Below, in pieces: positions 1 through 64,000 of a stretch of DNA of 64,000 nt. A program made the position numbers and the translations under genes. Numbering within the stretch: position 1 is the first letter of the stretch; every line of letters starts with the position of its first letter. Under the pieces are notes generated by a model. That model did not search any database, was not told the origin of the DNA, and worked only from the letters and a program-made list of their open reading frames with translations. This DNA comes from Pseudoclavibacter terrae (GTDB lineage Bacteria > Actinomycetota > Actinomycetes > Actinomycetales > Microbacteriaceae): contig NZ_WBJX01000005.1 in assembly GCF_008831075.1 (NCBI RefSeq), positions 248,001-312,000 on the forward strand, written 5' to 3'.

Positions 1-614
1 CCTCGTACAGCTCCTTCGGCACGCGGCTCATGCCGGCCATGAGCAGCACGGTCACGAGGCCGAGCGACACCCACGAGCCGATGAGCCCCACGGCTGGCAG
101 GGTGAAGGTGTAGTCGCCGAGCCACGCCCGCGTCCAGCTCTCGAGCCCCACGAGGCGCAGCAGCCCGTTGAGCGGTCCGTCGGGCGCGTAGATCTGCCGC
201 CACGTGACGGCGACGACGACCATCGCGATGACCTGCGGCAGGAAGATGAGGGTGCGGAAGAAGCCGAGGCCCCGCACCTTCGCGCGCGTCAGGATGGCCG
301 CGAGCATGAGCCCGACCGCGAGCGGCAGGATCGCGTAGAAGAAGATGAGCACGAACGCGTGCCCGAACGCCTCACGCAGCCGCTCGTCCTGCACGATCTG
401 CACGTAGTTGTCGAAGCCGACGAAGGTGGATGCGCCCAGCCCGTCCCACTCGAAAAACGAGAACTGCACGGCCCGACCGAGTGGGAACAGCAGGAACGTG
501 CCGTAGAGGAGGAACGCGGGCGCGAGGTACGCGAACGGCACCCAGGCGGGGGTGCCACGGCTGGCACCCCTCGCTGGGCGGCGCTTGCGCGCCGTGGGGT
601 TCTCGACCGTCATC
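1..614 (-). CDS. Carbohydrate ABC transporter permease (MalF type), C-terminus cut by window edge
   Basis: About 204 N-terminal residues are visible. They begin MTVENPTARKRR, followed by a hydrophobic helix (AYLAPAFLLYGTFLLFP) and further membrane segments, a typical first-permease layout. The edge cuts the gene inside the EAA loop (the last residues read VPKELYE), which in this family contacts the ATPase subunit. It lies 72 bp downstream of the solute-binding protein gene on the same strand, so it is probably the next gene of one operon; the partner permease would lie left of the window. Substrate is not determinable; the neighbouring kinase and GH4 glycosidase argue for a sugar or glycoside. 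Confidence 0.9.
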
Positions 615-686
615 CGCGGAGACGCTCGGGCCGCACTCGCGCGGCCAGGCCCAGACGGATGCTCCTCAGCTGCGACGACACTCGGC

Positions 687-2045
687 TCACTCGTTCGCTG
701 CAGTGAAGGCCGCGTAGTCGGTCTCGAGGGCCTCGGTGAACTGCTCTGGCGTGAGCTGTCCGTCGATGAGCCCCTGCAGGGACTGGCCGATCGTGTCGCC
801 GAAGGTCGGCGTCGCGTAGTCCAGGTAGGGGAGCACGCTGCCCGACTCGGTGACCTCGCCGAACGCCCCGTAGATGTCGGCGAAGACACCAGACTCCGGC
901 GCGAGCTCAGCGGACTTGTTCACGGGCAGGTTGCCCGTGTCGGCGAGGATCTGCATGGCGTCATCGCTCGTCAGGAAGTCGATGTACGCGGCGGCGACAT
1001 CGGTGTTGTCGGCTGCCGAGGTCATCGCGAACGGGAGGCCGGTGCCGCCGGTCGTCGCCAGCGCGCCATCATCCGTCTTCGGCACGAAGAAGCCGAGGTC
1101 GTCGCCCATGGTCGCCTCGAGGTCGGCCGCGAGCCAGGAGCCGCCGATGAGGAAGACGCCGTTGCCCTCGGCAAGCGCCTGCCAGGCCGCGTCGTAGTCG
1201 GTGCCGTTCACGCCAGCATTGAAGTAGCCGTCGTCCACCCAGCCCTTGAGTGCGGACGCCGCCTCCACGTTCTCCGGAGTCGTCCAGCTCGCGCCGGGGT
1301 TGCCGAGCCCGAGGTTCGTGACGGTCTCCGCATCCACGTAGCCACCCTGCAGCGGACCGAACACGTGCCCGGCCGGCCACTGCTCGATGTTGCCGAGCTG
1401 CATGGGCGTCTCGCCCGCCGCCTTCGCTGTCGCGAGTGCTGCATCGAACTCCGACCAGGTGCCGGGCACCTCGATGCCGAGCTTGTCGAGCTTCGCCTTC
1501 GAGTAGAAGATGCCCACGACCTCGCCGACCTGGGGGAGGCCGTACAGGTTGCCCTCGCCGAACACCTTCGCGTCCTCGCTGTACGTCGAGTACTGCAGGA
1601 TCGACTCCTGGTAGCGGTCGAACCAGCCGTACGCCTCCGCGTAGTCGTCGAGCGGGCGCAGCTGCCCGGCCTCGACGAACGCCCCCATCGTGTTCCGGCC
1701 GTTGTTGGCCTGCACGACGTCGGGCGCGTTGTCGTCGGTGAGCGCCAGGCGCAGCGTCGTCGCCAGGTCGTCGAAGGCCTGCGAGTTCCGCTCGATCGTC
1801 ACGTTCGGATACAGCTCCTCGAACGCCGCGTTCAACTGCTCGATCTGCTCGTTCTGCCCGCCGCGCACCTCCTGGTCCCAGACGGTGAGCGTCACGTCCC
1901 CGACCTGCGAGATGTCGGTGCTGATGTCGCCTGCCGGCTCGGCCGGGCCGTCCGTCTGGCCGGTGCCCGGCGCGCAGCCCGCCAGTGCGAGGACGAGCGC
2001 CAAGCCGCCTGCGGCCGCCGCGGTTCTCCGGTGCTTCTCGTACAT
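687..2045 (-). CDS. Extracellular solute-binding lipoprotein of carbohydrate ABC transporter
   Basis: 452 residues. The N-terminus has a lipoprotein signal peptide ending in the lipobox LALAGC, so the mature protein should be anchored on the outer face of the membrane. The body looks like a family-1 sugar-binding protein: TLTVWDQE near the start, then a two-lobe protein with an AFTSDDA-like late segment (YIDFLTSDDAMQILADTG). A clear ribosome site (AGGAAGG, 6-7 nt before ATG) supports the start. It sits between the upstream kinase gene (54-bp gap) and the downstream permease, giving the order kinase, binding protein, permease. The ligand cannot be read from sequence. Confidence 0.93.
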   Translation of the reverse strand: MYEKHRRTAAAAGGLALVLALAGCAPGTGQTDGPAEPAGDISTDISQVGDVTLTVWDQEVRGGQNEQIEQLNAAFEELYPNVTIERNSQAFDDLATTLRLALTDDNAPDVVQANNGRNTMGAFVEAGQLRPLDDYAEAYGWFDRYQESILQYSTYSEDAKVFGEGNLYGLPQVGEVVGIFYSKAKLDKLGIEVPGTWSEFDAALATAKAAGETPMQLGNIEQWPAGHVFGPLQGGYVDAETVTNLGLGNPGASWTTPENVEAASALKGWVDDGYFNAGVNGTDYDAAWQALAEGNGVFLIGGSWLAADLEATMGDDLGFFVPKTDDGALATTGGTGLPFAMTSAADNTDVAAAYIDFLTSDDAMQILADTGNLPVNKSAELAPESGVFADIYGAFGEVTESGSVLPYLDYATPTFGDTIGQSLQGLIDGQLTPEQFTEALETDYAAFTAANE

Positions 2046-2099
2046 GTTGGGCCTTCCTATCGCAGCGGGGGAGCAGAGGGTAAAGATATCGCTTGGGCG

Positions 2100-3284
2100 T
2101 CAGCCGGCGGGACGCTCGTCGCGCGGGGCGGCACCCTGCGCGCCCGAGATGGTGTGCCTTCCGGGAGGGAAATGGTCGATGAGGCGGAAGGTCGCCTCCG
2201 CACGGCGCACCGCGCCGGCACGCTCGGGGGGAAGCACATCCTGCAGGAAGCCGTAGCGCCGGATGAGGTCGGCATCGCCGGAAGCTCGCGTCGCCTCCCA
2301 CCAGTCAGCGATGTCACCCCAGCCGGGTGCGGCGAGCGAGCCCCCGAACTGCTGCACGGCGAGCGCGGAGCACAGCGCGGAGAACGTGAGGCGCTGCTCG
2401 AGCGGCCAGTCGCGCAGCGTCCCGAGCACGAAGGATGCGCCGAACACGTCTCCAGCCCCCGTCGCGTCGTACGCGCGAACCGGCACGGCCGGCACCCGGA
2501 CCTCCTCGCCCGTCGCGGAGTCGATGCCGATCGCGCCGTCCTTGCCGCAGGTCACGACGACGAACGGCACGTGCGCGGCGAGCGCGCGGGCTGCGGCGAG
2601 CGGCGACTCGGTGCGCGTGTACTCGACTGCCTCTCGCTCGTTCGGCAGGAACGCGTAGCAGGAGGAGAGCGGTTCGAGGACGGCCGGGTCCCACGCGCCC
2701 GTGTCGTCCCAGCCGACGTCGGCGAAGATGCGGGTGCCCTGGCCGGCAGCGCGCAGCCACCACGGCTCCTGCTCGAGGCTCGACATGACGCCCAGCTCGG
2801 TGAGCGCGGTGCGGCTCGAGATGCCGTCGCTCAGCAGCGCGTCGCTCGAGATCGGGCTCGGGTGCCCGTGGGTGATCATGCTGCGGTCGCCGTGCTGCGC
2901 CACCGAGACGGTGACGGCGGTGTGCCAGTTCTCGAAGCGGCGCGAGCGACTCAGGTCGATGCCCTCGTGCTCCTCGAGGAGCTCCCAGCACCAGCGCCCG
3001 TAGACGTCGTCGCCGAAGACCGACGCGAGGGAGGTCGTGAGCCCGAGACGGCTGGCGGCGACCGCCAGGTTCGCGATGCCACCCGGCGTCGACCCCATGC
3101 CGTCTGCCCACACCTCGGTGCCGGCGCTCGGCACACCATGCAGGTCGGTGAAGACGATGTCGAAGAAGACGGAGCCGGCGAGCACGACGTCGAAGCGTGC
3201 ATCCGCCGTCGCTCCTGCTTGTGGCGCCTGGAACGGGGCGGGCGCCTGGATCGGGGGCGACATGGGGTCGCGTGCGGAGTCCAT
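2100..3284 (-). CDS. PfkB-family (ribokinase-like) carbohydrate kinase
   Basis: About 394 residues. PfkB signatures are present: an N-terminal substrate-side segment with GSTPGGIANLAVAASRLG and the C-terminal DATGAGDVFGASF motif, which carries the catalytic Asp and the anion hole. Predicted reaction: ATP-dependent phosphorylation of a sugar or sugar derivative in the cytoplasm. I place the start at 3284 rather than the upstream ATG at 3305, because GAGAGGAG lies 6 nt before it. It is first in the minus-strand operon and faces the DeoR/GH4 pair. A kinase next to an ABC importer suggests that sugar is phosphorylated after uptake, which would fit a GH4 enzyme acting on phospho-sugars; that link is inference. 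Confidence 0.9.
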   Translation of the reverse strand: MDSARDPMSPPIQAPAPFQAPQAGATADARFDVVLAGSVFFDIVFTDLHGVPSAGTEVWADGMGSTPGGIANLAVAASRLGLTTSLASVFGDDVYGRWCWELLEEHEGIDLSRSRRFENWHTAVTVSVAQHGDRSMITHGHPSPISSDALLSDGISSRTALTELGVMSSLEQEPWWLRAAGQGTRIFADVGWDDTGAWDPAVLEPLSSCYAFLPNEREAVEYTRTESPLAAARALAAHVPFVVVTCGKDGAIGIDSATGEEVRVPAVPVRAYDATGAGDVFGASFVLGTLRDWPLEQRLTFSALCSALAVQQFGGSLAAPGWGDIADWWEATRASGDADLIRRYGFLQDVLPPERAGAVRRAEATFRLIDHFPPGRHTISGAQGAAPRDERPAG

Positions 3285-3301
3285 CGCGGCTCCTCTCGGG
3301 T

Positions 3302-3317
3302 GCAACAGCGGTGTTGC
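3302..3317. promoter_or_regulatory. Candidate operator: GCAACA-GCGG-TGTTGC inverted repeat
   Basis: Perfect 6-bp arms around a 4-bp centre. It lies at and just after the predicted transcription start of the minus-strand kinase operon and between two divergent transcription units, one of which encodes a DeoR-type repressor. This is a plausible repressor site, but no binding motif is known for this protein. Confidence 0.45.
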
Positions 3318-3323
3318 TCACAC

Positions 3324-3352
3324 ATCCTGCGCGGTGATCGTTCGTGCGTCAA
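3324..3352 (-). promoter_or_regulatory. Predicted promoter of kinase-ABC operon
   Basis: On the minus strand a TTGACG -35 box (3347-3352) is separated by 17 bp from CAGGAT (3324-3329), close to the housekeeping actinobacterial consensus. The start point would fall near 3317, inside the inverted repeat at 3302-3317. Confidence 0.6.
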
Positions 3353-3369
3353 GTCGTGCTCACTCGCGC

Positions 3370-3400
3370 TTGAATGCTGCGCGCTCGTGACTGCTACGAT
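3370..3400 (+). promoter_or_regulatory. Predicted promoter of DeoR-GH4 operon, leaderless
   Basis: TTGAAT at 3370-3375 and TACGAT at 3395-3400 (19-bp spacer, a little long; TGC precedes the -10 as an extended element). The -10 ends 7 nt before the ATG at 3408, so the transcript would begin at or next to the start codon. No Shine-Dalgarno sequence is present there. Confidence 0.5.
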
Positions 3401-3407
3401 GCCTCGC

Positions 3408-4157
3408 ATGCTCACCACGACCCGCCAGGCTCGCATCCTGCAGTCGCTGCGCGCAGACGGGCAGGTCACCGTCGAGCAGCTGGCCGTGCAGTTCGGGGTC
3501 TCGCCGTCGACGGTGCGCCGCGACCTCAACGCGCTCAGCGCGGAGGGCCTGCTCCGTCGTGTCAGAGGCGGCGGCAGCGTCGAGCCCGACCGGGTTCCCT
3601 TCGCCGAGGTCGCGACGCACCAGAGCTCCGAGAAGGGCGCCATCGCGGCCCGAGCCGCCGAGCTGGTGCGCGACGGCGACGTCGTCCTCATCGACATCGG
3701 CACGACCACGGCCCACCTCGCGAGAGAGCTGCGCGGCCGACGCATCACCGTCATCACCTCGAGCCTCGCCGTCGTCGATGCGCTGCGCGACGACGACACG
3801 GTCGAGCTCATCGTGCTCGGCGGGGTCGTCCGGAAGAACTACAGCTCCATGGTCGGCGTGCTCACCGAGCAGGCGCTCGCGCAGATCCGGGCCACCGTCT
3901 GCTTCCTCGGCACCAGCGGCATCCGCCCGGACGGCACGGTCTCGGACACGACCGGGACGGAGGTTCCCGTCAAGCTCGCGATGATCGCGTCGTCGCAGCG
4001 GACCGTCGTGCTCGCGGATGCGACCAAGTTTCCCGGGGTCGGGCTGCTGCGGGTCTGCGGGGCCAGCGAGATCACGGGTGTCGTGACGGAGAGACAAGCG
4101 GACCCGGCGACGCTCGCCGTGCTCCGTGAGGCGGAAGTAGAGGTGATGTTCTCGTGA
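3408..4157 (+). CDS. DeoR/GlpR-family transcriptional regulator
   Basis: 249 residues. An N-terminal winged helix (residues about 3-57; QVTVEQLAVQFGVSPSTVRRDL is the recognition region) is followed by a DeoR-C sensor domain with the IDIGTTTAHLARELRG loop that binds phosphorylated sugars in this family. Start chosen at ATG 3408 because a -10-like TACGAT ends 7 nt upstream and no ribosome site exists; an in-frame ATG at 3399 is the alternative. The GH4 gene overlaps its 3' end by 4 bp. It is divergent from the kinase-ABC operon, so it is expected to repress both units until a sugar phosphate accumulates. Confidence 0.92.
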   Translation: MLTTTRQARILQSLRADGQVTVEQLAVQFGVSPSTVRRDLNALSAEGLLRRVRGGGSVEPDRVPFAEVATHQSSEKGAIAARAAELVRDGDVVLIDIGTTTAHLARELRGRRITVITSSLAVVDALRDDDTVELIVLGGVVRKNYSSMVGVLTEQALAQIRATVCFLGTSGIRPDGTVSDTTGTEVPVKLAMIASSQRTVVLADATKFPGVGLLRVCGASEITGVVTERQADPATLAVLREAEVEVMFS

Positions 4158-5506
4158 AGCTGACGATCATCGGAGGCGGAGGGTTCCGCGTTCCCCAGGT
4201 GTTCGAGGCGGTCGCCTCCGACGAGGCCCCCGTCCGCATCGACGAGCTGAGCCTCTACGACATCTCACCCGAGCGGCTCGCGATCATCCGCGTGATCGTC
4301 GAGCGCATCGCGAGCGAGCGTCGTTTCGCGCCGAGGATCACGGTGACGACCGACCTCGAGGAGGCGCTGCAGGGCGCCGACTTCGTCTTCAGCGCCGTCC
4401 GCGTGGGCGGCACAGCCGGTCGGGTGGCGGATGAGCGCATCGCCCTCGAGCTCGGCGTGCTCGGGCAGGAGACGGTCGGCCCGGGCGGGCTCGCCTACGC
4501 GCTGCGCACGATCCCGTTCATGGTCTCGCTCGCGGAGACGATCCGTCGAGTCGCGCCTGAGGCGTGGGTCATCAACTTCACCAACCCGGCAGGCATCGTC
4601 ACGGAAGCCATGCGCGGCGTGCTCGGCGATCGCGTCGTCGGCATCTGCGACACCCCGATCGGTCTGCTGCGGCGAGCCGCGGCCGTCGCGGGGGCAGGAG
4701 CGCCGCGCCCCGGTGCCAGCGCATCCTCCGAGGTCGCCTTCGACTACGTCGGGCTGAACCACCTCGGCTGGCTGCGCTCCCTCGAGGTCGACGGGGTCGA
4801 GCGCCTGCCGGAGCTGCTCGCCTCCGACGCCTCGCTGCAGCGGATCGAGGAGGCGCGTCTCCTCGGCTTCGACTGGGTGCGGGCCCTCGGCGCGTTGCCC
4901 AACGAGTACCTCTACTACTACTCCTTCACCCGCGAAGCGAACGAGAGCATCCGCGCCGCCGCTTCCACGAGGGGCGAGTACCTCGACGCGCAGCAGGGTG
5001 CGTTCTTCGCGAACCCCGGCACTGACCCGTTCGAGTCCTGGACGCGCACCCGTGACGATCGCGAGGCGAGCTATATGGCCGAGAGTCGCGAAGAGGGCGA
5101 GGAGCGCGACGTCGAGGATGTCGCCGGAGGCGGCTACGAGAGCGTCGCCCTCGATCTGATGGCGGCCCTCTCGTCGGGAACGCCGGCGACCATGATCCTC
5201 AATGTGCGCAACGGCGGACTCGTCCCCGCCCTGCCTGAGGACGCGGTGGTCGAGGTCGGCTGCGTCGTCGATGCCGACGGCGTGCATCCGTGGCCGATCG
5301 CCCCCGTCGAAGGGGAGATGCTCGGGCTCATGACCCAGGTGAAGGCAGCCGAGCAGCTCGTGATCGAAGCAGCCACTCGCGGCTCCCGCGAGCTCGCCTG
5401 GCGTGGCTTCGCCGCGCACCCGCTCGTCGATTCGGTCGCAGTGGCGCGGAAGCTCGTCGACGGCTACAGCCAGCACTTCACGAGTATCGGGCGCCTCCTC
5501 CACTGA
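4154..5506 (+). CDS. Glycoside hydrolase family 4 (6-phospho-glycosidase type)
   Basis: 450 residues, the normal GH4 size. An N-terminal Rossmann motif (IIGGGGFRVPQ) binds NAD; the metal-site residues are seen as Cys in GICDTP (about residue 165) and His in LNHLGWL (about residue 203). GH4 enzymes cleave glycosides by an oxidation/elimination mechanism needing NAD+ and Mn2+. Start is GTG within GTGA, overlapping the DeoR stop, so translation is probably coupled. Many members act on 6-phospho-glucosides and others on unphosphorylated galactosides or glucuronides. The nearby PfkB kinase favours a phosphorylated substrate, but this cannot be decided here. Confidence 0.92.
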   Translation: MKLTIIGGGGFRVPQVFEAVASDEAPVRIDELSLYDISPERLAIIRVIVERIASERRFAPRITVTTDLEEALQGADFVFSAVRVGGTAGRVADERIALELGVLGQETVGPGGLAYALRTIPFMVSLAETIRRVAPEAWVINFTNPAGIVTEAMRGVLGDRVVGICDTPIGLLRRAAAVAGAGAPRPGASASSEVAFDYVGLNHLGWLRSLEVDGVERLPELLASDASLQRIEEARLLGFDWVRALGALPNEYLYYYSFTREANESIRAAASTRGEYLDAQQGAFFANPGTDPFESWTRTRDDREASYMAESREEGEERDVEDVAGGGYESVALDLMAALSSGTPATMILNVRNGGLVPALPEDAVVEVGCVVDADGVHPWPIAPVEGEMLGLMTQVKAAEQLVIEAATRGSRELAWRGFAAHPLVDSVAVARKLVDGYSQHFTSIGRLLH

Positions 5507-5548
5507 TCGCACTCGACCCGCGTCGCGCTGCCGGGCCTTCGCGGTCCG

Positions 5549-6346
5549 TCATCGCGACGCGCGGTTCATCCCGCGCAGCAGCAGCTTGCGAGGCGCGAAC
5601 TTCGACGCGATCGTGAGCGCCGTGTTGGTGGGACCGGGGACGACCGACGGTCCCGGGTCGCTCTTCCTGAGGGCGCGCAGCGTGATCGCCACGACGCGGC
5701 TGGCCGTCATGCGCGGCAGTCCCGAGCCCATGCTCTCGCCCGCGACGTCGAAGAACTCCGTCGAGGTCGGCCCAGGCGAAAGTGCGAGGACCCTCAGGCC
5801 GGTGCTCGCGGATTCTGCCCACAGCGCTTCGGTGAAGCTCCGCACGAAGGCCTTCGTCGCCCCGTAGACCGCGAAACCGGGCGTCGGCTGGTATCCGGCG
5901 ACGCTCGCGACGTTGACGAGGAAGCCATCACCCTCCCGGAGCTGCCCGATGAACACCTGCGTGAGGTCGACGAGCGCCGCCACGTTGAGCGCGATCTCCT
6001 CGCGCACGCGTTCCGGGTCCTCGTCATGGAAGGCCCCGCTCGTCCCGAACCCGGCGTTGTTGATGAGGCTCGTCACGTGCACGTCTCGGCGTTCGAGCTC
6101 GGACTTGAGCGTGGATGCGGCCCCCACCTCGCCGAGATCGGCGGCGATCGTCGTCACGGTCACCCCGTACCGTCTTCTCAGCTCGTCCGCGAGGTCCGCG
6201 AGCTTCGCCTCACGGCGGGCGACCAGCACGAGATCGCTGCCGCGGGACGCGAGCTGGCGCGCGAACTCGGCACCGAGGCCTGAGCTCGCGCCCGTGACGA
6301 GCACGGTCTGCGATCCGAAGCGGAGGGGAGGCTTCTGAGAAGTCAT
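5549..6346 (-). CDS. Classical SDR oxidoreductase
   Basis: 265 residues with all classical short-chain dehydrogenase hallmarks: cofactor loop TGASSGLG, the NNAG motif (LINNAGFG), the catalytic Ser in NVASVAG and YGATK with Tyr and Lys. The LVARREAKL segment with Arg after the second strand suggests NADP(H) preference. It faces the GH4 gene tail to tail with 42 bp between, so it is a separate unit. Substrate unknown; similar proteins are annotated as DltE-like or generic reductases. Confidence 0.88.
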   Translation of the reverse strand: MTSQKPPLRFGSQTVLVTGASSGLGAEFARQLASRGSDLVLVARREAKLADLADELRRRYGVTVTTIAADLGEVGAASTLKSELERRDVHVTSLINNAGFGTSGAFHDEDPERVREEIALNVAALVDLTQVFIGQLREGDGFLVNVASVAGYQPTPGFAVYGATKAFVRSFTEALWAESASTGLRVLALSPGPTSTEFFDVAGESMGSGLPRMTASRVVAITLRALRKSDPGPSVVPGPTNTALTIASKFAPRKLLLRGMNRASR

Positions 6347-6605
6347 GCGGCCAATGTACGGGGGTGCTTCCGGCGAAGCCTGCGCGCGGGGTCCCGATGC
6401 GTCGTCAACCTCCGAGCATTGCTCGGCGGCCTACTGAAGTGGACTAAATTCGAGGAGGACACTCGCCTCAGTTCTAGGCTGGAGCCACCCTCGGCGCCCA
6501 CGCCTCGGCTTTCCTGAACTGTGTTCCTGGGCACGGTCCGCCGCGTAGCTCTGCGGCTCCTCTGTCACTGAGCGAAGGCTCACCCAGCGCGAAGGACCCT
6601 CACCC

Positions 6606-7391
6606 ATGACTCGCACGTACGTCGTCACAGGCTCGGCAACCGGCATCGGCAAGGCGGCGGCGCTGAAGCTCAGGGAGGACGGGCACCGAGTCATCGGCGT
6701 CGACCTCGCCGGAGCCGACATCAACGTCGACCTCACGAGCGCCGAGGGCCGGGCAGAGCTCATCGCTCAGGCCACCGAGCTCAGCGGGGGCATCGTCGAC
6801 GGTGCGCTCGCGATCGCAGACCGCATGCGGCCCGCCTCGGAGACGGTCTCGGTGAATCACTTCGGGGCTGTCGCCACGCTCGAGGGCCTGCGGCCCCTGC
6901 TGGCGCTATCGGATGCTCCTCGTGCCGCGGTCGTCGCCACGCTCGTCGCGCTCGAGGAGGTCGACGGCCAGCTGCTGGACCTCATCGAGACGGGTGACGA
7001 GGACGCCGCCCTCGCCTACGCGGACGAGCTGGCATCGGCAGTGACGCCCCTCGGCTGGTCCGTGCTCTTCACCACGTCGAAGCAGTCCGTCTCGCGCTGG
7101 GCGAGGCGCGCCGCGACCCAGCCGGAATGGGGTGGCGAGGGCATCGCCCTGAACGTCGTGGCTCCGGGGCGCGCGTTCATGTCCATGACCGCGGGCGCGC
7201 TCGAGACATGCGAGAGTCGCGCCGCGCTCGGGCGTGAGGAGGCAGTCCCTGAGGGGCAGCTGACGGGCGACCCGAGCCACGTCGCGAACCTCCTCGCGTG
7301 GCTCACCAGCGAGGACAACGGCTACGTGACCGGCCAGGTCATCTACGCCGACGGGGGAGCCGAGAGCGCGCGCCGCCCCGCGCTCATCTGA
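6606..7391 (+). CDS. SDR-fold protein with degenerate catalytic residues
   Basis: 261 residues. The Rossmann start (YVVTGSATGIGKAAALKL) and the C-terminal GYVTGQVIYADGG place it in the SDR superfamily, closest in layout to short 3-alpha-hydroxysteroid-dehydrogenase-like members. The YxxxK site reads FTTSK, so the catalytic Tyr is Phe (TTC codon), and the usual catalytic Ser strand reads VVATLVALEEV, with no Ser in place. The Lys and the fold are kept. It may be a nucleotide-binding or regulatory pseudoenzyme, or use a shifted mechanism. AAGGA before the ATG serves as ribosome site. The 259-bp gap upstream shows nothing else I can name. Confidence 0.82.
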   Translation: MTRTYVVTGSATGIGKAAALKLREDGHRVIGVDLAGADINVDLTSAEGRAELIAQATELSGGIVDGALAIADRMRPASETVSVNHFGAVATLEGLRPLLALSDAPRAAVVATLVALEEVDGQLLDLIETGDEDAALAYADELASAVTPLGWSVLFTTSKQSVSRWARRAATQPEWGGEGIALNVVAPGRAFMSMTAGALETCESRAALGREEAVPEGQLTGDPSHVANLLAWLTSEDNGYVTGQVIYADGGAESARRPALI

Positions 7392-7474
7392 CCCGCGCAC
7401 CCGCGCCCCGCCCGTGCCCCGCTCACGCTCGCCCCGGCATCCGTCCCGCCCGCGTGCATCCGCCTGCGGCCATG

Positions 7475-7511
7475 CGAAGGTGCATCCATACGAAGGTGCA
7501 TCCAGACGAAG
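7475..7511. repeat. Short 16-bp direct repeat, about 2.3 copies
   Basis: Two adjacent copies of a 16-bp unit beginning CGAAGGTGCATCCA (7475-7490 and 7491-7506), then the start of a third. It lies in the convergent intergenic space just before the palindrome at 7514. No function can be assigned. Confidence 0.6.
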
Positions 7512-7513
7512 AA

Positions 7514-7541
7514 TGCAGGCTCGTTGCGCAACGAGCCTGCA
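7514..7541. terminator. 28-bp perfect palindrome between convergent genes
   Basis: A perfect inverted repeat with no unpaired loop base, core CTCGTTGC/GCAACGAG, located between the ends of the SDR gene and the MHS transporter gene. It would form a very stable hairpin on either strand and probably ends transcription from both sides. No T-tract follows, which is common for actinobacterial terminators. Confidence 0.6.
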
Positions 7542-7571
7542 CTCTCCGTCTGGGTGCGACCCCGTTGCGGG

Positions 7572-8948
7572 TCAGCGGATGCCGGCGACCTCGCGGTCTT
7601 CGCGCTTGCCGTCGCGCTCGTCGTCCCTGGCGCGCATGGCCTTCTCGTCGTCGAGCCAGTTCACGCCCTTGTTGTTGAGGAAGAACACGTAGACGACGAG
7701 GGAGGCGGCGATGGCGATGGTGACGTAGATGATGAAGAGCGGCACCTGCTGAGCCTCGCCCGCTGCCGTGTAGAGGAGCGGCGCGGTGCCGCCGAACAGC
7801 GAGTTCGCCATGGCGTAGCCGAAGCCGACACCGAGGGCGCGGATGTGCGTCGGGAACAGCTCGGCCTTCACGACGGCGTTGATGGACGTGTAGCCGGTGA
7901 GGATCACGAAGCCGCCGACGAGGATGCCGAACGCGGCGAGCTCGTTGGTCTGCTGCGGCAGGTACGTGAGCAGGAACCAGGTGTACAGCACGCCGCCTGC
8001 GCCGAAGAACACGAGGAGCGTCTTGCGGCCGACGATGTCGGACAGCCAGCCGCCGATGGGCTGCAGCAGCATGAGCACGGTGAGCGCGATGAGGTTCAGG
8101 ATCGTGCCGGAGACGACGTCGTCGCCCGCGAACGCCTTCTTCACGATGCCGGGCCCCGTCACCGAGTAGGTGTAGAACGCGACCGTGCCACCCATCGTGA
8201 TGAGGAAGCAGAGGAGGAGCGGGCGCCACTGGTGCAGGATGAGCTCCTTCATCGAGCCCGAGGAGCGAGACGTGCCGTCCTTGACCGACTCGATGGCCGA
8301 CTCGCTGAGCGACTCGTCCATCGTGCGGCGCAGGTAGAAGACGACGATGGCTGCGACGCCGCCGATGCCGAAGGCGATGCGCCAGCCCCACTCGGAGATC
8401 GCCTCGGTCGGCATGGCCAGCACCATGACGAGCAGCGTGGCCTGGGCGAGCACGTGACCGCCGACGAGCGTCACGTAGTGGAACGACGACAGGAAGCCGC
8501 GGCGTCCGCGGATGGCGGCCTCGGACATGTACGTGGCGCTCGTGCCGTACTCGCCACCCGTCGCGAAGCCCTGCACGAGGCGGCACATGATGAGGATGAT
8601 CGCCGCCCCCGCACCGATGACCTCGGCCGACGGGGTGAGCGCGATGATGAACGAGCATCCGGCCATGATCGACACCGAGACGGTCAGAGCGAGTCGACGC
8701 CCGTGCCGGTCGGCGAAGCGCCCGAAGAACCAGGCGCCGATGGGGCGCATGAGGAACGTGACGGCGAAGATCGCCCAGATGTAGATCTGCGAGTTCTTGT
8801 CCTCGGAGTCGAAGAACTGGAACTCGAAGTAGGAGGCGAAGACCGAGTAGACGTAGACGTCGTACCACTCGACGAGGTTGCCGGCCGAGCCCTTCAGGGT
8901 GTTGGAAACCGAGCGGCGAAGGCTGCCCGGCTGCTGTGTCGTCGTCAT
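7572..8948 (-). CDS. MHS-family MFS transporter (alpha-ketoglutarate/citrate-permease type)
   Basis: 458 residues, twelve predicted membrane helices. The N-terminus GSAGNLVEWYDVYVYSVF, the loop GRFADRHGRR and the RLVQGFATGGEYG segment are hallmarks of metabolite:H+ symporters of the KgtP/ShiA/ProP group, which take up organic acids or betaines. I place the start at ATG 8948 because GGAGAA lies 6 nt upstream; further in-frame ATGs exist at 8960 and 9029. It is divergent from a two-component system and binding protein, which makes it the likely target of that regulator and suggests a di- or tricarboxylate substrate. The substrate is inference. Confidence 0.9.
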   Translation of the reverse strand: MTTTQQPGSLRRSVSNTLKGSAGNLVEWYDVYVYSVFASYFEFQFFDSEDKNSQIYIWAIFAVTFLMRPIGAWFFGRFADRHGRRLALTVSVSIMAGCSFIIALTPSAEVIGAGAAIILIMCRLVQGFATGGEYGTSATYMSEAAIRGRRGFLSSFHYVTLVGGHVLAQATLLVMVLAMPTEAISEWGWRIAFGIGGVAAIVVFYLRRTMDESLSESAIESVKDGTSRSSGSMKELILHQWRPLLLCFLITMGGTVAFYTYSVTGPGIVKKAFAGDDVVSGTILNLIALTVLMLLQPIGGWLSDIVGRKTLLVFFGAGGVLYTWFLLTYLPQQTNELAAFGILVGGFVILTGYTSINAVVKAELFPTHIRALGVGFGYAMANSLFGGTAPLLYTAAGEAQQVPLFIIYVTIAIAASLVVYVFFLNNKGVNWLDDEKAMRARDDERDGKREDREVAGIR

Positions 8949-9063
8949 TGACTTCTCCATCGTCGTTGATCTGCTGCTGACCGCGGGGTGGAGCCCCGGC
9001 CCCACCTCGGTGTGGGTGTACTCGACCACTCTCGACAGTGCGCAAGGGGCGGCGGGCGGATCC

Positions 9064-9078
9064 TTACATTCCCTTTAC
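9064..9078. promoter_or_regulatory. Candidate response-regulator site: TTAC direct repeat, 11-bp spacing
   Basis: TTAC at 9064-9067 is repeated at 9075-9078 as TTTAC within CTTACATTCCCTTTAC, an 11-bp phase suited to head-to-tail binding of OmpR-type regulators. It lies in the divergent region between the transporter and the regulator genes. No experiment or known consensus supports it. Confidence 0.4.
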
Positions 9079-9127
9079 GTGGGCGCCGTTCGTTCGCCTG
9101 TGTCGGCGGCTCCCGTCGGCGCGCGCC

Positions 9128-9133
9128 TACCAT
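9128..9133 (+). promoter_or_regulatory. -10 box for leaderless two-component operon
   Basis: TACCAT ends 7 nt before the ATG at 9141. No convincing -35 is seen. The run GGGGG directly before the ATG is too close to be a good ribosome site, so a leaderless transcript is likely. Confidence 0.45.
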
Positions 9134-9140
9134 TGGGGGT

Positions 9141-9803
9141 ATGCGTGTGCTCGTCGCCGAGGATGACGCGTCCGTCTCCGCCGCCCTCGCGGCCGTGCTC
9201 GGGCGCGCCGATCACGCCTGCCAGCAGGTCGCCAGGGGCAGTGACGTGCTCCTCAAGCATCGCGACGTCGACCTCGTGCTGCTCGACCTCGGCCTCGAGG
9301 ACATGGACGGGCTCGAGGTGCTCAGGCGTCTGCGCCAGGTCAGCCAGGTGCCCGTCATCGTGGTCACGGCTCGCGGCGACGAGCGCTCGACGGTGCGCGC
9401 CCTCGGGCTCGGCGCCGACGACTACCTCGTGAAGCCCGTGCGCATGCACGAGCTGCTCGCCCGCATCGACGCCGTTGCCAGACGTCGAGCCCCGACGGCC
9501 GAGCCGGAGGTGGTGCACGTCGGCGAGGCCCGGATCGAACTCCTCTCACGACGCGTCGCGGTCGGTGACGAGGAGGTGTCGCTGACGCCGACCGAGTTCG
9601 AGCTGCTCGCCGTGCTCGCCAAGCGCGTCGGCCGCGCCGTCAGCAGGCAGGAGCTGCTCGACCAGGTGTGGGGCGATGCCTACGCGGCGACCTCACGGTC
9701 CTTCGACGTGCACCTCGCGCAGCTGCGCCAGAAGCTCCCGGCCGTCGCGATCACGACGATCCGCGGCTTCGGCTACCGGCTCGAGACGAAGCCAGCCCGA
9801 TGA
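9141..9803 (+). CDS. OmpR-family response regulator
   Basis: 220 residues. The receiver domain has the acidic pair (AEDD), phospho-acceptor Asp49 (LVLLDLGLEDMDG), conserved Thr (VVTARG) and Lys (LVKPVR). A winged-helix Trans_reg_C domain follows from about residue 125 (LTPTEFELLAVL, SFDVHLAQLRQKL, IRGFGYRL). ATG of the kinase overlaps its TGA by 4 bp. With the kinase, the TAXI binding protein and the divergent MHS transporter, the set resembles TctD/TctE-type control of carboxylate uptake; the ligand is not shown by sequence. Confidence 0.95.
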   Translation: MRVLVAEDDASVSAALAAVLGRADHACQQVARGSDVLLKHRDVDLVLLDLGLEDMDGLEVLRRLRQVSQVPVIVVTARGDERSTVRALGLGADDYLVKPVRMHELLARIDAVARRRAPTAEPEVVHVGEARIELLSRRVAVGDEEVSLTPTEFELLAVLAKRVGRAVSRQELLDQVWGDAYAATSRSFDVHLAQLRQKLPAVAITTIRGFGYRLETKPAR

Positions 9804-11458
9804 GGCTGCAGGTGCTGCTGCCCCTCATGCTCTTCGGTCTGCTCACGGTGATCGCCATCATCATCCCCGCAAGCGAGGGCATCGCCGTGAACCGAACCCA
9901 GCAGCTCACCCTGCAGCGGGCGACGTCCATGGACCAGATCGTGCAGCGTGCAGAGACGGCCGTCGCGAGCGACGACGCCGCCGGCCTCATCCGCTACCTC
10001 GAGCGGTTCGCCGAGGTCTACGGCGAGGCGGCCATGGTCGTCGACAGCGAGGGCGCGCTCGTCGCCTCGACCGGTGATGTCGACATGGATGCGCGTGCCG
10101 CGTCGCTCGTGCTCGCCGCGTCGCGCACCGTGCCCCAGCGATCCATCCCGACCATCTACCCGTGGAGCGCCGACACGCACCTCGTCGCGGAGCCCTTCGC
10201 GAACGGCTCGAGCGCGGCGTCCGGTGCCGTGCTGCTCGAGGTGGACCAGGCGGAGGCGAAAGCCGAGATCACGGGGTGGTGGGCGCTCGTCGCGCTCGCG
10301 GGCCTCCTGCTGCTCCTGCTGCTCTTCGCTGCGTCGCAGTTCTGGACGAGCTGGGTGCTTCGCCCCGTGCGCGCGTTGGACGACGCCGCGAACGCGCTCG
10401 CGGAGCAGCGCGAGCCGGACCTGGCGGCGGCGACCGGACCGCTCGAGCTGCGGCGCCTGTCGTCGTCGTTCGCCCGCATGTCGCGGGGGGTCGAGGACGC
10501 CCTCGAACAGCAGCGCGGGTTCGTCGCGGAGGCGTCGCACCAGCTGCGCAACCCGCTCGCGGCGATCCGCCTGCGCATCGACGCCCTGCCGCGAGATGAC
10601 GCCGACGAGGCCGAGCTGGCGGCGGTCGGCGGCGACCTGGACCGGCTCGAGCACGTCGTCGACCGGATGCTCGTGCTCGCCAACGCGGAGCATCGCGCGA
10701 CGGCGGAGGCCAGCGGGCGGAGGACGGGGTTCGCCGACGGGGCTGCCCGCGAGCACGTCACGTCCGCGGTCATGCTCGCGGCGCCCCACGAGGAGCGGTT
10801 CCACGACGAGGGGATGCGGCTGCGCGTCGTCGACGAGCGCGAGGTGCGCGTGGCATGCCGGAAGAGCGACCTCGAGGAGATCGTCGAGACGCTCCTCGAC
10901 AACGCGCGGAAGTACGCGGGCAACGGGGCGACGGTCACGATGCGGTTCGTGCTCAAGGGGCCCGAGCGCGGGGGCGGGTCCGGGCAGGTGTCGGCGTCGG
11001 CGTCGGCGTCGGTGTCGGTGTCGGCTCAGGCTCAAGCTCAGGCGCACGGGCAGAGCCCGGTCGGCGGGCCGCGTCCGCCTGCTGCGCGGGGAGGGTTCAG
11101 GGGCGCCGCGGACGACGGGGTGTCCGAGCCCCGGAGCGGGATTGCGAGCTTCGGCGAGTCCGCCGGCTTCGACGGATTCGGCGAGTCCGTCGGCTTCGAC
11201 GGATTCGACGGTTTCGACGGTGCAGTCGGGCACGCGCTCCTCGAGATCAGCGACGACGGGCCCGGCGTCCGCGACGACGAGCTCGCGCAGCTCGGCACGA
11301 GGTTCTGGCGCTCACCCGACCATCGGGGGAAGCCGGGCACGGGACTCGGCCTCGCGATCGTCGGGGAGCTCGCGAGGGCCAACCGCGCCTCGGTCGGCTA
11401 CGACCGCGCGCCCGAGGGCGGGCTCCGCGCACGAGTGCGTCTGGTGCGCGCGTGGTGA
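9800..11458 (+). CDS. Sensor histidine kinase with a repeat insertion in the ATPase domain
   Basis: 552 residues. Membrane helices at about 5-23 and 157-180 enclose an extracytoplasmic sensor of about 130 residues; a HAMP-like segment leads to the H box (EASHQLRNPLAAIRLR, His about 246). The N box LLDNARKYA (about 365), G1 DDGPGV (about 483) and G2 GTGLGLAIVGEL (about 514) are intact. Between N box and G1, about 90 residues of low complexity are inserted (10960-11230), with Ser-Ala/Val-Ser dipeptide and GFDGFG-type repeats. The insert sits in a beta-hairpin, so activity may survive. The 3' end overlaps the binding-protein gene by 4 bp (GTGA). Confidence 0.93.
   Translation: MRLQVLLPLMLFGLLTVIAIIIPASEGIAVNRTQQLTLQRATSMDQIVQRAETAVASDDAAGLIRYLERFAEVYGEAAMVVDSEGALVASTGDVDMDARAASLVLAASRTVPQRSIPTIYPWSADTHLVAEPFANGSSAASGAVLLEVDQAEAKAEITGWWALVALAGLLLLLLLFAASQFWTSWVLRPVRALDDAANALAEQREPDLAAATGPLELRRLSSSFARMSRGVEDALEQQRGFVAEASHQLRNPLAAIRLRIDALPRDDADEAELAAVGGDLDRLEHVVDRMLVLANAEHRATAEASGRRTGFADGAAREHVTSAVMLAAPHEERFHDEGMRLRVVDEREVRVACRKSDLEEIVETLLDNARKYAGNGATVTMRFVLKGPERGGGSGQVSASASASVSVSAQAQAQAHGQSPVGGPRPPAARGGFRGAADDGVSEPRSGIASFGESAGFDGFGESVGFDGFDGFDGAVGHALLEISDDGPGVRDDELAQLGTRFWRSPDHRGKPGTGLGLAIVGELARANRASVGYDRAPEGGLRARVRLVRAW
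10980..11220 (+). repeat. Coding microsatellite-like repeats inside the kinase gene
   Basis: In-frame repeats: TCGGCG/TCGGTG hexamers (about 10989-11025), then CAGGCT/CAAGCT hexamers, then degenerate TTCGACGGATTC/GGCGAGTCC units (about 11145-11220). All have lengths divisible by three, so the frame is kept. They encode the insertion in the ATPase domain and could vary in copy number between strains. Confidence 0.7.
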
Positions 11459-12390
11459 GCGTCACGAGGCGTGGCTTCCTGCTGGGAGTCGGCGCAGGTG
11501 CGGCGGCGGCCGCGACCCTCTCCCTCGCCGGGTGCTCGCTCGGGCAGGCGCCGACGCGCATCCGCATGGCGTGCGGCGAGCAGGGCGGCACCTACGTCCA
11601 GTTCGGCGAGCTGCTTCGCGACGCACTCGACAGGAACGGCACGACGGGGCTCGAGGTCGTGACGACCGGCGGCAGCGTCGCCAACCTGGCCCTGCTGCAG
11701 GCGCGAGACGCCGAGCTGGCCATCGTGCTCGCCGACGCGGCCGCGACCGACGCCCAGAACAAGGTCGCGATCGGGCGCGTGTATCAGAACTACCTGCAGT
11801 GCTTCGTGCGCAGGGATGGGCCGGTCGGTGGCGTCGAGGACCTCGCCGGGCGGCGCGTCTCGGTCGGGGCCCCGCAGTCCGGGGCGGCGTTGACCGCCAG
11901 GCGTGTGCTCGACTCCCTCGGCCTGCTCGAGGGGGACCGGGCCGTCGTGGTGTCCGAGCTGTACCTCGACGAGGCAATCGCCGCGATCGAGGCCGACACC
12001 GTCGACGCGATCTTCTGGTCGGGCGGGTTGCCGCTGCCAGCGGTGCAGGACCTCGACGCGGCAGTCGATCTGCTCGACCTCACGAGCGCGCTCGAGTCCC
12101 TCGACGCGGAGCATCCCGGTGTCTACACGCTCACCGCAGTGCCGGCGAGCACCTACGGGAGCGCTGAGGCGGTGCCGGCCATCGGCGTCTCCAACTACCT
12201 GCTCGCGCGCCCCGACCTGCCAGACGAGGTCGCCCGCGCCCTGGTCGACGTGCTGATCGGGGACGCCGCGAAGCTGGTGCCGGACGGCTCGCTCGGCGTG
12301 CAGTATCTGACCGCCTCGAACCTCATCGACACGAGCCCGGTCGAGCTGCACCCCGCGGCTCAGCGCCGGTACCGGCAGCTGTACGGGTAG
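11455..12390 (+). CDS. TAXI-family TRAP-type solute-binding lipoprotein
   Basis: 311 residues from GTG 11455, overlapping the kinase stop. The N-terminus SVTRRGFLLG is twin-arginine-like and ends in a lipobox LAGC, so a Tat-exported lipoprotein is likely. The mature part has TAXI features: IRMACGEQGGTYVQFGELL, TTGGSVANLALLQ and a DAIFWSGG segment. TAXI proteins normally deliver substrates to a fused TRAP 4TM/12TM permease, but none occurs here; the next gene is convergent DUF445. Its coupling to a histidine kinase suggests a sensing role, presenting ligand to the kinase, or service to the divergent MHS transporter. That role is inference. Confidence 0.88.
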   Translation: MSVTRRGFLLGVGAGAAAAATLSLAGCSLGQAPTRIRMACGEQGGTYVQFGELLRDALDRNGTTGLEVVTTGGSVANLALLQARDAELAIVLADAAATDAQNKVAIGRVYQNYLQCFVRRDGPVGGVEDLAGRRVSVGAPQSGAALTARRVLDSLGLLEGDRAVVVSELYLDEAIAAIEADTVDAIFWSGGLPLPAVQDLDAAVDLLDLTSALESLDAEHPGVYTLTAVPASTYGSAEAVPAIGVSNYLLARPDLPDEVARALVDVLIGDAAKLVPDGSLGVQYLTASNLIDTSPVELHPAAQRRYRQLYG

Positions 12391-12436
12391 TCGGCGGGGC
12401 CACGGTGAGGCCGCTTCGGCCGCTTCGCTGAGCGGG

Positions 12437-12516
12437 GCGGCGGCGTGGGGCGGCGTGGGGCGGCGTGGGGCGGGGGTGGCACGGTCGGCTCGAGCTCGAG
12501 CTCGAGCTCGAGCTCA
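12437..12516. repeat. Simple repeats in convergent gap: CGGCGTGGGG x3 and GCTCGA x4
   Basis: Three perfect copies of CGGCGTGGGG (12441-12470) and four of GCTCGA (12488-12511). The second is self-complementary (overlapping GAGCTC/CTCGAG) and touches the stop codon of the DUF445 gene. It can fold as a hairpin and may serve as a bidirectional terminator between the TAXI and DUF445 genes. Confidence 0.65.
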
Positions 12517-13785
12517 GCCCAGGAAGGCGTGCGCGACCGTGAAGATCGTGACCCCGGCGAGCGCTCCGACGATCGTGCCGTTGAGGCGGATGTACTGCAG
12601 GTCGCGGCCCACCATGAGCTCGATCTTCTCGCTCGTCTCCTCGGCATCCCAGCTCGCCACGGTGTCCGAGATGATCGACGAGATCTCATGCCGATACCGG
12701 TCGACCAGGAACACGGCCGCGTCGATGACCCACGTGTTCACACGCTGCTGCAGCTGCGCATCCGTCGTCAGCCGCTGGCCGATGTCGACGAGCGCCGCCG
12801 TGACGCGCGTGCGAAGGGTGCTCTCGGGATCGGCGAGCGAGCGCAGAAGGCCGGTCTTCGCGGCGTTCCAGGCCTCGGCCGCCAGCTCGCGCATGCGGGG
12901 GCTGTCGAAGATGTTCCCCTTCGCGCCCTCGAAGCGGGCGATGAGCTCGGGGTCGTGCTGCAGCTGGTCGGAGAGGCGCGCGAGGTAGCCGTCGATGGCG
13001 GCGCGGGCCGGATGCGCATCGTCGGCCCGCACGGCGGCCACGAACTTCACGGCCTCGTTGTAGGCCGTGGTGTCGACGAGCCTCGTCGCGACCGACGGCA
13101 CCCACGAGGGGAGGCGCTTCGAGACGAGGCCATCGAACGCGCTCTGGTTCGCGGCCAGCCACGCGGCGGCGCTGTCGGCGGCGAGGTCGACGGCACCCCG
13201 GTGCGCGCCCGTCGCGACGACGCGCGACATCCACTCGCCGAGGGGCGGCGCCCACTGCGGCTCCACGAGGTGCTCGCGGGCGAGGCCCTCGATGAGGCCC
13301 TGCACGTCGTCGTCGCTGAGCGCCTCGAGCACGCCCGTCGCCATGACCGACGCCTCAGATGCGATGCGCTCCGCATGCTCCGGCTGCTCGATCCACTCGC
13401 CCAGGCGAGACGCGATCGACGTGGCCTGCAGCTTCGCGCGCACCACGTCGCCGCGCAGGAACTCGGTCTCGACGAACTCGCCGAGGGTCCGCCCGATCTC
13501 GTCCTTCCGCTTCGGGATGATCGCCGTGTGCGGGATCGGGATGCCGAGGGGATGCCGGAACAGCGCCGTCACGGCGAACCAGTCGGCGAGGGCGCCGACC
13601 ATGCCGCCCTCGGCCGCCGCGCGCACGTACGCGAACGCGGGCACATCCCGCTGCAGCGCGAACGCGACGACGAACACGACCGCCATGAACAGCAAGGCGC
13701 CCAACGCGACCGCCTTCATGACCCGAAGGCTGCGACGGCGTTCCTGATCGGCAGGACTCAGGAGCTCGGTCGGGGTGCGCGACAT
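12514..13785 (-). CDS. DUF445-family membrane protein
   Basis: 423 residues. It has an N-terminal membrane helix (VALGALLFMAVVFVVAFAL), the conserved DUF445 segment AAEGGMVGALADWFAVTALFRHP with IPHTAIIPKRKDEIG, a long amphipathic helical middle, and a C-terminal membrane helix (GTIVGALAGVTIFTVAHAFLG). Members are widespread in Actinobacteria and Firmicutes (YheB-like) with unknown biochemical role. It is convergent to the TAXI gene and head to head with a small membrane protein gene, so it is its own unit. Confidence 0.88.
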   Translation of the reverse strand: MSRTPTELLSPADQERRRSLRVMKAVALGALLFMAVVFVVAFALQRDVPAFAYVRAAAEGGMVGALADWFAVTALFRHPLGIPIPHTAIIPKRKDEIGRTLGEFVETEFLRGDVVRAKLQATSIASRLGEWIEQPEHAERIASEASVMATGVLEALSDDDVQGLIEGLAREHLVEPQWAPPLGEWMSRVVATGAHRGAVDLAADSAAAWLAANQSAFDGLVSKRLPSWVPSVATRLVDTTAYNEAVKFVAAVRADDAHPARAAIDGYLARLSDQLQHDPELIARFEGAKGNIFDSPRMRELAAEAWNAAKTGLLRSLADPESTLRTRVTAALVDIGQRLTTDAQLQQRVNTWVIDAAVFLVDRYRHEISSIISDTVASWDAEETSEKIELMVGRDLQYIRLNGTIVGALAGVTIFTVAHAFLG

Positions 13786-13890
13786 GCGGTCATCCTCGCA
13801 CGCGGCGGCGCGCGACGACTGCGCGCCGACCCAGGTCTCGCGTGGGTCTCCGGGGATTCATCGACTGCACCAGATCGGCAGACTGGACGC

Positions 13891-14178
13891 ATGAGCCCGC
13901 ACCACCAGCGCACGTTCAAGTCCGCCGCAGACGGGTCCGCCGCGACATCGTTCATGTGGTGGACCGTGTTCCTCCTCATCGGGGTGCTCAGCGCCGTCGT
14001 CTCGACGCTCGCCTCCACGCAGCTCGCCGTCGGCACGGATCACCAGGAGACGCTCGGCGTGGTGCTGTGGGCGTCCATCGCCGTCAGCGGCGTGTGCGGG
14101 GTCGGGGCGCTCGTCGCGTTCATCCGCACGGTCTACGTCCTTCTCGACCGCAGCGACCGGCGATGGGGCGGCGAGTAG
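13891..14178 (+). CDS. Small two-helix membrane protein, unknown function
   Basis: 95 residues starting MSPHHQRTFKSAADG, with two hydrophobic helices (FMWWTVFLLIGVLSAVVSTLAS and VVLWASIAVSGVCGVGALVAFI) and a charged tail (LLDRSDRRWGGE). I recognise no family. Start at ATG 13891, where a CAGACT -10-like box (13879-13884) ends 6 nt upstream and no ribosome site is seen, so it is probably leaderless. It is divergent from DUF445. Codon composition matches the neighbours. Confidence 0.65.
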   Translation: MSPHHQRTFKSAADGSAATSFMWWTVFLLIGVLSAVVSTLASTQLAVGTDHQETLGVVLWASIAVSGVCGVGALVAFIRTVYVLLDRSDRRWGGE

Positions 14179-14553
14179 GGGAGGTGCGGCGCCCGGGTCG
14201 TGTGGTGGCCGGGCTGTGTTGTGGCAGGGCGGTGCCGTGTGTTGGCCGGGCGGCGTTGTGTGGTGGCCGAGCTGTGTTCGCGAGATGAGCGGAGTCCTCT
14301 GCAGGGCGACCCGGCGGTGCGTGCTGGGTGCGGTGGGCGTGCGGCGGTCGCGCGGTGCTCAGCTGAGCCGCTCACGTCGGCGGTGAGGCGATCAAGCGAT
14401 CACGGCGTTCGAGCGATCACCGCGTTCGAGCAGTCAGCGCGTTCGAGCAGTCAGCGCGTCGCCCTCGGACCGCGCGGCTGCATCAGCATGCGAGGGCGAC
14501 GTCCGTCGTGCAGCCGATGCGCTGGCGAGGACGCAGTTCGTAGGGTGAATGAC
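14179..14553. other. Intergenic stretch without a credible gene
   Basis: About 375 bp. The first half is G/T-rich and holds degenerate GTGTGGTGGCCGGGC-type repeats; the second half holds the 17-bp array at 14388-14455. A -10-like TAGGGT (14541-14546) near the end belongs to the next small gene. No ORF here has convincing coding character. Confidence 0.6.
14388..14455. repeat. 17-bp tandem repeat, four units
   Basis: Four adjacent 17-bp units of the form GCGTTCGAGCAGTCAGC. Units 3 and 4 are identical, units 1 and 2 diverged (AAGCGATCACG and GAGCGATCACC ends). The period equals that of the larger array at 17552 but the unit sequence differs. Confidence 0.8.
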
Positions 14554-14703
14554 ATGGATATCTCGTCGATGATCATGGGCGCAGCCATCGCATCCGTCAT
14601 GTGGATCGGGTTCGTCCCCTGGGCCCGGCTCAAGCGCCTCCGCGAACTCGAGACGCAGGCGGCGGCGCGGGATGCCGGCGAAGGGCCGAGCTCGTCGTCC
14701 TAG
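14554..14703 (+). CDS. Possible 49-residue single-helix protein
   Basis: Starts MDISSMIMGAAIASVMWIG, one membrane helix followed by a charged tail (LKRLRELETQAAARDAGEG). A TAGGGT -10-like hexamer (14541-14546) ends 7 nt before the ATG, matching the leaderless pattern of neighbouring genes. Too short to recognise; the main support is the placement of the promoter and the helix-plus-charged-tail layout. Confidence 0.5.
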   Translation: MDISSMIMGAAIASVMWIGFVPWARLKRLRELETQAAARDAGEGPSSSS

Positions 14704-14753
14704 CGAGCTGACAACCAGCGGCCGCGGGGCGGCGGCGGATGCAGCCGAGCGCG

Positions 14754-14869
14754 GTGCCGTCACGGCCCCACAGGCTGAGGGGGCCCGAGCGTGCTTCCAT
14801 CACGGCCCCGCCGGCTGAGGGAGTGCGGGCGTGCTGTCATCACGGTCCGCTGGCTGGGGGAGTCCGGAC
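14754..14869. repeat. Imperfect 37-40 bp tandem repeat, three copies
   Basis: Units 14754-14790, 14791-14830 and 14831-14869 share the frame GTGCxxTCATCACGG followed by GGCTGAGGGAGTxCGG. The block lies just downstream of the acetyltransferase gene on the opposite strand. No function can be assigned. Confidence 0.65.
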
Positions 14870-14921
14870 GTTCTGACGCGGTGGACGCTCAGCGGAGAGC
14901 AGCTCTCGAGTCCGCGCGCAC

Positions 14922-15705
14922 TCACCAGGGTCGGCCCCGCAGATCGACCGGGCCAGGCGGCCAGGCGTGGACGTCGCCTCGCAGCGGGTAGATGAGCACG
15001 GGTGCGCCGTGCTCGAGGTCCGTCTCGGGAGTGCCGCTCGTCGCAGGCGTGCCACTCATTGCGGGAGTCCCGCTCGTCTCGGGAGCGCCGCTCGTCTCGG
15101 GAGCGCCGCTCGTCTCGGGAGTCGCGCTCGTCTCGGGGGTCGCGCTCGTCTCGGGGGTCGCGCTCGTCTCGGGAGTCCCGCTCGTCTCGGGAGCGCCGCG
15201 TGGCGCGGGAGTCCCGCTCGGCGGTGGCGTGCCGTCCGGCGTGGGCGTGCGTCTCGTCGCGGGCGTGCGCGAGACGCTCTGCTCTGTCACGCGGATGCGG
15301 TGCCAGCCGGTGCGCTCGTAGAACGGGACGACCTCCTCTCGGCAACCGAGATAGCCGTACTCGAGGGCCTGGTTCGCTCGCATGGCTGCTTGCGCGGTCG
15401 ACATGGCCAGGTCGCCCAGCCCTCGGCCGCGAAATCGGGCGTCGACGAGGACTCCTCCCGTGCCCGCGACCGGTGCTGGAATCGCCGACCGTGATCTCTC
15501 GGGGCTGGAATCCGACGTGTGCCACGACAGTCCCGGCGGCATCGTCGACGATGGCGTGCATGGAAGCAGGCGAGTAGCCGTATGGGTGGTCGGGATCCCA
15601 CGTCCCGTGTTCGTCAAAGTACTCGCGATCGAAGAGCGACCGCAGGGCCGCGAGGTCGGCACGCGTGAGCGACTCGTGGGCGACGATGCGTGGCGTGAAG
15701 GTCAT
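14922..15705 (-). pseudogene. GNAT N-acetyltransferase, frameshifted and with an 18-bp repeat expansion
   Basis: Start ATG 15705 (TACGCT -10 box ends 6 nt upstream, likely leaderless). The first about 75 residues (MTFTPRIVAHESL, YFDEHGTWDPDHPYGYSP, HVGFQPREITVGDSS) continue in another frame from about 15480 with VAGTGGVLVDARFRGRGLG, the acetyl-CoA-binding loop, and YGYLGCREEVVPFYERTGW. Together they form one AAC(2')/NodA-like GNAT domain split by a single frame change (one extra or two missing bases near 15480). After VTEQ, 11 repeats of ETSGTP-like hexapeptides precede the final strand APVLIYPLRG. Either a genuine lesion, a sequencing error or programmed slippage; the intact remainder argues for a recent event. 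Confidence 0.75.
15027..15224 (-). repeat. 18-bp coding tandem repeat, 11 units
   Basis: Eleven units of 18 bp, consensus GGGAGTCCCGCTCGTCTC on the plus strand, encoding Glu-Thr-Ser-Gly/Ala-Thr/Ala-Pro on the minus strand. Outer units are more diverged than inner ones. The expansion lies between two core strands of the acetyltransferase fold and keeps the frame. Confidence 0.85.
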
Positions 15706-15818
15706 CCTGTCAGCGTAGGTCGCGCGCGGTCGGAGGGCTTGTGGAGGAACCGCGATCACCGGGTCTCCGACGGAATCACTCTGGCGATCAGGGGATCTTT
15801 GCGAGCGCGACGGTGATA

Positions 15819-15889
15819 GAAACTAGTTTCGATGTTTTTCCACAATCCCTGGTCAAGACCTGGTTCTTGACCCGGTCCAGTGCTAGGCT
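15819..15889 (+). promoter_or_regulatory. Promoter region of HNH gene with two inverted repeats
   Basis: A perfect 12-bp palindrome GAAACTAGTTTC (15819-15830) is followed by TCAAGA-CCTGGT-TCTTGA (15853-15870), which would cover the -35 region of an extended -10 promoter (TGC plus TAGGCT, 15884-15889). Both are candidate repressor sites. The surrounding 40 bp are notably AT-richer than the neighbourhood. Confidence 0.5.
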
Positions 15890-15914
15890 GGTGGTGATCT
15901 TGGGGGAGGTTATC

Positions 15915-17558
15915 GTGGCATCGGAGTCGGAGCAGGAGGCGCGTCGTCAGTCGTCAGTGGAGACGGCGGTGGTGGATGCGCTGCTCGAGGCGCGGTGTCA
16001 GCTGGCGGGTCTTCCGGGTGGGGAGGTCGTGGTCGCGCTCCGGGAGTTGGCGGCTCGTCGGCGGGTTCTGGATGCGGCGTTGGTGGAGGTCGCTGGCGAG
16101 TTGCTGCGGCGGGAGGATGAGTCGCCGCGGGCGGAGTCGGTGGCGCGGAAGTCGGGGTTCCGGAACCTGACGGCGATGGTGGAGCAGGTGCTCGCGGTGC
16201 GGCCGTTCGAGGCGTCGACGCTGGTGCGGGTGGCGGCGGCGACGCGGGAGCGGATGAGCGTCACGGGCGAGACGATCCCGGCGAGGTATCCGGCCGTGTC
16301 TCGGGCGGTGGGGTCGGCGGTCATGTCGATCGCGCAGGCGTCCGCGATCACGAAGGGCCTGGATCACACCGGGAACCGCGTGGACGTCGACGAGCTCGAG
16401 CGGGCCGAGGTGGAGCTGGTCGCGTCAGCGTGCGGGGTGAATCCGGAGGACGAGCAGCCGGCGGTGCCGAAGGTGCTGGAGGTGCAGGCGGCGACGTGGG
16501 TGTCGTATTTGGACCCGGATGGTGACGAGCCGCGGGCCGACAAGATCGCGGAGGAGCGAGGCCTGTGGATCTCTCGCCGCAGCGACGGCGCGGTCGCCGG
16601 GAAGTTCGTGGCGACGCCCGAGCAGGGCGAGCAGCTGCTGTCGGTGTTCGACGCGCTGCTCTCACCCCGACGCAAGGTGGAGTTCCCGGCGGCGTCCGAG
16701 TGCGGGGAACCCCTCGCCCCGGCCCTTGGTGCCGATGGCTTCCCGTCAGTTGCCGACAGTGGCGGCCACAGCTTCGGCGGCGCAATCAACGCGCTCGGAG
16801 ACAGCGACGGCCGTGGACGAGCTGGAGTGGGAACCGCAGGCGGACGCCGAGGCCAAGAGGGGAACGGGGACGGGGACGCTGACGGGGACGCTGAGGTTCC
16901 GTCGGTAGACCCCCGGTCGATCGAGCAGCAGCGCATCGACGCGCTCACGATGGTCGTCCGCGCCTACGCCGAATCCCCCGACGCGCCCCGCACCGGCGGT
17001 GAAGCGCCCACCGTCATCATCGTGACCACCACGGCCGGCATCGCCGGAACCGCGGAACGTCCCGACGAGGTCCCGCACCTGGAGCGCACCGGCGAACCAG
17101 TCCCGTCGAGCGTCGCGGCGCAGCTGATGTGCGACGGGTTCATCCGCGTCGCGACCCGCGACAGCTCAACCGGGGAGATCCTTGACCTCGGCCGCAAACA
17201 ACGTCTCTTCACCACCGCCCAACGACGCGCCATCGCCGTCCGAGACCGGCAATGCCGGGCGCCCGGCTGCAGCGCACCCGTGCGCTGGTGCGAAGTGCAC
17301 CACGCCACGCCCTGGAGCGAAGGCGGACCCACCGACGCGAGACACGGCATCCTGCTGTGCTCCTTCCACCACCACGAAGTCCACCGCGGACGGCTCGCCC
17401 TCACCCAAAGCAGCAGCGGGCGCTGGCACGTCGTCCCCGCCCTCGGACACCACGCCCCACGACGAACCACCCGCCGCCGCGGCTACACCACCACCAACAC
17501 CACCAACACCACCGCCACCACCCAAGCCGCGCGCCCACAGATCAACCGAAGACCCTAA
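15915..17558 (+). CDS. DUF222 / HNH-endonuclease-domain protein (13E12-like)
   Basis: 547 residues from GTG 15915, set by the ribosome site GGGGGAGG 5 nt upstream. The N-terminal about 330 residues match the DUF222 layout (LAGLPGGEVVVALRELAARRRVLDAAL ... SIAQASAITKGLD). A Gly/Asp/Glu-rich linker with repeats leads to the C-terminal HNH domain: CRAPGCSAPVRWCEVHHATPW, GGPTDARHGILLCSFHHHEVH, with Cys and His metal ligands and the catalytic His pair. The tail is Thr/Asn/Arg rich (TTTNTTNTTATT). Such proteins occur in multiple copies in actinobacterial genomes; their substrate is unknown. The gene's stop codon lies within the first unit of a 17-bp array. Confidence 0.88.
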   Translation: MASESEQEARRQSSVETAVVDALLEARCQLAGLPGGEVVVALRELAARRRVLDAALVEVAGELLRREDESPRAESVARKSGFRNLTAMVEQVLAVRPFEASTLVRVAAATRERMSVTGETIPARYPAVSRAVGSAVMSIAQASAITKGLDHTGNRVDVDELERAEVELVASACGVNPEDEQPAVPKVLEVQAATWVSYLDPDGDEPRADKIAEERGLWISRRSDGAVAGKFVATPEQGEQLLSVFDALLSPRRKVEFPAASECGEPLAPALGADGFPSVADSGGHSFGGAINALGDSDGRGRAGVGTAGGRRGQEGNGDGDADGDAEVPSVDPRSIEQQRIDALTMVVRAYAESPDAPRTGGEAPTVIIVTTTAGIAGTAERPDEVPHLERTGEPVPSSVAAQLMCDGFIRVATRDSSTGEILDLGRKQRLFTTAQRRAIAVRDRQCRAPGCSAPVRWCEVHHATPWSEGGPTDARHGILLCSFHHHEVHRGRLALTQSSSGRWHVVPALGHHAPRRTTRRRGYTTTNTTNTTATTQAARPQINRRP

Positions 17559-17871
17559 ACAAGCGAGGCCCCTCAACAATCGAAAACCCTCAGCACGCGA
17601 AAGCCCTCAGCACGCGAAGCCCCGCACGCGATGACCCTCAGTACGCGAAGCCCCGCGCCACGCGATGACCCTCAGTACGCGAAGCCCCGCGCCACGCGAT
17701 GACCCTCAACAACCGAAGACCCGGAACGAACGAAGACCCGGAACGAACGAAGGCCCGGAACGAGCGAAGGCCCGGAACGAGCGAAGGCCCGGAACGAGCG
17801 AAGGCCCGGAACGAGCGAAGGCCCGGAGCGACCGAAGACCTGGAGCGACCGAAGACCCGGAACAACCGAAG
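17552..17871. repeat. 17-bp tandem repeat array, 19 units
   Basis: Eighteen 17-bp units plus one of 14 bp fill exactly 320 bp. Consensus is RCCC(T/G)(C/G)ARCRANCGAAG; four consecutive copies of GCCCGGAACGAGCGAAG are identical (about 17752-17819), and outer units drift to ACCCTCAGTACGCGAAG and CCCCGCGCCACGCGATG. The first unit contains the TAA stop of the HNH gene. There are no spacers, so it is not a CRISPR array; 17 bp is not a multiple of three, so it is not coding. It looks like a minisatellite likely to vary between strains. Confidence 0.9.
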
Positions 17872-18002
17872 CCCCTGAAGCCGCCCGCTGGGCAGGCTCG
17901 GGTCTCTTCGGGCTTGGTGCGGGAGATCAGACAGTCGGCGCGGCAACGCGAAAGTGCCGCCGAGATCACGAAGACCAGGGCGGCACCGGTTGCTGTCCAA
18001 CT

Positions 18003-18019
18003 CCGCTCACACGGAGCGG
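18003..18019 (-). terminator. Hairpin downstream of microprotein A
   Basis: CCGCTC-5 nt-GAGCGG starts 15 nt beyond the stop of the minus-strand microprotein gene. No T-tract; modest support. The stretch 17872-18002 between the repeat array and this hairpin shows nothing else recognisable. Confidence 0.4.
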
Positions 18020-18034
18020 GATGCAGCAGCGCGA

Positions 18035-18172
18035 CTAGAGCTGCGGCTGACGAGTGTTGTAGCCGAAGCGCGTGGGGCGCTGCGCATAGCCGTCCTTGCG
18101 GACAGCGCGAACAGTCTCAGCGGCGAAGGCGACAACCGCCACAACCCCGATACCAATACCAAGAAGTTCCAT
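18035..18172 (-). CDS. Membrane microprotein A (45 residues), paralogue of microprotein B
   Basis: Starts MELLGIGIGVVAVV: one membrane helix, then a basic cytoplasmic-type tail with RKDGYAQRP, a Tyr and TRQP near the C-terminus. The 48-residue product at 20657-20803 has the same plan and shares MEL, (R)DGYxxRP, a spaced Tyr and (T/S)RQP. The ribosome site CACGGAGGTGGACCC and the first codons ATGGAACT are nearly identical in both genes, as is a 13-bp upstream motif. It is the last gene of a MocR-HAD-microprotein series on the minus strand, 86 bp after the HAD gene. Function unknown. Confidence 0.78.
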   Translation of the reverse strand: MELLGIGIGVVAVVAFAAETVRAVRKDGYAQRPTRFGYNTRQPQL

Positions 18173-18204
18173 GGGTCCACCTCCGTGATCTGCCGGCGGG
18201 TGCC

Positions 18205-18224
18205 GGATATTGCATATCCAATCG
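18205..18224 (-). promoter_or_regulatory. Shared motif CGATTGGATATGC upstream of microprotein A
   Basis: On the minus strand CGATTGGATATGC (plus-strand 18212-18224) lies 39 nt before the ATG. The same motif with one change (CGATTGGATGTGC, 20606-20618) lies 38 nt before microprotein B. It overlaps an inverted repeat GGATAT-TGC-ATATCC (18205-18219). Candidate operator or promoter element for the adjacent MocR regulator. Confidence 0.55.
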
Positions 18225-18258
18225 CATCCGCCCGGGCGTGTCGCGGTCCACTCGGGGG

Positions 18259-19089
18259 TCAGTGGACTGGTCGCGCCGCGTCAATCCGCGCCCCCGCGAG
18301 CCACTCCTCCAGGAAGACCGCAACCCCATCATCAGTGTTGCTCGGAATCACCGACTCGACCACCGCGAGCGCCTCAGCGCGCGCGTTCGCGACCGCGATC
18401 GGGTGGCCGACCACCTCGAACGCCGGCAGGTCGTTGTAGTTGTCGCCGAAGTAGTACAGGTCTTCACGACCAACGCCCAGCTGCTGCGCAACCGCGAGCA
18501 GGCCCGTGCCCTTCGAGCAGTCCGCGCTCGCGATCTCCAAGTAAGTGTCCTTCGACCGGTAGCTCACAACACCGGAATGCGCACCAAGCGCCACCTCGAG
18601 CGCATCCACCAGCGCAGGATCGCCCATGCACATGATCTTGTGCGGAGGAGTCGCGTCCACCTGCCCAGACGCGACGAACTCCAACGCCGAAGCGGCCTCC
18701 GGTCGCACCCATGTGTGCGTGCGCTCCCGCTCGGTCCACTCATCCTCGCCCCAGGCGTACCAGTGCTCACCGGCGAAGAAGCTCGCATGCAAGCCGGACG
18801 CCTCGCAGTGCTCGGCGACGAACCGCGCATCCGCGGGCGAGATCGGCACATTGTGCTGCACCTCACCGCTCCCGGAAAGCACCAAGCCGCCGTTGAACGC
18901 CACCAGGGGGGAGCCGATACCGCCGTACAGGCGCTCGAGCACCCGCATCGACTCCGGGGGCCGCGACGAACAGAGCACGAAGCGGTGGCCAGCGGCCCGA
19001 ACTGCCGCGATCGCCTCGATCGTTCTGGGAGAGAGCGTCCGCTGCGCGCTCAGCAGGGTGCCGTCGATGTCGCTGATGAAGAGAACCAT
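18259..19089 (-). CDS. Cof-type HAD-IIB phosphatase
   Basis: 276 residues. HAD motifs: ISDIDGTLLS (nucleophile Asp and acid Asp), LCSSRPP (motif II), Lys in the HKIMC/DCSKGTG region (motif III) and FGDNYNDLPAF (motif IV). The long cap between motifs II and III is type C2B. Such enzymes dephosphorylate small sugar phosphates or pyridoxal phosphate. The gene starts 3 bp after the stop of the MocR-type regulator, so the two are co-translated; a B6-related substrate is therefore possible but not shown. Microprotein A follows on the same strand. Confidence 0.9.
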   Translation of the reverse strand: MVLFISDIDGTLLSAQRTLSPRTIEAIAAVRAAGHRFVLCSSRPPESMRVLERLYGGIGSPLVAFNGGLVLSGSGEVQHNVPISPADARFVAEHCEASGLHASFFAGEHWYAWGEDEWTERERTHTWVRPEAASALEFVASGQVDATPPHKIMCMGDPALVDALEVALGAHSGVVSYRSKDTYLEIASADCSKGTGLLAVAQQLGVGREDLYYFGDNYNDLPAFEVVGHPIAVANARAEALAVVESVIPSNTDDGVAVFLEEWLAGARIDAARPVH

Positions 19090-19092
19090 GGA

Positions 19093-20559
19093 CTACACCA
19101 TCTCAGGAAGACGCGTATCCGCCATCGACCGGACGTCACGCGCCGACAGCTGCGCCCACGCATCGGCAAGCATCCGAGTGCCCGCTTCCAGATCAGCGAT
19201 CGGCGCCGTGAACGGCACCCGCAGGAACCGCTCCAGGCTCCCATCGATCGAGAACTTCGGTCCAGCGACCAGCGCCAACCCTCGCGCCTCCGACAACGAC
19301 GTCATGGCGGAGCTCGCCGACTGCGCGAGATGCACCCACATCGACAGGCCACCATCAGGCAAAGGCACCTGCCACTCCGGGAGATGCAGGCTCAGCGCCT
19401 CGTGCAGCGCGTCCCGGTGCCGGCGCATCTGCTCCCGGCGCCGCGGCAGCAGCTCTGGCAGGGCCCGCACGATCCGCTCCGCGAGAAGCTGCTCGATCTG
19501 CGGCGTCCCGAGATCACCCGCGGGACGCGCCTGCACGAACCGGCGAATCAGCGCCGCATCAGCCCGGATCCAGCCGATCCGGAGGCCCGCCCAAGCGGCC
19601 TTGCTGAGCGACCCGACCGTCACGACCCCCGAACCGGAGAACGGGGACGCCCCCCGCGCGTGGCGAGCAAACGGGCCGTCGTCCCACGGCCGGTCGATCG
19701 ACAGGTCGGCGGTCGTCTCGTCCACGACGAGAATCGTGCCAGCCGCACGCGCCGCCTCCGTCACGCGCACGCGATCCTCCGGCCGCATCGACGCCCCCGT
19801 CGGATTATGGAAGTCCGGGATCAGATACGCGAGCGCCGGACGCATGCGCTCGATCGTCTCGACCAGGTGATCGATCTCCCACCCGCCCGTCGTGACCGGC
19901 GTCGCGATGAGCCTCGCCCCCGCTCGCCGCATCGCCTCGTAGGCGTGCGGGTAGGTGGGCGACTCCACGAGCACCACATCCGACCGCGTGAGCAGCGTGT
20001 GCGCCGTCAACGAGATCGCGTGCTGCGCCCCCATCGTCACGATGATCTGATCTGCCGTCGTGGGCAGCCCCCGCGCCGCGTACCGGTCGGCGATCGCCGA
20101 CCGCAACGACAGCGTCCCCAGGAGATCGAAACCCGGGGCGGCCAGCGCGAGCGGCATCGAACTCGACGCGTCCGCGATGATCTCAGCGAGACCCTCGACC
20201 GGTGGCGGCACCGCCCGCGCGAAGTCCACGCCGAAGTTCTCACCCTCCCCACTCGGACGGTAGTCCTGCCGACCGAGCCGGGGGAGCGTCACACGACTCC
20301 CGGACCCCTGGCGGCTCAGCACGTGCCCGCTGTCGCGCAGCGACTGATACGCGGCCACGATCGTCGTGCGGCTCCGGCCGGACTGCACCGCAAGCTCCCG
20401 CTCGGACGGCAGGCGAGTGCCGACCGGAATGCGCCCGTCGACGATCAGCAGGCGGATGCGCTCGGCCAGAGCCTCGTACGCCGCCGAATCGTCGCGCAGC
20501 TCACCCGCCAAGGACAGCAGGGTGCGGGCAGAGATACGAGAACCAGAAGTCGACTCCAT
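19093..20559 (-). CDS. MocR-type regulator: GntR winged helix fused to class-I aminotransferase fold
   Basis: 488 residues from ATG 20559. The GntR domain is at about residues 25-95 (AYEALAERIRLLIVDGRIPVGTRLPSERELA, RTTIVAAYQSLRDSGHV). The C-terminal fold-type-I domain has the PLP lysine in VGSLSKAAWAGLRIGWI and the HNPTGASM and VDETTADL segments. MocR/PdxR/GabR proteins sense PLP or amino compounds and act as activators or repressors. A CATACT -10 box (plus-strand 20566-20571) ends 6 nt before the ATG, suggesting a leaderless message. It is divergent from microprotein B and upstream of the HAD gene. Its actual regulon is unknown; the shared motif near both microprotein genes is the best candidate site. 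Confidence 0.92.
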   Translation of the reverse strand: MESTSGSRISARTLLSLAGELRDDSAAYEALAERIRLLIVDGRIPVGTRLPSERELAVQSGRSRTTIVAAYQSLRDSGHVLSRQGSGSRVTLPRLGRQDYRPSGEGENFGVDFARAVPPPVEGLAEIIADASSSMPLALAAPGFDLLGTLSLRSAIADRYAARGLPTTADQIIVTMGAQHAISLTAHTLLTRSDVVLVESPTYPHAYEAMRRAGARLIATPVTTGGWEIDHLVETIERMRPALAYLIPDFHNPTGASMRPEDRVRVTEAARAAGTILVVDETTADLSIDRPWDDGPFARHARGASPFSGSGVVTVGSLSKAAWAGLRIGWIRADAALIRRFVQARPAGDLGTPQIEQLLAERIVRALPELLPRRREQMRRHRDALHEALSLHLPEWQVPLPDGGLSMWVHLAQSASSAMTSLSEARGLALVAGPKFSIDGSLERFLRVPFTAPIADLEAGTRMLADAWAQLSARDVRSMADTRLPEMV

Positions 20560-20596
20560 GGATCCAGTATGCGGGAAGTGGACCGCGACGGCCAGG

Positions 20597-20618
20597 CCAA
20601 TACGACGATTGGATGTGC
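20597..20618. promoter_or_regulatory. Divergent regulatory site: CCAAT-6-ATTGG and shared 13-bp motif
   Basis: CCAATACGACGATTGG (20597-20612) is an inverted repeat with 5-bp arms. It overlaps CGATTGGATGTGC (20606-20618), which recurs with one change before microprotein A. It sits between the MocR regulator and microprotein B, the natural place for an operator controlling both. Confidence 0.55.
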
Positions 20619-20656
20619 TCACCAGCACGATTCGCCCTACGTCACGGAGGTGGCCC

Positions 20657-20803
20657 ATGGAACTCATCCCGCTCATCGTCATCGGGATCATCGCGACCCT
20701 CATCGCCGGGGCCGGGGTGACGGGCACCCTCATCGTCATGATGCGGGATGGGTACCGGGCGCGCCCGATGCAGTCCAGTTACGACTCCCGCCAGCCGAGC
20801 TAG
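20657..20803 (+). CDS. Membrane microprotein B (48 residues), paralogue of microprotein A
   Basis: Starts MELIPLIVIGIIATL: a Gly/Ile-rich membrane helix, then MMRDGYRARP, a Tyr and SRQPS at the end. The strong ribosome site CACGGAGGTGGCCC precedes the ATG and matches that of microprotein A, as does the motif 38 nt upstream. It is divergent from the MocR regulator. Conserved start, conserved tail and duplicated control region argue that it is translated. No known family recognised. Confidence 0.78.
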   Translation: MELIPLIVIGIIATLIAGAGVTGTLIVMMRDGYRARPMQSSYDSRQPS

Positions 20804-20964
20804 TCAACCCGCGCTCACGGCCCGGCCGCCCCCGGCTAGCGCCCACAAGCACGACCCGCGCTCACGGCCCAATCCTCGACCGACGCTCACGACCTGGGCC
20901 GGGGACGGAAGCCCGTGGCCCGGCGCCGCGACCAATACACTGGCCGCAAGCTGGGGGAGGCGGC

Positions 20965-21864
20965 ATGGCAGGCGAAGAGCGCGGGAAACGGCGAGTTGCG
21001 ACGCTCGGCCGAGGGGCCGCGATCGCGCGAGCCCTGGTGGCTGCCGCCGTCATGGCCACCGGGCTCGTGCTCTCCACCGAGGTCTCGGCGCTGCTCTTCG
21101 GCGTCGATGCGACCGCCGCGAGCGGCTTCGGGTCCCGCGTGCTCGTGGCGTGCTGCGTCACGCTCGTCGTCGTCGGTGCCGTCCTGCTCCTGCGGCGCCG
21201 GTGGGACCGCCGATCCCTGACTGGCATCGGGCTCACGGGCCTCCGGGCCGACGCCTCGGGGTTCGCCCTCGGGCTCGGCACCCTCGTCGCTGCCGGCGTC
21301 GCCATGCTCCTGGCGCTCGACGTCACCGGCGTCATCAGCCTTATCGCCCTCGACCCTGTGCGGCTCCGCGGGTTCCTCGGGGCGAACACGGTCGTCGCGC
21401 TCCTCCTCGAAGCCATCCCGGAGGAGCTCGCGATCCGCGGCTACGCGCTCACGAACCTCCGCGATGCCTTCCCGCCCGCCGCAGCGACCCTCCTCAACAT
21501 CGCGACATTCCTCGTCGTCCCGGTCTTGGCCCTCACGCTCCAAGGGGCCCTCGCGGCAGCTCGCGGGGCGGGCGACCAGATCCTCCTGGCCCCAGCAGGT
21601 GAGGACCCCATCGTCTACTACGCAATGCTGACCGCCTTCGGATACCTCCTGATCTGCGCGCGCGACGCCACCGCATCCGCCACCGTCTGGACGAGCATCG
21701 GCGCCCACCTCGGGTGGCTCACCATGAACCGCCTCGTGCTCGGCGGCGACAGCGTCCAATTCGAGATGGACGACCTCGGCATGCTGCTCTTCTTCGCCGG
21801 ATACGCGACCATCTCGGTCGTCACCTTCAGCTGGCTGCGACGACGCCACAGCGCTGCCAGGTGA
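20965..21864 (+). CDS. CPBP-family intramembrane protease-like protein
   Basis: 299 residues with about seven membrane helices. The CPBP/Abi motif EExxxR is present as AIPEELAIRGYAL, and a later His in SIGAHLGWLTMNR fits the second motif, so the proposed glutamate-dependent intramembrane protease site looks intact. The start ATG 20965 has GGGGGAGG 4 nt upstream. Members process prenylated or membrane proteins, or act in bacteriocin immunity; nothing nearby decides this. It stands alone between microprotein B and a convergent AzlCD operon. Confidence 0.85.
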   Translation: MAGEERGKRRVATLGRGAAIARALVAAAVMATGLVLSTEVSALLFGVDATAASGFGSRVLVACCVTLVVVGAVLLLRRRWDRRSLTGIGLTGLRADASGFALGLGTLVAAGVAMLLALDVTGVISLIALDPVRLRGFLGANTVVALLLEAIPEELAIRGYALTNLRDAFPPAAATLLNIATFLVVPVLALTLQGALAAARGAGDQILLAPAGEDPIVYYAMLTAFGYLLICARDATASATVWTSIGAHLGWLTMNRLVLGGDSVQFEMDDLGMLLFFAGYATISVVTFSWLRRRHSAAR

Positions 21865-21920
21865 GAAGGCTGCGAGAAGAGAGAGATGGCATCCACGCGC
21901 GACGGCAGCCCGGTATGACG

Positions 21921-22010
21921 GCCGCGAGCCGGGCGGCCGCGAGCCGGGCGGCCGCGAGCCGGATGGCCGCGAGTCTGGCGGCCGCGATTCTGGCGGCCGC
22001 GAGTCGGGCG
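21921..22010. repeat. 15-bp tandem repeat, six units
   Basis: Six units of 15 bp with consensus GCCGCGAGCCGGGCG; the first two are identical, later ones differ by 1-3 bases. It lies between the convergent CPBP and AzlD genes (252-bp gap), downstream of both stops. Confidence 0.85.
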
Positions 22011-22115
22011 GCTCCGCGAGCGCACAGCGCCGCAGCGCATCAGGGACGGCGGTGAATCGACGGTCGAGATAACCCAGGGGGCGCGAGCGGGAGTGCCGGC
22101 CGCGCGGGTGATCGG

Positions 22116-22439
22116 CTAGAAGACGTTCACGAGCACGACGAACGTCGCCGTCCCGAGCCCGACGCTGAGCAGTGTCCTGCGTCCGAACCCGAGGTGCACG
22201 CCGATCGTCACAGCGAGCGCGATCGCCGCCCACAGGGATGTGCGTGGCTCGACGGCGAAGTCGCTGAAGGTGACGACGGCGAGGATCGCGAGGATCCCGG
22301 CGGGCATCCACACGGCAAGCCGCTGCACGGTCTTCGAGTCGCGCAACGGCTTGAGGGCCGCGAACGGCACCGCGCGCAGTGCGAACGTGATGCCGCCGCA
22401 GACGGCGAGCGCCCCGACGAACCACCACACGTCAAACAT
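22116..22439 (-). CDS. azlD: AzlD-family branched-chain amino acid exporter small subunit
   Basis: 107 residues with three to four membrane helices; MFDVWWFVGALAVCGGITFALRAVPF and the KPLRDSKTVQRLAVWMPAGILAIL segment are typical of AzlD. It partners AzlC to export leucine, valine or isoleucine analogues. Its ATG overlaps the azlC 3' end by 8 bp, so the two are co-translated. Confidence 0.9.
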   Translation of the reverse strand: MFDVWWFVGALAVCGGITFALRAVPFAALKPLRDSKTVQRLAVWMPAGILAILAVVTFSDFAVEPRTSLWAAIALAVTIGVHLGFGRRTLLSVGLGTATFVVLVNVF

Positions 22440-23343
22440 CGCTCACCTGCACCTCGCCCCGGTCGCGCCGCGCGGCCACGAGAGCGCGGACCGCGAGCGC
22501 CACGGCGAAGAGGATGAGCGCCGCGAAGAGCGGAGCGCCCGGCACGAAGAGCAACCCGAGCGAGACGCTCAAGCCCGCGATGAGCAGCGAGGGCACGTCC
22601 TCGCGGGAGCGGATCGCGTCGAGAGCCAGGACCGTGAAGAGCGCGCACAGCGAGAACTCGAGGCCCTTGATCTCGCCCGGGAGGATGCTCGCGAGCGCCA
22701 CGCCGGCCAGGCCCCCGCCGACCCAGTAGGTCTGGAGTGCGAGCTGCAGGGTGAGGAGTCGAGTCGCCGAGCGCTGCGCCGACGGAATGGGCGTCACGAT
22801 CGCGTAGGCCTCGTCGGTCATCGCCCAGATCGAGTAGAGACGGGCGAGGCGTCCGCGCACCAGATGCAGCGGGAACGAGAACGCGTAGAACACGTGCCGG
22901 AAGTTGACGAAGAAGGTCGTGAGCGCCATGGTCGCGATCGGTGTTCCAGCAGCGATGAGGCCCACGAGCAGGAGCTCGATCGACCCCGCGTAGACGAGCA
23001 CCGACAGTGACGGCGCGACCCACCAGGGCAGCCCAGCCTGCATCACCAGCACCCCGAAGGCCACACCGAGCGGCACCACGCCGAGGCCCGCCGCGACCGA
23101 GTCGCGCAGCCCCGCCCTGATGCGCGCACCGCGGGTCGATGGGACCTCCAAGCTTGGGGTCAGGCTCGTGGCCCGGTTCGCGGCCGCGTTGGCGCGCGCA
23201 TCCGTTCCCGCTCCTGATCCCGTTCCCGCTCCCGCGGCCATGCCCGTGCCCGCGCGCGTGCCCACGGCATCCGCATTCCCGGGCCTCGCCCTTGCGGGCC
23301 CAGGAGGGGAAGCGTCGCGTGCTCCGGCGTCTGCGGTGGTCAT
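22432..23343 (-). CDS. azlC: AzlC-family branched-chain amino acid exporter large subunit
   Basis: 303 residues. An unusually long Ala/Gly/Thr-rich N-terminal extension of about 75 residues (ARAGTGMAAGAGTGSGAGTD) precedes the membrane core, which begins IRAGLRDSVAAGLGVVPLGVAFGVL and contains the family segment TTFFVNFRHVFYAFSFPLH and MTDEAYAIVT. A start after the extension would still leave a full AzlC domain, so the true start is uncertain. It is divergent from an Lrp-type regulator, the usual partner of azlCD, which should control it in response to an amino acid. Confidence 0.9.
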   Translation of the reverse strand: MTTADAGARDASPPGPARARPGNADAVGTRAGTGMAAGAGTGSGAGTDARANAAANRATSLTPSLEVPSTRGARIRAGLRDSVAAGLGVVPLGVAFGVLVMQAGLPWWVAPSLSVLVYAGSIELLLVGLIAAGTPIATMALTTFFVNFRHVFYAFSFPLHLVRGRLARLYSIWAMTDEAYAIVTPIPSAQRSATRLLTLQLALQTYWVGGGLAGVALASILPGEIKGLEFSLCALFTVLALDAIRSREDVPSLLIAGLSVSLGLLFVPGAPLFAALILFAVALAVRALVAARRDRGEVQVSDV

Positions 23344-23422
23344 GCGGAGATCTTGGCACGTCGGGCGCGCACGCCGAGAGCGAATTGGAGCCTCGCGGTG
23401 TCAGATTCGGCAATAATCAGGT

Positions 23423-23857
23423 GTGGACACCATCGATCGCGCAATCCTGCGAGAACTGCAAGCGAACGCCCGACTCACGAACGCCGAACTCGCGCAGCGC
23501 GTCGGGCTGACTCCCGCGCCCTGCCTGCGCCGCGTGCGGCGCCTGGAGGAAGACGGCGTGCTGCTCGGCTATCACGCCGAGGTCAACCCGGACAGGGTGG
23601 GACGGGCCTTCAAGGTGCTCATCGACGTCGACCTCACGAGCCAGGCGCACTCGACGGTGGAGGCGTTCGAGTCGCAGGCCGTCGAGCTCACCGAGGTGAC
23701 CGAGGCGCGCCGCATGTTCGGCTCGCCCGACTACGCGATCCGCGTCGAGGTGGCCGATCTCGAGAGCTTCGAGAAGCTGCTGCGCGAGAAGATCTGGCGG
23801 CTCCCCGGCGTCCACCGCGTCACCTCGCACTTCACGATGAAGGTGCTCAAGGGGTGA
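23423..23857 (+). CDS. Lrp/AsnC-family transcriptional regulator
   Basis: 144 residues from GTG. The N-terminal helix-turn-helix (LQANARLTNAELAQRVGLTPAPCLRRVRRLEEDGVL) is followed by a RAM ligand-binding domain (FKVLIDVDLTS ... RMFGSPDYAIRVEVADLESFEKLL ... LPGVHRVTSHFTMKVLKG). An AATAAT box (23412-23417) lies 5 nt before the start, so the message may be leaderless. It is divergent from azlCD and overlaps an MFS gene by 4 bp, implying control of amino acid export by both neighbours. Confidence 0.93.
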   Translation: MDTIDRAILRELQANARLTNAELAQRVGLTPAPCLRRVRRLEEDGVLLGYHAEVNPDRVGRAFKVLIDVDLTSQAHSTVEAFESQAVELTEVTEARRMFGSPDYAIRVEVADLESFEKLLREKIWRLPGVHRVTSHFTMKVLKG

Positions 23858-25074
23858 GCGCCGCGTCCCCGTCGCCCGCGCCACGACGCGAGCGGGCCTG
23901 GATCGCCGCGGCCCCCGCCGTCCTCATGATGGCCTGGGGCGGCAACCAGTTCACGCCGCTCCTGCTCCTCTACCGCAAGGTCGAGGGCTATTCGGCGCTG
24001 CAGGTCGACCTCTTCTTCGGCGCGTACATCCTGGGACTCATCCCCGGTTTCCTCATCGCAGGCTCCCTCTCCGACCGCTTCGGTCGCAAGCCGGTCATGA
24101 TCGCCTCGGTTGCGCTGAGCGTCGTCGCCGCTCTTGTGCTCGCGCTCGGCAGCGCGAGCCCGACCGCGATGATGCTCGGGCGCCTGCTGTCCGGCGTCTC
24201 GGTGGCCTTCGCGATGGTCGTCGGCACGACCTGGATCCGCGAGCTCTCGAGCGGCACCGTGCCACCCGCCGTCGCTGCGAGGCGTGCCTCGCTCACCATC
24301 ACCGGAGGGTTCCTCCTCGGCGCCGTCGTCGCCGGCCTCGTCGCGCAGTGGGCGCCCTGGCCGACCGTGACCCCGTACGTCGTGCAGCTCGCGCTCACGG
24401 CCATCGCCGCCATCGCGCTCGCCCGCGGCACCGAGACCGCCGGCCCGCGATCGCTTCGACCGGGCGAGAAGCGACAGCCCCGGCCGATCGTCGACGTGGC
24501 CATCGCCCCCGAGCACCGCCGCCGCTTCCTCACGGTCATCCTGCCGATGGCGCCGTGGGTCTTCGCGGCTCCCGCGCTCGCGTTCGCCGTCTCGCCGGCC
24601 ATCGTCGTCGAGCGGCTCGGGGGCCTGGAGATCGCCTTCGCCGCCCTCCTCACGCTCGTCACGCTCACGGTCGGGTTCCTCATCCAGCCCAGCGTGCCGC
24701 GCATCGCCGCGCGCGTCGGGGGTGCCTCCGGCTCGGTCGGCCTCGGGCTCCTCGCTGTCGGGGCGCTCATCGTCGCCGCCAACGTCGCCGTCCAGTCCCC
24801 GCTGCTCGCGTGTGCGGCCGGCGTGCTCCTCGGCGGGGCGTACGGCATCTGCATGCTCACCGGCCTCGTGGAGGTGCAGGCCATGGCGGGCGCCCGCAAC
24901 CTGGCGGGCCTCACCGGCCTGTACTACGCGCTCACCTACATCGGCTTCGCCCTCCCAGCCATTCTCTCCGCGCTCGCGCCGACGTTCGGCCTGACCTCCC
25001 TGCTCGTGACCGTCGCCGTCGTGGCGAGCGGATGCGCTGCCCTGGTCGCGTTCAGCGCGCGACGCACCCGGTGA
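23854..25074 (+). CDS. MFS transporter
   Basis: 406 residues from GTG 23854, overlapping the Lrp stop (GTGA). Twelve predicted helices; the family loop is seen as GSLSDRFGRKPVMIAS after helix 2. The first helix region is MMAWGGNQFTPLLLLYR, a pattern shared by MFS genes often annotated as drug or amino-acid exporters. Translational coupling to an Lrp regulator and the divergent azlCD pair suggest amino acid or analogue efflux. Substrate unproven. Confidence 0.88.
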   Translation: MSAASPSPAPRRERAWIAAAPAVLMMAWGGNQFTPLLLLYRKVEGYSALQVDLFFGAYILGLIPGFLIAGSLSDRFGRKPVMIASVALSVVAALVLALGSASPTAMMLGRLLSGVSVAFAMVVGTTWIRELSSGTVPPAVAARRASLTITGGFLLGAVVAGLVAQWAPWPTVTPYVVQLALTAIAAIALARGTETAGPRSLRPGEKRQPRPIVDVAIAPEHRRRFLTVILPMAPWVFAAPALAFAVSPAIVVERLGGLEIAFAALLTLVTLTVGFLIQPSVPRIAARVGGASGSVGLGLLAVGALIVAANVAVQSPLLACAAGVLLGGAYGICMLTGLVEVQAMAGARNLAGLTGLYYALTYIGFALPAILSALAPTFGLTSLLVTVAVVASGCAALVAFSARRTR

Positions 25075-25171
25075 CGCCCGCCACCGGGCCCCGCCGCTGC
25101 TCCATCCGCTGACGATCGCGACGCTGCGCGGATGCGCGGCGCACTGAGCGCGCACGCACCTGCTGATCAGG

Positions 25172-25185
25172 GAACGTCAACGTTC
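25172..25185. promoter_or_regulatory. Inverted repeat GAACGT-CA-ACGTTC upstream of the SDR/Rho_N pair
   Basis: Perfect 6-bp arms with a 2-bp centre, about 95 bp before the SDR start. A TAGCGT box follows at 25192-25197. The block GGAAC...CGTC also resembles an alternative (ECF-like) sigma promoter, but its 19-bp spacing is longer than usual. Weak but suggestive of regulated expression. Confidence 0.4.
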
Positions 25186-25279
25186 GATCCCTAGCGTCGT
25201 CGGTACATCGCGCCGCGAACCGCCGCGTCGATGCCAGACCCAGGATCACCACGAACCACCGATCAGACGGAGGCGAACG

Positions 25280-26161
25280 ATGACCGCTCTCACCGACCCC
25301 AGAAACCGTTTCAGCGACTCCGGCTTCCCCGGCCAGGAGCAGCAGCAGCCAGGCCTCACCACCGAGACCACGCCAGCCCCCGATCACGGGGAGAGCAGCT
25401 ACACGGGCCACGGGCGCCTCAAGGGCCGCCGCGCCCTCATCACCGGTGGCGACTCCGGCATCGGCCGCGCCGTCGCCCTCGCCTACGCACGAGAGGGCGC
25501 GAAGGTCGCCATCTCGTACCTGCCCGAGGAGGAGGCGGACGCGCAGGAGACCGCGCGCCTCATCAACGAGGCCGGCGAGACCGGGCTCCTCCTACCCGGG
25601 GACCTCCGGAACGAGCAGTACTGCTCCGAGATCGTGCACGCGACCGTCGCCGCCTTCGGAGGCATCGACCTGCTTGTCCTCAACGCCGCCTACCAGCGCG
25701 ACCGGACGAGCATCGGCGAGACGCCGACGGAGGAGATCCGTCGCGTCATCGAGACGAACCTCGAGGCGCCCATCTACACGCTTCGAGCCGCGGAAGAGCA
25801 CCTGCCGCCCGGCGCATCCGTCATCTTCTCGTCGTCGGTGCAGGGCTACGAGCCCAGCGATGGCCTGTTCGACTACGCCATGACGAAGGCGGCCCTCGTG
25901 TCGCTCACCGAGTCGATGGCGAAGGAGTTCGGTCCGAAGGGCGTCCGCGTCAACGCCGTCGCCCCTGGCCCCATCTGGACGCCCCTCATCCCGGCGACTG
26001 GCTGGGACGAGGAGAAGCTCGCGAGCTTCGGCCAGGACACGCCACTGGGGCGGGCCGGTCAGCCAGCCGAGCTGGCTGGCGCCTACGTCTACCTGGCGTC
26101 CGACGACGCCACCTACACGACCGGAGCGATCATCGCCGTCACGGGCGGCAAGAACCTCTGA
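25280..26161 (+). CDS. SDR oxidoreductase of the YghA / general-stress type
   Basis: 293 residues. A 45-residue N-terminal tail (FSDSGFPGQEQQQPGLTTET ... YTGHGRLKGRRALITGG) marks the long subgroup that includes YghA and Bacillus general stress protein 39. Catalytic residues are intact: GDSGIG cofactor loop, LNAAYQ (NNAG position), FSSSVQG, and YAMTK. Ribosome site GGAGG is 7 nt upstream. The next gene encodes a small Rho_N-domain protein of a kind often seen with stress genes; an oxidative or desiccation-stress role is inferred from family context only. Confidence 0.9.
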   Translation: MTALTDPRNRFSDSGFPGQEQQQPGLTTETTPAPDHGESSYTGHGRLKGRRALITGGDSGIGRAVALAYAREGAKVAISYLPEEEADAQETARLINEAGETGLLLPGDLRNEQYCSEIVHATVAAFGGIDLLVLNAAYQRDRTSIGETPTEEIRRVIETNLEAPIYTLRAAEEHLPPGASVIFSSSVQGYEPSDGLFDYAMTKAALVSLTESMAKEFGPKGVRVNAVAPGPIWTPLIPATGWDEEKLASFGQDTPLGRAGQPAELAGAYVYLASDDATYTTGAIIAVTGGKNL

Positions 26162-26231
26162 CGTCGACGGACGCCGCACAGGCAATCCCACCCGGATAAT
26201 CCCACCCGGATCGAAGCGAGAGGAGCGGACC

Positions 26232-26510
26232 ATGCCCAAGAACTCGGACGCCGACGACCAGCCGAGCCTGAAGGACCAGGAGCTCTACGAGAAGCTGCGC
26301 GACGAGGGCAATTCGAAGGAGAAAGCCGCCCGCATCTCGAATGCCGCCGCCAAGAAGGGGCGGGGTGAGGTCGGGAAGAAGGGCGGCGAATCCGGATCGT
26401 ACGAGGACTGGACCGTCGCGGACCTCAGGAAGCGCGCGAAGGAGCTGGACCTCACGGGCTACTCGGACAAGCGCAAGGACGAGCTCATCGGAATGCTCCG
26501 CGACCACTGA
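26232..26510 (+). CDS. Small basic protein with C-terminal Rho_N/SAP-like domain
   Basis: 92 residues. The N-terminal half (LYEKLRDEGNSKEKAARISNAAAKKGRGEVGKKGG) is a lysine-rich motif found in small stress-related actinobacterial proteins (DUF7218-like). The C-terminal 35 residues (DWTVADLRKRAKELDLTGYSDKRKDELIGML) form a Rho-termination-factor N-terminal/SAP helix pair that binds nucleic acid. GAGAGGAG precedes the ATG. It lies 70 bp after the stress-type SDR on the same strand and may be co-transcribed. Confidence 0.82.
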   Translation: MPKNSDADDQPSLKDQELYEKLRDEGNSKEKAARISNAAAKKGRGEVGKKGGESGSYEDWTVADLRKRAKELDLTGYSDKRKDELIGMLRDH

Positions 26511-26574
26511 GCAGACTCGCCCGCCCCGCTGAGGATGAGCTCGCGAGAGCCCGTCCCGAGCGGGGCGGCCGCCG

Positions 26575-27237
26575 TCAGTCGAGTTCGAGCGTCTCGAACG
26601 GCTGGAGGTCGACGAGCAGGGCGCCAGCGCGCTCCGCCGACTCGCGGAGCCGGGTCGTCGCCAGCGTCTTCCCGACCTTGGCGAGCAGCATCTCGTGCAC
26701 GGGCAGCACTCGCTTGGGGCGCACCCGCTCGATGTAGTCCATCGACTCGGCGATGCGCATCCAGGGTGCGTTCGCGCACACGGCCAGCACGTCGATGTCG
26801 ACGCCCTCCGGCGCGCTGTAGGCGTCGCCCCCGTAGTAGAGCGCCCCGTGCTCGACGAGCACGCCGACGTTCTCGATGCGGGGGATCGAGCTGTGGATGA
26901 CGGCGTGCTCGCCGCCGAAGAACGCGAGATCGAAACCGCCGACCAGCACCGACTCGCCGGCCGAGACGTCGATGACCTCACCGATGTCCGGAAGATCCGC
27001 GGCGATGATCTTCTCGGCCGCGGAGGGCGTCGTGAAGATCGGGGTCTTCGGGTTCCTGGCGAGGATGCGGGTCAGCTGCTCCGGGGTCCAGTGGTCGTCA
27101 TGCTCGTGCGTGATGACGATGGCGACCGTGCCCGCCGCCTCGGTGATCGGGGTCGTGAACTTGCCCGGATCTATGAAGAGCCGCGACCCGCTCTTCTCGA
27201 TCGAAAGCGCGGCGTGCTCGAGCTTGGTGAGGCGCAT
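26575..27237 (-). CDS. Metallo-beta-lactamase-fold hydrolase (UlaG/YtkL-like)
   Basis: 220 residues from ATG 27237, set by AAGGGGA upstream. Metal motif THEHDDHW (HxHxDH), later HAV, GGDAY and a C-terminal His in VLPVHEM complete the binuclear site. The N-terminus LTKLEHAALSIEKSGSRLFIDPG is characteristic of the UlaG-like beta-lactamase-fold group, which acts on esters or lactones. It stands alone and is divergent from tRNA-Glu. Substrate unknown. Confidence 0.88.
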   Translation of the reverse strand: MRLTKLEHAALSIEKSGSRLFIDPGKFTTPITEAAGTVAIVITHEHDDHWTPEQLTRILARNPKTPIFTTPSAAEKIIAADLPDIGEVIDVSAGESVLVGGFDLAFFGGEHAVIHSSIPRIENVGVLVEHGALYYGGDAYSAPEGVDIDVLAVCANAPWMRIAESMDYIERVRPKRVLPVHEMLLAKVGKTLATTRLRESAERAGALLVDLQPFETLELD

Positions 27238-27363
27238 GTTTCCCCTTAATGAGATGCGGCCTCCGTGGGACGCGCGACGATGCGACAACGCTAGCAACCC
27301 GCGTCTGGTCGGCCGCACAGGACCCGCGGAACGACGCGCGACGCGCCGTACCCGAAACCCGAC

Positions 27364-27393
27364 TTGCATTGTCTTCGCGCCGTGTGCCAGAAT
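27364..27393 (+). promoter_or_regulatory. Predicted promoter of tRNA-Glu
   Basis: TTGCAT (27364-27369), 18-bp spacer, CAGAAT (27388-27393), ending 17 nt before the mature tRNA 5' end. Confidence 0.6.
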
Positions 27394-27410
27394 ATCCGAG
27401 TTGCCAAAAC

Positions 27411-27486
27411 GGTCCCATCGTTTAGCGGCCTAGGACACCGCCCTCTCACGGCGGCAGCGCGGGTTCGAATCCCGCTGGGATCACCA
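27411..27486 (+). tRNA. tRNA-Glu (anticodon CTC), CCA encoded
   Basis: The 76-nt cloverleaf is complete: acceptor GGTCCCA pairs with TGGGATC (one G-T pair), the anticodon arm CCGCC-CTCTCAC-GGCGG carries CTC, and the T arm GCGGG-TTCGAAT-CCCGC is perfect. Discriminator A is followed by encoded CCA. It is a single-gene unit ended by a strong hairpin directly downstream. Confidence 0.95.
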
Positions 27487-27489
27487 ACG

Positions 27490-27523
27490 AAAGCCCGGTT
27501 CGAGACATCTCGAACCGGGCTTT
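27490..27523 (+). terminator. Strong terminator after tRNA-Glu
   Basis: A 16-bp perfect inverted repeat (AAAGCCCGGTTCGAGA and its complement) with CA at the centre, ending in TTT, begins 4 nt after the tRNA CCA end. Confidence 0.85.
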
Positions 27524-27560
27524 CTGCATGCGCGGCGAAGGTTCCAGCACCCGGGCCCGG

Positions 27561-27589
27561 TTGACGGACACCCGGCTCGGGGATACGTT
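27561..27589 (+). promoter_or_regulatory. Promoter of the ABC-F gene
   Basis: TTGACG (27561-27566), 17-bp spacer, TACGTT (27584-27589): near-consensus. The predicted start near 27596 gives a leader of about 137 nt, long for this genome, which otherwise favours leaderless or short leaders. Confidence 0.7.
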
Positions 27590-27624
27590 GGGATGGTTCC
27601 TGTTCCCGACAGATTGGCAGGCCG

Positions 27625-27666
27625 GTGAGGATTCTCGACGCCCCCGCAACGCACACTGTGCGCTGA
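27625..27666 (+). CDS. Possible 13-residue leader peptide of the ABC-F gene
   Basis: GTG-initiated ORF encoding MRILDAPATHTVR, stop TGA at 27664-27666. Its last codons lie in the left hairpin (CGCACA-C-TGTGCG, 27650-27662) of the leader. A purine-rich GGCAGG precedes the start. Short ORFs of this kind mediate antibiotic-induced ribosome stalling before many ABC-F and erm genes; here that is inferred. An alternative ATG ORF at 27593 (MVPVPDRLAGR) overlaps the transcription start region. Confidence 0.45.
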   Translation: MRILDAPATHTVR

Positions 27667-27716
27667 CGACCGTCGAACCCACCTTCTGAGGCTTCCGGTG
27701 TCAGTGCGCGCACTGA
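27650..27716 (+). promoter_or_regulatory. Leader hairpins upstream of ABC-F (putative attenuator)
   Basis: Hairpin 1 is CGCACA-C-TGTGCG (27650-27662). Hairpin 2 is the perfect 16-bp palindrome TCAGTGCGCGCACTGA (27701-27716), which ends 8 nt before the GGGAG ribosome site. GTGCGC and CTGAC elements are shared between the two regions, so mutually exclusive pairings are possible. Alternatively the palindrome is a protein-binding operator. Confidence 0.45.
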
Positions 27717-27732
27717 ACCACCAGGGAGCATC

Positions 27733-29388
27733 GTGTCTACGTCGACACCTCACACCATCACCCCGCTCGCCTTCGAGCGCCTCAGCCTGAGCTGGCCGGA
27801 CGGGACGCGGGCACTCGACTCGCTCACTGGTGCCTTCCCACCGGGGAGGACCGGCCTCGTCGGCCGCAACGGCAGCGGCAAGTCGACCCTCCTGCGTCTC
27901 CTGGCGGGCCAGCTCGCTCCGACGGGTGGCACGATCCGGGCGGACGCGGATGTCGCCTACCTGCCGCAGCAGCTGACGCTCGACACGGCCCTCCCGGTCA
28001 CTGCCCTCCTGGGAGTCGACGAGAAGATCGCGGCCCTGCGCGCCATCGAGGGCGGTTCCATCGACACGGCCGCGTATGACGTGCTCGGGGACGACTGGGA
28101 CATCGAGGTGCGCGCCGAGGCCGAGCTGCGAGGACTCGGCCTCGACGAAGCGATGCTGACGCGCACCGTCGGTGGCCTGTCCGGCGGTGAGGCCATGCTC
28201 GTGGCCGTGGCCGGCCTTCGCCTGGGCGGTGCGCCCATCGTGCTGCTCGATGAGCCCAGCAACAACCTCGATCGGGAGGCACGCGACAGGCTCACCGCGC
28301 TTGTCGAAACGTGGCGTGGCACGCTCGTCATCGCCAGCCACGACGAGGAGCTGCTCGAGCACGTGGACCAGATCGCCGAGCTCCGGCGAGGGGACATCAG
28401 CCTCACCGGCGGCGGATACAGCACCTACCTCGAGCAGCTCGAACGCGAGCGGACGGCGGCCGCTCAGGCCCTCCGATCGGCCGAGGGCACGCTCCGATCC
28501 GAGCAGCGGGACCGTCGGGAGGCCGAGGCGAAGATCGCCGGCAGCCTCCGAGCCGGGAGGAAGGCGCAAGCCAACAAGCGGGCACCGAAGATCCTCATGA
28601 ACGGGCAGAAGGCGCGCGCCCAGGTGTCCGCGGGAAAGCTCCGAGGTGAGCACGAGGCGCGCCTCGCGGATGCTCGTGCCGCCGTGGACCGGGCGGAGGA
28701 GCGCGTGAGGGACGACGCGAGCATCCGCGTCCAGCTGCCGGACCCCGACGTCGCGTCCTCGCGTCGGCTCGCGACCCTCGAGGTGCCGGACGCGGCAGAC
28801 GAGCTGCGGCCGATCGTGATCATGGGGCCGGAGCGCATCGCCCTCACCGGTCCGAACGGGTCGGGCAAGACGACGCTCCTCGACGCGATCGCCACCTCGG
28901 CGGATGCGGGCGGCGCCGAGGGGACTGCCCGCATCAGCACGCGCGGGGGAGCGTGGGTCACAGCATCCACCACCCGTGTCGGCTACCTGCGCCAGCGCCT
29001 CGACGGTCTGGACGACGAGGCGAGCGTGCTCGACAACGTGCAGCGGGCGGCGCCGGAGACCTCCGTGCAGGAGCTCAGAGCGCAGCTCGCCCGGTTCCTG
29101 CTGCGGGGAGCTGTCGTCGAACGGCCCGTGGCCTCGCTCTCCGGCGGCGAGCGCTTCCGTGTCTCGCTCGTTCGGCTCCTGCTCGCGACCCCCTCCGCCC
29201 AGCTCCTGCTGCTGGACGAGCCGACCAACAACCTCGACCGGGAATCGACCGCGCAACTCGTCACCGCACTCGGCGACTATCGGGGAGCGCTCATCGTCGT
29301 GAGCCACGACGAGCGGTTCCTCGGGAGGCTCGAGGTGACCAGACGGCTCAGCCTCGACTCGGCAGGCAGCGTCGTCGGAGAGGCGTGA
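27733..29388 (+). CDS. ABC-F family ATPase (ribosome-associated, possible antibiotic protection)
   Basis: 551 residues with two ABC domains and no membrane segment. NBD1: Walker A GRNGSGKST, signature GLSGGEAM, Walker B VLLDEPSNNLD. NBD2: GPNGSGKTT, SLSGGERF, LLLDEPTNNLD, with the EQ-type catalytic Glu in each. The linker between them (about residues 235-320) is charged and helical (RSEQRDRREAEAKIAGSLRAGRKAQANKRAPK), as in ABC-F proteins that act at the ribosomal E site. GTG start with GGGAG upstream. The regulated-looking leader favours an antibiotic-resistance-type member over a housekeeping EttA; no specificity can be read. Confidence 0.9.
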   Translation: MSTSTPHTITPLAFERLSLSWPDGTRALDSLTGAFPPGRTGLVGRNGSGKSTLLRLLAGQLAPTGGTIRADADVAYLPQQLTLDTALPVTALLGVDEKIAALRAIEGGSIDTAAYDVLGDDWDIEVRAEAELRGLGLDEAMLTRTVGGLSGGEAMLVAVAGLRLGGAPIVLLDEPSNNLDREARDRLTALVETWRGTLVIASHDEELLEHVDQIAELRRGDISLTGGGYSTYLEQLERERTAAAQALRSAEGTLRSEQRDRREAEAKIAGSLRAGRKAQANKRAPKILMNGQKARAQVSAGKLRGEHEARLADARAAVDRAEERVRDDASIRVQLPDPDVASSRRLATLEVPDAADELRPIVIMGPERIALTGPNGSGKTTLLDAIATSADAGGAEGTARISTRGGAWVTASTTRVGYLRQRLDGLDDEASVLDNVQRAAPETSVQELRAQLARFLLRGAVVERPVASLSGGERFRVSLVRLLLATPSAQLLLLDEPTNNLDRESTAQLVTALGDYRGALIVVSHDERFLGRLEVTRRLSLDSAGSVVGEA

Positions 29389-29519
29389 GGCCGGGATGGC
29401 GTCGCGGCGGGTCTCGCAGCAGGGCCGCCGCAATGCCACAATGGATGCACGCGCGATCTACGCGTACAAGGTGTGCCTTCGGGGCAGGCCACCCGGGCAG
29501 AGTTCCAGAGGTGCTATTT

Positions 29520-30410
29520 GTGAATACTGAACTGGCTTCGTCGTACGCGCGCGCGGAGGAAGCCGTCGCGCTGCGCGTGAGTGCCGCCAGCGACGTCGGA
29601 AGTGTGCGCCAGGTCAACGAGGACTCCGTGCTCGCGCGCATGCCCGTCTTCTTCGTCGCCGACGGCATGGGCGGTCACGCGTACGGCGACCGCGCGAGCC
29701 AGACCGTGGTCGCGACCTTCGACGAGGAGTTCCAGGTCGAGGAGCCCGCGACGCCGGACCGCGTGCTGCGCACCATCGACCGCGCGAACCGTGCGGTCCA
29801 GGACCTCGTGACCGAGGCAGACGGCCCAGGTGCGGTCGCGGGCACGACGCTCTCCGGCATCGCCCTCGTCGACCTTGCCGACCTCGGCGCAGAGCTGCTG
29901 CACTGGATGATCTTCAACGTCGGCGACTCGCGCGTGTACGGCTGGAACGGCCGCGCGCTCGTGCAGGTCACCGTCGACCACTCGGCCGTGCAGGAGATGG
30001 TCGCCATGGGGCTCATCTCAGCCGCAGACGCGCTCATCCACCCCGACCGCAACGTCATCACCCGCGCCGTCGGCTCCGAGAGCGACGTGGAGGCCGACAT
30101 CTGGCTCATGCCGGTGCACGGACATCAGGTGTTCCTCGTCTGCTCGGATGGGCTCACGAAGGAGCTCAGCGACGAGCAGATCTCGCAGGTCATGCTCGAG
30201 TACCACTCCGACCCGGAGCCCGAGCTGACGCTCGCCGAGACGCTCGTGCAGACGGCGGTCGAGGTCGGCGGACGCGACAACGTCAGCGTCGTCGTCATCG
30301 ACTCCGAATACGCGAACGCCGACCAGGCGTCCGCTGCGCCCACCGTGACGACGGGGCCGATCGCGGCCCCGCCGGCCGACGACAGCTTCGAAGACACGAC
30401 GCCGAGGTAA
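29520..30410 (+). CDS. PP2C-family Ser/Thr protein phosphatase
   Basis: 296 residues from GTG 29520 (AGAGG upstream; GTG 29511 is an alternative). PP2C motifs: NEDSVLA, VADGMGGHAYGDRAS with metal Asp residues, FNVGDSRVYGWN, CSDGLTKELSD and GGRDNVSVVVID. No membrane segment; the C-terminal 30 residues are Ala/Pro/Thr rich. It opens a tightly spaced series (gaps 2 bp) with an FHA protein and a Ser/Thr kinase, so it should reverse that kinase's phosphorylation. Confidence 0.94.
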   Translation: MNTELASSYARAEEAVALRVSAASDVGSVRQVNEDSVLARMPVFFVADGMGGHAYGDRASQTVVATFDEEFQVEEPATPDRVLRTIDRANRAVQDLVTEADGPGAVAGTTLSGIALVDLADLGAELLHWMIFNVGDSRVYGWNGRALVQVTVDHSAVQEMVAMGLISAADALIHPDRNVITRAVGSESDVEADIWLMPVHGHQVFLVCSDGLTKELSDEQISQVMLEYHSDPEPELTLAETLVQTAVEVGGRDNVSVVVIDSEYANADQASAAPTVTTGPIAAPPADDSFEDTTPR

Positions 30411-30412
30411 CG

Positions 30413-32155
30413 ATGACCGAGGCACCCCACGAGGTCACGGCACACGCTCCCGTCATCTTTCGTCAGCGCCGCCACGCGCTGCTGCTCCCGCGTCCGCTCG
30501 CATCCTCGCAGCGCGCGGATCCGGGCCTCGACGCGGCAGAAGACGCCGCGGCCCCGGGAGCCGTCGACGCGGCCCGCCTGGCGTTCACCGACGGCGCCCT
30601 CTCGTACGACAGTGTGCTCGGGGCCATGCTCGGCAGCGGCCCGCTCAGCGAGGTCGCCCCGTTCGTGTACCTGATCCGCGACGGCAACGGCCTCCGGGTC
30701 CTCGCGCGGGGACCGCTGCGTGTTGTCGAGCTGCCCAACGCACCACGGGTCGGGATGCGGCCGGCCGTCATCAGCGCGCGGGAGGCGCTCACCTGGGTCG
30801 AGGCCGTGCTGCCGGCCGCGCGCGGCGTCGAGGTCACCGTCGAAGACGACGGGCACGGACTCGACGAGGTGCCGATCCAGCTGCTGTTCGCGGACCACGA
30901 CGACGAAGTCGCCGAGACATCGGCTCCGAGCCTCCAGTCCGTGGAGACGACCGCCGACCCCGACCTCGACGGCGCCGTCGGCCCCGGGGAGGCAGTGCAG
31001 CCGCACTCGCTGGCGCTCGAGGCGCAGCTCGAAGGGGCCCCACGCCCGCACACCGCGGAGGCGAATCCCGGCGAGGCGTTCCCCGAGGCGACGATTCTCG
31101 AGCTGCCACCCGAGGAGGACGCGCCGTCCCGCGACGAATCGGCCGCGCTCGGCACGCCTGCTGCCGAAGCCGAGCCTGCTGCCGAAGGTGAGGCGGCAGC
31201 CGAAGGTGAGGCGGGGCCCGAGACGAACGAGGACGCGGACCCCTCGAATCGTGACGCGCAGACGTTCCCAGTGCCGATCCTCGACACGGAAGCGCAGGCC
31301 GACCTCATCGGCGAGCACGACGGCCGCACGATCCTGAGCGACGAAGCGAGCCGCATCCGCCAGGCGGCATCCGCGCGCCGAGCCGCGCGCCAGGAACCCC
31401 AGGACCACGCCGACCCGGCGGCGACTCAGCTCGGGTCGGTCCCACCCCAGCACGTCGCCTCGGCGGGCCGCCTCGGCCGCCCGGAACACCTCGACCGCTC
31501 CGACCGCCCCGACCGCCCCGACAGCGGGGAGCACGACGGCCTCACGGTCGCCGGGGGATCGATCCAGGACCTCAGGCGCGACCGTGCCAGCCAGGTCGGG
31601 CTCGGCGAACTCGGTGAGACGGTGCTCGCGCAGGCGCTGTCGTTCGAGACGCACCCGGAGAGCGCGGGCCCGACGTTCGCCCCGCCGACCCCTCCGCCCG
31701 CGCCGCAGGTCGGGCCCGCCCCGCTCGCCGCGCCAGCACCCTCCGCCCCGCCGGTCGCGCCCGCGCCTGCAGCCGCGCATCCCACCCCGACGAACGCACC
31801 CGCCTACGTCGTCGAGCTGTCCACCGGCGGCACGGTCGCGCTCGCGGGTCCGCTGGTGCTCGGCAGGGCCCCGAGCATGGGGGCGGAGCAGACCGGGGGC
31901 GTCGAGCCCCACCACGTCAAGCTCACGGGCGCGACCGACATCTCCCGCAACCACGTGCTGATGAGCGTCGAGGGTGGCGTCATCGTCGTCACCGACCTGC
32001 ACTCGCGCAACGGCACGGACGTCGTCATGCCGGGCCGTGGCCCGCAGCGGCTGCGAGCCGGTGAGCCGACGGCGGTCATGCCGAACACGGTCATCGACCT
32101 CGGCAGCGGCATCTTCCTGACCGTGCGCAACCTGTCCATGACGGCGAGCCACTGA
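30413..32155 (+). CDS. FHA-domain protein with long disordered middle
   Basis: 580 residues. The N-terminal 140 residues form an unrecognised globular segment (HAPVIFRQRRHALLLPRP ... ALTWVEAVLPAARG). A long acidic, Ala/Pro/Glu-rich middle (AAEAEPAAEGEAAAEGEAG) and a Pro-rich stretch lead to a C-terminal FHA domain from about residue 460 (LVLGRAPS, DISRNHVLMSV, VTDLHSRNGTDV), with the phospho-Thr binding Arg, Ser and Asn in place. Two bp after the phosphatase and two bp before the kinase, it is a likely substrate/adaptor of that pair. Confidence 0.9.
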   Translation: MTEAPHEVTAHAPVIFRQRRHALLLPRPLASSQRADPGLDAAEDAAAPGAVDAARLAFTDGALSYDSVLGAMLGSGPLSEVAPFVYLIRDGNGLRVLARGPLRVVELPNAPRVGMRPAVISAREALTWVEAVLPAARGVEVTVEDDGHGLDEVPIQLLFADHDDEVAETSAPSLQSVETTADPDLDGAVGPGEAVQPHSLALEAQLEGAPRPHTAEANPGEAFPEATILELPPEEDAPSRDESAALGTPAAEAEPAAEGEAAAEGEAGPETNEDADPSNRDAQTFPVPILDTEAQADLIGEHDGRTILSDEASRIRQAASARRAARQEPQDHADPAATQLGSVPPQHVASAGRLGRPEHLDRSDRPDRPDSGEHDGLTVAGGSIQDLRRDRASQVGLGELGETVLAQALSFETHPESAGPTFAPPTPPPAPQVGPAPLAAPAPSAPPVAPAPAAAHPTPTNAPAYVVELSTGGTVALAGPLVLGRAPSMGAEQTGGVEPHHVKLTGATDISRNHVLMSVEGGVIVVTDLHSRNGTDVVMPGRGPQRLRAGEPTAVMPNTVIDLGSGIFLTVRNLSMTASH

Positions 32156-32157
32156 CG

Positions 32158-33921
32158 GTGGCCGGGCAGCGACGGACGCCAGCGGAGCCGCCCGAGATTC
32201 CCGGCTACCTCTACCGAAAGCACTTAGGTTCCGGCGGCTTCTCCGACGTCTTCCTCTACGAGCAGCAGTTCCCACGAAGGCTCGTCGCCGTCAAGGTGCT
32301 GCTGGGCGGCGACGACCTCGGCGAGACGAGCAGGCAGGCCTTCATCGGCGAGGCCAACCTCATGGCGCAGATGTCGTCGCACCCCTACATCGTCACGATC
32401 TTCCAGGCCGACGTCGCGGGCGACGGTCGCCCCTACTTCGTGATGGAGTTCGCGTCGGGCCTCAGCCTCTCCGAACGCTACAAGCGTGAGCGGATCCCCG
32501 TCGAGGAAGTGCTGCGAACGGGGGTGCGCATCTCGAGCGCCGTCGCGACCGCACACGCGGTCGGCATCCTGCACCGCGACGTGAAACCCGCGAACATCCT
32601 CACGAACGACTTCGGCTGGCCGGCGCTCACCGACTTCGGCATCTCCTCCGCCGTCGACGATGAGCTCGCAGACGCCGGCGACCTCGTCGAGTCCGCCCCG
32701 GCAGGGGGAGGCGGACTGTCGGTGCCATGGTCCCCGCCGGAGATGTTCGAGGACGAGCCGAAGCCCGACGTGCGCAGCGAGGTCTTCTCGCTCGGCGCGA
32801 CCGTCTACTCGCTGGTCGCAGGGCACACCCCCTTCGAACGCCCCGGGCAGAAGAACTCGACGCTCGACCTCATCTCCCGCATCGAGCGCGGATCCATCTC
32901 ACCCATCGACCGCGGTGACGTCCCCCGGTCGCTCGTGAGCGTGCTCCACAAGGCGATGGCCCGCAACCCCGCCCACCGCTACCAGAGCGCGGTCGAGTTC
33001 GCGTACGCGCTGCAGCGGGTCGAACTCGAGCTGAACTACGCGCCGACCGCGATCGACGTGCCCAACATGACGATCTCCGCTCCCATCGCGACCGGGGGTG
33101 GGGATGCGGATGCGACGAGCCTGCGGCCCGTCTCGCTGGTCAACGCGCAGGTCCACGAAGGGGCCCGCGCGAGCAAGGCCGAGCTGACCTCCGCACGCGC
33201 GGTCGTCCGGGTCGCAGCGCAGCAGTCGCCTGGTGGGTTCGCGGCCCGTTACGAGACCGCCAGCGGCCCACGGACCGGCCGGAAGCCCCGGGGCGTCGAG
33301 CACGCGGGCGCGCAGGCGAGCGATGACTCCGGCCCGACGACAGCCCGCCGCATCACGACACCTGGCCATGCTTCCGCTGGTCCAACGCCGATCGCGCCCT
33401 CGTTCGGGGGCGCATCCGGAAGCCAGCAGCTCGGTGATGCGAGGGGCGAGGCGACGATGGCCGCCGAGCTGGCGGGCGTCAGCGAGGCCAACGCGGCGGC
33501 ATCCAGACGCAGGCCGTCGCGGAACACCCTCGTCGGTCTCATCGCGGGCGGCCTCGTCGTCGTCATCGGCGTTGCCGCCGCCATCGCGTGGATGCTCACG
33601 CCAGGGGACGAGCAGATCGGCCGCGCCACCGCCACACCCGTGTCGATCGACGCGGGTGGCTTCCCTCCCGTGCTCGTGGCCCCCGTCGCCGTTCGCAGCC
33701 CGGACGGAGCCGTCACCTTCTCGTGGTCGAACCCCGACCCCCAGCCCGGCGACGTCTACTACTGGACCGCCGGAGAGAACGGCAAGGACGGCGCGACGAC
33801 AAGTGAGACATGGGTTGTGATCCCGGGAGTGCCGGAAGGCGCCCAGTCCTGCATCGAGGTCGAGGTGAGGCGCGGCGGGAAGGTCAGTCCGGAACCGCTC
33901 GATGTCTGCTATCCGCAATGA
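32158..33921 (+). CDS. Transmembrane Ser/Thr protein kinase (PknB type) with FnIII-like sensor
   Basis: 587 residues from GTG 32158. The kinase domain (about 18-285) has the Gly loop LGSGGFSDVF, VAVKV Lys, HRDVKPANIL and DFGIS; the APE motif reads PPE and the activation segment is Gly-rich. A juxtamembrane linker of about 160 residues contains Thr/Ser clusters. A membrane helix (TLVGLIAGGLVVVIGVAAAI) precedes an external domain of about 100 residues with two Cys (AQSCIEVEV, LDVCYPQ) that looks like a FnIII fold. PASTA repeats are absent, so it is not the PknB cell-wall sensor itself. Confidence 0.93.
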   Translation: MAGQRRTPAEPPEIPGYLYRKHLGSGGFSDVFLYEQQFPRRLVAVKVLLGGDDLGETSRQAFIGEANLMAQMSSHPYIVTIFQADVAGDGRPYFVMEFASGLSLSERYKRERIPVEEVLRTGVRISSAVATAHAVGILHRDVKPANILTNDFGWPALTDFGISSAVDDELADAGDLVESAPAGGGGLSVPWSPPEMFEDEPKPDVRSEVFSLGATVYSLVAGHTPFERPGQKNSTLDLISRIERGSISPIDRGDVPRSLVSVLHKAMARNPAHRYQSAVEFAYALQRVELELNYAPTAIDVPNMTISAPIATGGGDADATSLRPVSLVNAQVHEGARASKAELTSARAVVRVAAQQSPGGFAARYETASGPRTGRKPRGVEHAGAQASDDSGPTTARRITTPGHASAGPTPIAPSFGGASGSQQLGDARGEATMAAELAGVSEANAAASRRRPSRNTLVGLIAGGLVVVIGVAAAIAWMLTPGDEQIGRATATPVSIDAGGFPPVLVAPVAVRSPDGAVTFSWSNPDPQPGDVYYWTAGENGKDGATTSETWVVIPGVPEGAQSCIEVEVRRGGKVSPEPLDVCYPQ

Positions 33922-33947
33922 GCGCGCTGATCCGCCATGATGGACCC

Positions 33948-34739
33948 ATGAGTGAAAGCAAGTACACCTCTGCGGTCGACGCGAGCGAGATCCCGGAAGA
34001 GGCCGTCGAGATCTCCGACAGCGACGAGCGAGTCGTCAGCGAGGTGCCGCCACTCGGACCGCTGCGCGTCGAGTTCGTGGGGGAATGGTACGAGCTGGAC
34101 CCGGCGACGCCGTTCACGATCGGCCGCGACGCGGACCTCGTCATCGACGAGAACCCGTACCTGCACCGGCAGTTCCTCGTGCTCCAGGCCGAGTTCGGCA
34201 TGTGGTGGCTCTCCAACGTGGGCTCGGTGCTCTCGGCCACGGTCACCGATGACTCTGGCCAGGTGCAGTCCTGGCTGTCGCCCGGCGCGAAGCTGCCCGT
34301 CGTCTTCCAGCACATGCAGGTCATGTTCACGGCCGGTTCGACGACGTACGACTTCGCCATCCACTCGGCGTCGGATTTCTACAACACGTCCCACGTCAAC
34401 ATGTCCCCGTCCGGCAACACGACGCAGGCCGTCATCCACCTCACGGAGACGCAGCGCGAGCTGATCCTCGCGCTGGCGGAGGACGTGCTGCGCAACTCCG
34501 TTCCGGGGCGCGGCGTCATCCCGAGCTCGGCGGATGCGGCCGCTCGCCTCGGGTGGACGCTCCCGACCTTCAACCGCAAGCTCGACAACGTGTGCGACAA
34601 GCTCGACAAGTTCGGCGTCTCGGGACTGCGGGGCGGGCGAAGCAAGCTCGCGTCCAACCGCCGCGCGCGCCTCGTCGAGTACGCCATCTCGACGCGTCTC
34701 GTGACTCCGGAGGACCTCGACATCCTCGACCGCCGCTGA
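33948..34739 (+). CDS. FHA-domain protein with C-terminal helix-turn-helix
   Basis: 263 residues. The FHA-like domain (about 45-140) has FTIGRDADLVI and NPYLHRQFLVL, with Arg kept but His in place of the usual Ser and no clear NG loop, so phospho-peptide binding may be altered. The C-terminal part (VIPSSADAAARLGWTLPTFNRKLDNVCDKLDKFGV) is a winged-helix-like DNA- or protein-binding fold. An upstream in-frame ATG at 33918 overlaps the kinase stop by 4 bp (10 extra residues); I chose 33948 because CATGAT ends 6 nt before it, but either is possible. It may link kinase signalling to transcription. Confidence 0.8.
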   Translation: MSESKYTSAVDASEIPEEAVEISDSDERVVSEVPPLGPLRVEFVGEWYELDPATPFTIGRDADLVIDENPYLHRQFLVLQAEFGMWWLSNVGSVLSATVTDDSGQVQSWLSPGAKLPVVFQHMQVMFTAGSTTYDFAIHSASDFYNTSHVNMSPSGNTTQAVIHLTETQRELILALAEDVLRNSVPGRGVIPSSADAAARLGWTLPTFNRKLDNVCDKLDKFGVSGLRGGRSKLASNRRARLVEYAISTRLVTPEDLDILDRR

Positions 34740-34777
34740 GAACGGGGGGAACCGCCACAGTCGTCCGGGGGAGCCTC

Positions 34778-34793
34778 TCCTCCTTCAGGAGGA
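34778..34793 (+). terminator. Hairpin TCCTCC-TTCA-GGAGGA
   Basis: A perfect 6-bp stem with a stable TTCA loop 39 nt after the FHA-HTH stop. Without a T-tract it may end transcription only partly. It separates the kinase group from the surface-protein group. Confidence 0.45.
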
Positions 34794-34836
34794 CGAAGGG
34801 GAGCACTCTCGGTCGCGCCCGCGTCCGCTCCTCGTG

Positions 34837-34842
34837 CACAAT
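34837..34842 (+). promoter_or_regulatory. -10 box upstream of the giant surface protein
   Basis: CACAAT lies 55 nt before the ATG at 34898, following the hairpin, so the surface-protein/MoxR group could have its own promoter with a short leader ending in GGGGGTGGGGAAGC. Confidence 0.4.
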
Positions 34843-34897
34843 GATGTCCGTGCGCCTTGCGTGAGGCGCTGAGGAGCTCTGCTGGGGGTGGGGAAGC

Positions 34898-37800
34898 ATG
34901 CGCCGAACAGCGCCGAGGCCGAGGGGACGCCGCCAGCTCGCGATGACGCTCGTCCTCGCCCTCCTCGTGGGAACACCCCTGCTGTTCGCGCTCCTCCACG
35001 AGGGGTTCGCGGCCGCCGAGATCGAGGTGGAGAGCAGCGACGTCTGGGTCTCGAACAGCCAGGAACTGCGGGCGGGGCGCCTGAACGCGCAGATCCAGGA
35101 GCTCGACGCGAGCGTGAGCCTCGTCACCGCGGACGTGGGCATCCTGCAGGACGGCGACACCGTATTCCTGCACGACCAGACGAGCGGCTCCCTCGGACGG
35201 GTCGACCCGGCGCTCACCGACCTGCGGGAGAGCATCCTGACGCCGGCCGGCAGTCGCAGCTCGTATGGGGGCGGCGTGATCGCGCTCCTCGGCCCGGCCA
35301 CCGGCAGGCTGTGGCTCATCGACGCCGCGCAGCCGCTCGCCTTCGACGCGGCGACCGCGGAGCCGGTCGCGGAGCTCGGCCCGGACGCGCAGGTCGTCGT
35401 CACGCCGCTCGGCACCGTGCTGGCAGTCTCGCCCGAGAAGCAGCAGATCCTGCGCATGGAGGGCCTCGGGGCCGAGCAGAGCTGGGAACCCCTCGCGGGT
35501 TCCCCCGGCGCGTACGAGCTGACCGCTGTCGGGGAGCAGCCGGTGGTCTTCGACCGCGAGGCTGGCTCGCTGCTGGTCGACGGTGAGGCCAGGCCGGTCC
35601 CCGAGACGGCCCTCCGCGTGCAGCTGCCTGGCGCGGCGGCCCCCGAGGTCGTGTTCGCGACCGTCGACGGAGCCCTTCGGGTGCCCCTGGACGGCGGCGA
35701 CCCGGTCAGCGTGTCCGCCGGCATCGACGGCTCCCTGGCCACGCCGGATGGCACCGCGCGTCCCGCGGTGGTCGGCGGATGCACGCACGCGGCGTGGGCG
35801 CAGGCCGCCGCGACGATGGTCGCGTGCGGTGACGGCGAGCCGCGGGTCCAGTCGATGTCGACGCCACCGCTCGGCGAGATCCTCTTCCGGGTCAACCGCA
35901 ACGTCGTCGCGCTCAACGACGTCGCGACGGGCCAGGTGTGGCTGCCGCAGGAGAACATGCGGCTCGTCGAGAACTGGAACGAGCTCGTGCCGCCCGAGGA
36001 TGCCGACGGCGTCGAGGGGGAGAACGAGGCGACCGAGGAGTCGTTCGAGGCGACACTCGCCGAGCGGGGCGAGGTGAACACGCCTCCCGACCTGGTGGAC
36101 GACGTCTTCGGCGTGCGCGCCGGATCCACGGGGTACCTGACGGTGCTCGACAACGACTCGGATGTCGACGGCGACATCCTCACGATCACCGGACTCGCGG
36201 GGGACGTGCCGGAGTCCTTCGGCGAGCTGCGCCTCATCGACGACGGGCGAGCCCTCCAGTTCCGAGCCGCCGACGGGGCCTCCGGCGAGCAGACGCTCAC
36301 CTACACGGCGACCGACGGCAGGCAGGGCGGCGTCGCTGAGGCGCGGCTCACGATCCGGATCCAGCCCGCTGACGCCGAGAACCAGGCCCCCACGACGAAC
36401 AGGACCAGCACGGTCGCCGTCGAGGCCGGCCAGAAGATCTCCTACAACGTCATCCCCGACTGGATCGACCCGGACGGCGACCCCATCTTCCTGCAGGGGG
36501 CCACGGCACCCGTCGGCGACGCCATCGGCTTCACGCCAGACGGACGCATCACGTTCACGGCCGCCAGTGCGGAGCTGGGGGAGCGGGTTGTGCCCTATCT
36601 CGTCTCCGACGGCTCCTCGCAGGCAGCCGGCGAGCTGCGCATCCGGGTCGAGGCGCCAGGCACGCTCGGCCCGATCGGGACGCCCGACTACGCGAGCGGC
36701 GTGGTCGGCGAGACCGTCACCGCGCAGCCACTCGTCAACGACCTCTCACCCAACGGGCAGGCCCTCGGTCTGGTGGAGATCGCGGAGCTCGGCACGGCGA
36801 CCGGAGGGGCCGGCTTCAACCCCGACCTCGGCACGGTGACCTTCACCTCCGAGACCGCGATGACCGCCTACGTGCAGTACACCGTCACGGCTGGCGCCGC
36901 CACCTCGGTCGGGATCATCCGCTTCGACGTCGAGGAACCCGCGGCGGAGCCTGCGCAGGTGACCGCTGTCCGCGACCTCGCCTACCTGCGTCCCGGCCAG
37001 TCGAACGCTGTCGACGTGCTGGGCAACGACGTATCCACGGGCACTGGCGTGCTCTCCGTGCAGAGCGTCGAGACGACGGATGAGGCGCGCATCGCGGGGC
37101 TCGCCGTCGAGCTCATCGACAACACGATCGTCCGCCTCTCCTCGCAGGCGGCCATCCAGCAGGCCATCGAGCTGCCGTACACGATCACCGACGGCACGGC
37201 GACGTCCGTCGGCTACATCGTCGTCGTCCCGGTCGAGCCGGCCGTGACGCACGAGCCTCCCGTCGCCGTCGACGACACCAGGCGGGTTCGCGCCGGCGAC
37301 TACACGAGCGTCTCCGTGCTCGAGAACGACTCGCACCCGGACGAGGCGCAGATGTCGCTCGCGCCGGAGCTCAACAACGTGCAGGTCGGCGACGGCTACA
37401 CCTTCGTCTCCGGCGACGACGTCCGCCTCCAGGCGCCGAGCGAGCCGGGCACCTACTCGCTCGGGTACACCGTCGTCGACGAGCACGGCGAGCAGGCCGG
37501 GGCGAACCTCACCTTCCAGGTGACGGCTCCCGACGAGTCGAACAACCGGCCGCCGGAGCCGGGCACCGACACCGCCAGGGTCTTCGAGGGCGCCAGCGTG
37601 CGCATCGAGGTGCCCTTGAACGGCATCGACCCGGACGGAGACTCCGTCGAGCTCACGCAGCTCGTCGACGTCCCCAAGCTCGGCTCGGTGCGGGAGATCA
37701 CGCAGACCTCCTTCGTCTACGAGGCCTTCGCGGGCGCCTCCGGAACGGACGTGCTGCGCTACGAGGTCGTCGACGGCTACGGTCAGCGCGCGGAAGGCAC

Positions 37801-40252
37801 CATCAAGGTGGGCGTCGTCGCCCGCGCCGCCGCGACCGCGCCTCCCGTCGCCGTCGATGACAACGTGCGCGCCAAGCCCGGCTCGCGCATCGCGGTCCCC
37901 GCGCTGCAGAACGACTCGGACCCGAACGGCTACCCGCTCGAGCTCGTGCCCGACCTCGTCGGGGTCGACGCGAGCCTCGACGCCGAGGTCGACGGCGACT
38001 CCGTCATCGTCACGGTCCCGAGCGACGGCGAGTTCGTCTCCGTGCCCTACACGATCACCAACGGCCAGGGAGGTCAGGACGCCGCGTTCATCCACGTCAC
38101 GATCAGCGCGGATGCGCCGACGCTCCCGCCGACCGCGACCGACCACGTCGTCCGCCTCGACGACTTCGCTGGTGCGGAGACGCTGAGCGTCAACGTGCGC
38201 GACGGCGCCGCGAACCCAGGCGGGCGGGTGAGCGAGCTCGCCGTCGACCTCGTGGGTGCCGGGGCCGGGGCGGCGCAGGTCGAAGAGGACGGACGCGTGA
38301 CGGTGACGCTCAGCGACGTCAGGCAGATCATCGTCTACCGGCTGACTGCGGAGGACACGGGCCTCACCGCGGCGGGCTTCCTCATGGTCCCAGCGCTCAT
38401 CACCGAGGAGTCGAAGCGGCAGTCGCCGTTCCTCATCCCCGACCTCCCCGCGCAGAAGGTGAAAGTCGGCGAGTCGATCTCGTGGAACGTCAACGACCTC
38501 GTCCGGGCGCCCTCCGGCAACCGCGTCGCGATCATCAACCCGGAAGAGGCCTGGGCCGAGCAGGCAGACGGCAGCGCCATCGTGCAGAGCGAGACCGAGC
38601 TCAGGTTCACGCCGAAGCCGGGCTTCCGCGGGCCCGCATCCATCACGTTCCAGGTGTCGGATGCGGACGGCGACAACGACCCGAACGCAGGCATCGCGAC
38701 CATCCGGGTGCCGATCGCCGTCGGCGACCCCGACTTCTTCGACGTCGCACCGACGTTCGTCGCCCCGCAGCTCACCATCGAGCAGGGCGCAGAGCAGAGC
38801 TTCGACCTGAGCACCGCGACGGGGCACCCCAACAAGGACGTCGTGCCGCAGGTGCAGTTCTCGAAGCTCACGGGCGGATCGGGAGACCTCACGGCGTCCC
38901 TCGACGGAAGCACCGTCAAGGTCGGGGCCGGCGTCGCCGCGAAGGTCGGGACGGTCGCGAAGTACACGGTCACGTACACGTTCCGCGAGTTCGTGCAGAC
39001 GGGCACCGTCACCGTCACGGTCGTCTCGACCTCGAAGCCGCTGCCGCGGGCGGTGCCGGACGAGCAGCTGGCCCGACGCAACGAGCCCGTCACCATGAAC
39101 GTCACCGCCAACGACTTCAACCCGTTCCCCGAATCGCCACTCAAGCTCATCTCCGCGAGCGACGTGTCTGGCGGCGCCGAGAAGGCTGCCGTGTCAATCG
39201 TGGACGGGCAGCTGCGGATCGTCCCGGCCACGAACTTCATCGGCACCGTCACGGTCAGCTACCGCATCGGCGACCAGACCGGCGACCCCCTCCGCGAGAC
39301 GACCGGCCTGGCCACCGTCGAGGTGCAGGACGTGCCAGGCATCCCCACCTCGGTGACGCTCGAGAAGGGCAGCGCGCTCGGCACGCTCGTCGTGGGCTGG
39401 TCGAGCGCCATCTCCAACGGTTCCGAGATCACCGGATACGAGGTGACGCTCACCGGGGGAAACAGCCCCATCGTGCGCAACGTCGATGGGTCGGTGTTCA
39501 GCGTCACGTTCACGGGTGAGGACGGCCTCAAAGTCGGCGTCCAGTACTCGGCCACGGTGCGTGCGACGAACGCGCTCGGCGTCGGAAACCCCTCAGAGCC
39601 CTCTGGAACCGACAAGCCGATCAACCTGCCGACGGCGCCCCAGTCGGTGAGCGTCCCTGACGGTCAGACCGCACCCGGTGAGACGACCGGCAAGCTGAAG
39701 GCCGAGTGGTCCGAGCCGAGCAGTGACGGGGGCGGGCTCACCGGCTACGACGTGAGCGTCCAGGTCGGTGCGGCGGCTCCCTACATCGTCAGCGTCCCGC
39801 CGACGCAGCTGAGTCTGGACATCACCGGCATCACCGTGCCGAAGTACGGGTCCACGCCCGTTCGCGTGATCGTCACCGCCAAGAACGCAGCCGGGGCCGC
39901 GTCGTCGGCGGAGTACGTTGACGGGGCGCTCCACTACACGCCGCTCTACAAGATCAGTGTCACGGGCGGTGATGCTGTCGCGGGGCAACCCGACGACGTC
40001 AAGAGCTTCGTCGTCAAGGGCGAGGACTTCTCGACGGCCAATTCGTACACGGTCAAGTGCTACAGCAACGGCAAGGTGGGCAACGACAAGTTGGTCGGTC
40101 AGCAGACGAATGTGAGCGGAACAGGCCTGAACGCCGCAGGGGGCATCGGCATCCCCGATTGCAAGGGCAGCCTCGGTGGCTACTGGGTGGAGATCATTCT
40201 GAACGGCGCGGTCGTAGCGGACAGCAAGAGCTCTCCCCTCGAGAAGTGGTAG
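34898..40252 (+). CDS. Giant membrane-anchored surface protein with Ig/cadherin-like and FnIII repeats
   Basis: 1784 residues. A basic N-terminus (RRTAPRPRGRRQ) and one membrane helix (LAMTLVLALLVGTPLLFALL) give a type-II topology with the bulk outside. Residues about 40-370 look like a beta-propeller-type segment. From about 390 onwards come repeated domains of about 95 residues starting VDDVFGVRAG..., each with an N-D-S-D or DPDGD calcium-loop-like motif (LDNDSDVDGD, LENDSHPDE, LQNDSDPNG). Two FnIII domains (about 1480-1680) and a C-terminal domain with two Cys (VKCYSNG, IPDCKG) follow. There is no LPxTG and no C-terminal helix. It precedes moxR by 73 bp. A cell-surface or envelope-spanning scaffold is inferred. 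Confidence 0.9.
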   Translation: MRRTAPRPRGRRQLAMTLVLALLVGTPLLFALLHEGFAAAEIEVESSDVWVSNSQELRAGRLNAQIQELDASVSLVTADVGILQDGDTVFLHDQTSGSLGRVDPALTDLRESILTPAGSRSSYGGGVIALLGPATGRLWLIDAAQPLAFDAATAEPVAELGPDAQVVVTPLGTVLAVSPEKQQILRMEGLGAEQSWEPLAGSPGAYELTAVGEQPVVFDREAGSLLVDGEARPVPETALRVQLPGAAAPEVVFATVDGALRVPLDGGDPVSVSAGIDGSLATPDGTARPAVVGGCTHAAWAQAAATMVACGDGEPRVQSMSTPPLGEILFRVNRNVVALNDVATGQVWLPQENMRLVENWNELVPPEDADGVEGENEATEESFEATLAERGEVNTPPDLVDDVFGVRAGSTGYLTVLDNDSDVDGDILTITGLAGDVPESFGELRLIDDGRALQFRAADGASGEQTLTYTATDGRQGGVAEARLTIRIQPADAENQAPTTNRTSTVAVEAGQKISYNVIPDWIDPDGDPIFLQGATAPVGDAIGFTPDGRITFTAASAELGERVVPYLVSDGSSQAAGELRIRVEAPGTLGPIGTPDYASGVVGETVTAQPLVNDLSPNGQALGLVEIAELGTATGGAGFNPDLGTVTFTSETAMTAYVQYTVTAGAATSVGIIRFDVEEPAAEPAQVTAVRDLAYLRPGQSNAVDVLGNDVSTGTGVLSVQSVETTDEARIAGLAVELIDNTIVRLSSQAAIQQAIELPYTITDGTATSVGYIVVVPVEPAVTHEPPVAVDDTRRVRAGDYTSVSVLENDSHPDEAQMSLAPELNNVQVGDGYTFVSGDDVRLQAPSEPGTYSLGYTVVDEHGEQAGANLTFQVTAPDESNNRPPEPGTDTARVFEGASVRIEVPLNGIDPDGDSVELTQLVDVPKLGSVREITQTSFVYEAFAGASGTDVLRYEVVDGYGQRAEGTIKVGVVARAAATAPPVAVDDNVRAKPGSRIAVPALQNDSDPNGYPLELVPDLVGVDASLDAEVDGDSVIVTVPSDGEFVSVPYTITNGQGGQDAAFIHVTISADAPTLPPTATDHVVRLDDFAGAETLSVNVRDGAANPGGRVSELAVDLVGAGAGAAQVEEDGRVTVTLSDVRQIIVYRLTAEDTGLTAAGFLMVPALITEESKRQSPFLIPDLPAQKVKVGESISWNVNDLVRAPSGNRVAIINPEEAWAEQADGSAIVQSETELRFTPKPGFRGPASITFQVSDADGDNDPNAGIATIRVPIAVGDPDFFDVAPTFVAPQLTIEQGAEQSFDLSTATGHPNKDVVPQVQFSKLTGGSGDLTASLDGSTVKVGAGVAAKVGTVAKYTVTYTFREFVQTGTVTVTVVSTSKPLPRAVPDEQLARRNEPVTMNVTANDFNPFPESPLKLISASDVSGGAEKAAVSIVDGQLRIVPATNFIGTVTVSYRIGDQTGDPLRETTGLATVEVQDVPGIPTSVTLEKGSALGTLVVGWSSAISNGSEITGYEVTLTGGNSPIVRNVDGSVFSVTFTGEDGLKVGVQYSATVRATNALGVGNPSEPSGTDKPINLPTAPQSVSVPDGQTAPGETTGKLKAEWSEPSSDGGGLTGYDVSVQVGAAAPYIVSVPPTQLSLDITGITVPKYGSTPVRVIVTAKNAAGAASSAEYVDGALHYTPLYKISVTGGDAVAGQPDDVKSFVVKGEDFSTANSYTVKCYSNGKVGNDKLVGQQTNVSGTGLNAAGGIGIPDCKGSLGGYWVEIILNGAVVADSKSSPLEKW

Positions 40253-40325
40253 CCCGAATGTCGGTGGCCGAGCAGACAATGACCAGAACCGGCGCGCAGC
40301 GGCGTCGCCAGCAGGAGGAGCCCCT

Positions 40326-41297
40326 ATGACCGTGACCGAAGAGCAGGCCGCCTGGTTCCAGGACGCGTTCGAGCGACTGACCGCCAACATCGAGCAGGCG
40401 GTCGTCGGCAAGCGGCACGTCGTCGAGCTCACCCTCACCACCCTCTTCAGCCAGGGGCACCTCCTCCTCGAGGACGTGCCAGGCACCGGCAAGACGGTGC
40501 TCGCGAAGGCCCTCGCCAAGACGATCGACGGCACCAACAGCCGCGTGCAGTTCACGCCGGACCTGCTGCCCTCCGACGTCACCGGCGTCACGATCTTCGA
40601 TCAGGTGAAGCGCGACTTCGAGTTCCACCCCGGCCCCATCTTCGCCTCCATCGTGCTCGCCGACGAGATCAACCGCGCCTCGCCGAAGACGCAGTCCGCG
40701 CTGCTGGAGGTCATGGAGGAGGGGCGGGTCACCGTCGACGGAACGCCGCATCCCGTGCCGTCGCCGTTCCTCGTCATCGCGACCCAGAACCCCGTCGAGC
40801 AGGCGGGAACCTACAAGCTGCCGGAAGCGCAGCTCGACCGCTTCCTCATGAAGACCTCCCTCGGCTACCCCGACCACGAGAGCACCGTGCGACTCCTCAT
40901 GGATGCGGGAAACCGGCAGCGCGCCGACAGCGTGCCCGCCATCCTCCACGCCGAGAACGTCGTCGTCATGCAGCAGCTCGCCGCCGACGTGCACGTCGAC
41001 GAGTCGATCATGGCCTACATCTCGGAGATCGTCACCGCCACGCGCGCCGACCGAGACGTGCTCGTCGGCGTCTCCGTCCGCGGCGCCCTCGCGCTCGCCC
41101 GCGCAGTGAAGGCCTGGGCCCTCGCGCACGGCCGCCGCTACGTCATCCCCGACGATGTGCGCACCCTCGCGCACCCCGTGCTCGCACACCGGCTCATCCT
41201 CGACCCGGAAGCCGAGTTCTCGGGCACCACGCCAGACCAGGTCATCGACCGGTGCCTCCTCGAGGTCGACCCACCCCAGCACCGAGCCGCGCAGTGA
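40326..41297 (+). CDS. MoxR-family AAA+ ATPase (cluster 1)
   Basis: 323 residues. Walker A EDVPGTGKTVLAKAL, Walker B VLADEINRASPKTQSALLEVMEE, sensor 1 ATQNPVEQAGTYKLPEAQLDRF and the C-terminal lid are all intact. MoxR ATPases act as chaperones that mature or insert partner complexes, usually with DUF58/VWA proteins. Start ATG 40326 has AGGAGGAG upstream. The DUF58 gene overlaps its stop by 4 bp. A paralogue lies at 54933-55976. Confidence 0.95.
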   Translation: MTVTEEQAAWFQDAFERLTANIEQAVVGKRHVVELTLTTLFSQGHLLLEDVPGTGKTVLAKALAKTIDGTNSRVQFTPDLLPSDVTGVTIFDQVKRDFEFHPGPIFASIVLADEINRASPKTQSALLEVMEEGRVTVDGTPHPVPSPFLVIATQNPVEQAGTYKLPEAQLDRFLMKTSLGYPDHESTVRLLMDAGNRQRADSVPAILHAENVVVMQQLAADVHVDESIMAYISEIVTATRADRDVLVGVSVRGALALARAVKAWALAHGRRYVIPDDVRTLAHPVLAHRLILDPEAEFSGTTPDQVIDRCLLEVDPPQHRAAQ

Positions 41298-42517
41298 CCG
41301 ACGCGCACGAATCCACCGACGCCGACATCGCGGACCGCGACCGGCTCACGATCGGCGACGCCATCAGGTGCGTCACGCCGCTCGGCTGGATCGTGCTCGT
41401 CTCCGGAGTCCTGCTGCTCGCCGCCGGGACGGTGTTCGGCTGGCTCGAGCTCATCGGAATCGGGGGAGTGCTCGTCGGCGTGTTCGCCGCCGCGGTGCCC
41501 TTCACCATCGGACGCGAGAGCTTCGGCGTGCAGGTCGACCTCGAGCCGCGGCGCGTTCGCGTCGGCGACCGCGCGCTCGGCCGGCTGCAGGTCACCAACC
41601 TCGGCGAGCGCCGCGTCCTCCCGACCCGCCTCGCCCTCCCCGTCGGTCACGCGACCGCCGAGTTCAGCGTGCCCCAGCTGGCCCCGGACGAGACGCACGA
41701 GGACCTCTTCGCCGTGCCCACGACGCGCCGCGCCGTCATCGAAGCCGGGCCAGCCCGCTCGCTGCGGGGCGACCCCATCGGCCTGCTCGAGCGGGCCACG
41801 AGATGGACGGGCGTGCTCGAGCTGTTCGTGCACCCCAGGACCGTGCGCATCACCGCCCAGGTGGCGGGCCTCCTCCGCGACCTCGAAGGTGTCACCGGCG
41901 AGCGCATCACCGACGACGACCTCGCCTTCCACGCCCTCCGCCCCTACGAGCCCGGCGACGACCGGAGGAACATCCACTGGCGCACGAGCGCGCGGACCGG
42001 CCTGCTCATGGTCCGGCAGTTCCAGGAGACCCGTCGCTCGCAGGCCAACGTGCTCCAGACACTCGAGACGTCCGCCTACGCGTCCGAGGAGGAGTTCGAG
42101 CTCGGCGTCGAGGTGCTCGCCTCCCTCGCGCAGGAACTCATCCGCTCAGGGGTCGCCCTCAGCGCCATGACCCAGAGCGGGCGGCTGCCGACGCGCGCCG
42201 TCTCATCGATGCTCGACGGCACCAGCAGGCTGCAGCCCCACGCGACCGCAGCCCCATCGCTGCGCGACTTCGTCGCCCTCAGCGTCCGACGGCTTCCCCA
42301 GGCCAGCATCGTCTTCCTCGTCTGCGGCAGCGCCACGACCGACGCGCAGCTCGGGCAGCTGCAGTCCGTCTTCGCCGCCGACGTGACGCTCGTCGTCTTC
42401 CGCTGCGCGATCGGACACCCAGCCAGCCGCACGCGCCTCCGCGAGACCGTCGTGTGCACGGTGCCTGACCTCGACGACCTGCCGCGGCTCGTGCGCGAGA
42501 CGCGGGTGCGCACGTGA
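41294..42517 (+). CDS. DUF58 membrane protein (cluster 1)
   Basis: 407 residues from GTG 41294. Two adjacent membrane helices near the N-terminus (LGWIVLVSGVLLLAAGTVF and GIGGVLVGVFAAAVPF) are followed by a beta-rich region and the conserved DUF58 motif LRPYEPGDDRRNIHWRTSARTG, then a VWA-like C-terminal part. DUF58 proteins are the usual partners of MoxR. GTGA overlaps link it to moxR and to the next gene. Confidence 0.9.
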   Translation: MTDAHESTDADIADRDRLTIGDAIRCVTPLGWIVLVSGVLLLAAGTVFGWLELIGIGGVLVGVFAAAVPFTIGRESFGVQVDLEPRRVRVGDRALGRLQVTNLGERRVLPTRLALPVGHATAEFSVPQLAPDETHEDLFAVPTTRRAVIEAGPARSLRGDPIGLLERATRWTGVLELFVHPRTVRITAQVAGLLRDLEGVTGERITDDDLAFHALRPYEPGDDRRNIHWRTSARTGLLMVRQFQETRRSQANVLQTLETSAYASEEEFELGVEVLASLAQELIRSGVALSAMTQSGRLPTRAVSSMLDGTSRLQPHATAAPSLRDFVALSVRRLPQASIVFLVCGSATTDAQLGQLQSVFAADVTLVVFRCAIGHPASRTRLRETVVCTVPDLDDLPRLVRETRVRT

Positions 42518-44943
42518 CCGCGGCGACCCAGGGCCAGACAGGCGGCGGACAGCGGGAGCTGCCCTCGCCCCGGCGCGACCGAGCCACCCGGGCGCCCCGG
42601 GAAACGGAGGCCACGTCCCTGATGGGGGCGCGTTCCCTCGTCGACGCGGGTGTCATCGCGGCGCTCACGACGCTCGCATCCCTCGGGTTCGCGCCCGCCT
42701 ACGGCAGCGGCTGGTTCCTGCTCGCCGTCGCCGGCGGACTGCTCGTCGGCATCGGCCCCGCCCTCATCGGGGCCCGCCTGGGCCTCACCCGCGTCAACAC
42801 GGTCCTCGTGGCGATCGCCAGCTACTTCCTCTTCGGAACCGCGTTCGCGCTGCCCCAGTCCGACCTCGGCGGCGTGCTGCCCACCCTCGCGGCGCTCGCC
42901 GACCTCGCCCGCGCCCCCGTGTTCGCGTGGCGCGACGCCGTGACCCTCTCGACCCCGCTCCTCGAACCCGGCCATCTCGCGGCGCTTCCCTACTTCGTCG
43001 CCGCCGCCTGCTCCCTCGTGTCGATGATGCTGCTCCTCTGGGTCGCACCCGCACGCCCTCACGCGGTCTGGCCGCCGACCGTCGCGCTCCTCGGCCCCCT
43101 CGCCGTCCTCGCCAGCGCGATCTTCATCGGGACAGACGACAGCGTCGCCGGTGTGCTGCGCGGCGGGATCTTCGCCGCCGTCGCCCTCGTCTGGCTCAGC
43201 TGGCGCCGCGGCTTCGGCAACGTCGCCTCGAAGGACGCCAGGCGAGCGCTCTTCCGTGCCCGCGCGCTCGGCACCGGCGTGCTCGTCCTCGTCGCCGCCC
43301 TGCTCACGACCGCCGGTGGCTTCGTCGCCTCCGCGACCGTCGCCGACCAGCGGGTCGTCGCACGCGAGCAGATCACACCGCCGTTCGACCCCCTCTCGCA
43401 CACGAGCCCGCTCGCCGGCTTCCGCGAGTACTCCAAGCTGAACCCAGACGCCGTGCTCTTCGACGCGACCGGCCTCCAGGGCGGCGACCGCATCCGCCTC
43501 GCGACCCTCGAGAGCTACTCGGGCAAGTCCTGGCAGATCGCCGACCCCCAGCAGTCCCTCGAAGCAGCCGGCAGCTACACCCTCTCGGGACGAGTCGTGC
43601 CGAGCAACCCCTTCGTGACCGCATCCTCCCAACGCCACCTCGACGTCACCATCCGCGACTACTCCGACATCTGGCTGCCAAGCGTCGGGGTCCCGACCGA
43701 CGTGAACCTCACCGGCGGCAGCCTGCCAGAGCGCCGCGGGGACTTCCGCTTCAACGCCCGCGCCAGCGGAGGCCTCCTCACCTCGGGACTCCGGGAAGGC
43801 GACACCTACGAGATCGCCGCGCTCGTGCAGGACCTTCCGATCGAAGGGCAGCTCGACAACGCGGACGTCGTCGACCTCGCCTACCCGGACATGCCCGCCG
43901 CCCCAGCCGCGCTCGTCGAGCGCCTGCAGAGCTACGTCGCGGGCGAGACGTCGCCCTACCTGCAGCTGAAGGCCATCGAGAACGCGCTCATGGCCGAGGG
44001 GTACTTCAGCCACGGCACCGCCAGCGACACCGTGCCCTCCCGTGCCGGGCACGGACTCGACCGCATGCAGGAGCTCTTCGAACTCCGCTACCTCGTCGGC
44101 GACGAGGAGCAGTACGCGTCCGCCATGGCAATCATGGCCCGCCAGCTCGGCTTCCCGGCCCGCGTCGTCATGGGCTACGCGCCAGAGGTCACGAGCGACG
44201 GCACGACCGAGGTGCGCGGCTCCGACGTCACCGCCTGGGTCGAGGTGCCATTTGAGCGCTTCGGATGGGTCGCCTTCGACCCCACACCGGAGCGGACCGA
44301 CGTGCCCGTCAACACGACGACCGACCCCCAGTCGAAGCCCAAGGCCCAGGTGCGTCAGCCACCGCAGACCCAGGAGAAGCCAGACGAGCTGCTGACGAGT
44401 GCCGACGAGCGCCGTCAGGAGGAAGAGCCGGACGACGAGGAGACCCTCCCCGGCTGGATCCTCACGCTCGGCGTATCGCTCGCGGTTCCGCTCGCGCTGT
44501 TCTTCGTGCCGCTGCTCGTGATCGGGCTCCTCAAACGGCGGCGACGCCGAAGACGACAGCACGAAGGGACCCCGGACCTCCGGGCAGCCGGGGCATGGAG
44601 CGACAGCATCGACCGATACGCGGAGCTCGGCTACGCAGTGCCGCCACGACGCACCCGCGCGCAGACGGCCGCGGCAGTGCATCCATCGCTCGCCTCCATC
44701 GCCGACCGGAGCGACCTGGCCGTCTTCGGCGACGAGCTGCCGACGGAAGAGCAGCTCGCGCTGCTCTGGGCGGATGCGGATGCGTCCGTCGCCGAGGCGC
44801 GCAGGTCCGTCGGCTTCTGGCGCCGCCTCCGAGGACGATTTGCGTTCCGCCGCCGCCAGCGAGCCGTATCATGGCGACGTGGAACGTTCGGGGTTCATCG
44901 AGGTACCGCCGGGAATGATCGGCCAGGGGGCGAGCATGTCTGA
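42514..44943 (+). CDS. Transglutaminase-fold membrane protein lacking catalytic Cys and His (cluster 1)
   Basis: 809 residues from GTG 42514. N-terminal half: about six membrane helices; a large external part carries the transglutaminase-like core; one more helix (LTLGVSLAVPLALFFVPLLVIGLL) precedes a charged cytoplasmic tail, as in TgpA-type proteins. At the nucleophile position (GYCxxYASAM in the paralogue) the sequence is GDEEQYASAM, and the HAW motif reads TAWVEV, so Cys and His are replaced; FDPTP keeps the Asp. The fold is retained (ARQLGFPARVVMGYAP). A structural or binding role is more likely than catalysis. Confidence 0.88.
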   Translation: MTAATQGQTGGGQRELPSPRRDRATRAPRETEATSLMGARSLVDAGVIAALTTLASLGFAPAYGSGWFLLAVAGGLLVGIGPALIGARLGLTRVNTVLVAIASYFLFGTAFALPQSDLGGVLPTLAALADLARAPVFAWRDAVTLSTPLLEPGHLAALPYFVAAACSLVSMMLLLWVAPARPHAVWPPTVALLGPLAVLASAIFIGTDDSVAGVLRGGIFAAVALVWLSWRRGFGNVASKDARRALFRARALGTGVLVLVAALLTTAGGFVASATVADQRVVAREQITPPFDPLSHTSPLAGFREYSKLNPDAVLFDATGLQGGDRIRLATLESYSGKSWQIADPQQSLEAAGSYTLSGRVVPSNPFVTASSQRHLDVTIRDYSDIWLPSVGVPTDVNLTGGSLPERRGDFRFNARASGGLLTSGLREGDTYEIAALVQDLPIEGQLDNADVVDLAYPDMPAAPAALVERLQSYVAGETSPYLQLKAIENALMAEGYFSHGTASDTVPSRAGHGLDRMQELFELRYLVGDEEQYASAMAIMARQLGFPARVVMGYAPEVTSDGTTEVRGSDVTAWVEVPFERFGWVAFDPTPERTDVPVNTTTDPQSKPKAQVRQPPQTQEKPDELLTSADERRQEEEPDDEETLPGWILTLGVSLAVPLALFFVPLLVIGLLKRRRRRRRQHEGTPDLRAAGAWSDSIDRYAELGYAVPPRRTRAQTAAAVHPSLASIADRSDLAVFGDELPTEEQLALLWADADASVAEARRSVGFWRRLRGRFAFRRRQRAVSWRRGTFGVHRGTAGNDRPGGEHV

Positions 44944-45739
44944 AACGGCAGACGAGCGCGACCGGGCAGCTCGGTCGGAGCAATCAGCGCGCGGAAGCTC
45001 GCCGGAAGGATCGCCCGACGACTGGCTCCGCGCCGAGCTCGACGACGACTATCCGCTGCCGCCGCTGCCCGCCCCACGGCCCAGGCTCACGCCACAGCCA
45101 GCCGCGCAGAGCCTCCAGCCAGCCGCGCAGGGCCTCCAGCCAGCCGCGCAGAGCCTGCAGCCGGCCGCGCAGAGCCTGCAGCCGGCCGCGCAGGGGCTCC
45201 CTCCCGCCGCCCCGCAGTTCGGCGCAGCAGCGAAGGTCACCAGCGCACCGCTCGAGCCGCCGCTCGAGCCGCCGCTCGCGCCGCCGTTCGCCCCGGTCGA
45301 TCGTGCGCAGCCCGCAGCGCCGTTCCAGGGGCCTTCGACCACCCCGGAGCTCGACGCCCGACAGTCGAGCCTGCAGGAGCCGGGCGCGCATGCCGAGCAG
45401 CCGCTCCCAGAGTGGGTGATCGTGCTCTCCGACGGCGTCAGCCTCCCCATCTACGGTCCGGTGGTGATCGGGCGCAACCCCTCGCAGGAACGCTTTCCAG
45501 ACGCCTCCGTCTCCGCGGTCCCCGACATCACCCAGACCATGTCGAAGACCCACGCCAGGTTCTGGGCAGACGGCGACCGCCTGTACGTCGACGACCTCAA
45601 CTCCACCAACGGCGTCGCCCTCTTCCCCGGCGGGAATGCGCACGGCGCCCTCGCGGTTGAGCCTGGAGTCCCAGCGGAACTCCGCTCCGGCGACGTCGTG
45701 CAGCTGGGCGAATACCGGCTGTCGATCCGCCGAAGCTGA
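44936..45739 (+). CDS. FHA-domain protein with heptapeptide repeats
   Basis: 267 residues from ATG 44936 (AGGGGG 5 nt upstream; overlaps the previous stop by 8 bp). The N-terminal part is acidic and then Pro/Gln/Ala rich with five LQPAAQS-type heptads and PPLEPPLAPP stretches. The C-terminal FHA domain (about 165-267) has VVIGRNPS, TMSKTHARFWADG and VDDLNSTNGVALF, so Arg, Ser and Asn for phospho-Thr binding are present. It closes the cluster and is a good candidate reader of kinase-phosphorylated partners. Confidence 0.9.
   Translation: MSETADERDRAARSEQSARGSSPEGSPDDWLRAELDDDYPLPPLPAPRPRLTPQPAAQSLQPAAQGLQPAAQSLQPAAQSLQPAAQGLPPAAPQFGAAAKVTSAPLEPPLEPPLAPPFAPVDRAQPAAPFQGPSTTPELDARQSSLQEPGAHAEQPLPEWVIVLSDGVSLPIYGPVVIGRNPSQERFPDASVSAVPDITQTMSKTHARFWADGDRLYVDDLNSTNGVALFPGGNAHGALAVEPGVPAELRSGDVVQLGEYRLSIRRS
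45101..45205 (+). repeat. 21-bp coding tandem repeat, five units
   Basis: Five units of 21 bp starting GCCGCGCAGAGCCTCCAGCC, encoding the AAQSLQP heptads of the FHA protein; units 3 and 4 are identical. The frame is kept, so copy number may vary. Confidence 0.85.
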
Positions 45740-45846
45740 GCACCGCGTTCAGCCTCGTCCCGTCAGGAGCCGCATGGTCTCATCGCTGCGACTCACACCC
45801 CCGACGCCGACGCCAGAAGCCCGAAAAGCGGCAGACGACGCAGTGT

Positions 45847-45852
45847 TAGCAT
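45847..45852 (+). promoter_or_regulatory. Extended -10 box of leuCD transcript
   Basis: TGT-TAGCAT: an extended -10 whose end lies 7 nt before the ATG of the Leu-rich leader peptide, so the leader peptide itself should be leaderless. Confidence 0.55.
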
Positions 45853-45859
45853 GGTCCGC

Positions 45860-45904
45860 ATGTCTGCCGGTCTGCTCCTCCTTTGCTGCCGCGACGGGGC
45901 CTGA
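45860..45904 (+). CDS. Leu-rich leader peptide of leuCD (14 residues)
   Basis: ATG 45860 to TGA 45902-45904 encodes [14 protein letters not shown] with four successive Leu codons (CTG CTC CTC CTT). An in-frame upstream ATG at 45851 would overlap the -10 box. Runs of Leu codons in a short ORF directly before leucine-biosynthesis genes are the classic signature of attenuation by charged tRNA-Leu. The codons after the Leu run lie in the left arm of the following hairpin. Confidence 0.65.
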
Positions 45905-45928
45905 CTTCGCAGGTGCATCCCGTCGCGG
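45889..45928 (+). promoter_or_regulatory. leuCD leader hairpin (putative attenuator)
   Basis: CCGCGACGGG (45889-45898) pairs perfectly with CCCGTCGCGG (45919-45928); CCTG/CAGG inside the 20-nt loop can extend it. The left arm overlaps the end of the leader ORF, so a ribosome stalled at the Leu codons (45872-45883) or at the stop would affect folding differently. GCCTGAC occurs in the loop and again at about 45937, allowing competing pairings. No strong T-tract follows, so a Rho-assisted or ribosome-site mechanism is possible. Confidence 0.55.
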
Positions 45929-45969
45929 TGTTCAAGGCGCCTGACCAGATGCGAGGAGACACAAGCAGC

Positions 45970-47472
45970 ATGAAGACCGAACGCAGCACACACGGCGCAG
46001 TCCCCACGGCGCGGCCGAGAACCCTGGCGCAGAAGGTGTGGGAAGACCACCTCGTCGCCAAGGGTGAAGACGGCTCACCAGACCTCATCTACATCGACCT
46101 GCACATCATGCACGAGGTCACCAGCCCGCAGGCGTTCGACGGCCTGCGCGTCGCCGGCCGCCCCGTGCGCCGCCCCGACCTCACGATCGCGACGGAAGAC
46201 CACAACACGCCGACGGTCGACATCCTGAACCGCATCGCCGACACCACGAGCCGCACGCAGATCGAGACGCTGCGCCGCAACGCCAAGGAGTTCGGTATCC
46301 GCCTCCACCCGCTCGGCGACGCCGAGCAAGGCATCGTGCACGTCGTCGGGCCGCAGCTCGGCCTCACGCAGCCCGGCATCACCGTGGTCTGCGGCGACTC
46401 GCACACCTCCACCCACGGGGCCTTCGGTGCCATCGCGTTCGGCATCGGCACCAGCGAGGTCGAGCATGTGCTCGCCACGCAGACGCTCGCCATCAAGCCG
46501 TTCAAGACGATGGCCATCAACGTCGACGGAACCCTCAGGGAGGGCGTCACCGCGAAGGACATCATCCTCGCCGTCATCGCCAAGATCGGCACGGGCGGCG
46601 GCGCCGGCTACGTGCTCGAGTACCGTGGCTCCGCCATCGAAGCCCTCTCCATGGAGGGGCGCATGACGATCTGCAACATGTCGATCGAGGCCGGAGCGCG
46701 CGCGGGAATGGTCGCACCGGACGAGAAGACCTTCGCGTATCTCGAAGGCCGCGATCACGCCCCCATCGGCGAAGACTGGGACGCGGCACTCGACCACTGG
46801 CGAACGCTGCGCACCGACGACGACGCCGTCTTCGACGCCGAGGTCTCCATCGACGCCGACACCCTCGAGCCGTTCGTCACCTGGGGCACCAACCCCGGCC
46901 AGGGCGTCTCCCTCAGCGGTGTCGTCCCAGAGCCGTCCGAGTTCGCCGACCCCAACGACCGGCAGGCCGCCGAGCGCGCCCTCGAGTACATGGCGCTCGA
47001 AGCGGGCCGCCCGCTCAAGAGCATCCCCGTGGACGTCGTCTTCATGGGGTCGTGCACGAACAGCCGGATCGAAGACCTCCGCGCTTTCACCTCGGTGATC
47101 GCGGGACGCCAGAAGGCAGAGGGCGTGCGCGTCATGGTCGTCCCCGGTTCCGCGCGAGTGCGCCTCGAGGCGGAAGCCGAGGGCCTCGATCGGATCATCA
47201 CCGACTTCGGAGCGGAGTGGCGCTTCGCGGGCTGCTCGATGTGCCTCGGCATGAACCCAGACCAGCTCGAACCCGGCCAGCGCTGCGCTTCCACCTCGAA
47301 CCGCAACTTCGAAGGCCGCCAGGGCAAGGGCGGGCGGACCCATCTCGTGTCTCCCCTCGTGGCCGCCGCGACCGCGGTTCGCGGTACGCTCTCCAGTCCG
47401 TCCGATCTCGACCCGCCCGCAGCATCCACGACCCAGGGCACCGCACAGCAGCCACAGGAGGTGACCGTCTGA
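45970..47472 (+). CDS. leuC: 3-isopropylmalate dehydratase large subunit
   Basis: 500 residues from ATG 45970. Aconitase-family 4Fe-4S ligands are seen as Cys in FMGSCTNSR and [12 protein letters not shown]; the substrate loop ATEDHNTPT and [13 protein letters not shown] are intact. With LeuD it isomerises 2- to 3-isopropylmalate in leucine synthesis. GAGGAG is 11 nt upstream, a slightly long spacing. A C-terminal tail of about 30 residues ([19 protein letters not shown]) extends beyond the usual end. leuD starts on its stop codon. Confidence 0.97.
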
Positions 47473-48101
47473 TGGAGAAGATCACCCGCATCGAAGGCGC
47501 CGCCGTCCCGCTTCGCCGCTCCAACGTCGACACCGACCAGATCCTCCCGGCGGTCTACCTCAAGCGCGTCACCAAGACGGGCTACGAAGACGCGCTCTTC
47601 AACGGGTGGCGGCAAGACCCCGACTTCGTCCTCAACCGACCCGAATACCAGGAGAACCCCCGCATCCTGCTCGTTGGACCCGACTTCGGCACGGGGTCAT
47701 CCCGAGAGCACGCCGTCTGGGCGCTCAAGGACTACGGCTTCCGAGCCGTCATCGGCTCCCGCTTCGGAGACATCTTCCTCGGCAACGCCGGCAAGCAAGG
47801 GCTGCTTGTCGCCACGCTGGAGGAGCACCTCGTAGAACAGCTCTGGGATGCCGCGGAAGCGGACCCGGGTGCGGCTGCGGTCGTTGACCTCACCACGAAC
47901 ACCGTTACTGTCGGAGACATGACGGCGACGTTCGAGATCGACGACTACACGAGATGGCGTCTGCTCGAGGGCCTCGACGACATCTCGTTGACGTTGCGTG
48001 ACGAACACGCGATCTCCACCTTTGAGTCACGCCGAGAGGCGTGGCGTCCGCGGACTCTTCCGATCCGCAGGTCCACCACCGCAGGGAGTGCAACTCAGTG
48101 A
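47472..48101 (+). CDS. leuD: 3-isopropylmalate dehydratase small subunit
   Basis: 209 residues. ATG 47472 shares its A with the leuC TGA; AGGAGGTGACC inside leuC is an ideal ribosome site. Family segments: [35 protein letters not shown] and [19 protein letters not shown]. It completes the LeuCD heterodimer. The murA GTG overlaps its stop, so leucine and cell-wall genes are joined in one run. Confidence 0.97.
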
Positions 48102-49468
48102 ACACGATCACCAACGACTCGGCTCGCGCCGGCGCATCAGTCGGCCTGACCGGCGACACCATCGTCTTCAACGGCGGACGCCCGCTCGCCGGTCGCATCG
48201 AGGTCCGTGGCGCGAAGAACCTCGTGACCAAGGCCATGGTCGCGGCCCTCCTCGGCGAGGACGTCAGCGTTCTCCGCGACGTGCCGGACATCTCCGACGT
48301 CCGCGTCGTCGCCGGCCTCCTCACCCTCCACGGCGTGAAGATCGACCGCAACGAGGTGTCCGGCGACCTGCGCCTCGACCCGACGAACGTCGAGACGGCC
48401 CACATGGCCGAGATCAACGCGCACGCCGGCTCCAGCCGCATCCCGATCCTCTTCTGCGGCCCGCTCCTGCACCGCCTCGGCGAGGCGTTCATCCCCGACC
48501 TCGGCGGCTGCCGCATCGGCGACCGCCCGATCGACTTCCACCTCGAGGTGCTCCGCAACTTCGGCGCCGTCATCGAGAAGCTGCCGAGCGGCATCCGGAT
48601 GAGCGCGCCAGAGGGCCTGCACGGCGCGAAGGTCACCCTCCCGTACCCGTCCGTCGGCGCCACCGAGCAGGTCCTGCTCACGGCCGTCCGCGCGAACGGG
48701 CGCACGGAGCTGCGCAACGCGGCCATCGAGCCCGAGATCATGGACCTCATCAACATCCTGCAGAAGATGGGCGCCATCATCTCGGTCGACGCCGACCGCG
48801 TCATCCGCATCGAGGGCGTCGAGCGCCTCGGCGGCTACAGCCACAAGGCGCTCTTCGACCGCAACGAGGCAGCCAGCTGGGCCTCCGCGGCCCTCGTCAC
48901 GAAGGGCGACATCTACGTCGGCGGCGCCAAGCAGCCCGAGATGCTCACGTTCCTCAACGTCTTCCGCAAGGCGGGTGGAGCGTTCGAGATCCACGACGAC
49001 GGCATCCGCTTCTACCACCCAGGCGGCGAGCTGCGCCCCGTCGTCATCGAGACGGACGTGCACCCCGGCTTCATGACCGACTGGCAGCAGCCGCTCGTCG
49101 TCGCATTGACGCAGGCGCACGGCGTCTCGATCGTGCACGAGACCGTGTACGAGCAGCGCTTCGGCTTCGTCGACGCCCTCGTCGAGATGGGCAGCGACAT
49201 CCAGCTGCACCGCGAGTGCCTCGGCAGCCAGGAGTGCCGCTTCGGCCAGCGCAACTTCCAGCACTCCGCCGTCATCTCCGGCCCGACGAAGCTCAAAGCG
49301 GCCGACATCGAGGTCCCCGACCTGCGCGGCGGCTTCAGCCACCTCATCGCGGCGCTCGCGGCGGAGGGCACCTCGCGTGTCTCCAACGTCGGCATCATCG
49401 CGCGCGGCTACGAGAACTTCATCGCGAAGCTCGAGACCCTCGGAGCTGACTTCACGGTAGAGGCGTAG
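48098..49468 (+). CDS. murA: UDP-N-acetylglucosamine 1-carboxyvinyltransferase
   Basis: 456 residues from GTG 48098. First committed step of peptidoglycan synthesis: enolpyruvate transfer from PEP to UDP-GlcNAc. The active-site loop [13 protein letters not shown] keeps the catalytic Cys (about residue 138), the residue alkylated by fosfomycin. [16 protein letters not shown] near the N-terminus is the UDP-GlcNAc binding motif. The N-terminus is about 15-20 residues longer than in E. coli MurA. plsC follows 2 bp after its stop. Confidence 0.95.
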
Positions 49469-49470
49469 GA

Positions 49471-50280
49471 GTGACCGCTGCGAAGCGGGGATCTGCGGGG
49501 AAGCGCGTCTCGCCGGAGAAGAGCACGCCGTCGATCTTCTGGTTCCTGGCGGCGATCGCCTTCCCGTTGAGCTGGCCGATCATGCGGTGGGAGATCAAGG
49601 GCGAGCTGCCGGTCGACGGCGCGTTCATCGTCGCCCCGAACCACACCAGCGAGATCGACCCGCTCATCATGGGGATGGCCGTCTGGAAGCTCGGCCGCGC
49701 GCCGCGCTTCATGGCGGCCGACCGGCTCTTCCGGGTGAAGGGGCTCGGCTGGATCCTCCGCAAGAGCGGGCAGATCCCCGTCTCGCGTGACGTCCGCGGC
49801 GCCAACCAGGCTGCCATCGCATCCGCGCAGCAGCTCGCACGCCTCGGCCAGGGCGTCATCATCTACCCGGAGGGCACGCTCACCCGCGAGCCCGAGCTGT
49901 GGCCCATGCGCGGCAAGAACGGTGCGGCCCGCGTCGCCCTGAGCGCCGACATCCCCGTCTACCCGACGGCGATCTGGGGCGCGCAGCACATCCTGCCTCG
50001 CTACTCGAAGAAGCTCACGATTGGCTGGCGCAAGACCATCACGGTGCACGTCGGCGAGCCGGTCAGCCTGGCCGAGTTCAACGGGCGGATGCACAGCGCG
50101 AGCGCCATGAAGGCCGCGACCGAGCTCATCATGCACGACATCACGGGACTGCTCGAGGGCATCCGCGGCGAGAAGGCTCCGGCCGAGCTCTACGACCCGG
50201 CCAAGCACGGGCAGACGGAGCACGGCCGGTTCCCGCAGGACCGGGGCACAACTTCACGAGATTCGGGCAGCGGCGCGTGA
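49471..50280 (+). CDS. plsC: 1-acyl-sn-glycerol-3-phosphate acyltransferase
   Basis: 269 residues. Motif I NHTSEIDP (HxxxxD), motif III IIYPEGTLTRE and motif IV-like YPTAIWGA fit the PlsC acyltransferase superfamily. It makes phosphatidic acid at the membrane; the only candidate membrane segment is near the N-terminus (IFWFLAAIAFPLSWPIM). GTG start 2 bp after murA; gpsA GTG overlaps its stop, matching the glycerolipid pathway (gpsA makes its acceptor precursor). Confidence 0.92.
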   Translation: MTAAKRGSAGKRVSPEKSTPSIFWFLAAIAFPLSWPIMRWEIKGELPVDGAFIVAPNHTSEIDPLIMGMAVWKLGRAPRFMAADRLFRVKGLGWILRKSGQIPVSRDVRGANQAAIASAQQLARLGQGVIIYPEGTLTREPELWPMRGKNGAARVALSADIPVYPTAIWGAQHILPRYSKKLTIGWRKTITVHVGEPVSLAEFNGRMHSASAMKAATELIMHDITGLLEGIRGEKAPAELYDPAKHGQTEHGRFPQDRGTTSRDSGSGA

Positions 50281-51284
50281 GCTCCGTGCAGCGCGCCGTC
50301 GTGCTCGGCAGCGGCAGCTGGGGCACCACGTTCGCGAAGGTGCTCGCGGATGCGGGGCACGAGGTGACCATCTGGGCTCGCCGTCCTGAGGTCGCGAACG
50401 AGATCAACGAGTCGCACCGCAACACCGGCTACCTGCCCGGCATCGACCTGCCGAGGAACCTGCGCGCGACGCCGGACCTCGTCGAGGCGGTTCGAGGGCA
50501 GCACTTCGTGTTCGTGTCGGTGCCCGCGCAGACGGCACGCGAGCTCGCCGGGCAGCTCGCCACCCTCATCGACGACGACGCGGTCGTCGTGAGCCTCATG
50601 AAGGGCGTCGAGCGCTCGAGCGGCCTCCGCATGAGCGAGGTGCTCACAGGCGTCCTGGACCTCCCGCCCGAGCGCATCGCGGTCGCCAGCGGGCCCAACA
50701 TCGCGCTCGAGATCGCGAAGGAGCAGCCGACCGCCATCGTCGTCGCGTCGGACAGCGAGGCGACGGCCGTGAGCGTCGCGAAGCTCGCTCGCAACGGCTA
50801 CCTGAAGTCGTTCGTGAACGTCGACGTGGTCGGCACCGAGTTCGGCGGGGTCCTCAAGAACCTCATCGCCATCGCCGTCGGCATCGTCGACGGCGTCGGC
50901 TACGGCGAGAACACCAAGGCGTCCGTCATGACGCGCGGCCTCGCCGAGATCTCCGACTTCGCCGTCGCCATGGGCGCCCAGGCGTCGACCATGATCGGGC
51001 TGGCCGGGCTCGGCGACCTCATCGCGACGTGCGAATCCCCGCTCTCGCGCAACTTCACGGCCGGCAGGCTCCTGGGGCAGGGGTACGTCTACGACGACGT
51101 CGTCGCGCAGATGCAGCAGACGGCCGAAGGGCTTCGATCGGTCGGGGCGATCCTCGAGCTCGCCGAACGCCACGGTGTCGACATGCCCATCGCGACGCAG
51201 ATCGACGACGTCCTCCACGGCCGCATGAGCCCCGCCGACCTGGCACCGCACCTCGCGACCGACGACGGACCGAGCGGCGAGTAG
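50277..51284 (+). CDS. gpsA: NAD(P)-dependent glycerol-3-phosphate dehydrogenase
   Basis: 335 residues. Rossmann motif VVLGSGSWGTTFAKVLADAGHEV; SLMKGVE; VASGPNIALEIA; catalytic Lys in FGGVLKNLIAIAVG; GLAGLGDLIATC. Reduces dihydroxyacetone phosphate to sn-glycerol-3-phosphate for phospholipid synthesis. Translation is coupled to plsC by GTGA. Confidence 0.95.
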   Translation: MSSVQRAVVLGSGSWGTTFAKVLADAGHEVTIWARRPEVANEINESHRNTGYLPGIDLPRNLRATPDLVEAVRGQHFVFVSVPAQTARELAGQLATLIDDDAVVVSLMKGVERSSGLRMSEVLTGVLDLPPERIAVASGPNIALEIAKEQPTAIVVASDSEATAVSVAKLARNGYLKSFVNVDVVGTEFGGVLKNLIAIAVGIVDGVGYGENTKASVMTRGLAEISDFAVAMGAQASTMIGLAGLGDLIATCESPLSRNFTAGRLLGQGYVYDDVVAQMQQTAEGLRSVGAILELAERHGVDMPIATQIDDVLHGRMSPADLAPHLATDDGPSGE

Positions 51285-51310
51285 CGCCCCGTCCCAGCCT
51301 GGCGACCCCG

Positions 51311-51316
51311 TACCCT
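51311..51316 (+). promoter_or_regulatory. -10 box for leaderless ddl
   Basis: TACCCT ends 7 nt before the GTG at 51324, in the 39-bp gap after gpsA, giving ddl its own promoter within the run. Confidence 0.45.
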
Positions 51317-51323
51317 TGATGCG

Positions 51324-52547
51324 GTGAGCGAAGAGTCGCTCGTGGAAGGAACCCTCATGTCGACCGCCCAGACGAACGCCACCGCAGCCGCAGACTCGCG
51401 GCCCCTCATCGCCATCGTCTTCGGCGGCCGATCGAGCGAGCACGCGATCTCGTGCGCCACGGCGAGCGGGGTCCTCGGAGCGATCGACCGGGACAAGTAC
51501 CGTGTCCTGCCGATCGGCATCACGCGGGATGGCGCCTGGGTGCTGGAGGACGACGACGCGGACAAGTTCGCGCTCGACCCCGAGAACCTGCCGGAGGTCG
51601 TGGACAACGGCACGCGCATTCACCTGCCTGACTCCGCGAAGCACCGCGAGGTGACCGTCTCCCGAGTCGAGGGTGACGCCCTGGGTGCCGAGGCCGGAGC
51701 CGAGCGCACGGAGCGCACGTCGCTCGGCGAGGTCGACCTCGTCTTCCCGATCCTGCACGGCCCGTTCGGTGAGGACGGCACCGTGCAGGGCATGCTCGAG
51801 CTCGTCGGCCTGCCCTTCGTGGGGTCGTCGGTGCTCGCCGCGAGCGTCGGCATGGACAAGCACTACACGAAGATCGTGCTGCGGGATGCCGGCCTGCAGG
51901 TCGCTGCCGGCGTCACCGTCACGCAGCATCAGTGGGACACGCAGGGTGAGTCGCTGGCGGCCGAGGTCATCGACCAGCTCGGGCTTCCCGTGTTCATCAA
52001 GCCGGCCCGCGCCGGCTCGAGCGTCGGAGTGAGCAAGGTCGCTGCGCTCGAGGAGTTCGCCGACGCCATGGCCACGGCCCTCGCCGAAGACGACCACGTG
52101 CTCGTCGAGGCCGCAGTCGTCGGCCGAGAGGTCGAGATCGCCGTGCTCGAGTCGCGCCCGGGGGAGCGTGCGCGCGCCTCCGTCGCCGGTGAGATCGTCA
52201 TGACGAAGGCGGAGTTCTACGACTTCGAGGCGAAGTACCTGGACGACTCGGGGGTCGAGCTGCGCTGCCCCGCCGACCTGAGCGACGAGCTGCTCGAGGA
52301 GATGGCGGAGCTCGGCGTCCGCGCCTTCGAAGCGCTCGGCGCGTCCGGACTCGCGCGCGTCGACTTCTTCCTCACCGACGACGGCTTCGTCGTCAACGAG
52401 ATCAACACGATGCCAGGCTTCACGCCAATCTCCATGTTCCCGAAGTGCTGGCAGGCGAGCGGCATGAGCTACCCGGAGCTCATCACCGAGCTCATCGAGG
52501 TGGCGAGCGCGCACGCCGCGGCCCGCGAGGCGCGCCTCACGCGCTAG
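51324..52547 (+). CDS. ddl: D-alanine--D-alanine ligase
   Basis: 407 residues from GTG 51324. ATP-grasp features: FGGRSSEHAISCATASG at the N-terminus, HGPFGEDGTVQGMLEL, FVGSSVLAASVGMDK, FIKPARAGSSVGVSK, and the C-terminal FVNEINTMPGFTPISMFP. It makes the D-Ala-D-Ala dipeptide of peptidoglycan. A later ATG at 51357 with AAGGAA upstream is an alternative start lacking 11 residues; the leaderless -10 favours 51324. It is convergent with the DUF3515 gene. Confidence 0.95.
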   Translation: MSEESLVEGTLMSTAQTNATAAADSRPLIAIVFGGRSSEHAISCATASGVLGAIDRDKYRVLPIGITRDGAWVLEDDDADKFALDPENLPEVVDNGTRIHLPDSAKHREVTVSRVEGDALGAEAGAERTERTSLGEVDLVFPILHGPFGEDGTVQGMLELVGLPFVGSSVLAASVGMDKHYTKIVLRDAGLQVAAGVTVTQHQWDTQGESLAAEVIDQLGLPVFIKPARAGSSVGVSKVAALEEFADAMATALAEDDHVLVEAAVVGREVEIAVLESRPGERARASVAGEIVMTKAEFYDFEAKYLDDSGVELRCPADLSDELLEEMAELGVRAFEALGASGLARVDFFLTDDGFVVNEINTMPGFTPISMFPKCWQASGMSYPELITELIEVASAHAAAREARLTR

Positions 52548-52610
52548 CGGCACGGCTGGCGGCGGGGGCGGGGCGTCCCTGCAGCCAGGACCCGGACGGG
52601 ATCTAGGCCG

Positions 52611-53108
52611 CTATTGCGAGCCGAGGACGTCGTCGGCGCCCACGCAGGCGCCCGTCTTCGGCAGCTTCTCGACGGCGTCCTCGAGGTCGATGAGCACGGC
52701 CGTGCCGGACACGACGTCCGAGTCGAGGATGACCTCGACGGCGGGCGTGCGACCGTAGCTCGTGAAGCGGTACGTGGGAGCCTGGCTGTCGTCGAGCACC
52801 CAGTCGATGCCGTTGAGGTTCTGGCAGTAGTCAGTGGTCGGTCCGGGAGTCGGCACCCCGCAGCGCAGCAGCACGCTGGCCGGAGTGCCCCAGGCGCCGG
52901 TGGCCTGGGCGTTCGTGAGGCGCAGCTCGAGTCCGTCGACGGTGGAGGGGAGACGGACCGAGACCTCTGCGCACTCTGGCGCTGCGGCGTCGGGCGCCGG
53001 TTCCATGGGCACGCTCGCGCTGTTGCAGGCGGTCAGCAGCACGATGGATGCGGCGGTCGCGGCGACGGCGGAGCCGATTCGCGAGGCGGAGCGGGAGGTT
53101 CGAGGCAT
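52611..53108 (-). CDS. DUF3515-family lipoprotein
   Basis: 165 residues. Signal peptide with lipobox LLTAC, then CAEVSVRLPSTVDGLELRLT, ASVLLRCGVPTPGPTTDYC and GIDWVLDD, the DUF3515 pattern with conserved Cys residues outside the membrane. Role unknown; the ddl-DUF3515-thiL arrangement is common in Actinobacteria. GGGAG lies 4 nt before the ATG. Its -10 (TAGCCT) overlaps that of thiL on the other strand. Confidence 0.88.
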   Translation of the reverse strand: MPRTSRSASRIGSAVAATAASIVLLTACNSASVPMEPAPDAAAPECAEVSVRLPSTVDGLELRLTNAQATGAWGTPASVLLRCGVPTPGPTTDYCQNLNGIDWVLDDSQAPTYRFTSYGRTPAVEVILDSDVVSGTAVLIDLEDAVEKLPKTGACVGADDVLGSQ

Positions 53109-53116
53109 TTGCTCCC

Positions 53117-53126
53117 AGGCTATCGT
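53117..53126. promoter_or_regulatory. Overlapping divergent -10 boxes of DUF3515 and thiL
   Basis: TATCGT (53121-53126, plus) ends 6 nt before the thiL GTG; TAGCCT on the minus strand (53117-53122) ends 8 nt before the DUF3515 ATG. The two hexamers share two bases, so polymerase can occupy only one at a time. Confidence 0.5.
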
Positions 53127-53132
53127 GAACGG

Positions 53133-54266
53133 GTGCCTGCCCTCCCCGACGAAGCCTCACGCCGTCCCGCCGCTGCCGCGTTCACGGTCGGCGAGTGCGG
53201 CGAAGCCGAGCTGCTGCGACGCATCCTCGCCAGAGTTCCTGCGGCCAGGGCCGGGGTGCTGGGGGCGGGCGACGACGCCGCCGTCCTGGCGGCCGGCGAC
53301 GGGAAGGTCGTCATCACGACCGACCTCATGATCGAGGGGCCGGACTTCCGCCTCGCCTGGTCGTCGGCTCGCGACCTCGCCCGCAAGGCGTGTGCCTCGA
53401 ACCTCGCCGACGTCGCGGCGATGGGGGCCGCCCCGACCGCCATCACCGTGGCGCTTGCGCTGCCCGGGCAGACGGCGGTCTCCTGGGTCGAGGAGCTGGC
53501 CGAGGGATTCGCCGAGGCGCTCGGCGAGATGGCCCCCGGGTGCGGTGTCATCGGCGGTGACCTCTCGACGAGCGAGCAGCTGGTGATCGCGATCACGGCG
53601 TTCGGAGACCTGCGCGGGGGAGACTCGGTGCGACGGTCCGGGGCCCAGCCCGGCGACGTCTTGGCTCTCAGCGGTCCCGCCGGACGCAGCGGCACCGGGC
53701 TCTCGCTGCTGTACGCGCTCGCCCGGGATCCCAGCGGGGAGGCGCTGGCGGAGGGCATCGCGGCCCTGCGCGATCGTGGCGAAGCCGTGGCGTCGGTGGT
53801 CGACTGGCATCTCGCGCCCACGATCGACGCCAGCCTGGGACTCGCGGCCAGGGACGCCGGGGCGTCGGCGATGATGGACGTCTCCGATGGCCTCCTTCTC
53901 GATTCCGCTCGGCTGGCCCGAGCCAGCGGCGTGCGGCTCGACGTCGAGACGGCTGCTCTCGCATCCGACGTCGAGGCGGTCGAGGCTGCGCTGAGCGCCG
54001 CGATGCCGGAGCTGGACGAGACCCAGCGGCGGGCGCGCGCCGTGGATCTCGTCGTCGTCGGCGGCGAGGACCACGGGCTGCTGGCGACCTTCCCCGCCTG
54101 GGCGACGCTGCCGGACGGGTTCCGCGTGATCGGGCAGGTGCATCCGCCGGCGGACGGGGCCGCGTCGGCGGTGCTCGTCGACGGCGAGGCGAGGGATCCG
54201 CGGGGCTGGGACCCCTACGCCTGGGACTTCTCGGCGCCTGATTCCTCGACGGGCGCGGCCTCGTAG
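53133..54266 (+). CDS. thiL: Thiamine-monophosphate kinase
   Basis: 377 residues from GTG 53133, a leaderless start. ThiL/PurM-fold features: GAGDDAAVLAAG, TTDLMIEGPDF, RKACASNLADVAAMGA, GGDLSTSEQLVIAITAFG, MMDVSDGLLLDSARLA and GGEDHGLLATF. It phosphorylates thiamine monophosphate to the diphosphate. The last 52 bp overlap the 3' end of rsmD on the opposite strand, so the C-terminal about 17 residues are coded on both strands. Confidence 0.94.
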   Translation: MPALPDEASRRPAAAAFTVGECGEAELLRRILARVPAARAGVLGAGDDAAVLAAGDGKVVITTDLMIEGPDFRLAWSSARDLARKACASNLADVAAMGAAPTAITVALALPGQTAVSWVEELAEGFAEALGEMAPGCGVIGGDLSTSEQLVIAITAFGDLRGGDSVRRSGAQPGDVLALSGPAGRSGTGLSLLYALARDPSGEALAEGIAALRDRGEAVASVVDWHLAPTIDASLGLAARDAGASAMMDVSDGLLLDSARLARASGVRLDVETAALASDVEAVEAALSAAMPELDETQRRARAVDLVVVGGEDHGLLATFPAWATLPDGFRVIGQVHPPADGAASAVLVDGEARDPRGWDPYAWDFSAPDSSTGAAS

Positions 54267-54826
54267 CTGTAGACGATCGTCTCGCCGTACGCTTTACGGC
54301 GCAGCGGCTCGAAGCTGCGCGGAACGGTCGGCGCGGGGGAGCGCGAACCGCGTTCGAGCACGACGACCGCCTCGGGAGCCAGGTGCGGCACCAGTGCCTC
54401 GAGCGCCTCTGCGAGCTCTGCCTCGCCGAGGTCATATGGCGGGTCGATGAACACGAGCTCGAAGAGCTGGGCTGGGGGAGTGCGGAGGAAGCTGGCCACG
54501 GAGTTCTGCGCGACGCGCGTCGTCACCGTGCGGCGGCCCTGCTCGCGCGTCACGCGAGCGAGCAGCTCGGCGTTGGCGCGCAGCACGCTCGTGGCCGCCT
54601 TGGACTGCTCGACGAGCACGGCGCTGGATGCGCCCCGGCTGAGCGCCTCGAATGCGAGCGCCCCGGAACCCGCGTACAGGTCGAGCACGGCGACACCGCC
54701 GAGGTCGAGCAGCGACTCGAGCGACGAGAACATGGCCTCGCGGACTCGATCGCTCGTGGGGCGCGTGCCGCTCTTGGGGACGTTGAGCGAATGGCCCCTG
54801 GCGGCTCCTGCGATGATGCGTGTCAC
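54215..54826 (-). CDS. rsmD: 16S rRNA (guanine966-N2)-methyltransferase
   Basis: 203 residues from GTG 54826. MTRIIAGAARGHSLNVP, RPTSDRVREAMFSSL, SAM loop LDLYAGSGALAFEAL and catalytic DPPY (FIDPPYDL) define RsmD. A TACGAT -10 (plus-strand 54833-54838) ends exactly 6 nt before the start, so the message is probably leaderless. It converges on and overlaps thiL by 52 bp. Confidence 0.94.
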   Translation of the reverse strand: MTRIIAGAARGHSLNVPKSGTRPTSDRVREAMFSSLESLLDLGGVAVLDLYAGSGALAFEALSRGASSAVLVEQSKAATSVLRANAELLARVTREQGRRTVTTRVAQNSVASFLRTPPAQLFELVFIDPPYDLGEAELAEALEALVPHLAPEAVVVLERGSRSPAPTVPRSFEPLRRKAYGETIVYSYEAAPVEESGAEKSQA

Positions 54827-54932
54827 GCAGCGATCGTAGCCGCGGGGTCGCATCGGCGCGCACAGCCGCGAGCTTCTGGCCGAACTTGTCGGGGGTGCGT
54901 GGAATGATGGGCACTTGAATTCGGAGGTGGCC

Positions 54933-55976
54933 ATGGAATACGGCAACAGCGGGGAAACCCGGGGGGCGACAGCCTCGCCCACGACGTCGACTGGGCGCGA
55001 TCGCGCATCCAACGCGGCTGTCGCGTTGCAGGATGGCGCTCGTCAGATCCGCGAGAGCGTGTCGTCGGTCATCTCGGGCAAGGACGAGCAGGTGCACCTC
55101 GCCGTCGTCGTGCTCCTCGCTGGCGGTCACCTGCTGGTGGAGGATGTGCCAGGCGTCGGCAAGACGGTGCTCGCGAAGACGCTCGCGGCGGCGATGGACT
55201 CGAGCGTGAGCCGCATCCAGTTCACCCCTGACCTCCTGCCGTCGGACGTCACGGGTGTCGCGATCTACGACCAGGTCGAACGCCGCTTCGAGTTCCAGCA
55301 GGGCCCGGTGTTCGCGAACGTCGTCATCGGCGACGAGATCAACCGCGCCTCCCCGAAGACCCAGTCGGCGCTCCTCGAGTGCATGGAAGAGGGCCAGGTC
55401 ACGGTCGACGGCGTCACGCACAAGCTCCCAGCGCCCTTCACGGTGTTCGCCACGCAGAACCCTTCGGAGATGGAAGGCACGTACGCCCTCCCGGAGGCGC
55501 AGCGAGACCGCTTCATGGCGCGGATGTCGATGGGCTACCCCGAGCGCGATGACGAGCTCGCGATGGTCGACCGCCGCGACTCGAGCGACCCGCTCGCCAG
55601 CGTGCGCGCCTCGCTGAGCGCGACCGACGTGTCGACCATGATCGAGCAGGCCGCGCGAATCTACGTGGCCCCCGCCATCAAGCAGTACATCGTCGACCTC
55701 GCGAGGGCCACTCGCGAGCATCCCGATGTGCGCGTCGGCGTGAGCCCCCGCGCCACCCTGCATCTTGTCCGCGCCTCGCGCGCGGCCGCTGCGGTGGCCG
55801 GGCGCGACTTCGTCGTGCCGGACGACGTGGCGAAGCTCGTCGGTCCCGTCTTCGCGCACCGGCTCGTGCTGAGCGCCCGCGGGTCGAGGGGCACCGCCGC
55901 GTCTGCATCCGCCGCCCGCATCATCGATCAGATCTCGCAGCAGATCGCCGTCCCAACGAGCGCGGCGACCGCGTAG
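54933..55976 (+). CDS. MoxR-family AAA+ ATPase (cluster 2)
   Basis: 347 residues from ATG 54933, where GGAGGT lies 4 nt upstream. Same Walker A (EDVPGVGKTVLAKTL), Walker B (IGDEINRASPKTQSALLECMEE) and sensor (ATQNPSEMEGTYALPEAQRDRF) as the cluster-1 MoxR, with clear divergence elsewhere. Followed after 3 bp by DUF58 and then a transglutaminase gene, repeating cluster 1 without the kinase, FHA and surface-protein genes. Confidence 0.94.
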   Translation: MEYGNSGETRGATASPTTSTGRDRASNAAVALQDGARQIRESVSSVISGKDEQVHLAVVVLLAGGHLLVEDVPGVGKTVLAKTLAAAMDSSVSRIQFTPDLLPSDVTGVAIYDQVERRFEFQQGPVFANVVIGDEINRASPKTQSALLECMEEGQVTVDGVTHKLPAPFTVFATQNPSEMEGTYALPEAQRDRFMARMSMGYPERDDELAMVDRRDSSDPLASVRASLSATDVSTMIEQAARIYVAPAIKQYIVDLARATREHPDVRVGVSPRATLHLVRASRAAAAVAGRDFVVPDDVAKLVGPVFAHRLVLSARGSRGTAASASAARIIDQISQQIAVPTSAATA

Positions 55977-55979
55977 CGC

Positions 55980-57293
55980 GTGGCGACGAAGCGCATCGAG
56001 AGGCGGCTGAGACCCACCAGCCGAGCCATCGGCCTGGTGGTGGTCGGCGTGCTGCTCGGAGCCGCCGCCGTGGTCTTCGGCCGTGGCGAGCTGCTCGCCC
56101 TCGGTGGGTTCCTCGTCGTGCTGCCCCTCGTCGCCTACGTGCTTCGCCTCATCTGGCGTCCGCGCCTCGAAGCCGAGCGCACGATCTACCCGACGACGCT
56201 CGCGGTGGGTGATCGGATGCGTGTGGTCACGGAGGTCCGCAACCGGTCCTGGATCGCGCTCGAGCCGAGTTCCTACCTGGACCTGCTGCCTGGCGCGGAG
56301 CCGTCCAGCGTCGGCGGCGTGCTGCCGGCGATCGGCTCACGCATCAACCGCAACGAAGACAAGCGGCGCCGCCGGGTCGCCTACGGGGTGGATTCGATGC
56401 GGCGCGGAGTCCACGAGGTCGGGCCCCTGTTCTTCGACAACATGGACGGCCTCGGCCTGACCCGTCGAGTCCTGAAGATCGGTGAGGCGACCGAGGTCGA
56501 GGTGTGGCCTCGCGTCGTCGACCTGCCCGCGATGTCGGTGCCGAGCGGCAAGAGCGGCGGTGAGGTCGAGGCCGGTGTCGCGCAGTCGGGCGACTCCGAC
56601 GACGTGCTCACCCGCGACTACCGACGAGGGGACCCGCTGCGACGCATCCACTGGCGTGCGACGGCGCACGCGGGGGAGCTTCGCGTCCGGCAGGAGGAGC
56701 ACCACGCCGAGGACACCTCCGTGGTGATCCTCGACACGAGCGGGGCACCCGAGGTCGAGGAGCCGAAGGCGCCGATGACGATCATCGACCTCATGAACGA
56801 GCAAGCCGGTCCGATGACTGCCGTGGATGCGGAGTTCGAGCTCGCGGTCTCCCTCGCCGCCTCGGTGCTCGCACGCTTCCACCGATTCGGGTACGAGACC
56901 GAGCTCTTCGAGACGCACGCCGCTCTCGACGGTGACGCCGAGAGCACGCGCACCCCGTCGGAGGAGGCCCTCGAAGGGGTCATGCGTCGACTCATGCTGA
57001 CGCAGCCCGACGCTGAGCGCCGGGAAGCCTGCGCCGAGGTGGTCGACGACATCTCCAGGGTGGCGCGCACGCCCGTCGTCTACGTGCACCGTCACCTGAG
57101 CGGCGACGGCCTGGCCGCCATCCGCTCGCTCTCGTCGGTCGCCTCGCCCGCCCTTGCCCTCATCGTCTCCGACGAGCCCGTGCCCCCGGCAACCCTGACG
57201 TCGTTCACGGAAGCCGGCTGGAACGTCGCCGTCTACTCACCCACCCGCGCCCGGCCGTTCTCGCCCGTGCTGGAGCTGGAGGCCACCGCATGA
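55980..57293 (+). CDS. DUF58 membrane protein (cluster 2)
   Basis: 437 residues from GTG 55980. Two N-terminal helices (AIGLVVVGVLLGAAAVVF, LLALGGFLVVLPLVAYVL) and the DUF58 motif TRDYRRGDPLRRIHWRATAHAG. The C-terminal VWA-like part has VVILDTSG, a partial MIDAS-like motif. ATG of the next gene overlaps its stop by 4 bp. Confidence 0.9.
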   Translation: MATKRIERRLRPTSRAIGLVVVGVLLGAAAVVFGRGELLALGGFLVVLPLVAYVLRLIWRPRLEAERTIYPTTLAVGDRMRVVTEVRNRSWIALEPSSYLDLLPGAEPSSVGGVLPAIGSRINRNEDKRRRRVAYGVDSMRRGVHEVGPLFFDNMDGLGLTRRVLKIGEATEVEVWPRVVDLPAMSVPSGKSGGEVEAGVAQSGDSDDVLTRDYRRGDPLRRIHWRATAHAGELRVRQEEHHAEDTSVVILDTSGAPEVEEPKAPMTIIDLMNEQAGPMTAVDAEFELAVSLAASVLARFHRFGYETELFETHAALDGDAESTRTPSEEALEGVMRRLMLTQPDAERREACAEVVDDISRVARTPVVYVHRHLSGDGLAAIRSLSSVASPALALIVSDEPVPPATLTSFTEAGWNVAVYSPTRARPFSPVLELEATA

Positions 57294-59728
57294 GCGCGCA
57301 AGCCACGACCACGGCGCAGATGCGCCGCCGCCAAGGCTGGAAGGGCACCCCTGGCGCCAACGGCTCCTGGGTGGTCACCGTCTCGCTCGCCGTCCTGATC
57401 TTCAGCGCGACGAACCTGCTGTGGCCGATCTTCGACACCAACACGTGGTCGGCGAAGGCCATCGTCCTGGTCACGATCATGCTCGGGGCCGCCGCGCTCG
57501 TTCGCACCTTCACGGGGTCGCAGCTGTGGGCGCTCATCGCCTCGATCGTGGGCGGCGCGATCGTTCTCGTGGGCTTCACGGGGCGAGGCTCTCCGCGGGC
57601 GACGGTCGAGGGCTGGGGTGTGCTGGCCGAGCAGCTCGTCGAGCAGCTGCGCTCCGACGCGGCCCCATTGCGTGAGACCGACGCCATGACGACGCTCGTG
57701 CTCATCGGCGTCGCGATCATCGTGGTGCTCTGCGACTTCTTCGTGTTCGGCATCCGGGGTCGCTCCCTCGCGATGCTGCCGCTGCTCGCGTTCCCGCTCA
57801 TCCCGATGGCCCTCGGCATCGACGCGTTCGACGGGTGGGCGTACGTCTTCGCCGCGTTGGCGCTCGCGGTGTTCCTCTATGCGGTGTCGAGCTGGCACCA
57901 GCGTGTGCACGACGAGGAGCTCTCGTATCAGGGCTTCCTCGTGGACAGCAGGGGCCTGGCCGGTCTCGGCGGCGCGCTCGGCGTCACCGCGGTGTCGCTG
58001 GTTGCCGTCCTCGTCGCCTCGACCGTCGTCCCCGCGCCGACCGGCATCGACGCGATTCGGCAGACGTCCACCGCCGGGCTGTCCACGAACCGGGCGAATC
58101 CCATCATCGACCTCGGCGAAGACCTTCGGCGCAACAACGCGGTCGAGGTGCTCCGCTACGCGACGACCACGGACCAGGGCTCGCTGCCGTACCTGACGCT
58201 GCAGACGCTCAGCGACCTGAACGGCAGCGACGACTGGACCCCCGGCGCGTTCGACGGGAACGTGGCGATCGACGGGAGCGAGCTGCCCCTCCCGACCGGT
58301 GTCTCCGCCGGGGCGCAGTCCAGCGAGTTCACGACGCGCATCGTGCTCAACGACGGCGTGAGCTCGTTCCTCCCGCGACCCGGTTTCGCGGCCAGCATCG
58401 TCGACCTCCAGGGGGAGTTCCTCCTCGAAGAACAGACCGGTGACGTGCGCAGCGCGAACGACGAAGCCCTGGCGCAGAACTACGAGATCCAGACGGTGGT
58501 GCCGACCCCGAGCTTCGAGACCATCTCGCAGCTCGAGGTCGATGTGCCGCCCGAACTCGAACCGCTCACGCAGGTGCCGGACGAGCCGAGTGCCGACCGC
58601 ATTCGGGACGTGCTCGCCGGAATCGTCGACGAGAACGCCCCGGCAGGGACGCAGGCGCTGCAGCTCCAGGCGTTCTTCGCCAAGGGCTTCGCGTACTCGG
58701 AGACCGCGCCCGTCCAACAGGGCTACGACGGCACGAGCCTCGACGTCATCGCCGCCTTCCTGGACGCACGAGCGGGGTACTGCGTGCACTACGCGTCAGC
58801 GATGGCGGTCATGGCACGCATGCTCGGCATCCCCTCGCGCATCGGCGTCGGCTTCACGCCTGGCTCCGCAGGGGAGCTGAACGCCGAGGGGCAGCCCGTG
58901 TACACCGTCACGAGCGACCAGCTCCACGCGTGGGCAGAGCTCTACCTGCCCGGGCACGGCTGGGTCATGTTCGAGACGACGCCGGCTGGTGCGCTCGGAA
59001 ACCTCGTCGCGCCCGGCCCTGGCGAGACGACCGCGCCGACGATCGACCCGTTCGAGACGACGACGCCGACACCGACGCCCGTCGAGACGCAGAGCACGGC
59101 GGCGCCGACCGTGCCACCGGAGACGCCGACGCCGACTCCGACCGATGGCACGCAAACCGCCGGAGACCAGGAGGGTGAGGAAGCGGGCATCGACCTCACC
59201 GCCGTGTTCGTCACGCTCGCAGTCATCGCCGGGGCGCTGGCGGTCATCGCGCTCCTGCTCATCCCAGCGTTCCTTCGCGCTGCCAGGCGCCGAGCGCGCC
59301 GAACTGCGGTCCTCACCGGGAGGCCCCCGCAGCATCCCAGCGCGGGAACCGCCGCTTGGCAGGAGATCTCCGAGAGCGCCGTCGACTACGGCGTCCGGCT
59401 CGCAACCGGCCTCACCCCCGAGGCGGTCGTCGCCGCCATCGCTGGCGCCTTCGAGACCCGACGCGACCCGGCAGACGCCCCTGCCTCCGCCACCGACCCC
59501 GCAGTCGCGGAGGTGGATGACGCCCGCTCCGCGCTCGATCGCATCCGAGTCGAGCATGAGCACGCCGCCTTCTCGGACCCGGGAGCCGGGGAGCAGCTGA
59601 GCGCGGGCGAGCGGTCGGCGCTCTGGAACGACGTCCTCGTGGTCCGGGCAGCGCTCCGGGCCGCGGCCGCGCCCGCCGTCCGTCGCCGGGCGGTGCTCGC
59701 CCCGGCCTCCCTGTCCGGAAGGCGCTGA
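57290..59728 (+). CDS. TgpA-type membrane transglutaminase (cluster 2)
   Basis: 812 residues. About six N-terminal membrane helices, an external transglutaminase-like domain and a late helix (IDLTAVFVTLAVIAGALAVIALLLIPAF) with a cytoplasmic tail. Catalytic Cys is present in AGYCVHYASAM and His in LHAWAELYLPG; the Asp position reads FETTP, a Glu variant. An external Pro/Thr stretch (TTTPTPTPVETQSTAAPTVP) links core to helix. Unlike the cluster-1 paralogue it should be an active cysteine transglutaminase or peptidase at the cell surface. recG overlaps its stop. Confidence 0.92.
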   Translation: MSAQATTTAQMRRRQGWKGTPGANGSWVVTVSLAVLIFSATNLLWPIFDTNTWSAKAIVLVTIMLGAAALVRTFTGSQLWALIASIVGGAIVLVGFTGRGSPRATVEGWGVLAEQLVEQLRSDAAPLRETDAMTTLVLIGVAIIVVLCDFFVFGIRGRSLAMLPLLAFPLIPMALGIDAFDGWAYVFAALALAVFLYAVSSWHQRVHDEELSYQGFLVDSRGLAGLGGALGVTAVSLVAVLVASTVVPAPTGIDAIRQTSTAGLSTNRANPIIDLGEDLRRNNAVEVLRYATTTDQGSLPYLTLQTLSDLNGSDDWTPGAFDGNVAIDGSELPLPTGVSAGAQSSEFTTRIVLNDGVSSFLPRPGFAASIVDLQGEFLLEEQTGDVRSANDEALAQNYEIQTVVPTPSFETISQLEVDVPPELEPLTQVPDEPSADRIRDVLAGIVDENAPAGTQALQLQAFFAKGFAYSETAPVQQGYDGTSLDVIAAFLDARAGYCVHYASAMAVMARMLGIPSRIGVGFTPGSAGELNAEGQPVYTVTSDQLHAWAELYLPGHGWVMFETTPAGALGNLVAPGPGETTAPTIDPFETTTPTPTPVETQSTAAPTVPPETPTPTPTDGTQTAGDQEGEEAGIDLTAVFVTLAVIAGALAVIALLLIPAFLRAARRRARRTAVLTGRPPQHPSAGTAAWQEISESAVDYGVRLATGLTPEAVVAAIAGAFETRRDPADAPASATDPAVAEVDDARSALDRIRVEHEHAAFSDPGAGEQLSAGERSALWNDVLVVRAALRAAAAPAVRRRAVLAPASLSGRR

Positions 59729-61878
59729 TGGACGGCTTCGACCTCGACACGCCGCTCGAGGACGTGCTCGGCAAGCGCGACGCTCAGCAGCTCAAGAAGC
59801 AGCTCGACGTGACGACGGTCGCCGGCATGCTCGAGCACTACCCACGCCGATACGCGCGCCGGGGTGAGATGACCGCCATCGAGTCGCTGCCGCTCGGAGA
59901 GCACGTCACCCTGGTCGCCCGCGTGCTCCGCGTCAGCGACCGGCAGATGCGGGCGCGCCGCGGTTCGATCCTGGAGGTCGAGATCACCGACGAGAAGGGC
60001 ATCGTCTCGCTGACCTTCTTCAACCAGAGCTGGCGGGCGAAGCAGCTGCAGCCGGGCGTGACGGGCATCTTCTCCGGCAAGGCGTCGGCCTACCGGGGGG
60101 CCATCCAGCTCGCGCATCCCGAGTACGAGCTGTTCGAGAACGCGCCGCTCGAGGTCCTGTCGGAACGTCGAGACCAGTGGCTGAAGGAGCCGATCCCGAT
60201 CTACCCGGCCACGGCCAGCCTCCCCACCTGGAAGGTCGCGGCCGCCGTCCAGGCGGTTCTCGAAGCGGTCCCGTTCCTGCGCGACCCGGTACCCGTCGAG
60301 ACGCGCGCCATGTTCGGCATGTACAGTTACGACGAGGCGATGCGCGCCATCCACCAACCCGAGACGTTCAAACTGCTCGAACGGGCGCGGGAATCGCTGC
60401 GCTTCACCGAGGCCTACGTGCTGCAGGCCGCGCTGCTGCAGCGCCGCGCCATCTCCGAGCTCGTCGCCGCCCGGGCGAGAACCGACGACATCGGCCCCAT
60501 GCTCGCGGCCTTCGACGAACGAGTGCCCTTCGAGCTCACCCCCGACCAGAAGACCGTCGGCCGGCAGATCGCGAAGGACCTCGCGCGTGGCGTGCCCATG
60601 CACCGCCTCGTGCAGGGCGAGGTCGGCTCCGGCAAGACGCTGGTCGCCCTGCGCGCGATGCTGCAGGTCGCCGATGCGGGCGGACAATCGGCCATGCTCG
60701 CTCCCACCGAGGTGCTCGCCTCCCAGCACTACCGCTCGATCATCGACTCGCTCGGGCCGGAGCTCGCCGAGCGCCTGAAGCCGACCCTCATCACCGGGAG
60801 CATGCCGAAAGCCGAGCGCAAGCGGGCCGCGCTCCGCGTCGTCGCCGGCGAGGCCAAGATCATCGTGGGCACCCACGCACTGCTCAGCGACGACGTCATG
60901 TTCGACGACCTCGGCCTCGTCATCGTCGACGAGCAGCACCGGTTCGGGGTCGAGCAGCGCGAGTCGCTGCGCGCCAAGGGCGCCCAGCCGCCGCACCTGC
61001 TCGTGCTCACCGCCACCCCCATCCCGCGCACGGTGGCCATGACCATCTTCGGCGACCTGGACATCTCGAGCATCGTGACGATGCCGAAGGGGCGCCAGAA
61101 GATCGAGACGTTCGTCGTCGCGACTCGCGAGCACCCGCACTGGCTCGAACGCGCCTGGCAGCGCGTCGCGGAAGAGGTCGACCGCGGGCGGCAGGCGTTT
61201 GTCGTGTGCCCGGCCATCGAGCCCTCCGAGCCCGCGGAGCCCGCCGAGGGCGAGGAGGCACCGCAGCCGGTCGCGGCCGTCATGGAGCTCGCCCCCACGC
61301 TCGCCGTGCATCCGCTGTTCGCGGGCAAGTGCGTCGCCGCCGTGCATGGGGCGATGCCGAGCGACGAGAAGGACGGCGCAATGCGGGCCTTCGCTGAGGG
61401 CAAGATCGATGTGCTCGTCGCCACGACCGTCATCGAGGTCGGCGTCAACGTGCCGAACGCGTCGGTCATGATCGTGATGGATGCAGACCGCTTCGGCGTC
61501 TCGCAGCTGCACCAGCTGCGCGGTCGCGTGGGGCGAGGGGAGCACCCGGGGCTGTGCCTGCTCGTCTCGAACTCCGAGGAGGAATCCACCGCCCGGGAGC
61601 GCATCAACGCGGTCGCGGAGACGCTCGACGGCTTCGAGCTCGCCGAGCGCGACCTCGAGCTGCGCCGCGAGGGCGACGTGCTCGGCACCGCACAATCCGG
61701 CGGGCGGACATCCCTGAAGCTGCTCCGGGTCATCGAGGACACGGACCTCATCCGTTCCGCGCGAGACGAAACCGCCCTGCTGATCAACGACGACTGGAGC
61801 TTGAAGCGGTGGCCGGACCTCAAGGCGGCCATAGGCCGGCACAGCTTCGAGGAGCGGGAGTTCCTCGGCAAGTCCTGA
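59728..61878 (+). CDS. recG: ATP-dependent DNA helicase
   Basis: 716 residues. N-terminal wedge/OB region (RRGSILEVEITDEKGIVSLTFFNQSW), helicase motifs QGEVGSGKTLVALRAML, VDEQHRFGVEQRESL (DEQH), TATPIPRT, ATTVIEVGVNVPNAS and LRGRVGRG: the RecG order. It remodels stalled replication forks and branched DNA. ATG overlaps the transglutaminase stop (TGATG), so a DNA-repair gene is translationally linked to an envelope operon. A slightly long insert (AEPAEGEEAPQPVAAVMEL) lies in the second helicase lobe. Confidence 0.95.
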   Translation: MDGFDLDTPLEDVLGKRDAQQLKKQLDVTTVAGMLEHYPRRYARRGEMTAIESLPLGEHVTLVARVLRVSDRQMRARRGSILEVEITDEKGIVSLTFFNQSWRAKQLQPGVTGIFSGKASAYRGAIQLAHPEYELFENAPLEVLSERRDQWLKEPIPIYPATASLPTWKVAAAVQAVLEAVPFLRDPVPVETRAMFGMYSYDEAMRAIHQPETFKLLERARESLRFTEAYVLQAALLQRRAISELVAARARTDDIGPMLAAFDERVPFELTPDQKTVGRQIAKDLARGVPMHRLVQGEVGSGKTLVALRAMLQVADAGGQSAMLAPTEVLASQHYRSIIDSLGPELAERLKPTLITGSMPKAERKRAALRVVAGEAKIIVGTHALLSDDVMFDDLGLVIVDEQHRFGVEQRESLRAKGAQPPHLLVLTATPIPRTVAMTIFGDLDISSIVTMPKGRQKIETFVVATREHPHWLERAWQRVAEEVDRGRQAFVVCPAIEPSEPAEPAEGEEAPQPVAAVMELAPTLAVHPLFAGKCVAAVHGAMPSDEKDGAMRAFAEGKIDVLVATTVIEVGVNVPNASVMIVMDADRFGVSQLHQLRGRVGRGEHPGLCLLVSNSEEESTARERINAVAETLDGFELAERDLELRREGDVLGTAQSGGRTSLKLLRVIEDTDLIRSARDETALLINDDWSLKRWPDLKAAIGRHSFEEREFLGKS

Positions 61879-61969
61879 CGGCCGCCGTCGGCGCCGTCGG
61901 AGGAACGGGGCTCGCCCAGACAGGTCCGCGCCAGGAGACGGGGTCAGACCCCTGGCCTACGATGGTCCG

Positions 61970-62716
61970 GTGACCTCTTCCTCCTCCGCGCGCTCGCTCC
62001 GCTTCGCCTCCCGCCTCATGATCGCCGCGATGCTGGCCTTCCTGGCGCTCGCGCTCGGGCTCGGGTCGCAGTACGCCTCCGCGCACGACTCACTGGTCGA
62101 GTCGAGCCCCTCCGCCGACGATGCTGTGGAGGTGGCCCCGGCGAGCGCGACCCTGACGTTCTCCGCGGAAGTGCAGTCAGAGGGCACGCTCGGGCCGCAG
62201 ATCGAGCTCTTCGCGGTGAGCGCCGTGGAGGAGACCGCTGTTGATCTCGAGTCGCCCGCGACGGTGGACGGCACGGTTGTCGACCAGGTGCTCCCAGAGC
62301 TCGCCGCCGGAGACTACGCGCTCAACTGGCAGGTCGTCTCCTCCGACGGCCATCCCATCTCCGGCACCATCCCGTTCACCGTCTCCGTGGGCGTCGCCTC
62401 TGCGGAGGACACGCAGCCCTCCGCCTCCGCCTCCGCGTCTGCCGGTTTCGGAGCCGCGGAGAACACGGAGGGGTCCACGCTCACCAACAGCGACGCGGGA
62501 GCGACAGGCGCGGCAGAGCAGTCCAGCACCCCAGCTCCCGAGGACTCGGGGATCCCGCCGTGGGCCTGGGTGCTCATGGGGCTCGCCGGAGTCTCCGTCG
62601 TCCTCGTCTCCTTCCTGGTGTTCCGTCGCAAGGCCGCCGACCTCGAGGCGAGCCGCAAGCCGCAGGCCGACGAGCCGACGACCGACCCAGACGACGACAC
62701 GCCCAACGCGCGCTGA
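61970..62716 (+). CDS. CopC-domain copper-binding membrane protein
   Basis: 248 residues from GTG 61970, with TACGAT ending 6 nt upstream (leaderless). Signal peptide, then mature start after ASA: HDSLVESSPSADDAVEVAP, the CopC/YobA opening with N-terminal His as Cu(II) ligand, and SSDGHPISGTIPFTVSVG with a second His. A Ser/Thr/Ala-rich stalk leads to a C-terminal membrane helix (WAWVLMGLAGVSVVLVSFLVF) and acidic tail (TTDPDDDTPNA). No copper gene is adjacent, so it may act in general copper handling at the surface. Confidence 0.9.
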   Translation: MTSSSSARSLRFASRLMIAAMLAFLALALGLGSQYASAHDSLVESSPSADDAVEVAPASATLTFSAEVQSEGTLGPQIELFAVSAVEETAVDLESPATVDGTVVDQVLPELAAGDYALNWQVVSSDGHPISGTIPFTVSVGVASAEDTQPSASASASAGFGAAENTEGSTLTNSDAGATGAAEQSSTPAPEDSGIPPWAWVLMGLAGVSVVLVSFLVFRRKAADLEASRKPQADEPTTDPDDDTPNAR

Positions 62717-62824
62717 CGCTGAGCCGGCCCGCCGAGCGGCGTTCCGGCCCCGCGTTCCGCCCGCACGCGGCGACGCGGTGTTCCTGTGCCGTTCGCGCAG
62801 GAAGCGCCCCGTAGTCTTGTCCGC

Positions 62825-63325
62825 ATGAGCAGAATCGCTGTTGTGCCCGGTTCGTTCGATCCGGTGACCCTTGGCCACCTCGATGTCATCCAGCGCGCCA
62901 CCTCGGTCTTCGAGGAAGTGCACGTCGTCGTCGTGCACAACCCGGACAAGCACGCGCTCCTGCCCATCGCACGCCGGGTGGAGCTCATCGAGCAGGCCGT
63001 CTCGGCGAGCGGGATCCGCGGCAACGTCCGCGTCGCCTCGTGGAGCGTCGGCCTGCTGGTCGACTACTGCACCGACGTCGGCGCGAAGGTCATCGTGAAG
63101 GGCATCCGCTCGCAGGCCGACGTCACCTACGAGACGCCGATGGCGATCGTGAACCGCAACCTCGCCCGCGTCGAGACGATGTTCATGCTCCCCGACCCGA
63201 GCCACGCGCACGTGTCCAGCTCCCTGGTCCGTCAGGTGGCTGGCCTCGGGGGCGACGTCTCGCCGTACGTGCCGCGTGTCGTCTACGAGTACCTGCAGGG
63301 CGATACCGACACCTCCATCGAGTAG
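62825..63325 (+). CDS. coaD: Pantetheine-phosphate adenylyltransferase
   Basis: 166 residues. [20 protein letters not shown] carries the TxGH nucleotidyltransferase site; [12 protein letters not shown] and [14 protein letters not shown] match CoaD. It makes dephospho-CoA. TAGTCT (62812-62817) ends 7 nt before the ATG, so it is leaderless. Order coaD-DUF177 is standard in Actinobacteria. Confidence 0.96.
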
Positions 63326-63368
63326 GGGTTTCGGGATGCACTCCGAGCCGAGGGCGTACAATCTCCCG

Positions 63369-63989
63369 GTGACTTCCTCTCCGTACCTCGTGAACATCGC
63401 GACCATCGTGGGCAAGGCCGGCACGATGCGAACGCTCGAGCTCGACTTCGACGCGCCTGAGCGCATCGGCGAAGGGCTCGGCTACATCGAGAAGGGCACG
63501 CCGATCGAGCTCGACGTGCGTCTTGAGGTCCTGCACGACGGCATTCTGGCGACCGCCAGCCTCGAGTCCCGGATGAGCGGGGAGTGCAGCCGGTGCCTGA
63601 CGCCGCTGGACGAGCCGCTCCGGGTCGATTTCGCAGAGCTTTTCGCGTATGCTCGCGACGAAGCCCTCGAGTACGAGGTTCACGACGACACTGTCGACCT
63701 TGAACCGCCCGTTCGCGATGCGGTAGTGCTCGCACTGCCATTCCAGCCGGTTTGTCGGCCGGACTGCCTCGGCCTAGATCCCGAAACCGGCGAGAAGCTG
63801 GTGGAGCCGCTCGAAGAGCAGGCGCCCGCGGTTGACCCGCGTTGGGCGGCGTTGGCAGGGTTTGGCGCTTCAACAGAAGCAGCCGAGGAACCAGCAACGG
63901 GTTCTGAGGAAGTCGCGGGTCCTCGTGAGACAGAATCTCGTGAGGATGCGCGCAACCATGATTACAAGGGGGAGCCGGGCCAGAGATGA
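63369..63989 (+). CDS. DUF177 / YceD-family protein
   Basis: 206 residues from GTG 63369; TACAAT (63357-63362) ends 6 nt upstream, again leaderless (an upstream in-frame ATG at 63336 is less likely). Family segments SLESRMSGECSRCLTPLDEPL and FQPVCRPDCLGLDPETGEK hold four Cys suited to zinc binding. YceD proteins lie before ribosomal protein and fatty-acid or rnc genes and affect 23S rRNA accumulation in other bacteria. The 45-residue tail is acidic (ATGSEEVAGPRETESREDAR). Confidence 0.92.
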   Translation: MTSSPYLVNIATIVGKAGTMRTLELDFDAPERIGEGLGYIEKGTPIELDVRLEVLHDGILATASLESRMSGECSRCLTPLDEPLRVDFAELFAYARDEALEYEVHDDTVDLEPPVRDAVVLALPFQPVCRPDCLGLDPETGEKLVEPLEEQAPAVDPRWAALAGFGASTEAAEEPATGSEEVAGPRETESREDARNHDYKGEPGQR

Positions 63990-64000
63990 GCTCGCCTCCC
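63986..64000 (+). CDS. Start of a downstream gene cut by the window edge
   Basis: ATG 63986 overlaps the DUF177 TGA (ATGA) and opens a frame MSSPP. The usual next gene is rpmF, whose product normally begins MAVPKRK, so this could instead be rnc (ribonuclease III) or an unrelated start. Only five codons are visible, so nothing further can be said. Confidence 0.35.

Follow-up and report, generated by a model that had tools for sequence, protein, structure and literature searches.

Two homologous membrane microproteins and an unlinked yczE gene share a putative operator with a YczR-like MocR regulator in Pseudoclavibacter terrae

The window analyzed here is a 64,000-nucleotide stretch of the Pseudoclavibacter terrae genome, in which two homologous single-helix microproteins, P1 and P2, flank a pair of genes, one for a MocR regulator and one for a Cof-type HAD protein. 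P1 (18035..18172, minus strand) has 45 amino acids, one predicted membrane helix and the tail KDGYAQRPTRFGYNTRQPQL, and P2 (20657..20803, plus strand) has 48 amino acids, one predicted helix (residues 3-31) and the tail RDGYRARPMQSSYDSRQPS. Both ORFs were found as the initial annotation had described them, with the common start ATGGAACT after the ribosome-binding site CACGGAGGTGG, which lies at 18177..18187 (minus) for P1 and at 20643..20653 (plus) for P2 and is conserved in the genus comparison. The MocR gene (19093..20559, minus, 488 amino acids) is followed after 3 bp, again as annotated, by the HAD gene (18259..19089, minus, 276 amino acids), whose 3' end overlaps the putative operator of P1.

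The regulator has the MocR architecture, a GntR-type winged helix-turn-helix domain (PF00392, E 2.5e-14) with a fold-type-I aminotransferase-like domain (PF00155, E 2.3e-28). MocR family regulators bind PLP. It passes the NCBIfam YczR model NF052290 with 553.9 bits against a cut-off of 487.4, a cut-off exceeded in 156 of 249 genomes of the family, and its second-best NCBIfam model, PdxR, scores 183 bits against a cut-off of 320. In a midpoint-rooted tree, one 100/100 split separates the 15 rows that include the regulator from the 33 rows of the yczE-group; two of these 33 (L058 and L098) showed no yczE and L099 repeats L037. In one set of 16 loci, the truncated L148 was left out of the tree and L147 falls in the yczE-group. 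The accessible text of PMC4944035 describes YczR-YczE regulons, in which a MocR regulator and a DUF161-type membrane protein are encoded divergently, and characterizes the YczR group by an adjacent, divergent yczE and an inverted-repeat operator. The P2 promoter has such an operator, but yczE is on contig C5 and mocR on C7.

The HAD protein exceeds the Cof-type HAD-IIB cut-off (TIGR00099, 150.7 against 137 bits) and reaches 65 bits with the pyridoxal-phosphatase model, whose cut-off is 274; its identification as a pyridoxal phosphatase is rejected on this score. No relative of it was found within 1.5 kb in 30 other YczR loci (0/30), and a general association of this HAD with YczR is rejected as well.

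A profile made from 22 microprotein relatives, all outside Pseudoclavibacter, ranked P2 first (E 3.4e-10) and P1 second (2e-6) among 945 segments of the window, the next standing at 0.58. By this ranking the likeness of P1 and P2 is more than chance, and both match what we define here as the RDGY microprotein family. P1 and P2 occur together in five of ten Pseudoclavibacter genomes, and both ORFs, their promoter blocks and their ribosome sites are kept in all five. Variable sites at codon positions 1, 2 and 3 number 1, 1 and 8 in P1, where 2 of the 45 residues vary in the five genomes, and 18, 10 and 28 in P2. Non-synonymous changes are few in both: dN/dS for P1 is 0.06-0.11 in eight of ten pairs and 0.35 in one pair (two changes), one pair being identical, and for P2 it is 0.18-0.56. 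P1 is conserved at synonymous sites too (dS 0-0.27), more than coding by itself would account for. The fold prediction for P2 (mean pLDDT 79.1, pTM 0.43, one helix) adds solely that the helix is likely. In genome G188 a third microprotein match was seen, partial and weak (21 model positions, E 3.3e-7).

Profile scans gave no Pfam or NCBIfam family for P1 or P2 at E <= 1, so membership in the families of these libraries is rejected, and the known small transporter subunits among them gave no match either. When 26 members of the microprotein family were scanned, the matches were scattered and weak, with no family common to more than two members and no E-value below 0.006. The earlier statement that the microproteins belong to no described family agrees with these scans. 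An Rfam search of 16000-23000 gave no match at E <= 0.1, and a known structured RNA at the locus is rejected on this result.

That the microproteins are peculiar to this locus is not supported: relatives were found in 130 of the 249 genomes searched in the family. Beyond Microbacteriaceae the distribution is patchy, with relatives in 28 of 347 genomes at the level of the order, 24 being of the same family, and in 28 of 394 at that of the class. A neighborhood with MocR or yczE recurs in other taxa. Among the best 30 YczR loci, a microprotein stands behind yczE on the same strand in 10, and 19 of the 29 yczE-bearing loci in that set have no recognized microprotein within 1.5 kb, so YczE requires none in its vicinity. 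In another family, f38, a microprotein is divergent from MocR in all 11 fetched loci, which were found with the microprotein profile alone, and their fetched flanks (up to 1.5 kb) hold no YczE match. Of 40 distinct places fetched from Microbacteriaceae, 28 have a LysR gene, and not MocR, divergent from the microprotein, so YczE cannot be the sole partner of the microprotein family. Among 10 loci that belong to the regulator's clade but to other genera, one (L138) has a microprotein by the profile (E 0.026), and in L137 and L143 one was recognized by eye. The names ldh-like, TatB-like, Mrp-like, PhzF-like and thioesterase-like were given by eye and are presumptive, and HIBADH-like was assigned from weak NCBIfam scores that fall short of the cut-off. 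Searches of the open-access literature for MocR with a small membrane protein matched only a paper on E. coli RydC, and those for small transmembrane proteins of Pseudoclavibacter and for divergent LysR-microprotein pairs in Actinobacteria found nothing.

The operator core, TCCA[CG]T-N7/8-AGTGGACC, has exactly three matches in the 3.9-Mb genome and none in the reversed control. They lie before P1 (TCCACTGACCCCCGAGTGGACC, 18245..18266, minus, in a block conserved in five genomes), between mocR and P2 (TCCAGTATGCGGGAAGTGGACC, 20563..20584, plus, the first half-site starting 2 bp before the mocR ATG) and before the unlinked yczE, whose promoter block is also conserved in five genomes. A wider pattern, with ASTGGACC, has 14 matches in four named Pseudoclavibacter (L133-L136, treated as the same genomes as G188, G073, G250 and G251 and not as further evidence), and these are in the P1, mocR/P2 and yczE promoters only; three of the four relatives have all three places and the fourth has two, with none in the reversed control. 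Among 14 named genomes, the wider pattern has no match in eight; Brevibacterium has a single match, not at the regulator, and Blastococcus has two matches at a single place, the MocR. Its reversed control matches in three of the 14, no Pseudoclavibacter among them. The pattern is therefore tuned to Pseudoclavibacter. Confinement of the core to these three promoters in five Pseudoclavibacter genomes bears out the proposal of one regulon with a common control region.

That proposal had drawn on a shorter motif, CGATTGGAT(A/G)TGC, which is indeed present on the minus strand at 18212-18224, 39 nt before the ATG of P1, and on the plus strand at 20606-20618, 38 nt before that of P2. Both window matches to this 13-mer, CGATTGGATRTGC, are exact, but at two mismatches there are 2 matches against 1.9 expected; alone, the motif is weak and at chance level, and weight is carried only by the conserved block around it. 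The other four pair-carrying genomes have GATTGGATTGC before P1, so the 'ATGC' there is particular to the present genome. Upstream of the motif lies a stronger inverted repeat, absent from the initial annotation, and the motif makes up the 3' portion of a more extended putative operator: the copy before P1 (CGATTGGATATGC, 18212..18224, minus) is its 3' element (R4) and possibly also a -10 region. At P2, half-sites 3 and 4 (GGCCAAT-N6-ATTGGAT, 20595..20614, plus) follow the core, the fourth falling inside the motif; ATTGGAT may serve as a -10 element and not as a site for the regulator.

The half-sites and spacings of the P2 operator (N8-N11-N6) are those found in 21 of 29 yczR-yczE regions. 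A PWM built from these 21, the eight regions with departures from the rigid spacing being dropped, scored the P2 operator best in the window (35.1), followed by the P1 operator (5.1) and then -3.1; the yczE operator scores poorly (-5.2), yet is top of its own 9-kb locus. An inverted repeat is present upstream of related MocR genes in 25 of 29 yczR-yczE intergenic regions, in 10 of 10 regulator-clade relatives outside the genus and in 11 of 11 f38 loci (maxima of 4, 3 and 2 with letter shuffles, which preserve base composition only). The same architecture before these genes supports MocR as the likely regulator, as had been suggested.

The yczE of this genome passes NF052291 (235.1 against 205 bits), and in the genus yczE is present in exactly the five of ten genomes that carry P1 and P2 (Fisher p 0.008, the genomes not being independent). 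In the accessible text of PMC4944035 the function of YczE is left open and the terms 'small protein' and 'microprotein' are absent; that paper was the only open-access match for YitT, YczE and transporter together, and it and PMC6677901 were the open-access matches for MocR together with YczR. The initial annotation had guessed that the microproteins act on an unknown transporter. The unlinked yczE gives this guess a concrete candidate, and the partnership with YczE is what we infer.

We consider it fairly probable that a YczR-like MocR governs a small regulon of yczE and membrane microproteins, and that the microproteins assist or regulate a membrane carrier as its small partners. Membership of P1, mocR/P2 and yczE in one MocR regulon is, on the computational evidence, highly probable; YczE is the first candidate for the carrier, and we name it as the partner of P1 and P2 only tentatively. 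MocR, presumably with PLP and an amino compound as effector, as its family suggests, would bind the inverted repeat GTCCA(C/G)T-N7/8-AGTGGAC with the downstream ATTGGAT-like element. It would thereby control its own gene and the divergent P2, P1 as the second microprotein, encoded behind the HAD gene, and the unlinked yczE, whose product is an integral membrane protein. The two microproteins would cross the membrane once and have a basic, conserved and probably cytoplasmic tail.

The arrangement resembles YczR-YczE regulons in the YczR score, the inverted-repeat spacing at P2 and the operator core at yczE, but here two microproteins flank the regulator in place of yczE, a HAD gene follows it, and the regulator lies on the other side of the 100/100 split. 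PdxR and other MocR regulators share its domain architecture, and direct and inverted repeats, as the accessible text of PMC4944035 describes for PdxR, occur here too, whereas the PdxR model scores the regulator below cut-off. MetS, KdpF and AcrZ are small subunits or regulators of carriers. P1 and P2 are like them in size and in having one membrane helix, and their family adjoins a membrane-protein gene in part of the loci; unlike them, the scanned family members have no family model common to more than two, and a partnership would have to be assumed. The LysR-microprotein pairs of Microbacteriaceae have the same microprotein family with the RDGYxxxPxR core, but a different regulator family and no yczE match in their loci.

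The microproteins could also belong to the MocR regulon as small membrane regulators that work on their own, or that have unlinked targets apart from YczE, and that can be commanded by different transcription factors (MocR or LysR). The LysR-divergent places, the f38 flanks without a YczE match and the location of Pseudoclavibacter yczE on another contig are consistent with this possibility, which we hold to be somewhat doubtful, as the same yczE co-occurs with the pair and has the common operator, and copies adjoin yczE in a third of the best 30 YczR loci. A vitamin-B6 homeostasis module, in which MocR senses PLP, the HAD protein dephosphorylates it and the microproteins affect B6 traffic, would fit PLP binding by the MocR family, the HAD gene 3 bp behind mocR and PdxR as second-best model. 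We regard it as unlikely: the pyridoxal-phosphatase score is far below cut-off and the PdxR score below it too, no HAD relative was found within 1.5 kb in the 30 other YczR loci, and none of the genome's three operator cores lies at a B6 gene. The B6 role suggested in the initial annotation is not upheld. The least probable reading, and a very unlikely one, takes the short ORFs for hydrophobic toxins like those of toxin-antitoxin systems, or for relics that are not expressed. Their small size, hydrophobicity and single helix would suit this, as would the synonymous-site conservation of P1 beyond a coding role, but non-synonymous changes are few in P1 and P2, ribosome sites and operators are conserved, and Rfam finds no match in the region.

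Under the preferred reading, that of microproteins as carrier partners in a YczR-like MocR regulon, P1, P2 and yczE under one DNA switch would point to an undescribed microprotein partner in a type of bacterial control system that is already known. The microprotein family, which extends over several families within the class, may even be a conserved output of MocR, and separately of LysR, in Actinomycetota, standing beside yczE or replacing it as the divergent target and serving as a small partner of YczE-type carriers, although we offer this no more firmly than the pairing with YczE itself. A co-regulated microprotein, together with an operator simple enough for whole-genome pattern searches, opens the regulon to direct tests. 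With this family, small membrane proteins would gain a further class, missed by the libraries searched, Pfam and NCBIfam. YczE, with its MocR regulator, is found repeatedly in Actinobacteria, and the microprotein and the operator would offer handles on its function, through the partner itself, ligand screens and knock-outs.

The initial annotation described two paralogous membrane microproteins, P1 (45 residues, 18035-18172, minus strand) and P2 (48 residues, 20657-20803, plus strand), on either side of a MocR-type regulator gene (mocR, 19093-20559, minus strand) and a HAD gene (18259-19089), and all the sequence facts it gave for this stretch were recovered. Their homology was borne out with a profile of the RDGY microprotein family, to which both belong: after removal of the Pseudoclavibacter rows (22 of 26 rows retained), P1 and P2 took ranks 1 and 2 among 945 window segments. 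Both are present, spaced about 2.6 kb apart, in 5 of 10 genomes of the genus (own genome counted), and their promoter blocks can be aligned in all five carriers. Among these five, 2 of 45 residues vary in P1 and 25 of 48 in P2, chiefly within the helix, which the predicted fold places at P2 residues 3-31; the hydropathy maxima of the two microproteins are 2.6 and 2.2. Nei-Gojobori dN/dS was 0.06-0.11 in 8 of 10 pairs for P1 and 0.18-0.56 for P2; the closest P1 pair gave 0.35, from one synonymous and one other change, and another pair was identical. These ratios and the residue variation point to strong constraint on P1 and moderate constraint on P2. P1 synonymous sites are unusually quiet, with dS at most 0.27 versus at most 1.03 for P2 in the same genomes. 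Downstream of P1, arrays of approximately 17-bp tandem repeats (17547-17879) lie beside a long ORF (15741-17558), and an 18-bp repeat, present about eleven times (15021-15220) within the minus-strand ORF 14922-15662, encodes repeated ETSGTP/ETSATP units.

The P1 and P2 promoters of the five genomes have in common GTCCA(C/G)T-N8-(A/G)GTGGACCGCGAC, then (C/G)GATTGGAT(n)TGC, then CACGGAGGTGG and the ATG, with A replacing the first G of GTCCA(C/G)T in two P2 promoters. The shared motif noticed initially was only the 3' element of this control region. The core TCCASTN{7,8}AGTGGACC has three matches in the 3.9-Mb own genome and its reversed control none. One match is 5' of P1, one is in the mocR/P2 intergenic region, and the third is on another contig, 57 bp 5' of a tblastn match to yczE, a membrane-protein gene that usually neighbours the gene for the MocR-type regulator YczR. 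The yczE promoter block is retained in five genomes, in one of them with ACTGGACC. When a slightly wider pattern was applied to four relatives, all 14 matches fell at the P1, mocR/P2 and yczE places, at all three in three relatives and at two in the L136 genome, whose P1 site reads GGTGGACC. The first operator half-site starts 2 bp before the mocR ATG, consistent with autoregulation.

The own yczE exceeds its NCBIfam cut-off, and yczE occurs in 5/5 genus genomes with P1/P2 and in 0/5 others; a regulator search in two of the latter found none at E ≤ 1e-60. The yczE gene (G000:C5:461041-461595 in the own genome; fetched loci L092 and L095) bears the operator core and lies downstream of a gene that by eye resembles ldh; in the own genome it stands apart from its usual regulator neighbour.

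Of 249 genomes of the bacterial family, a search for YczR matched 192 (E ≤ 1e-60), 156 of them above the cut-off, and the best 30 loci by score served for comparison. Divergent yczE adjoins the regulator in 29 of these, and 10 of the 30 have a microprotein 3' of yczE in the same orientation. The 29 intergenic regions follow the pattern GGCCACT-N8-ATTGGCA-N11-GGCCAAT-N6-ATTGGAT, its rigid four-half-site spacing being fitted by 21; ATTGGA(C/T) occurs in 23 (shuffled mean 0.27) and GGCCA in 24 (shuffled 3.8). The P2 promoter repeats this arrangement exactly (ATCCAGT-N8-AGTGGAC-N11-GGCCAAT-N6-ATTGGAT), whereas the P1 promoter retains the outer elements, has a degenerate third site and is one base shorter. 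Because many yczE promoters carry a TTGnnn hexamer at TCTTG, 17 bp 5' of TTGGAT, ATTGGAT may be a -10 element.

The regulator scores above the NCBIfam YczR cut-off (NF052290), and its nearest named relatives are in four Pseudoclavibacter genomes, including P. helvolus DSM 20419 (96-99% identity). A tree of 48 proteins (midpoint root; long L098 branch) has one 100/100 split between 15 rows, comprising our regulator, four relatives and proteins of Blastococcus, Streptosporangiaceae, Brevibacterium, Gordonia and Microbacterium, and 33 yczE-group rows, of which L058 and L098 showed no yczE. Since it lies across the split from the yczE group, we call the regulator YczR-like. Among 10 named loci of its clade outside the genus, yczE was found in none of the fetched flanks and the inverted repeat in all 10. 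A divergent microprotein is visible in three (L137, L138 and L143, of which the profile detects L138 only) and doubtful in L140. In the Microbacterium loci L137 and L142, operator-like inverted repeats also lie 5' of a thioesterase-like gene (by eye), near HIBADH-like genes that adjoin MocR. At L098 (genome G153) the microprotein is directly divergent from the long-branch MocR; no yczE is among the ORFs listed, and behind the microprotein a PhzF-like gene (by eye) occupies the place where yczE would stand.

The 26-member profile A1 matched 130 of 249 genomes of the bacterial family (E ≤ 1e-3). In the order, at E ≤ 1e-4, it matched 28 of 347 genomes, and 24 of these are from the same family. 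The best matches yielded 59 fetched loci, which represent 40 distinct places, the best-scoring rather than all; a LysR gene is divergently oriented in 28 (identity with one query 52-100%), yczE is present in 5, MocR in 3 from the genus, and none of these in 4, a split on which a hand count and a separate recount agree. The divergent LysR-microprotein pairs (L006, L008, L072 and others) often lie between genes resembling tatB and mrp. In the class, profile A2 matched 28 genomes out of 394; the 19 loci fetched besides the window comprise 11 with divergent MocR (51-54% identity), 3 with a LysR match and 5 with neither. The 11 all belong to f38, another family of the class, for which 11 of 12 matched genomes were fetched, and GTCCA(G/C)T-N8-ATTGGC is present in 11/11 of their intergenic regions.

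The regulator-yczE system is already known (PMC4944035); open-literature searches, with the YczE papers they listed, turned up neither its microprotein component nor the regulon with three places. Beyond the genes, their conservation, the operator with its places and the recurring neighbourhoods, all directly observed, MocR would bind the inverted repeat, would sense PLP and an amino compound, by likeness to the MocR family, and would set yczE and microprotein levels jointly. One helix followed by a basic tail suggests that the tail is cytoplasmic. At loci with yczE nearby or under shared control, the most economical reading is that the microprotein would be a small partner of YczE, and the LysR-linked majority argues that the microprotein family has partners besides YczE.
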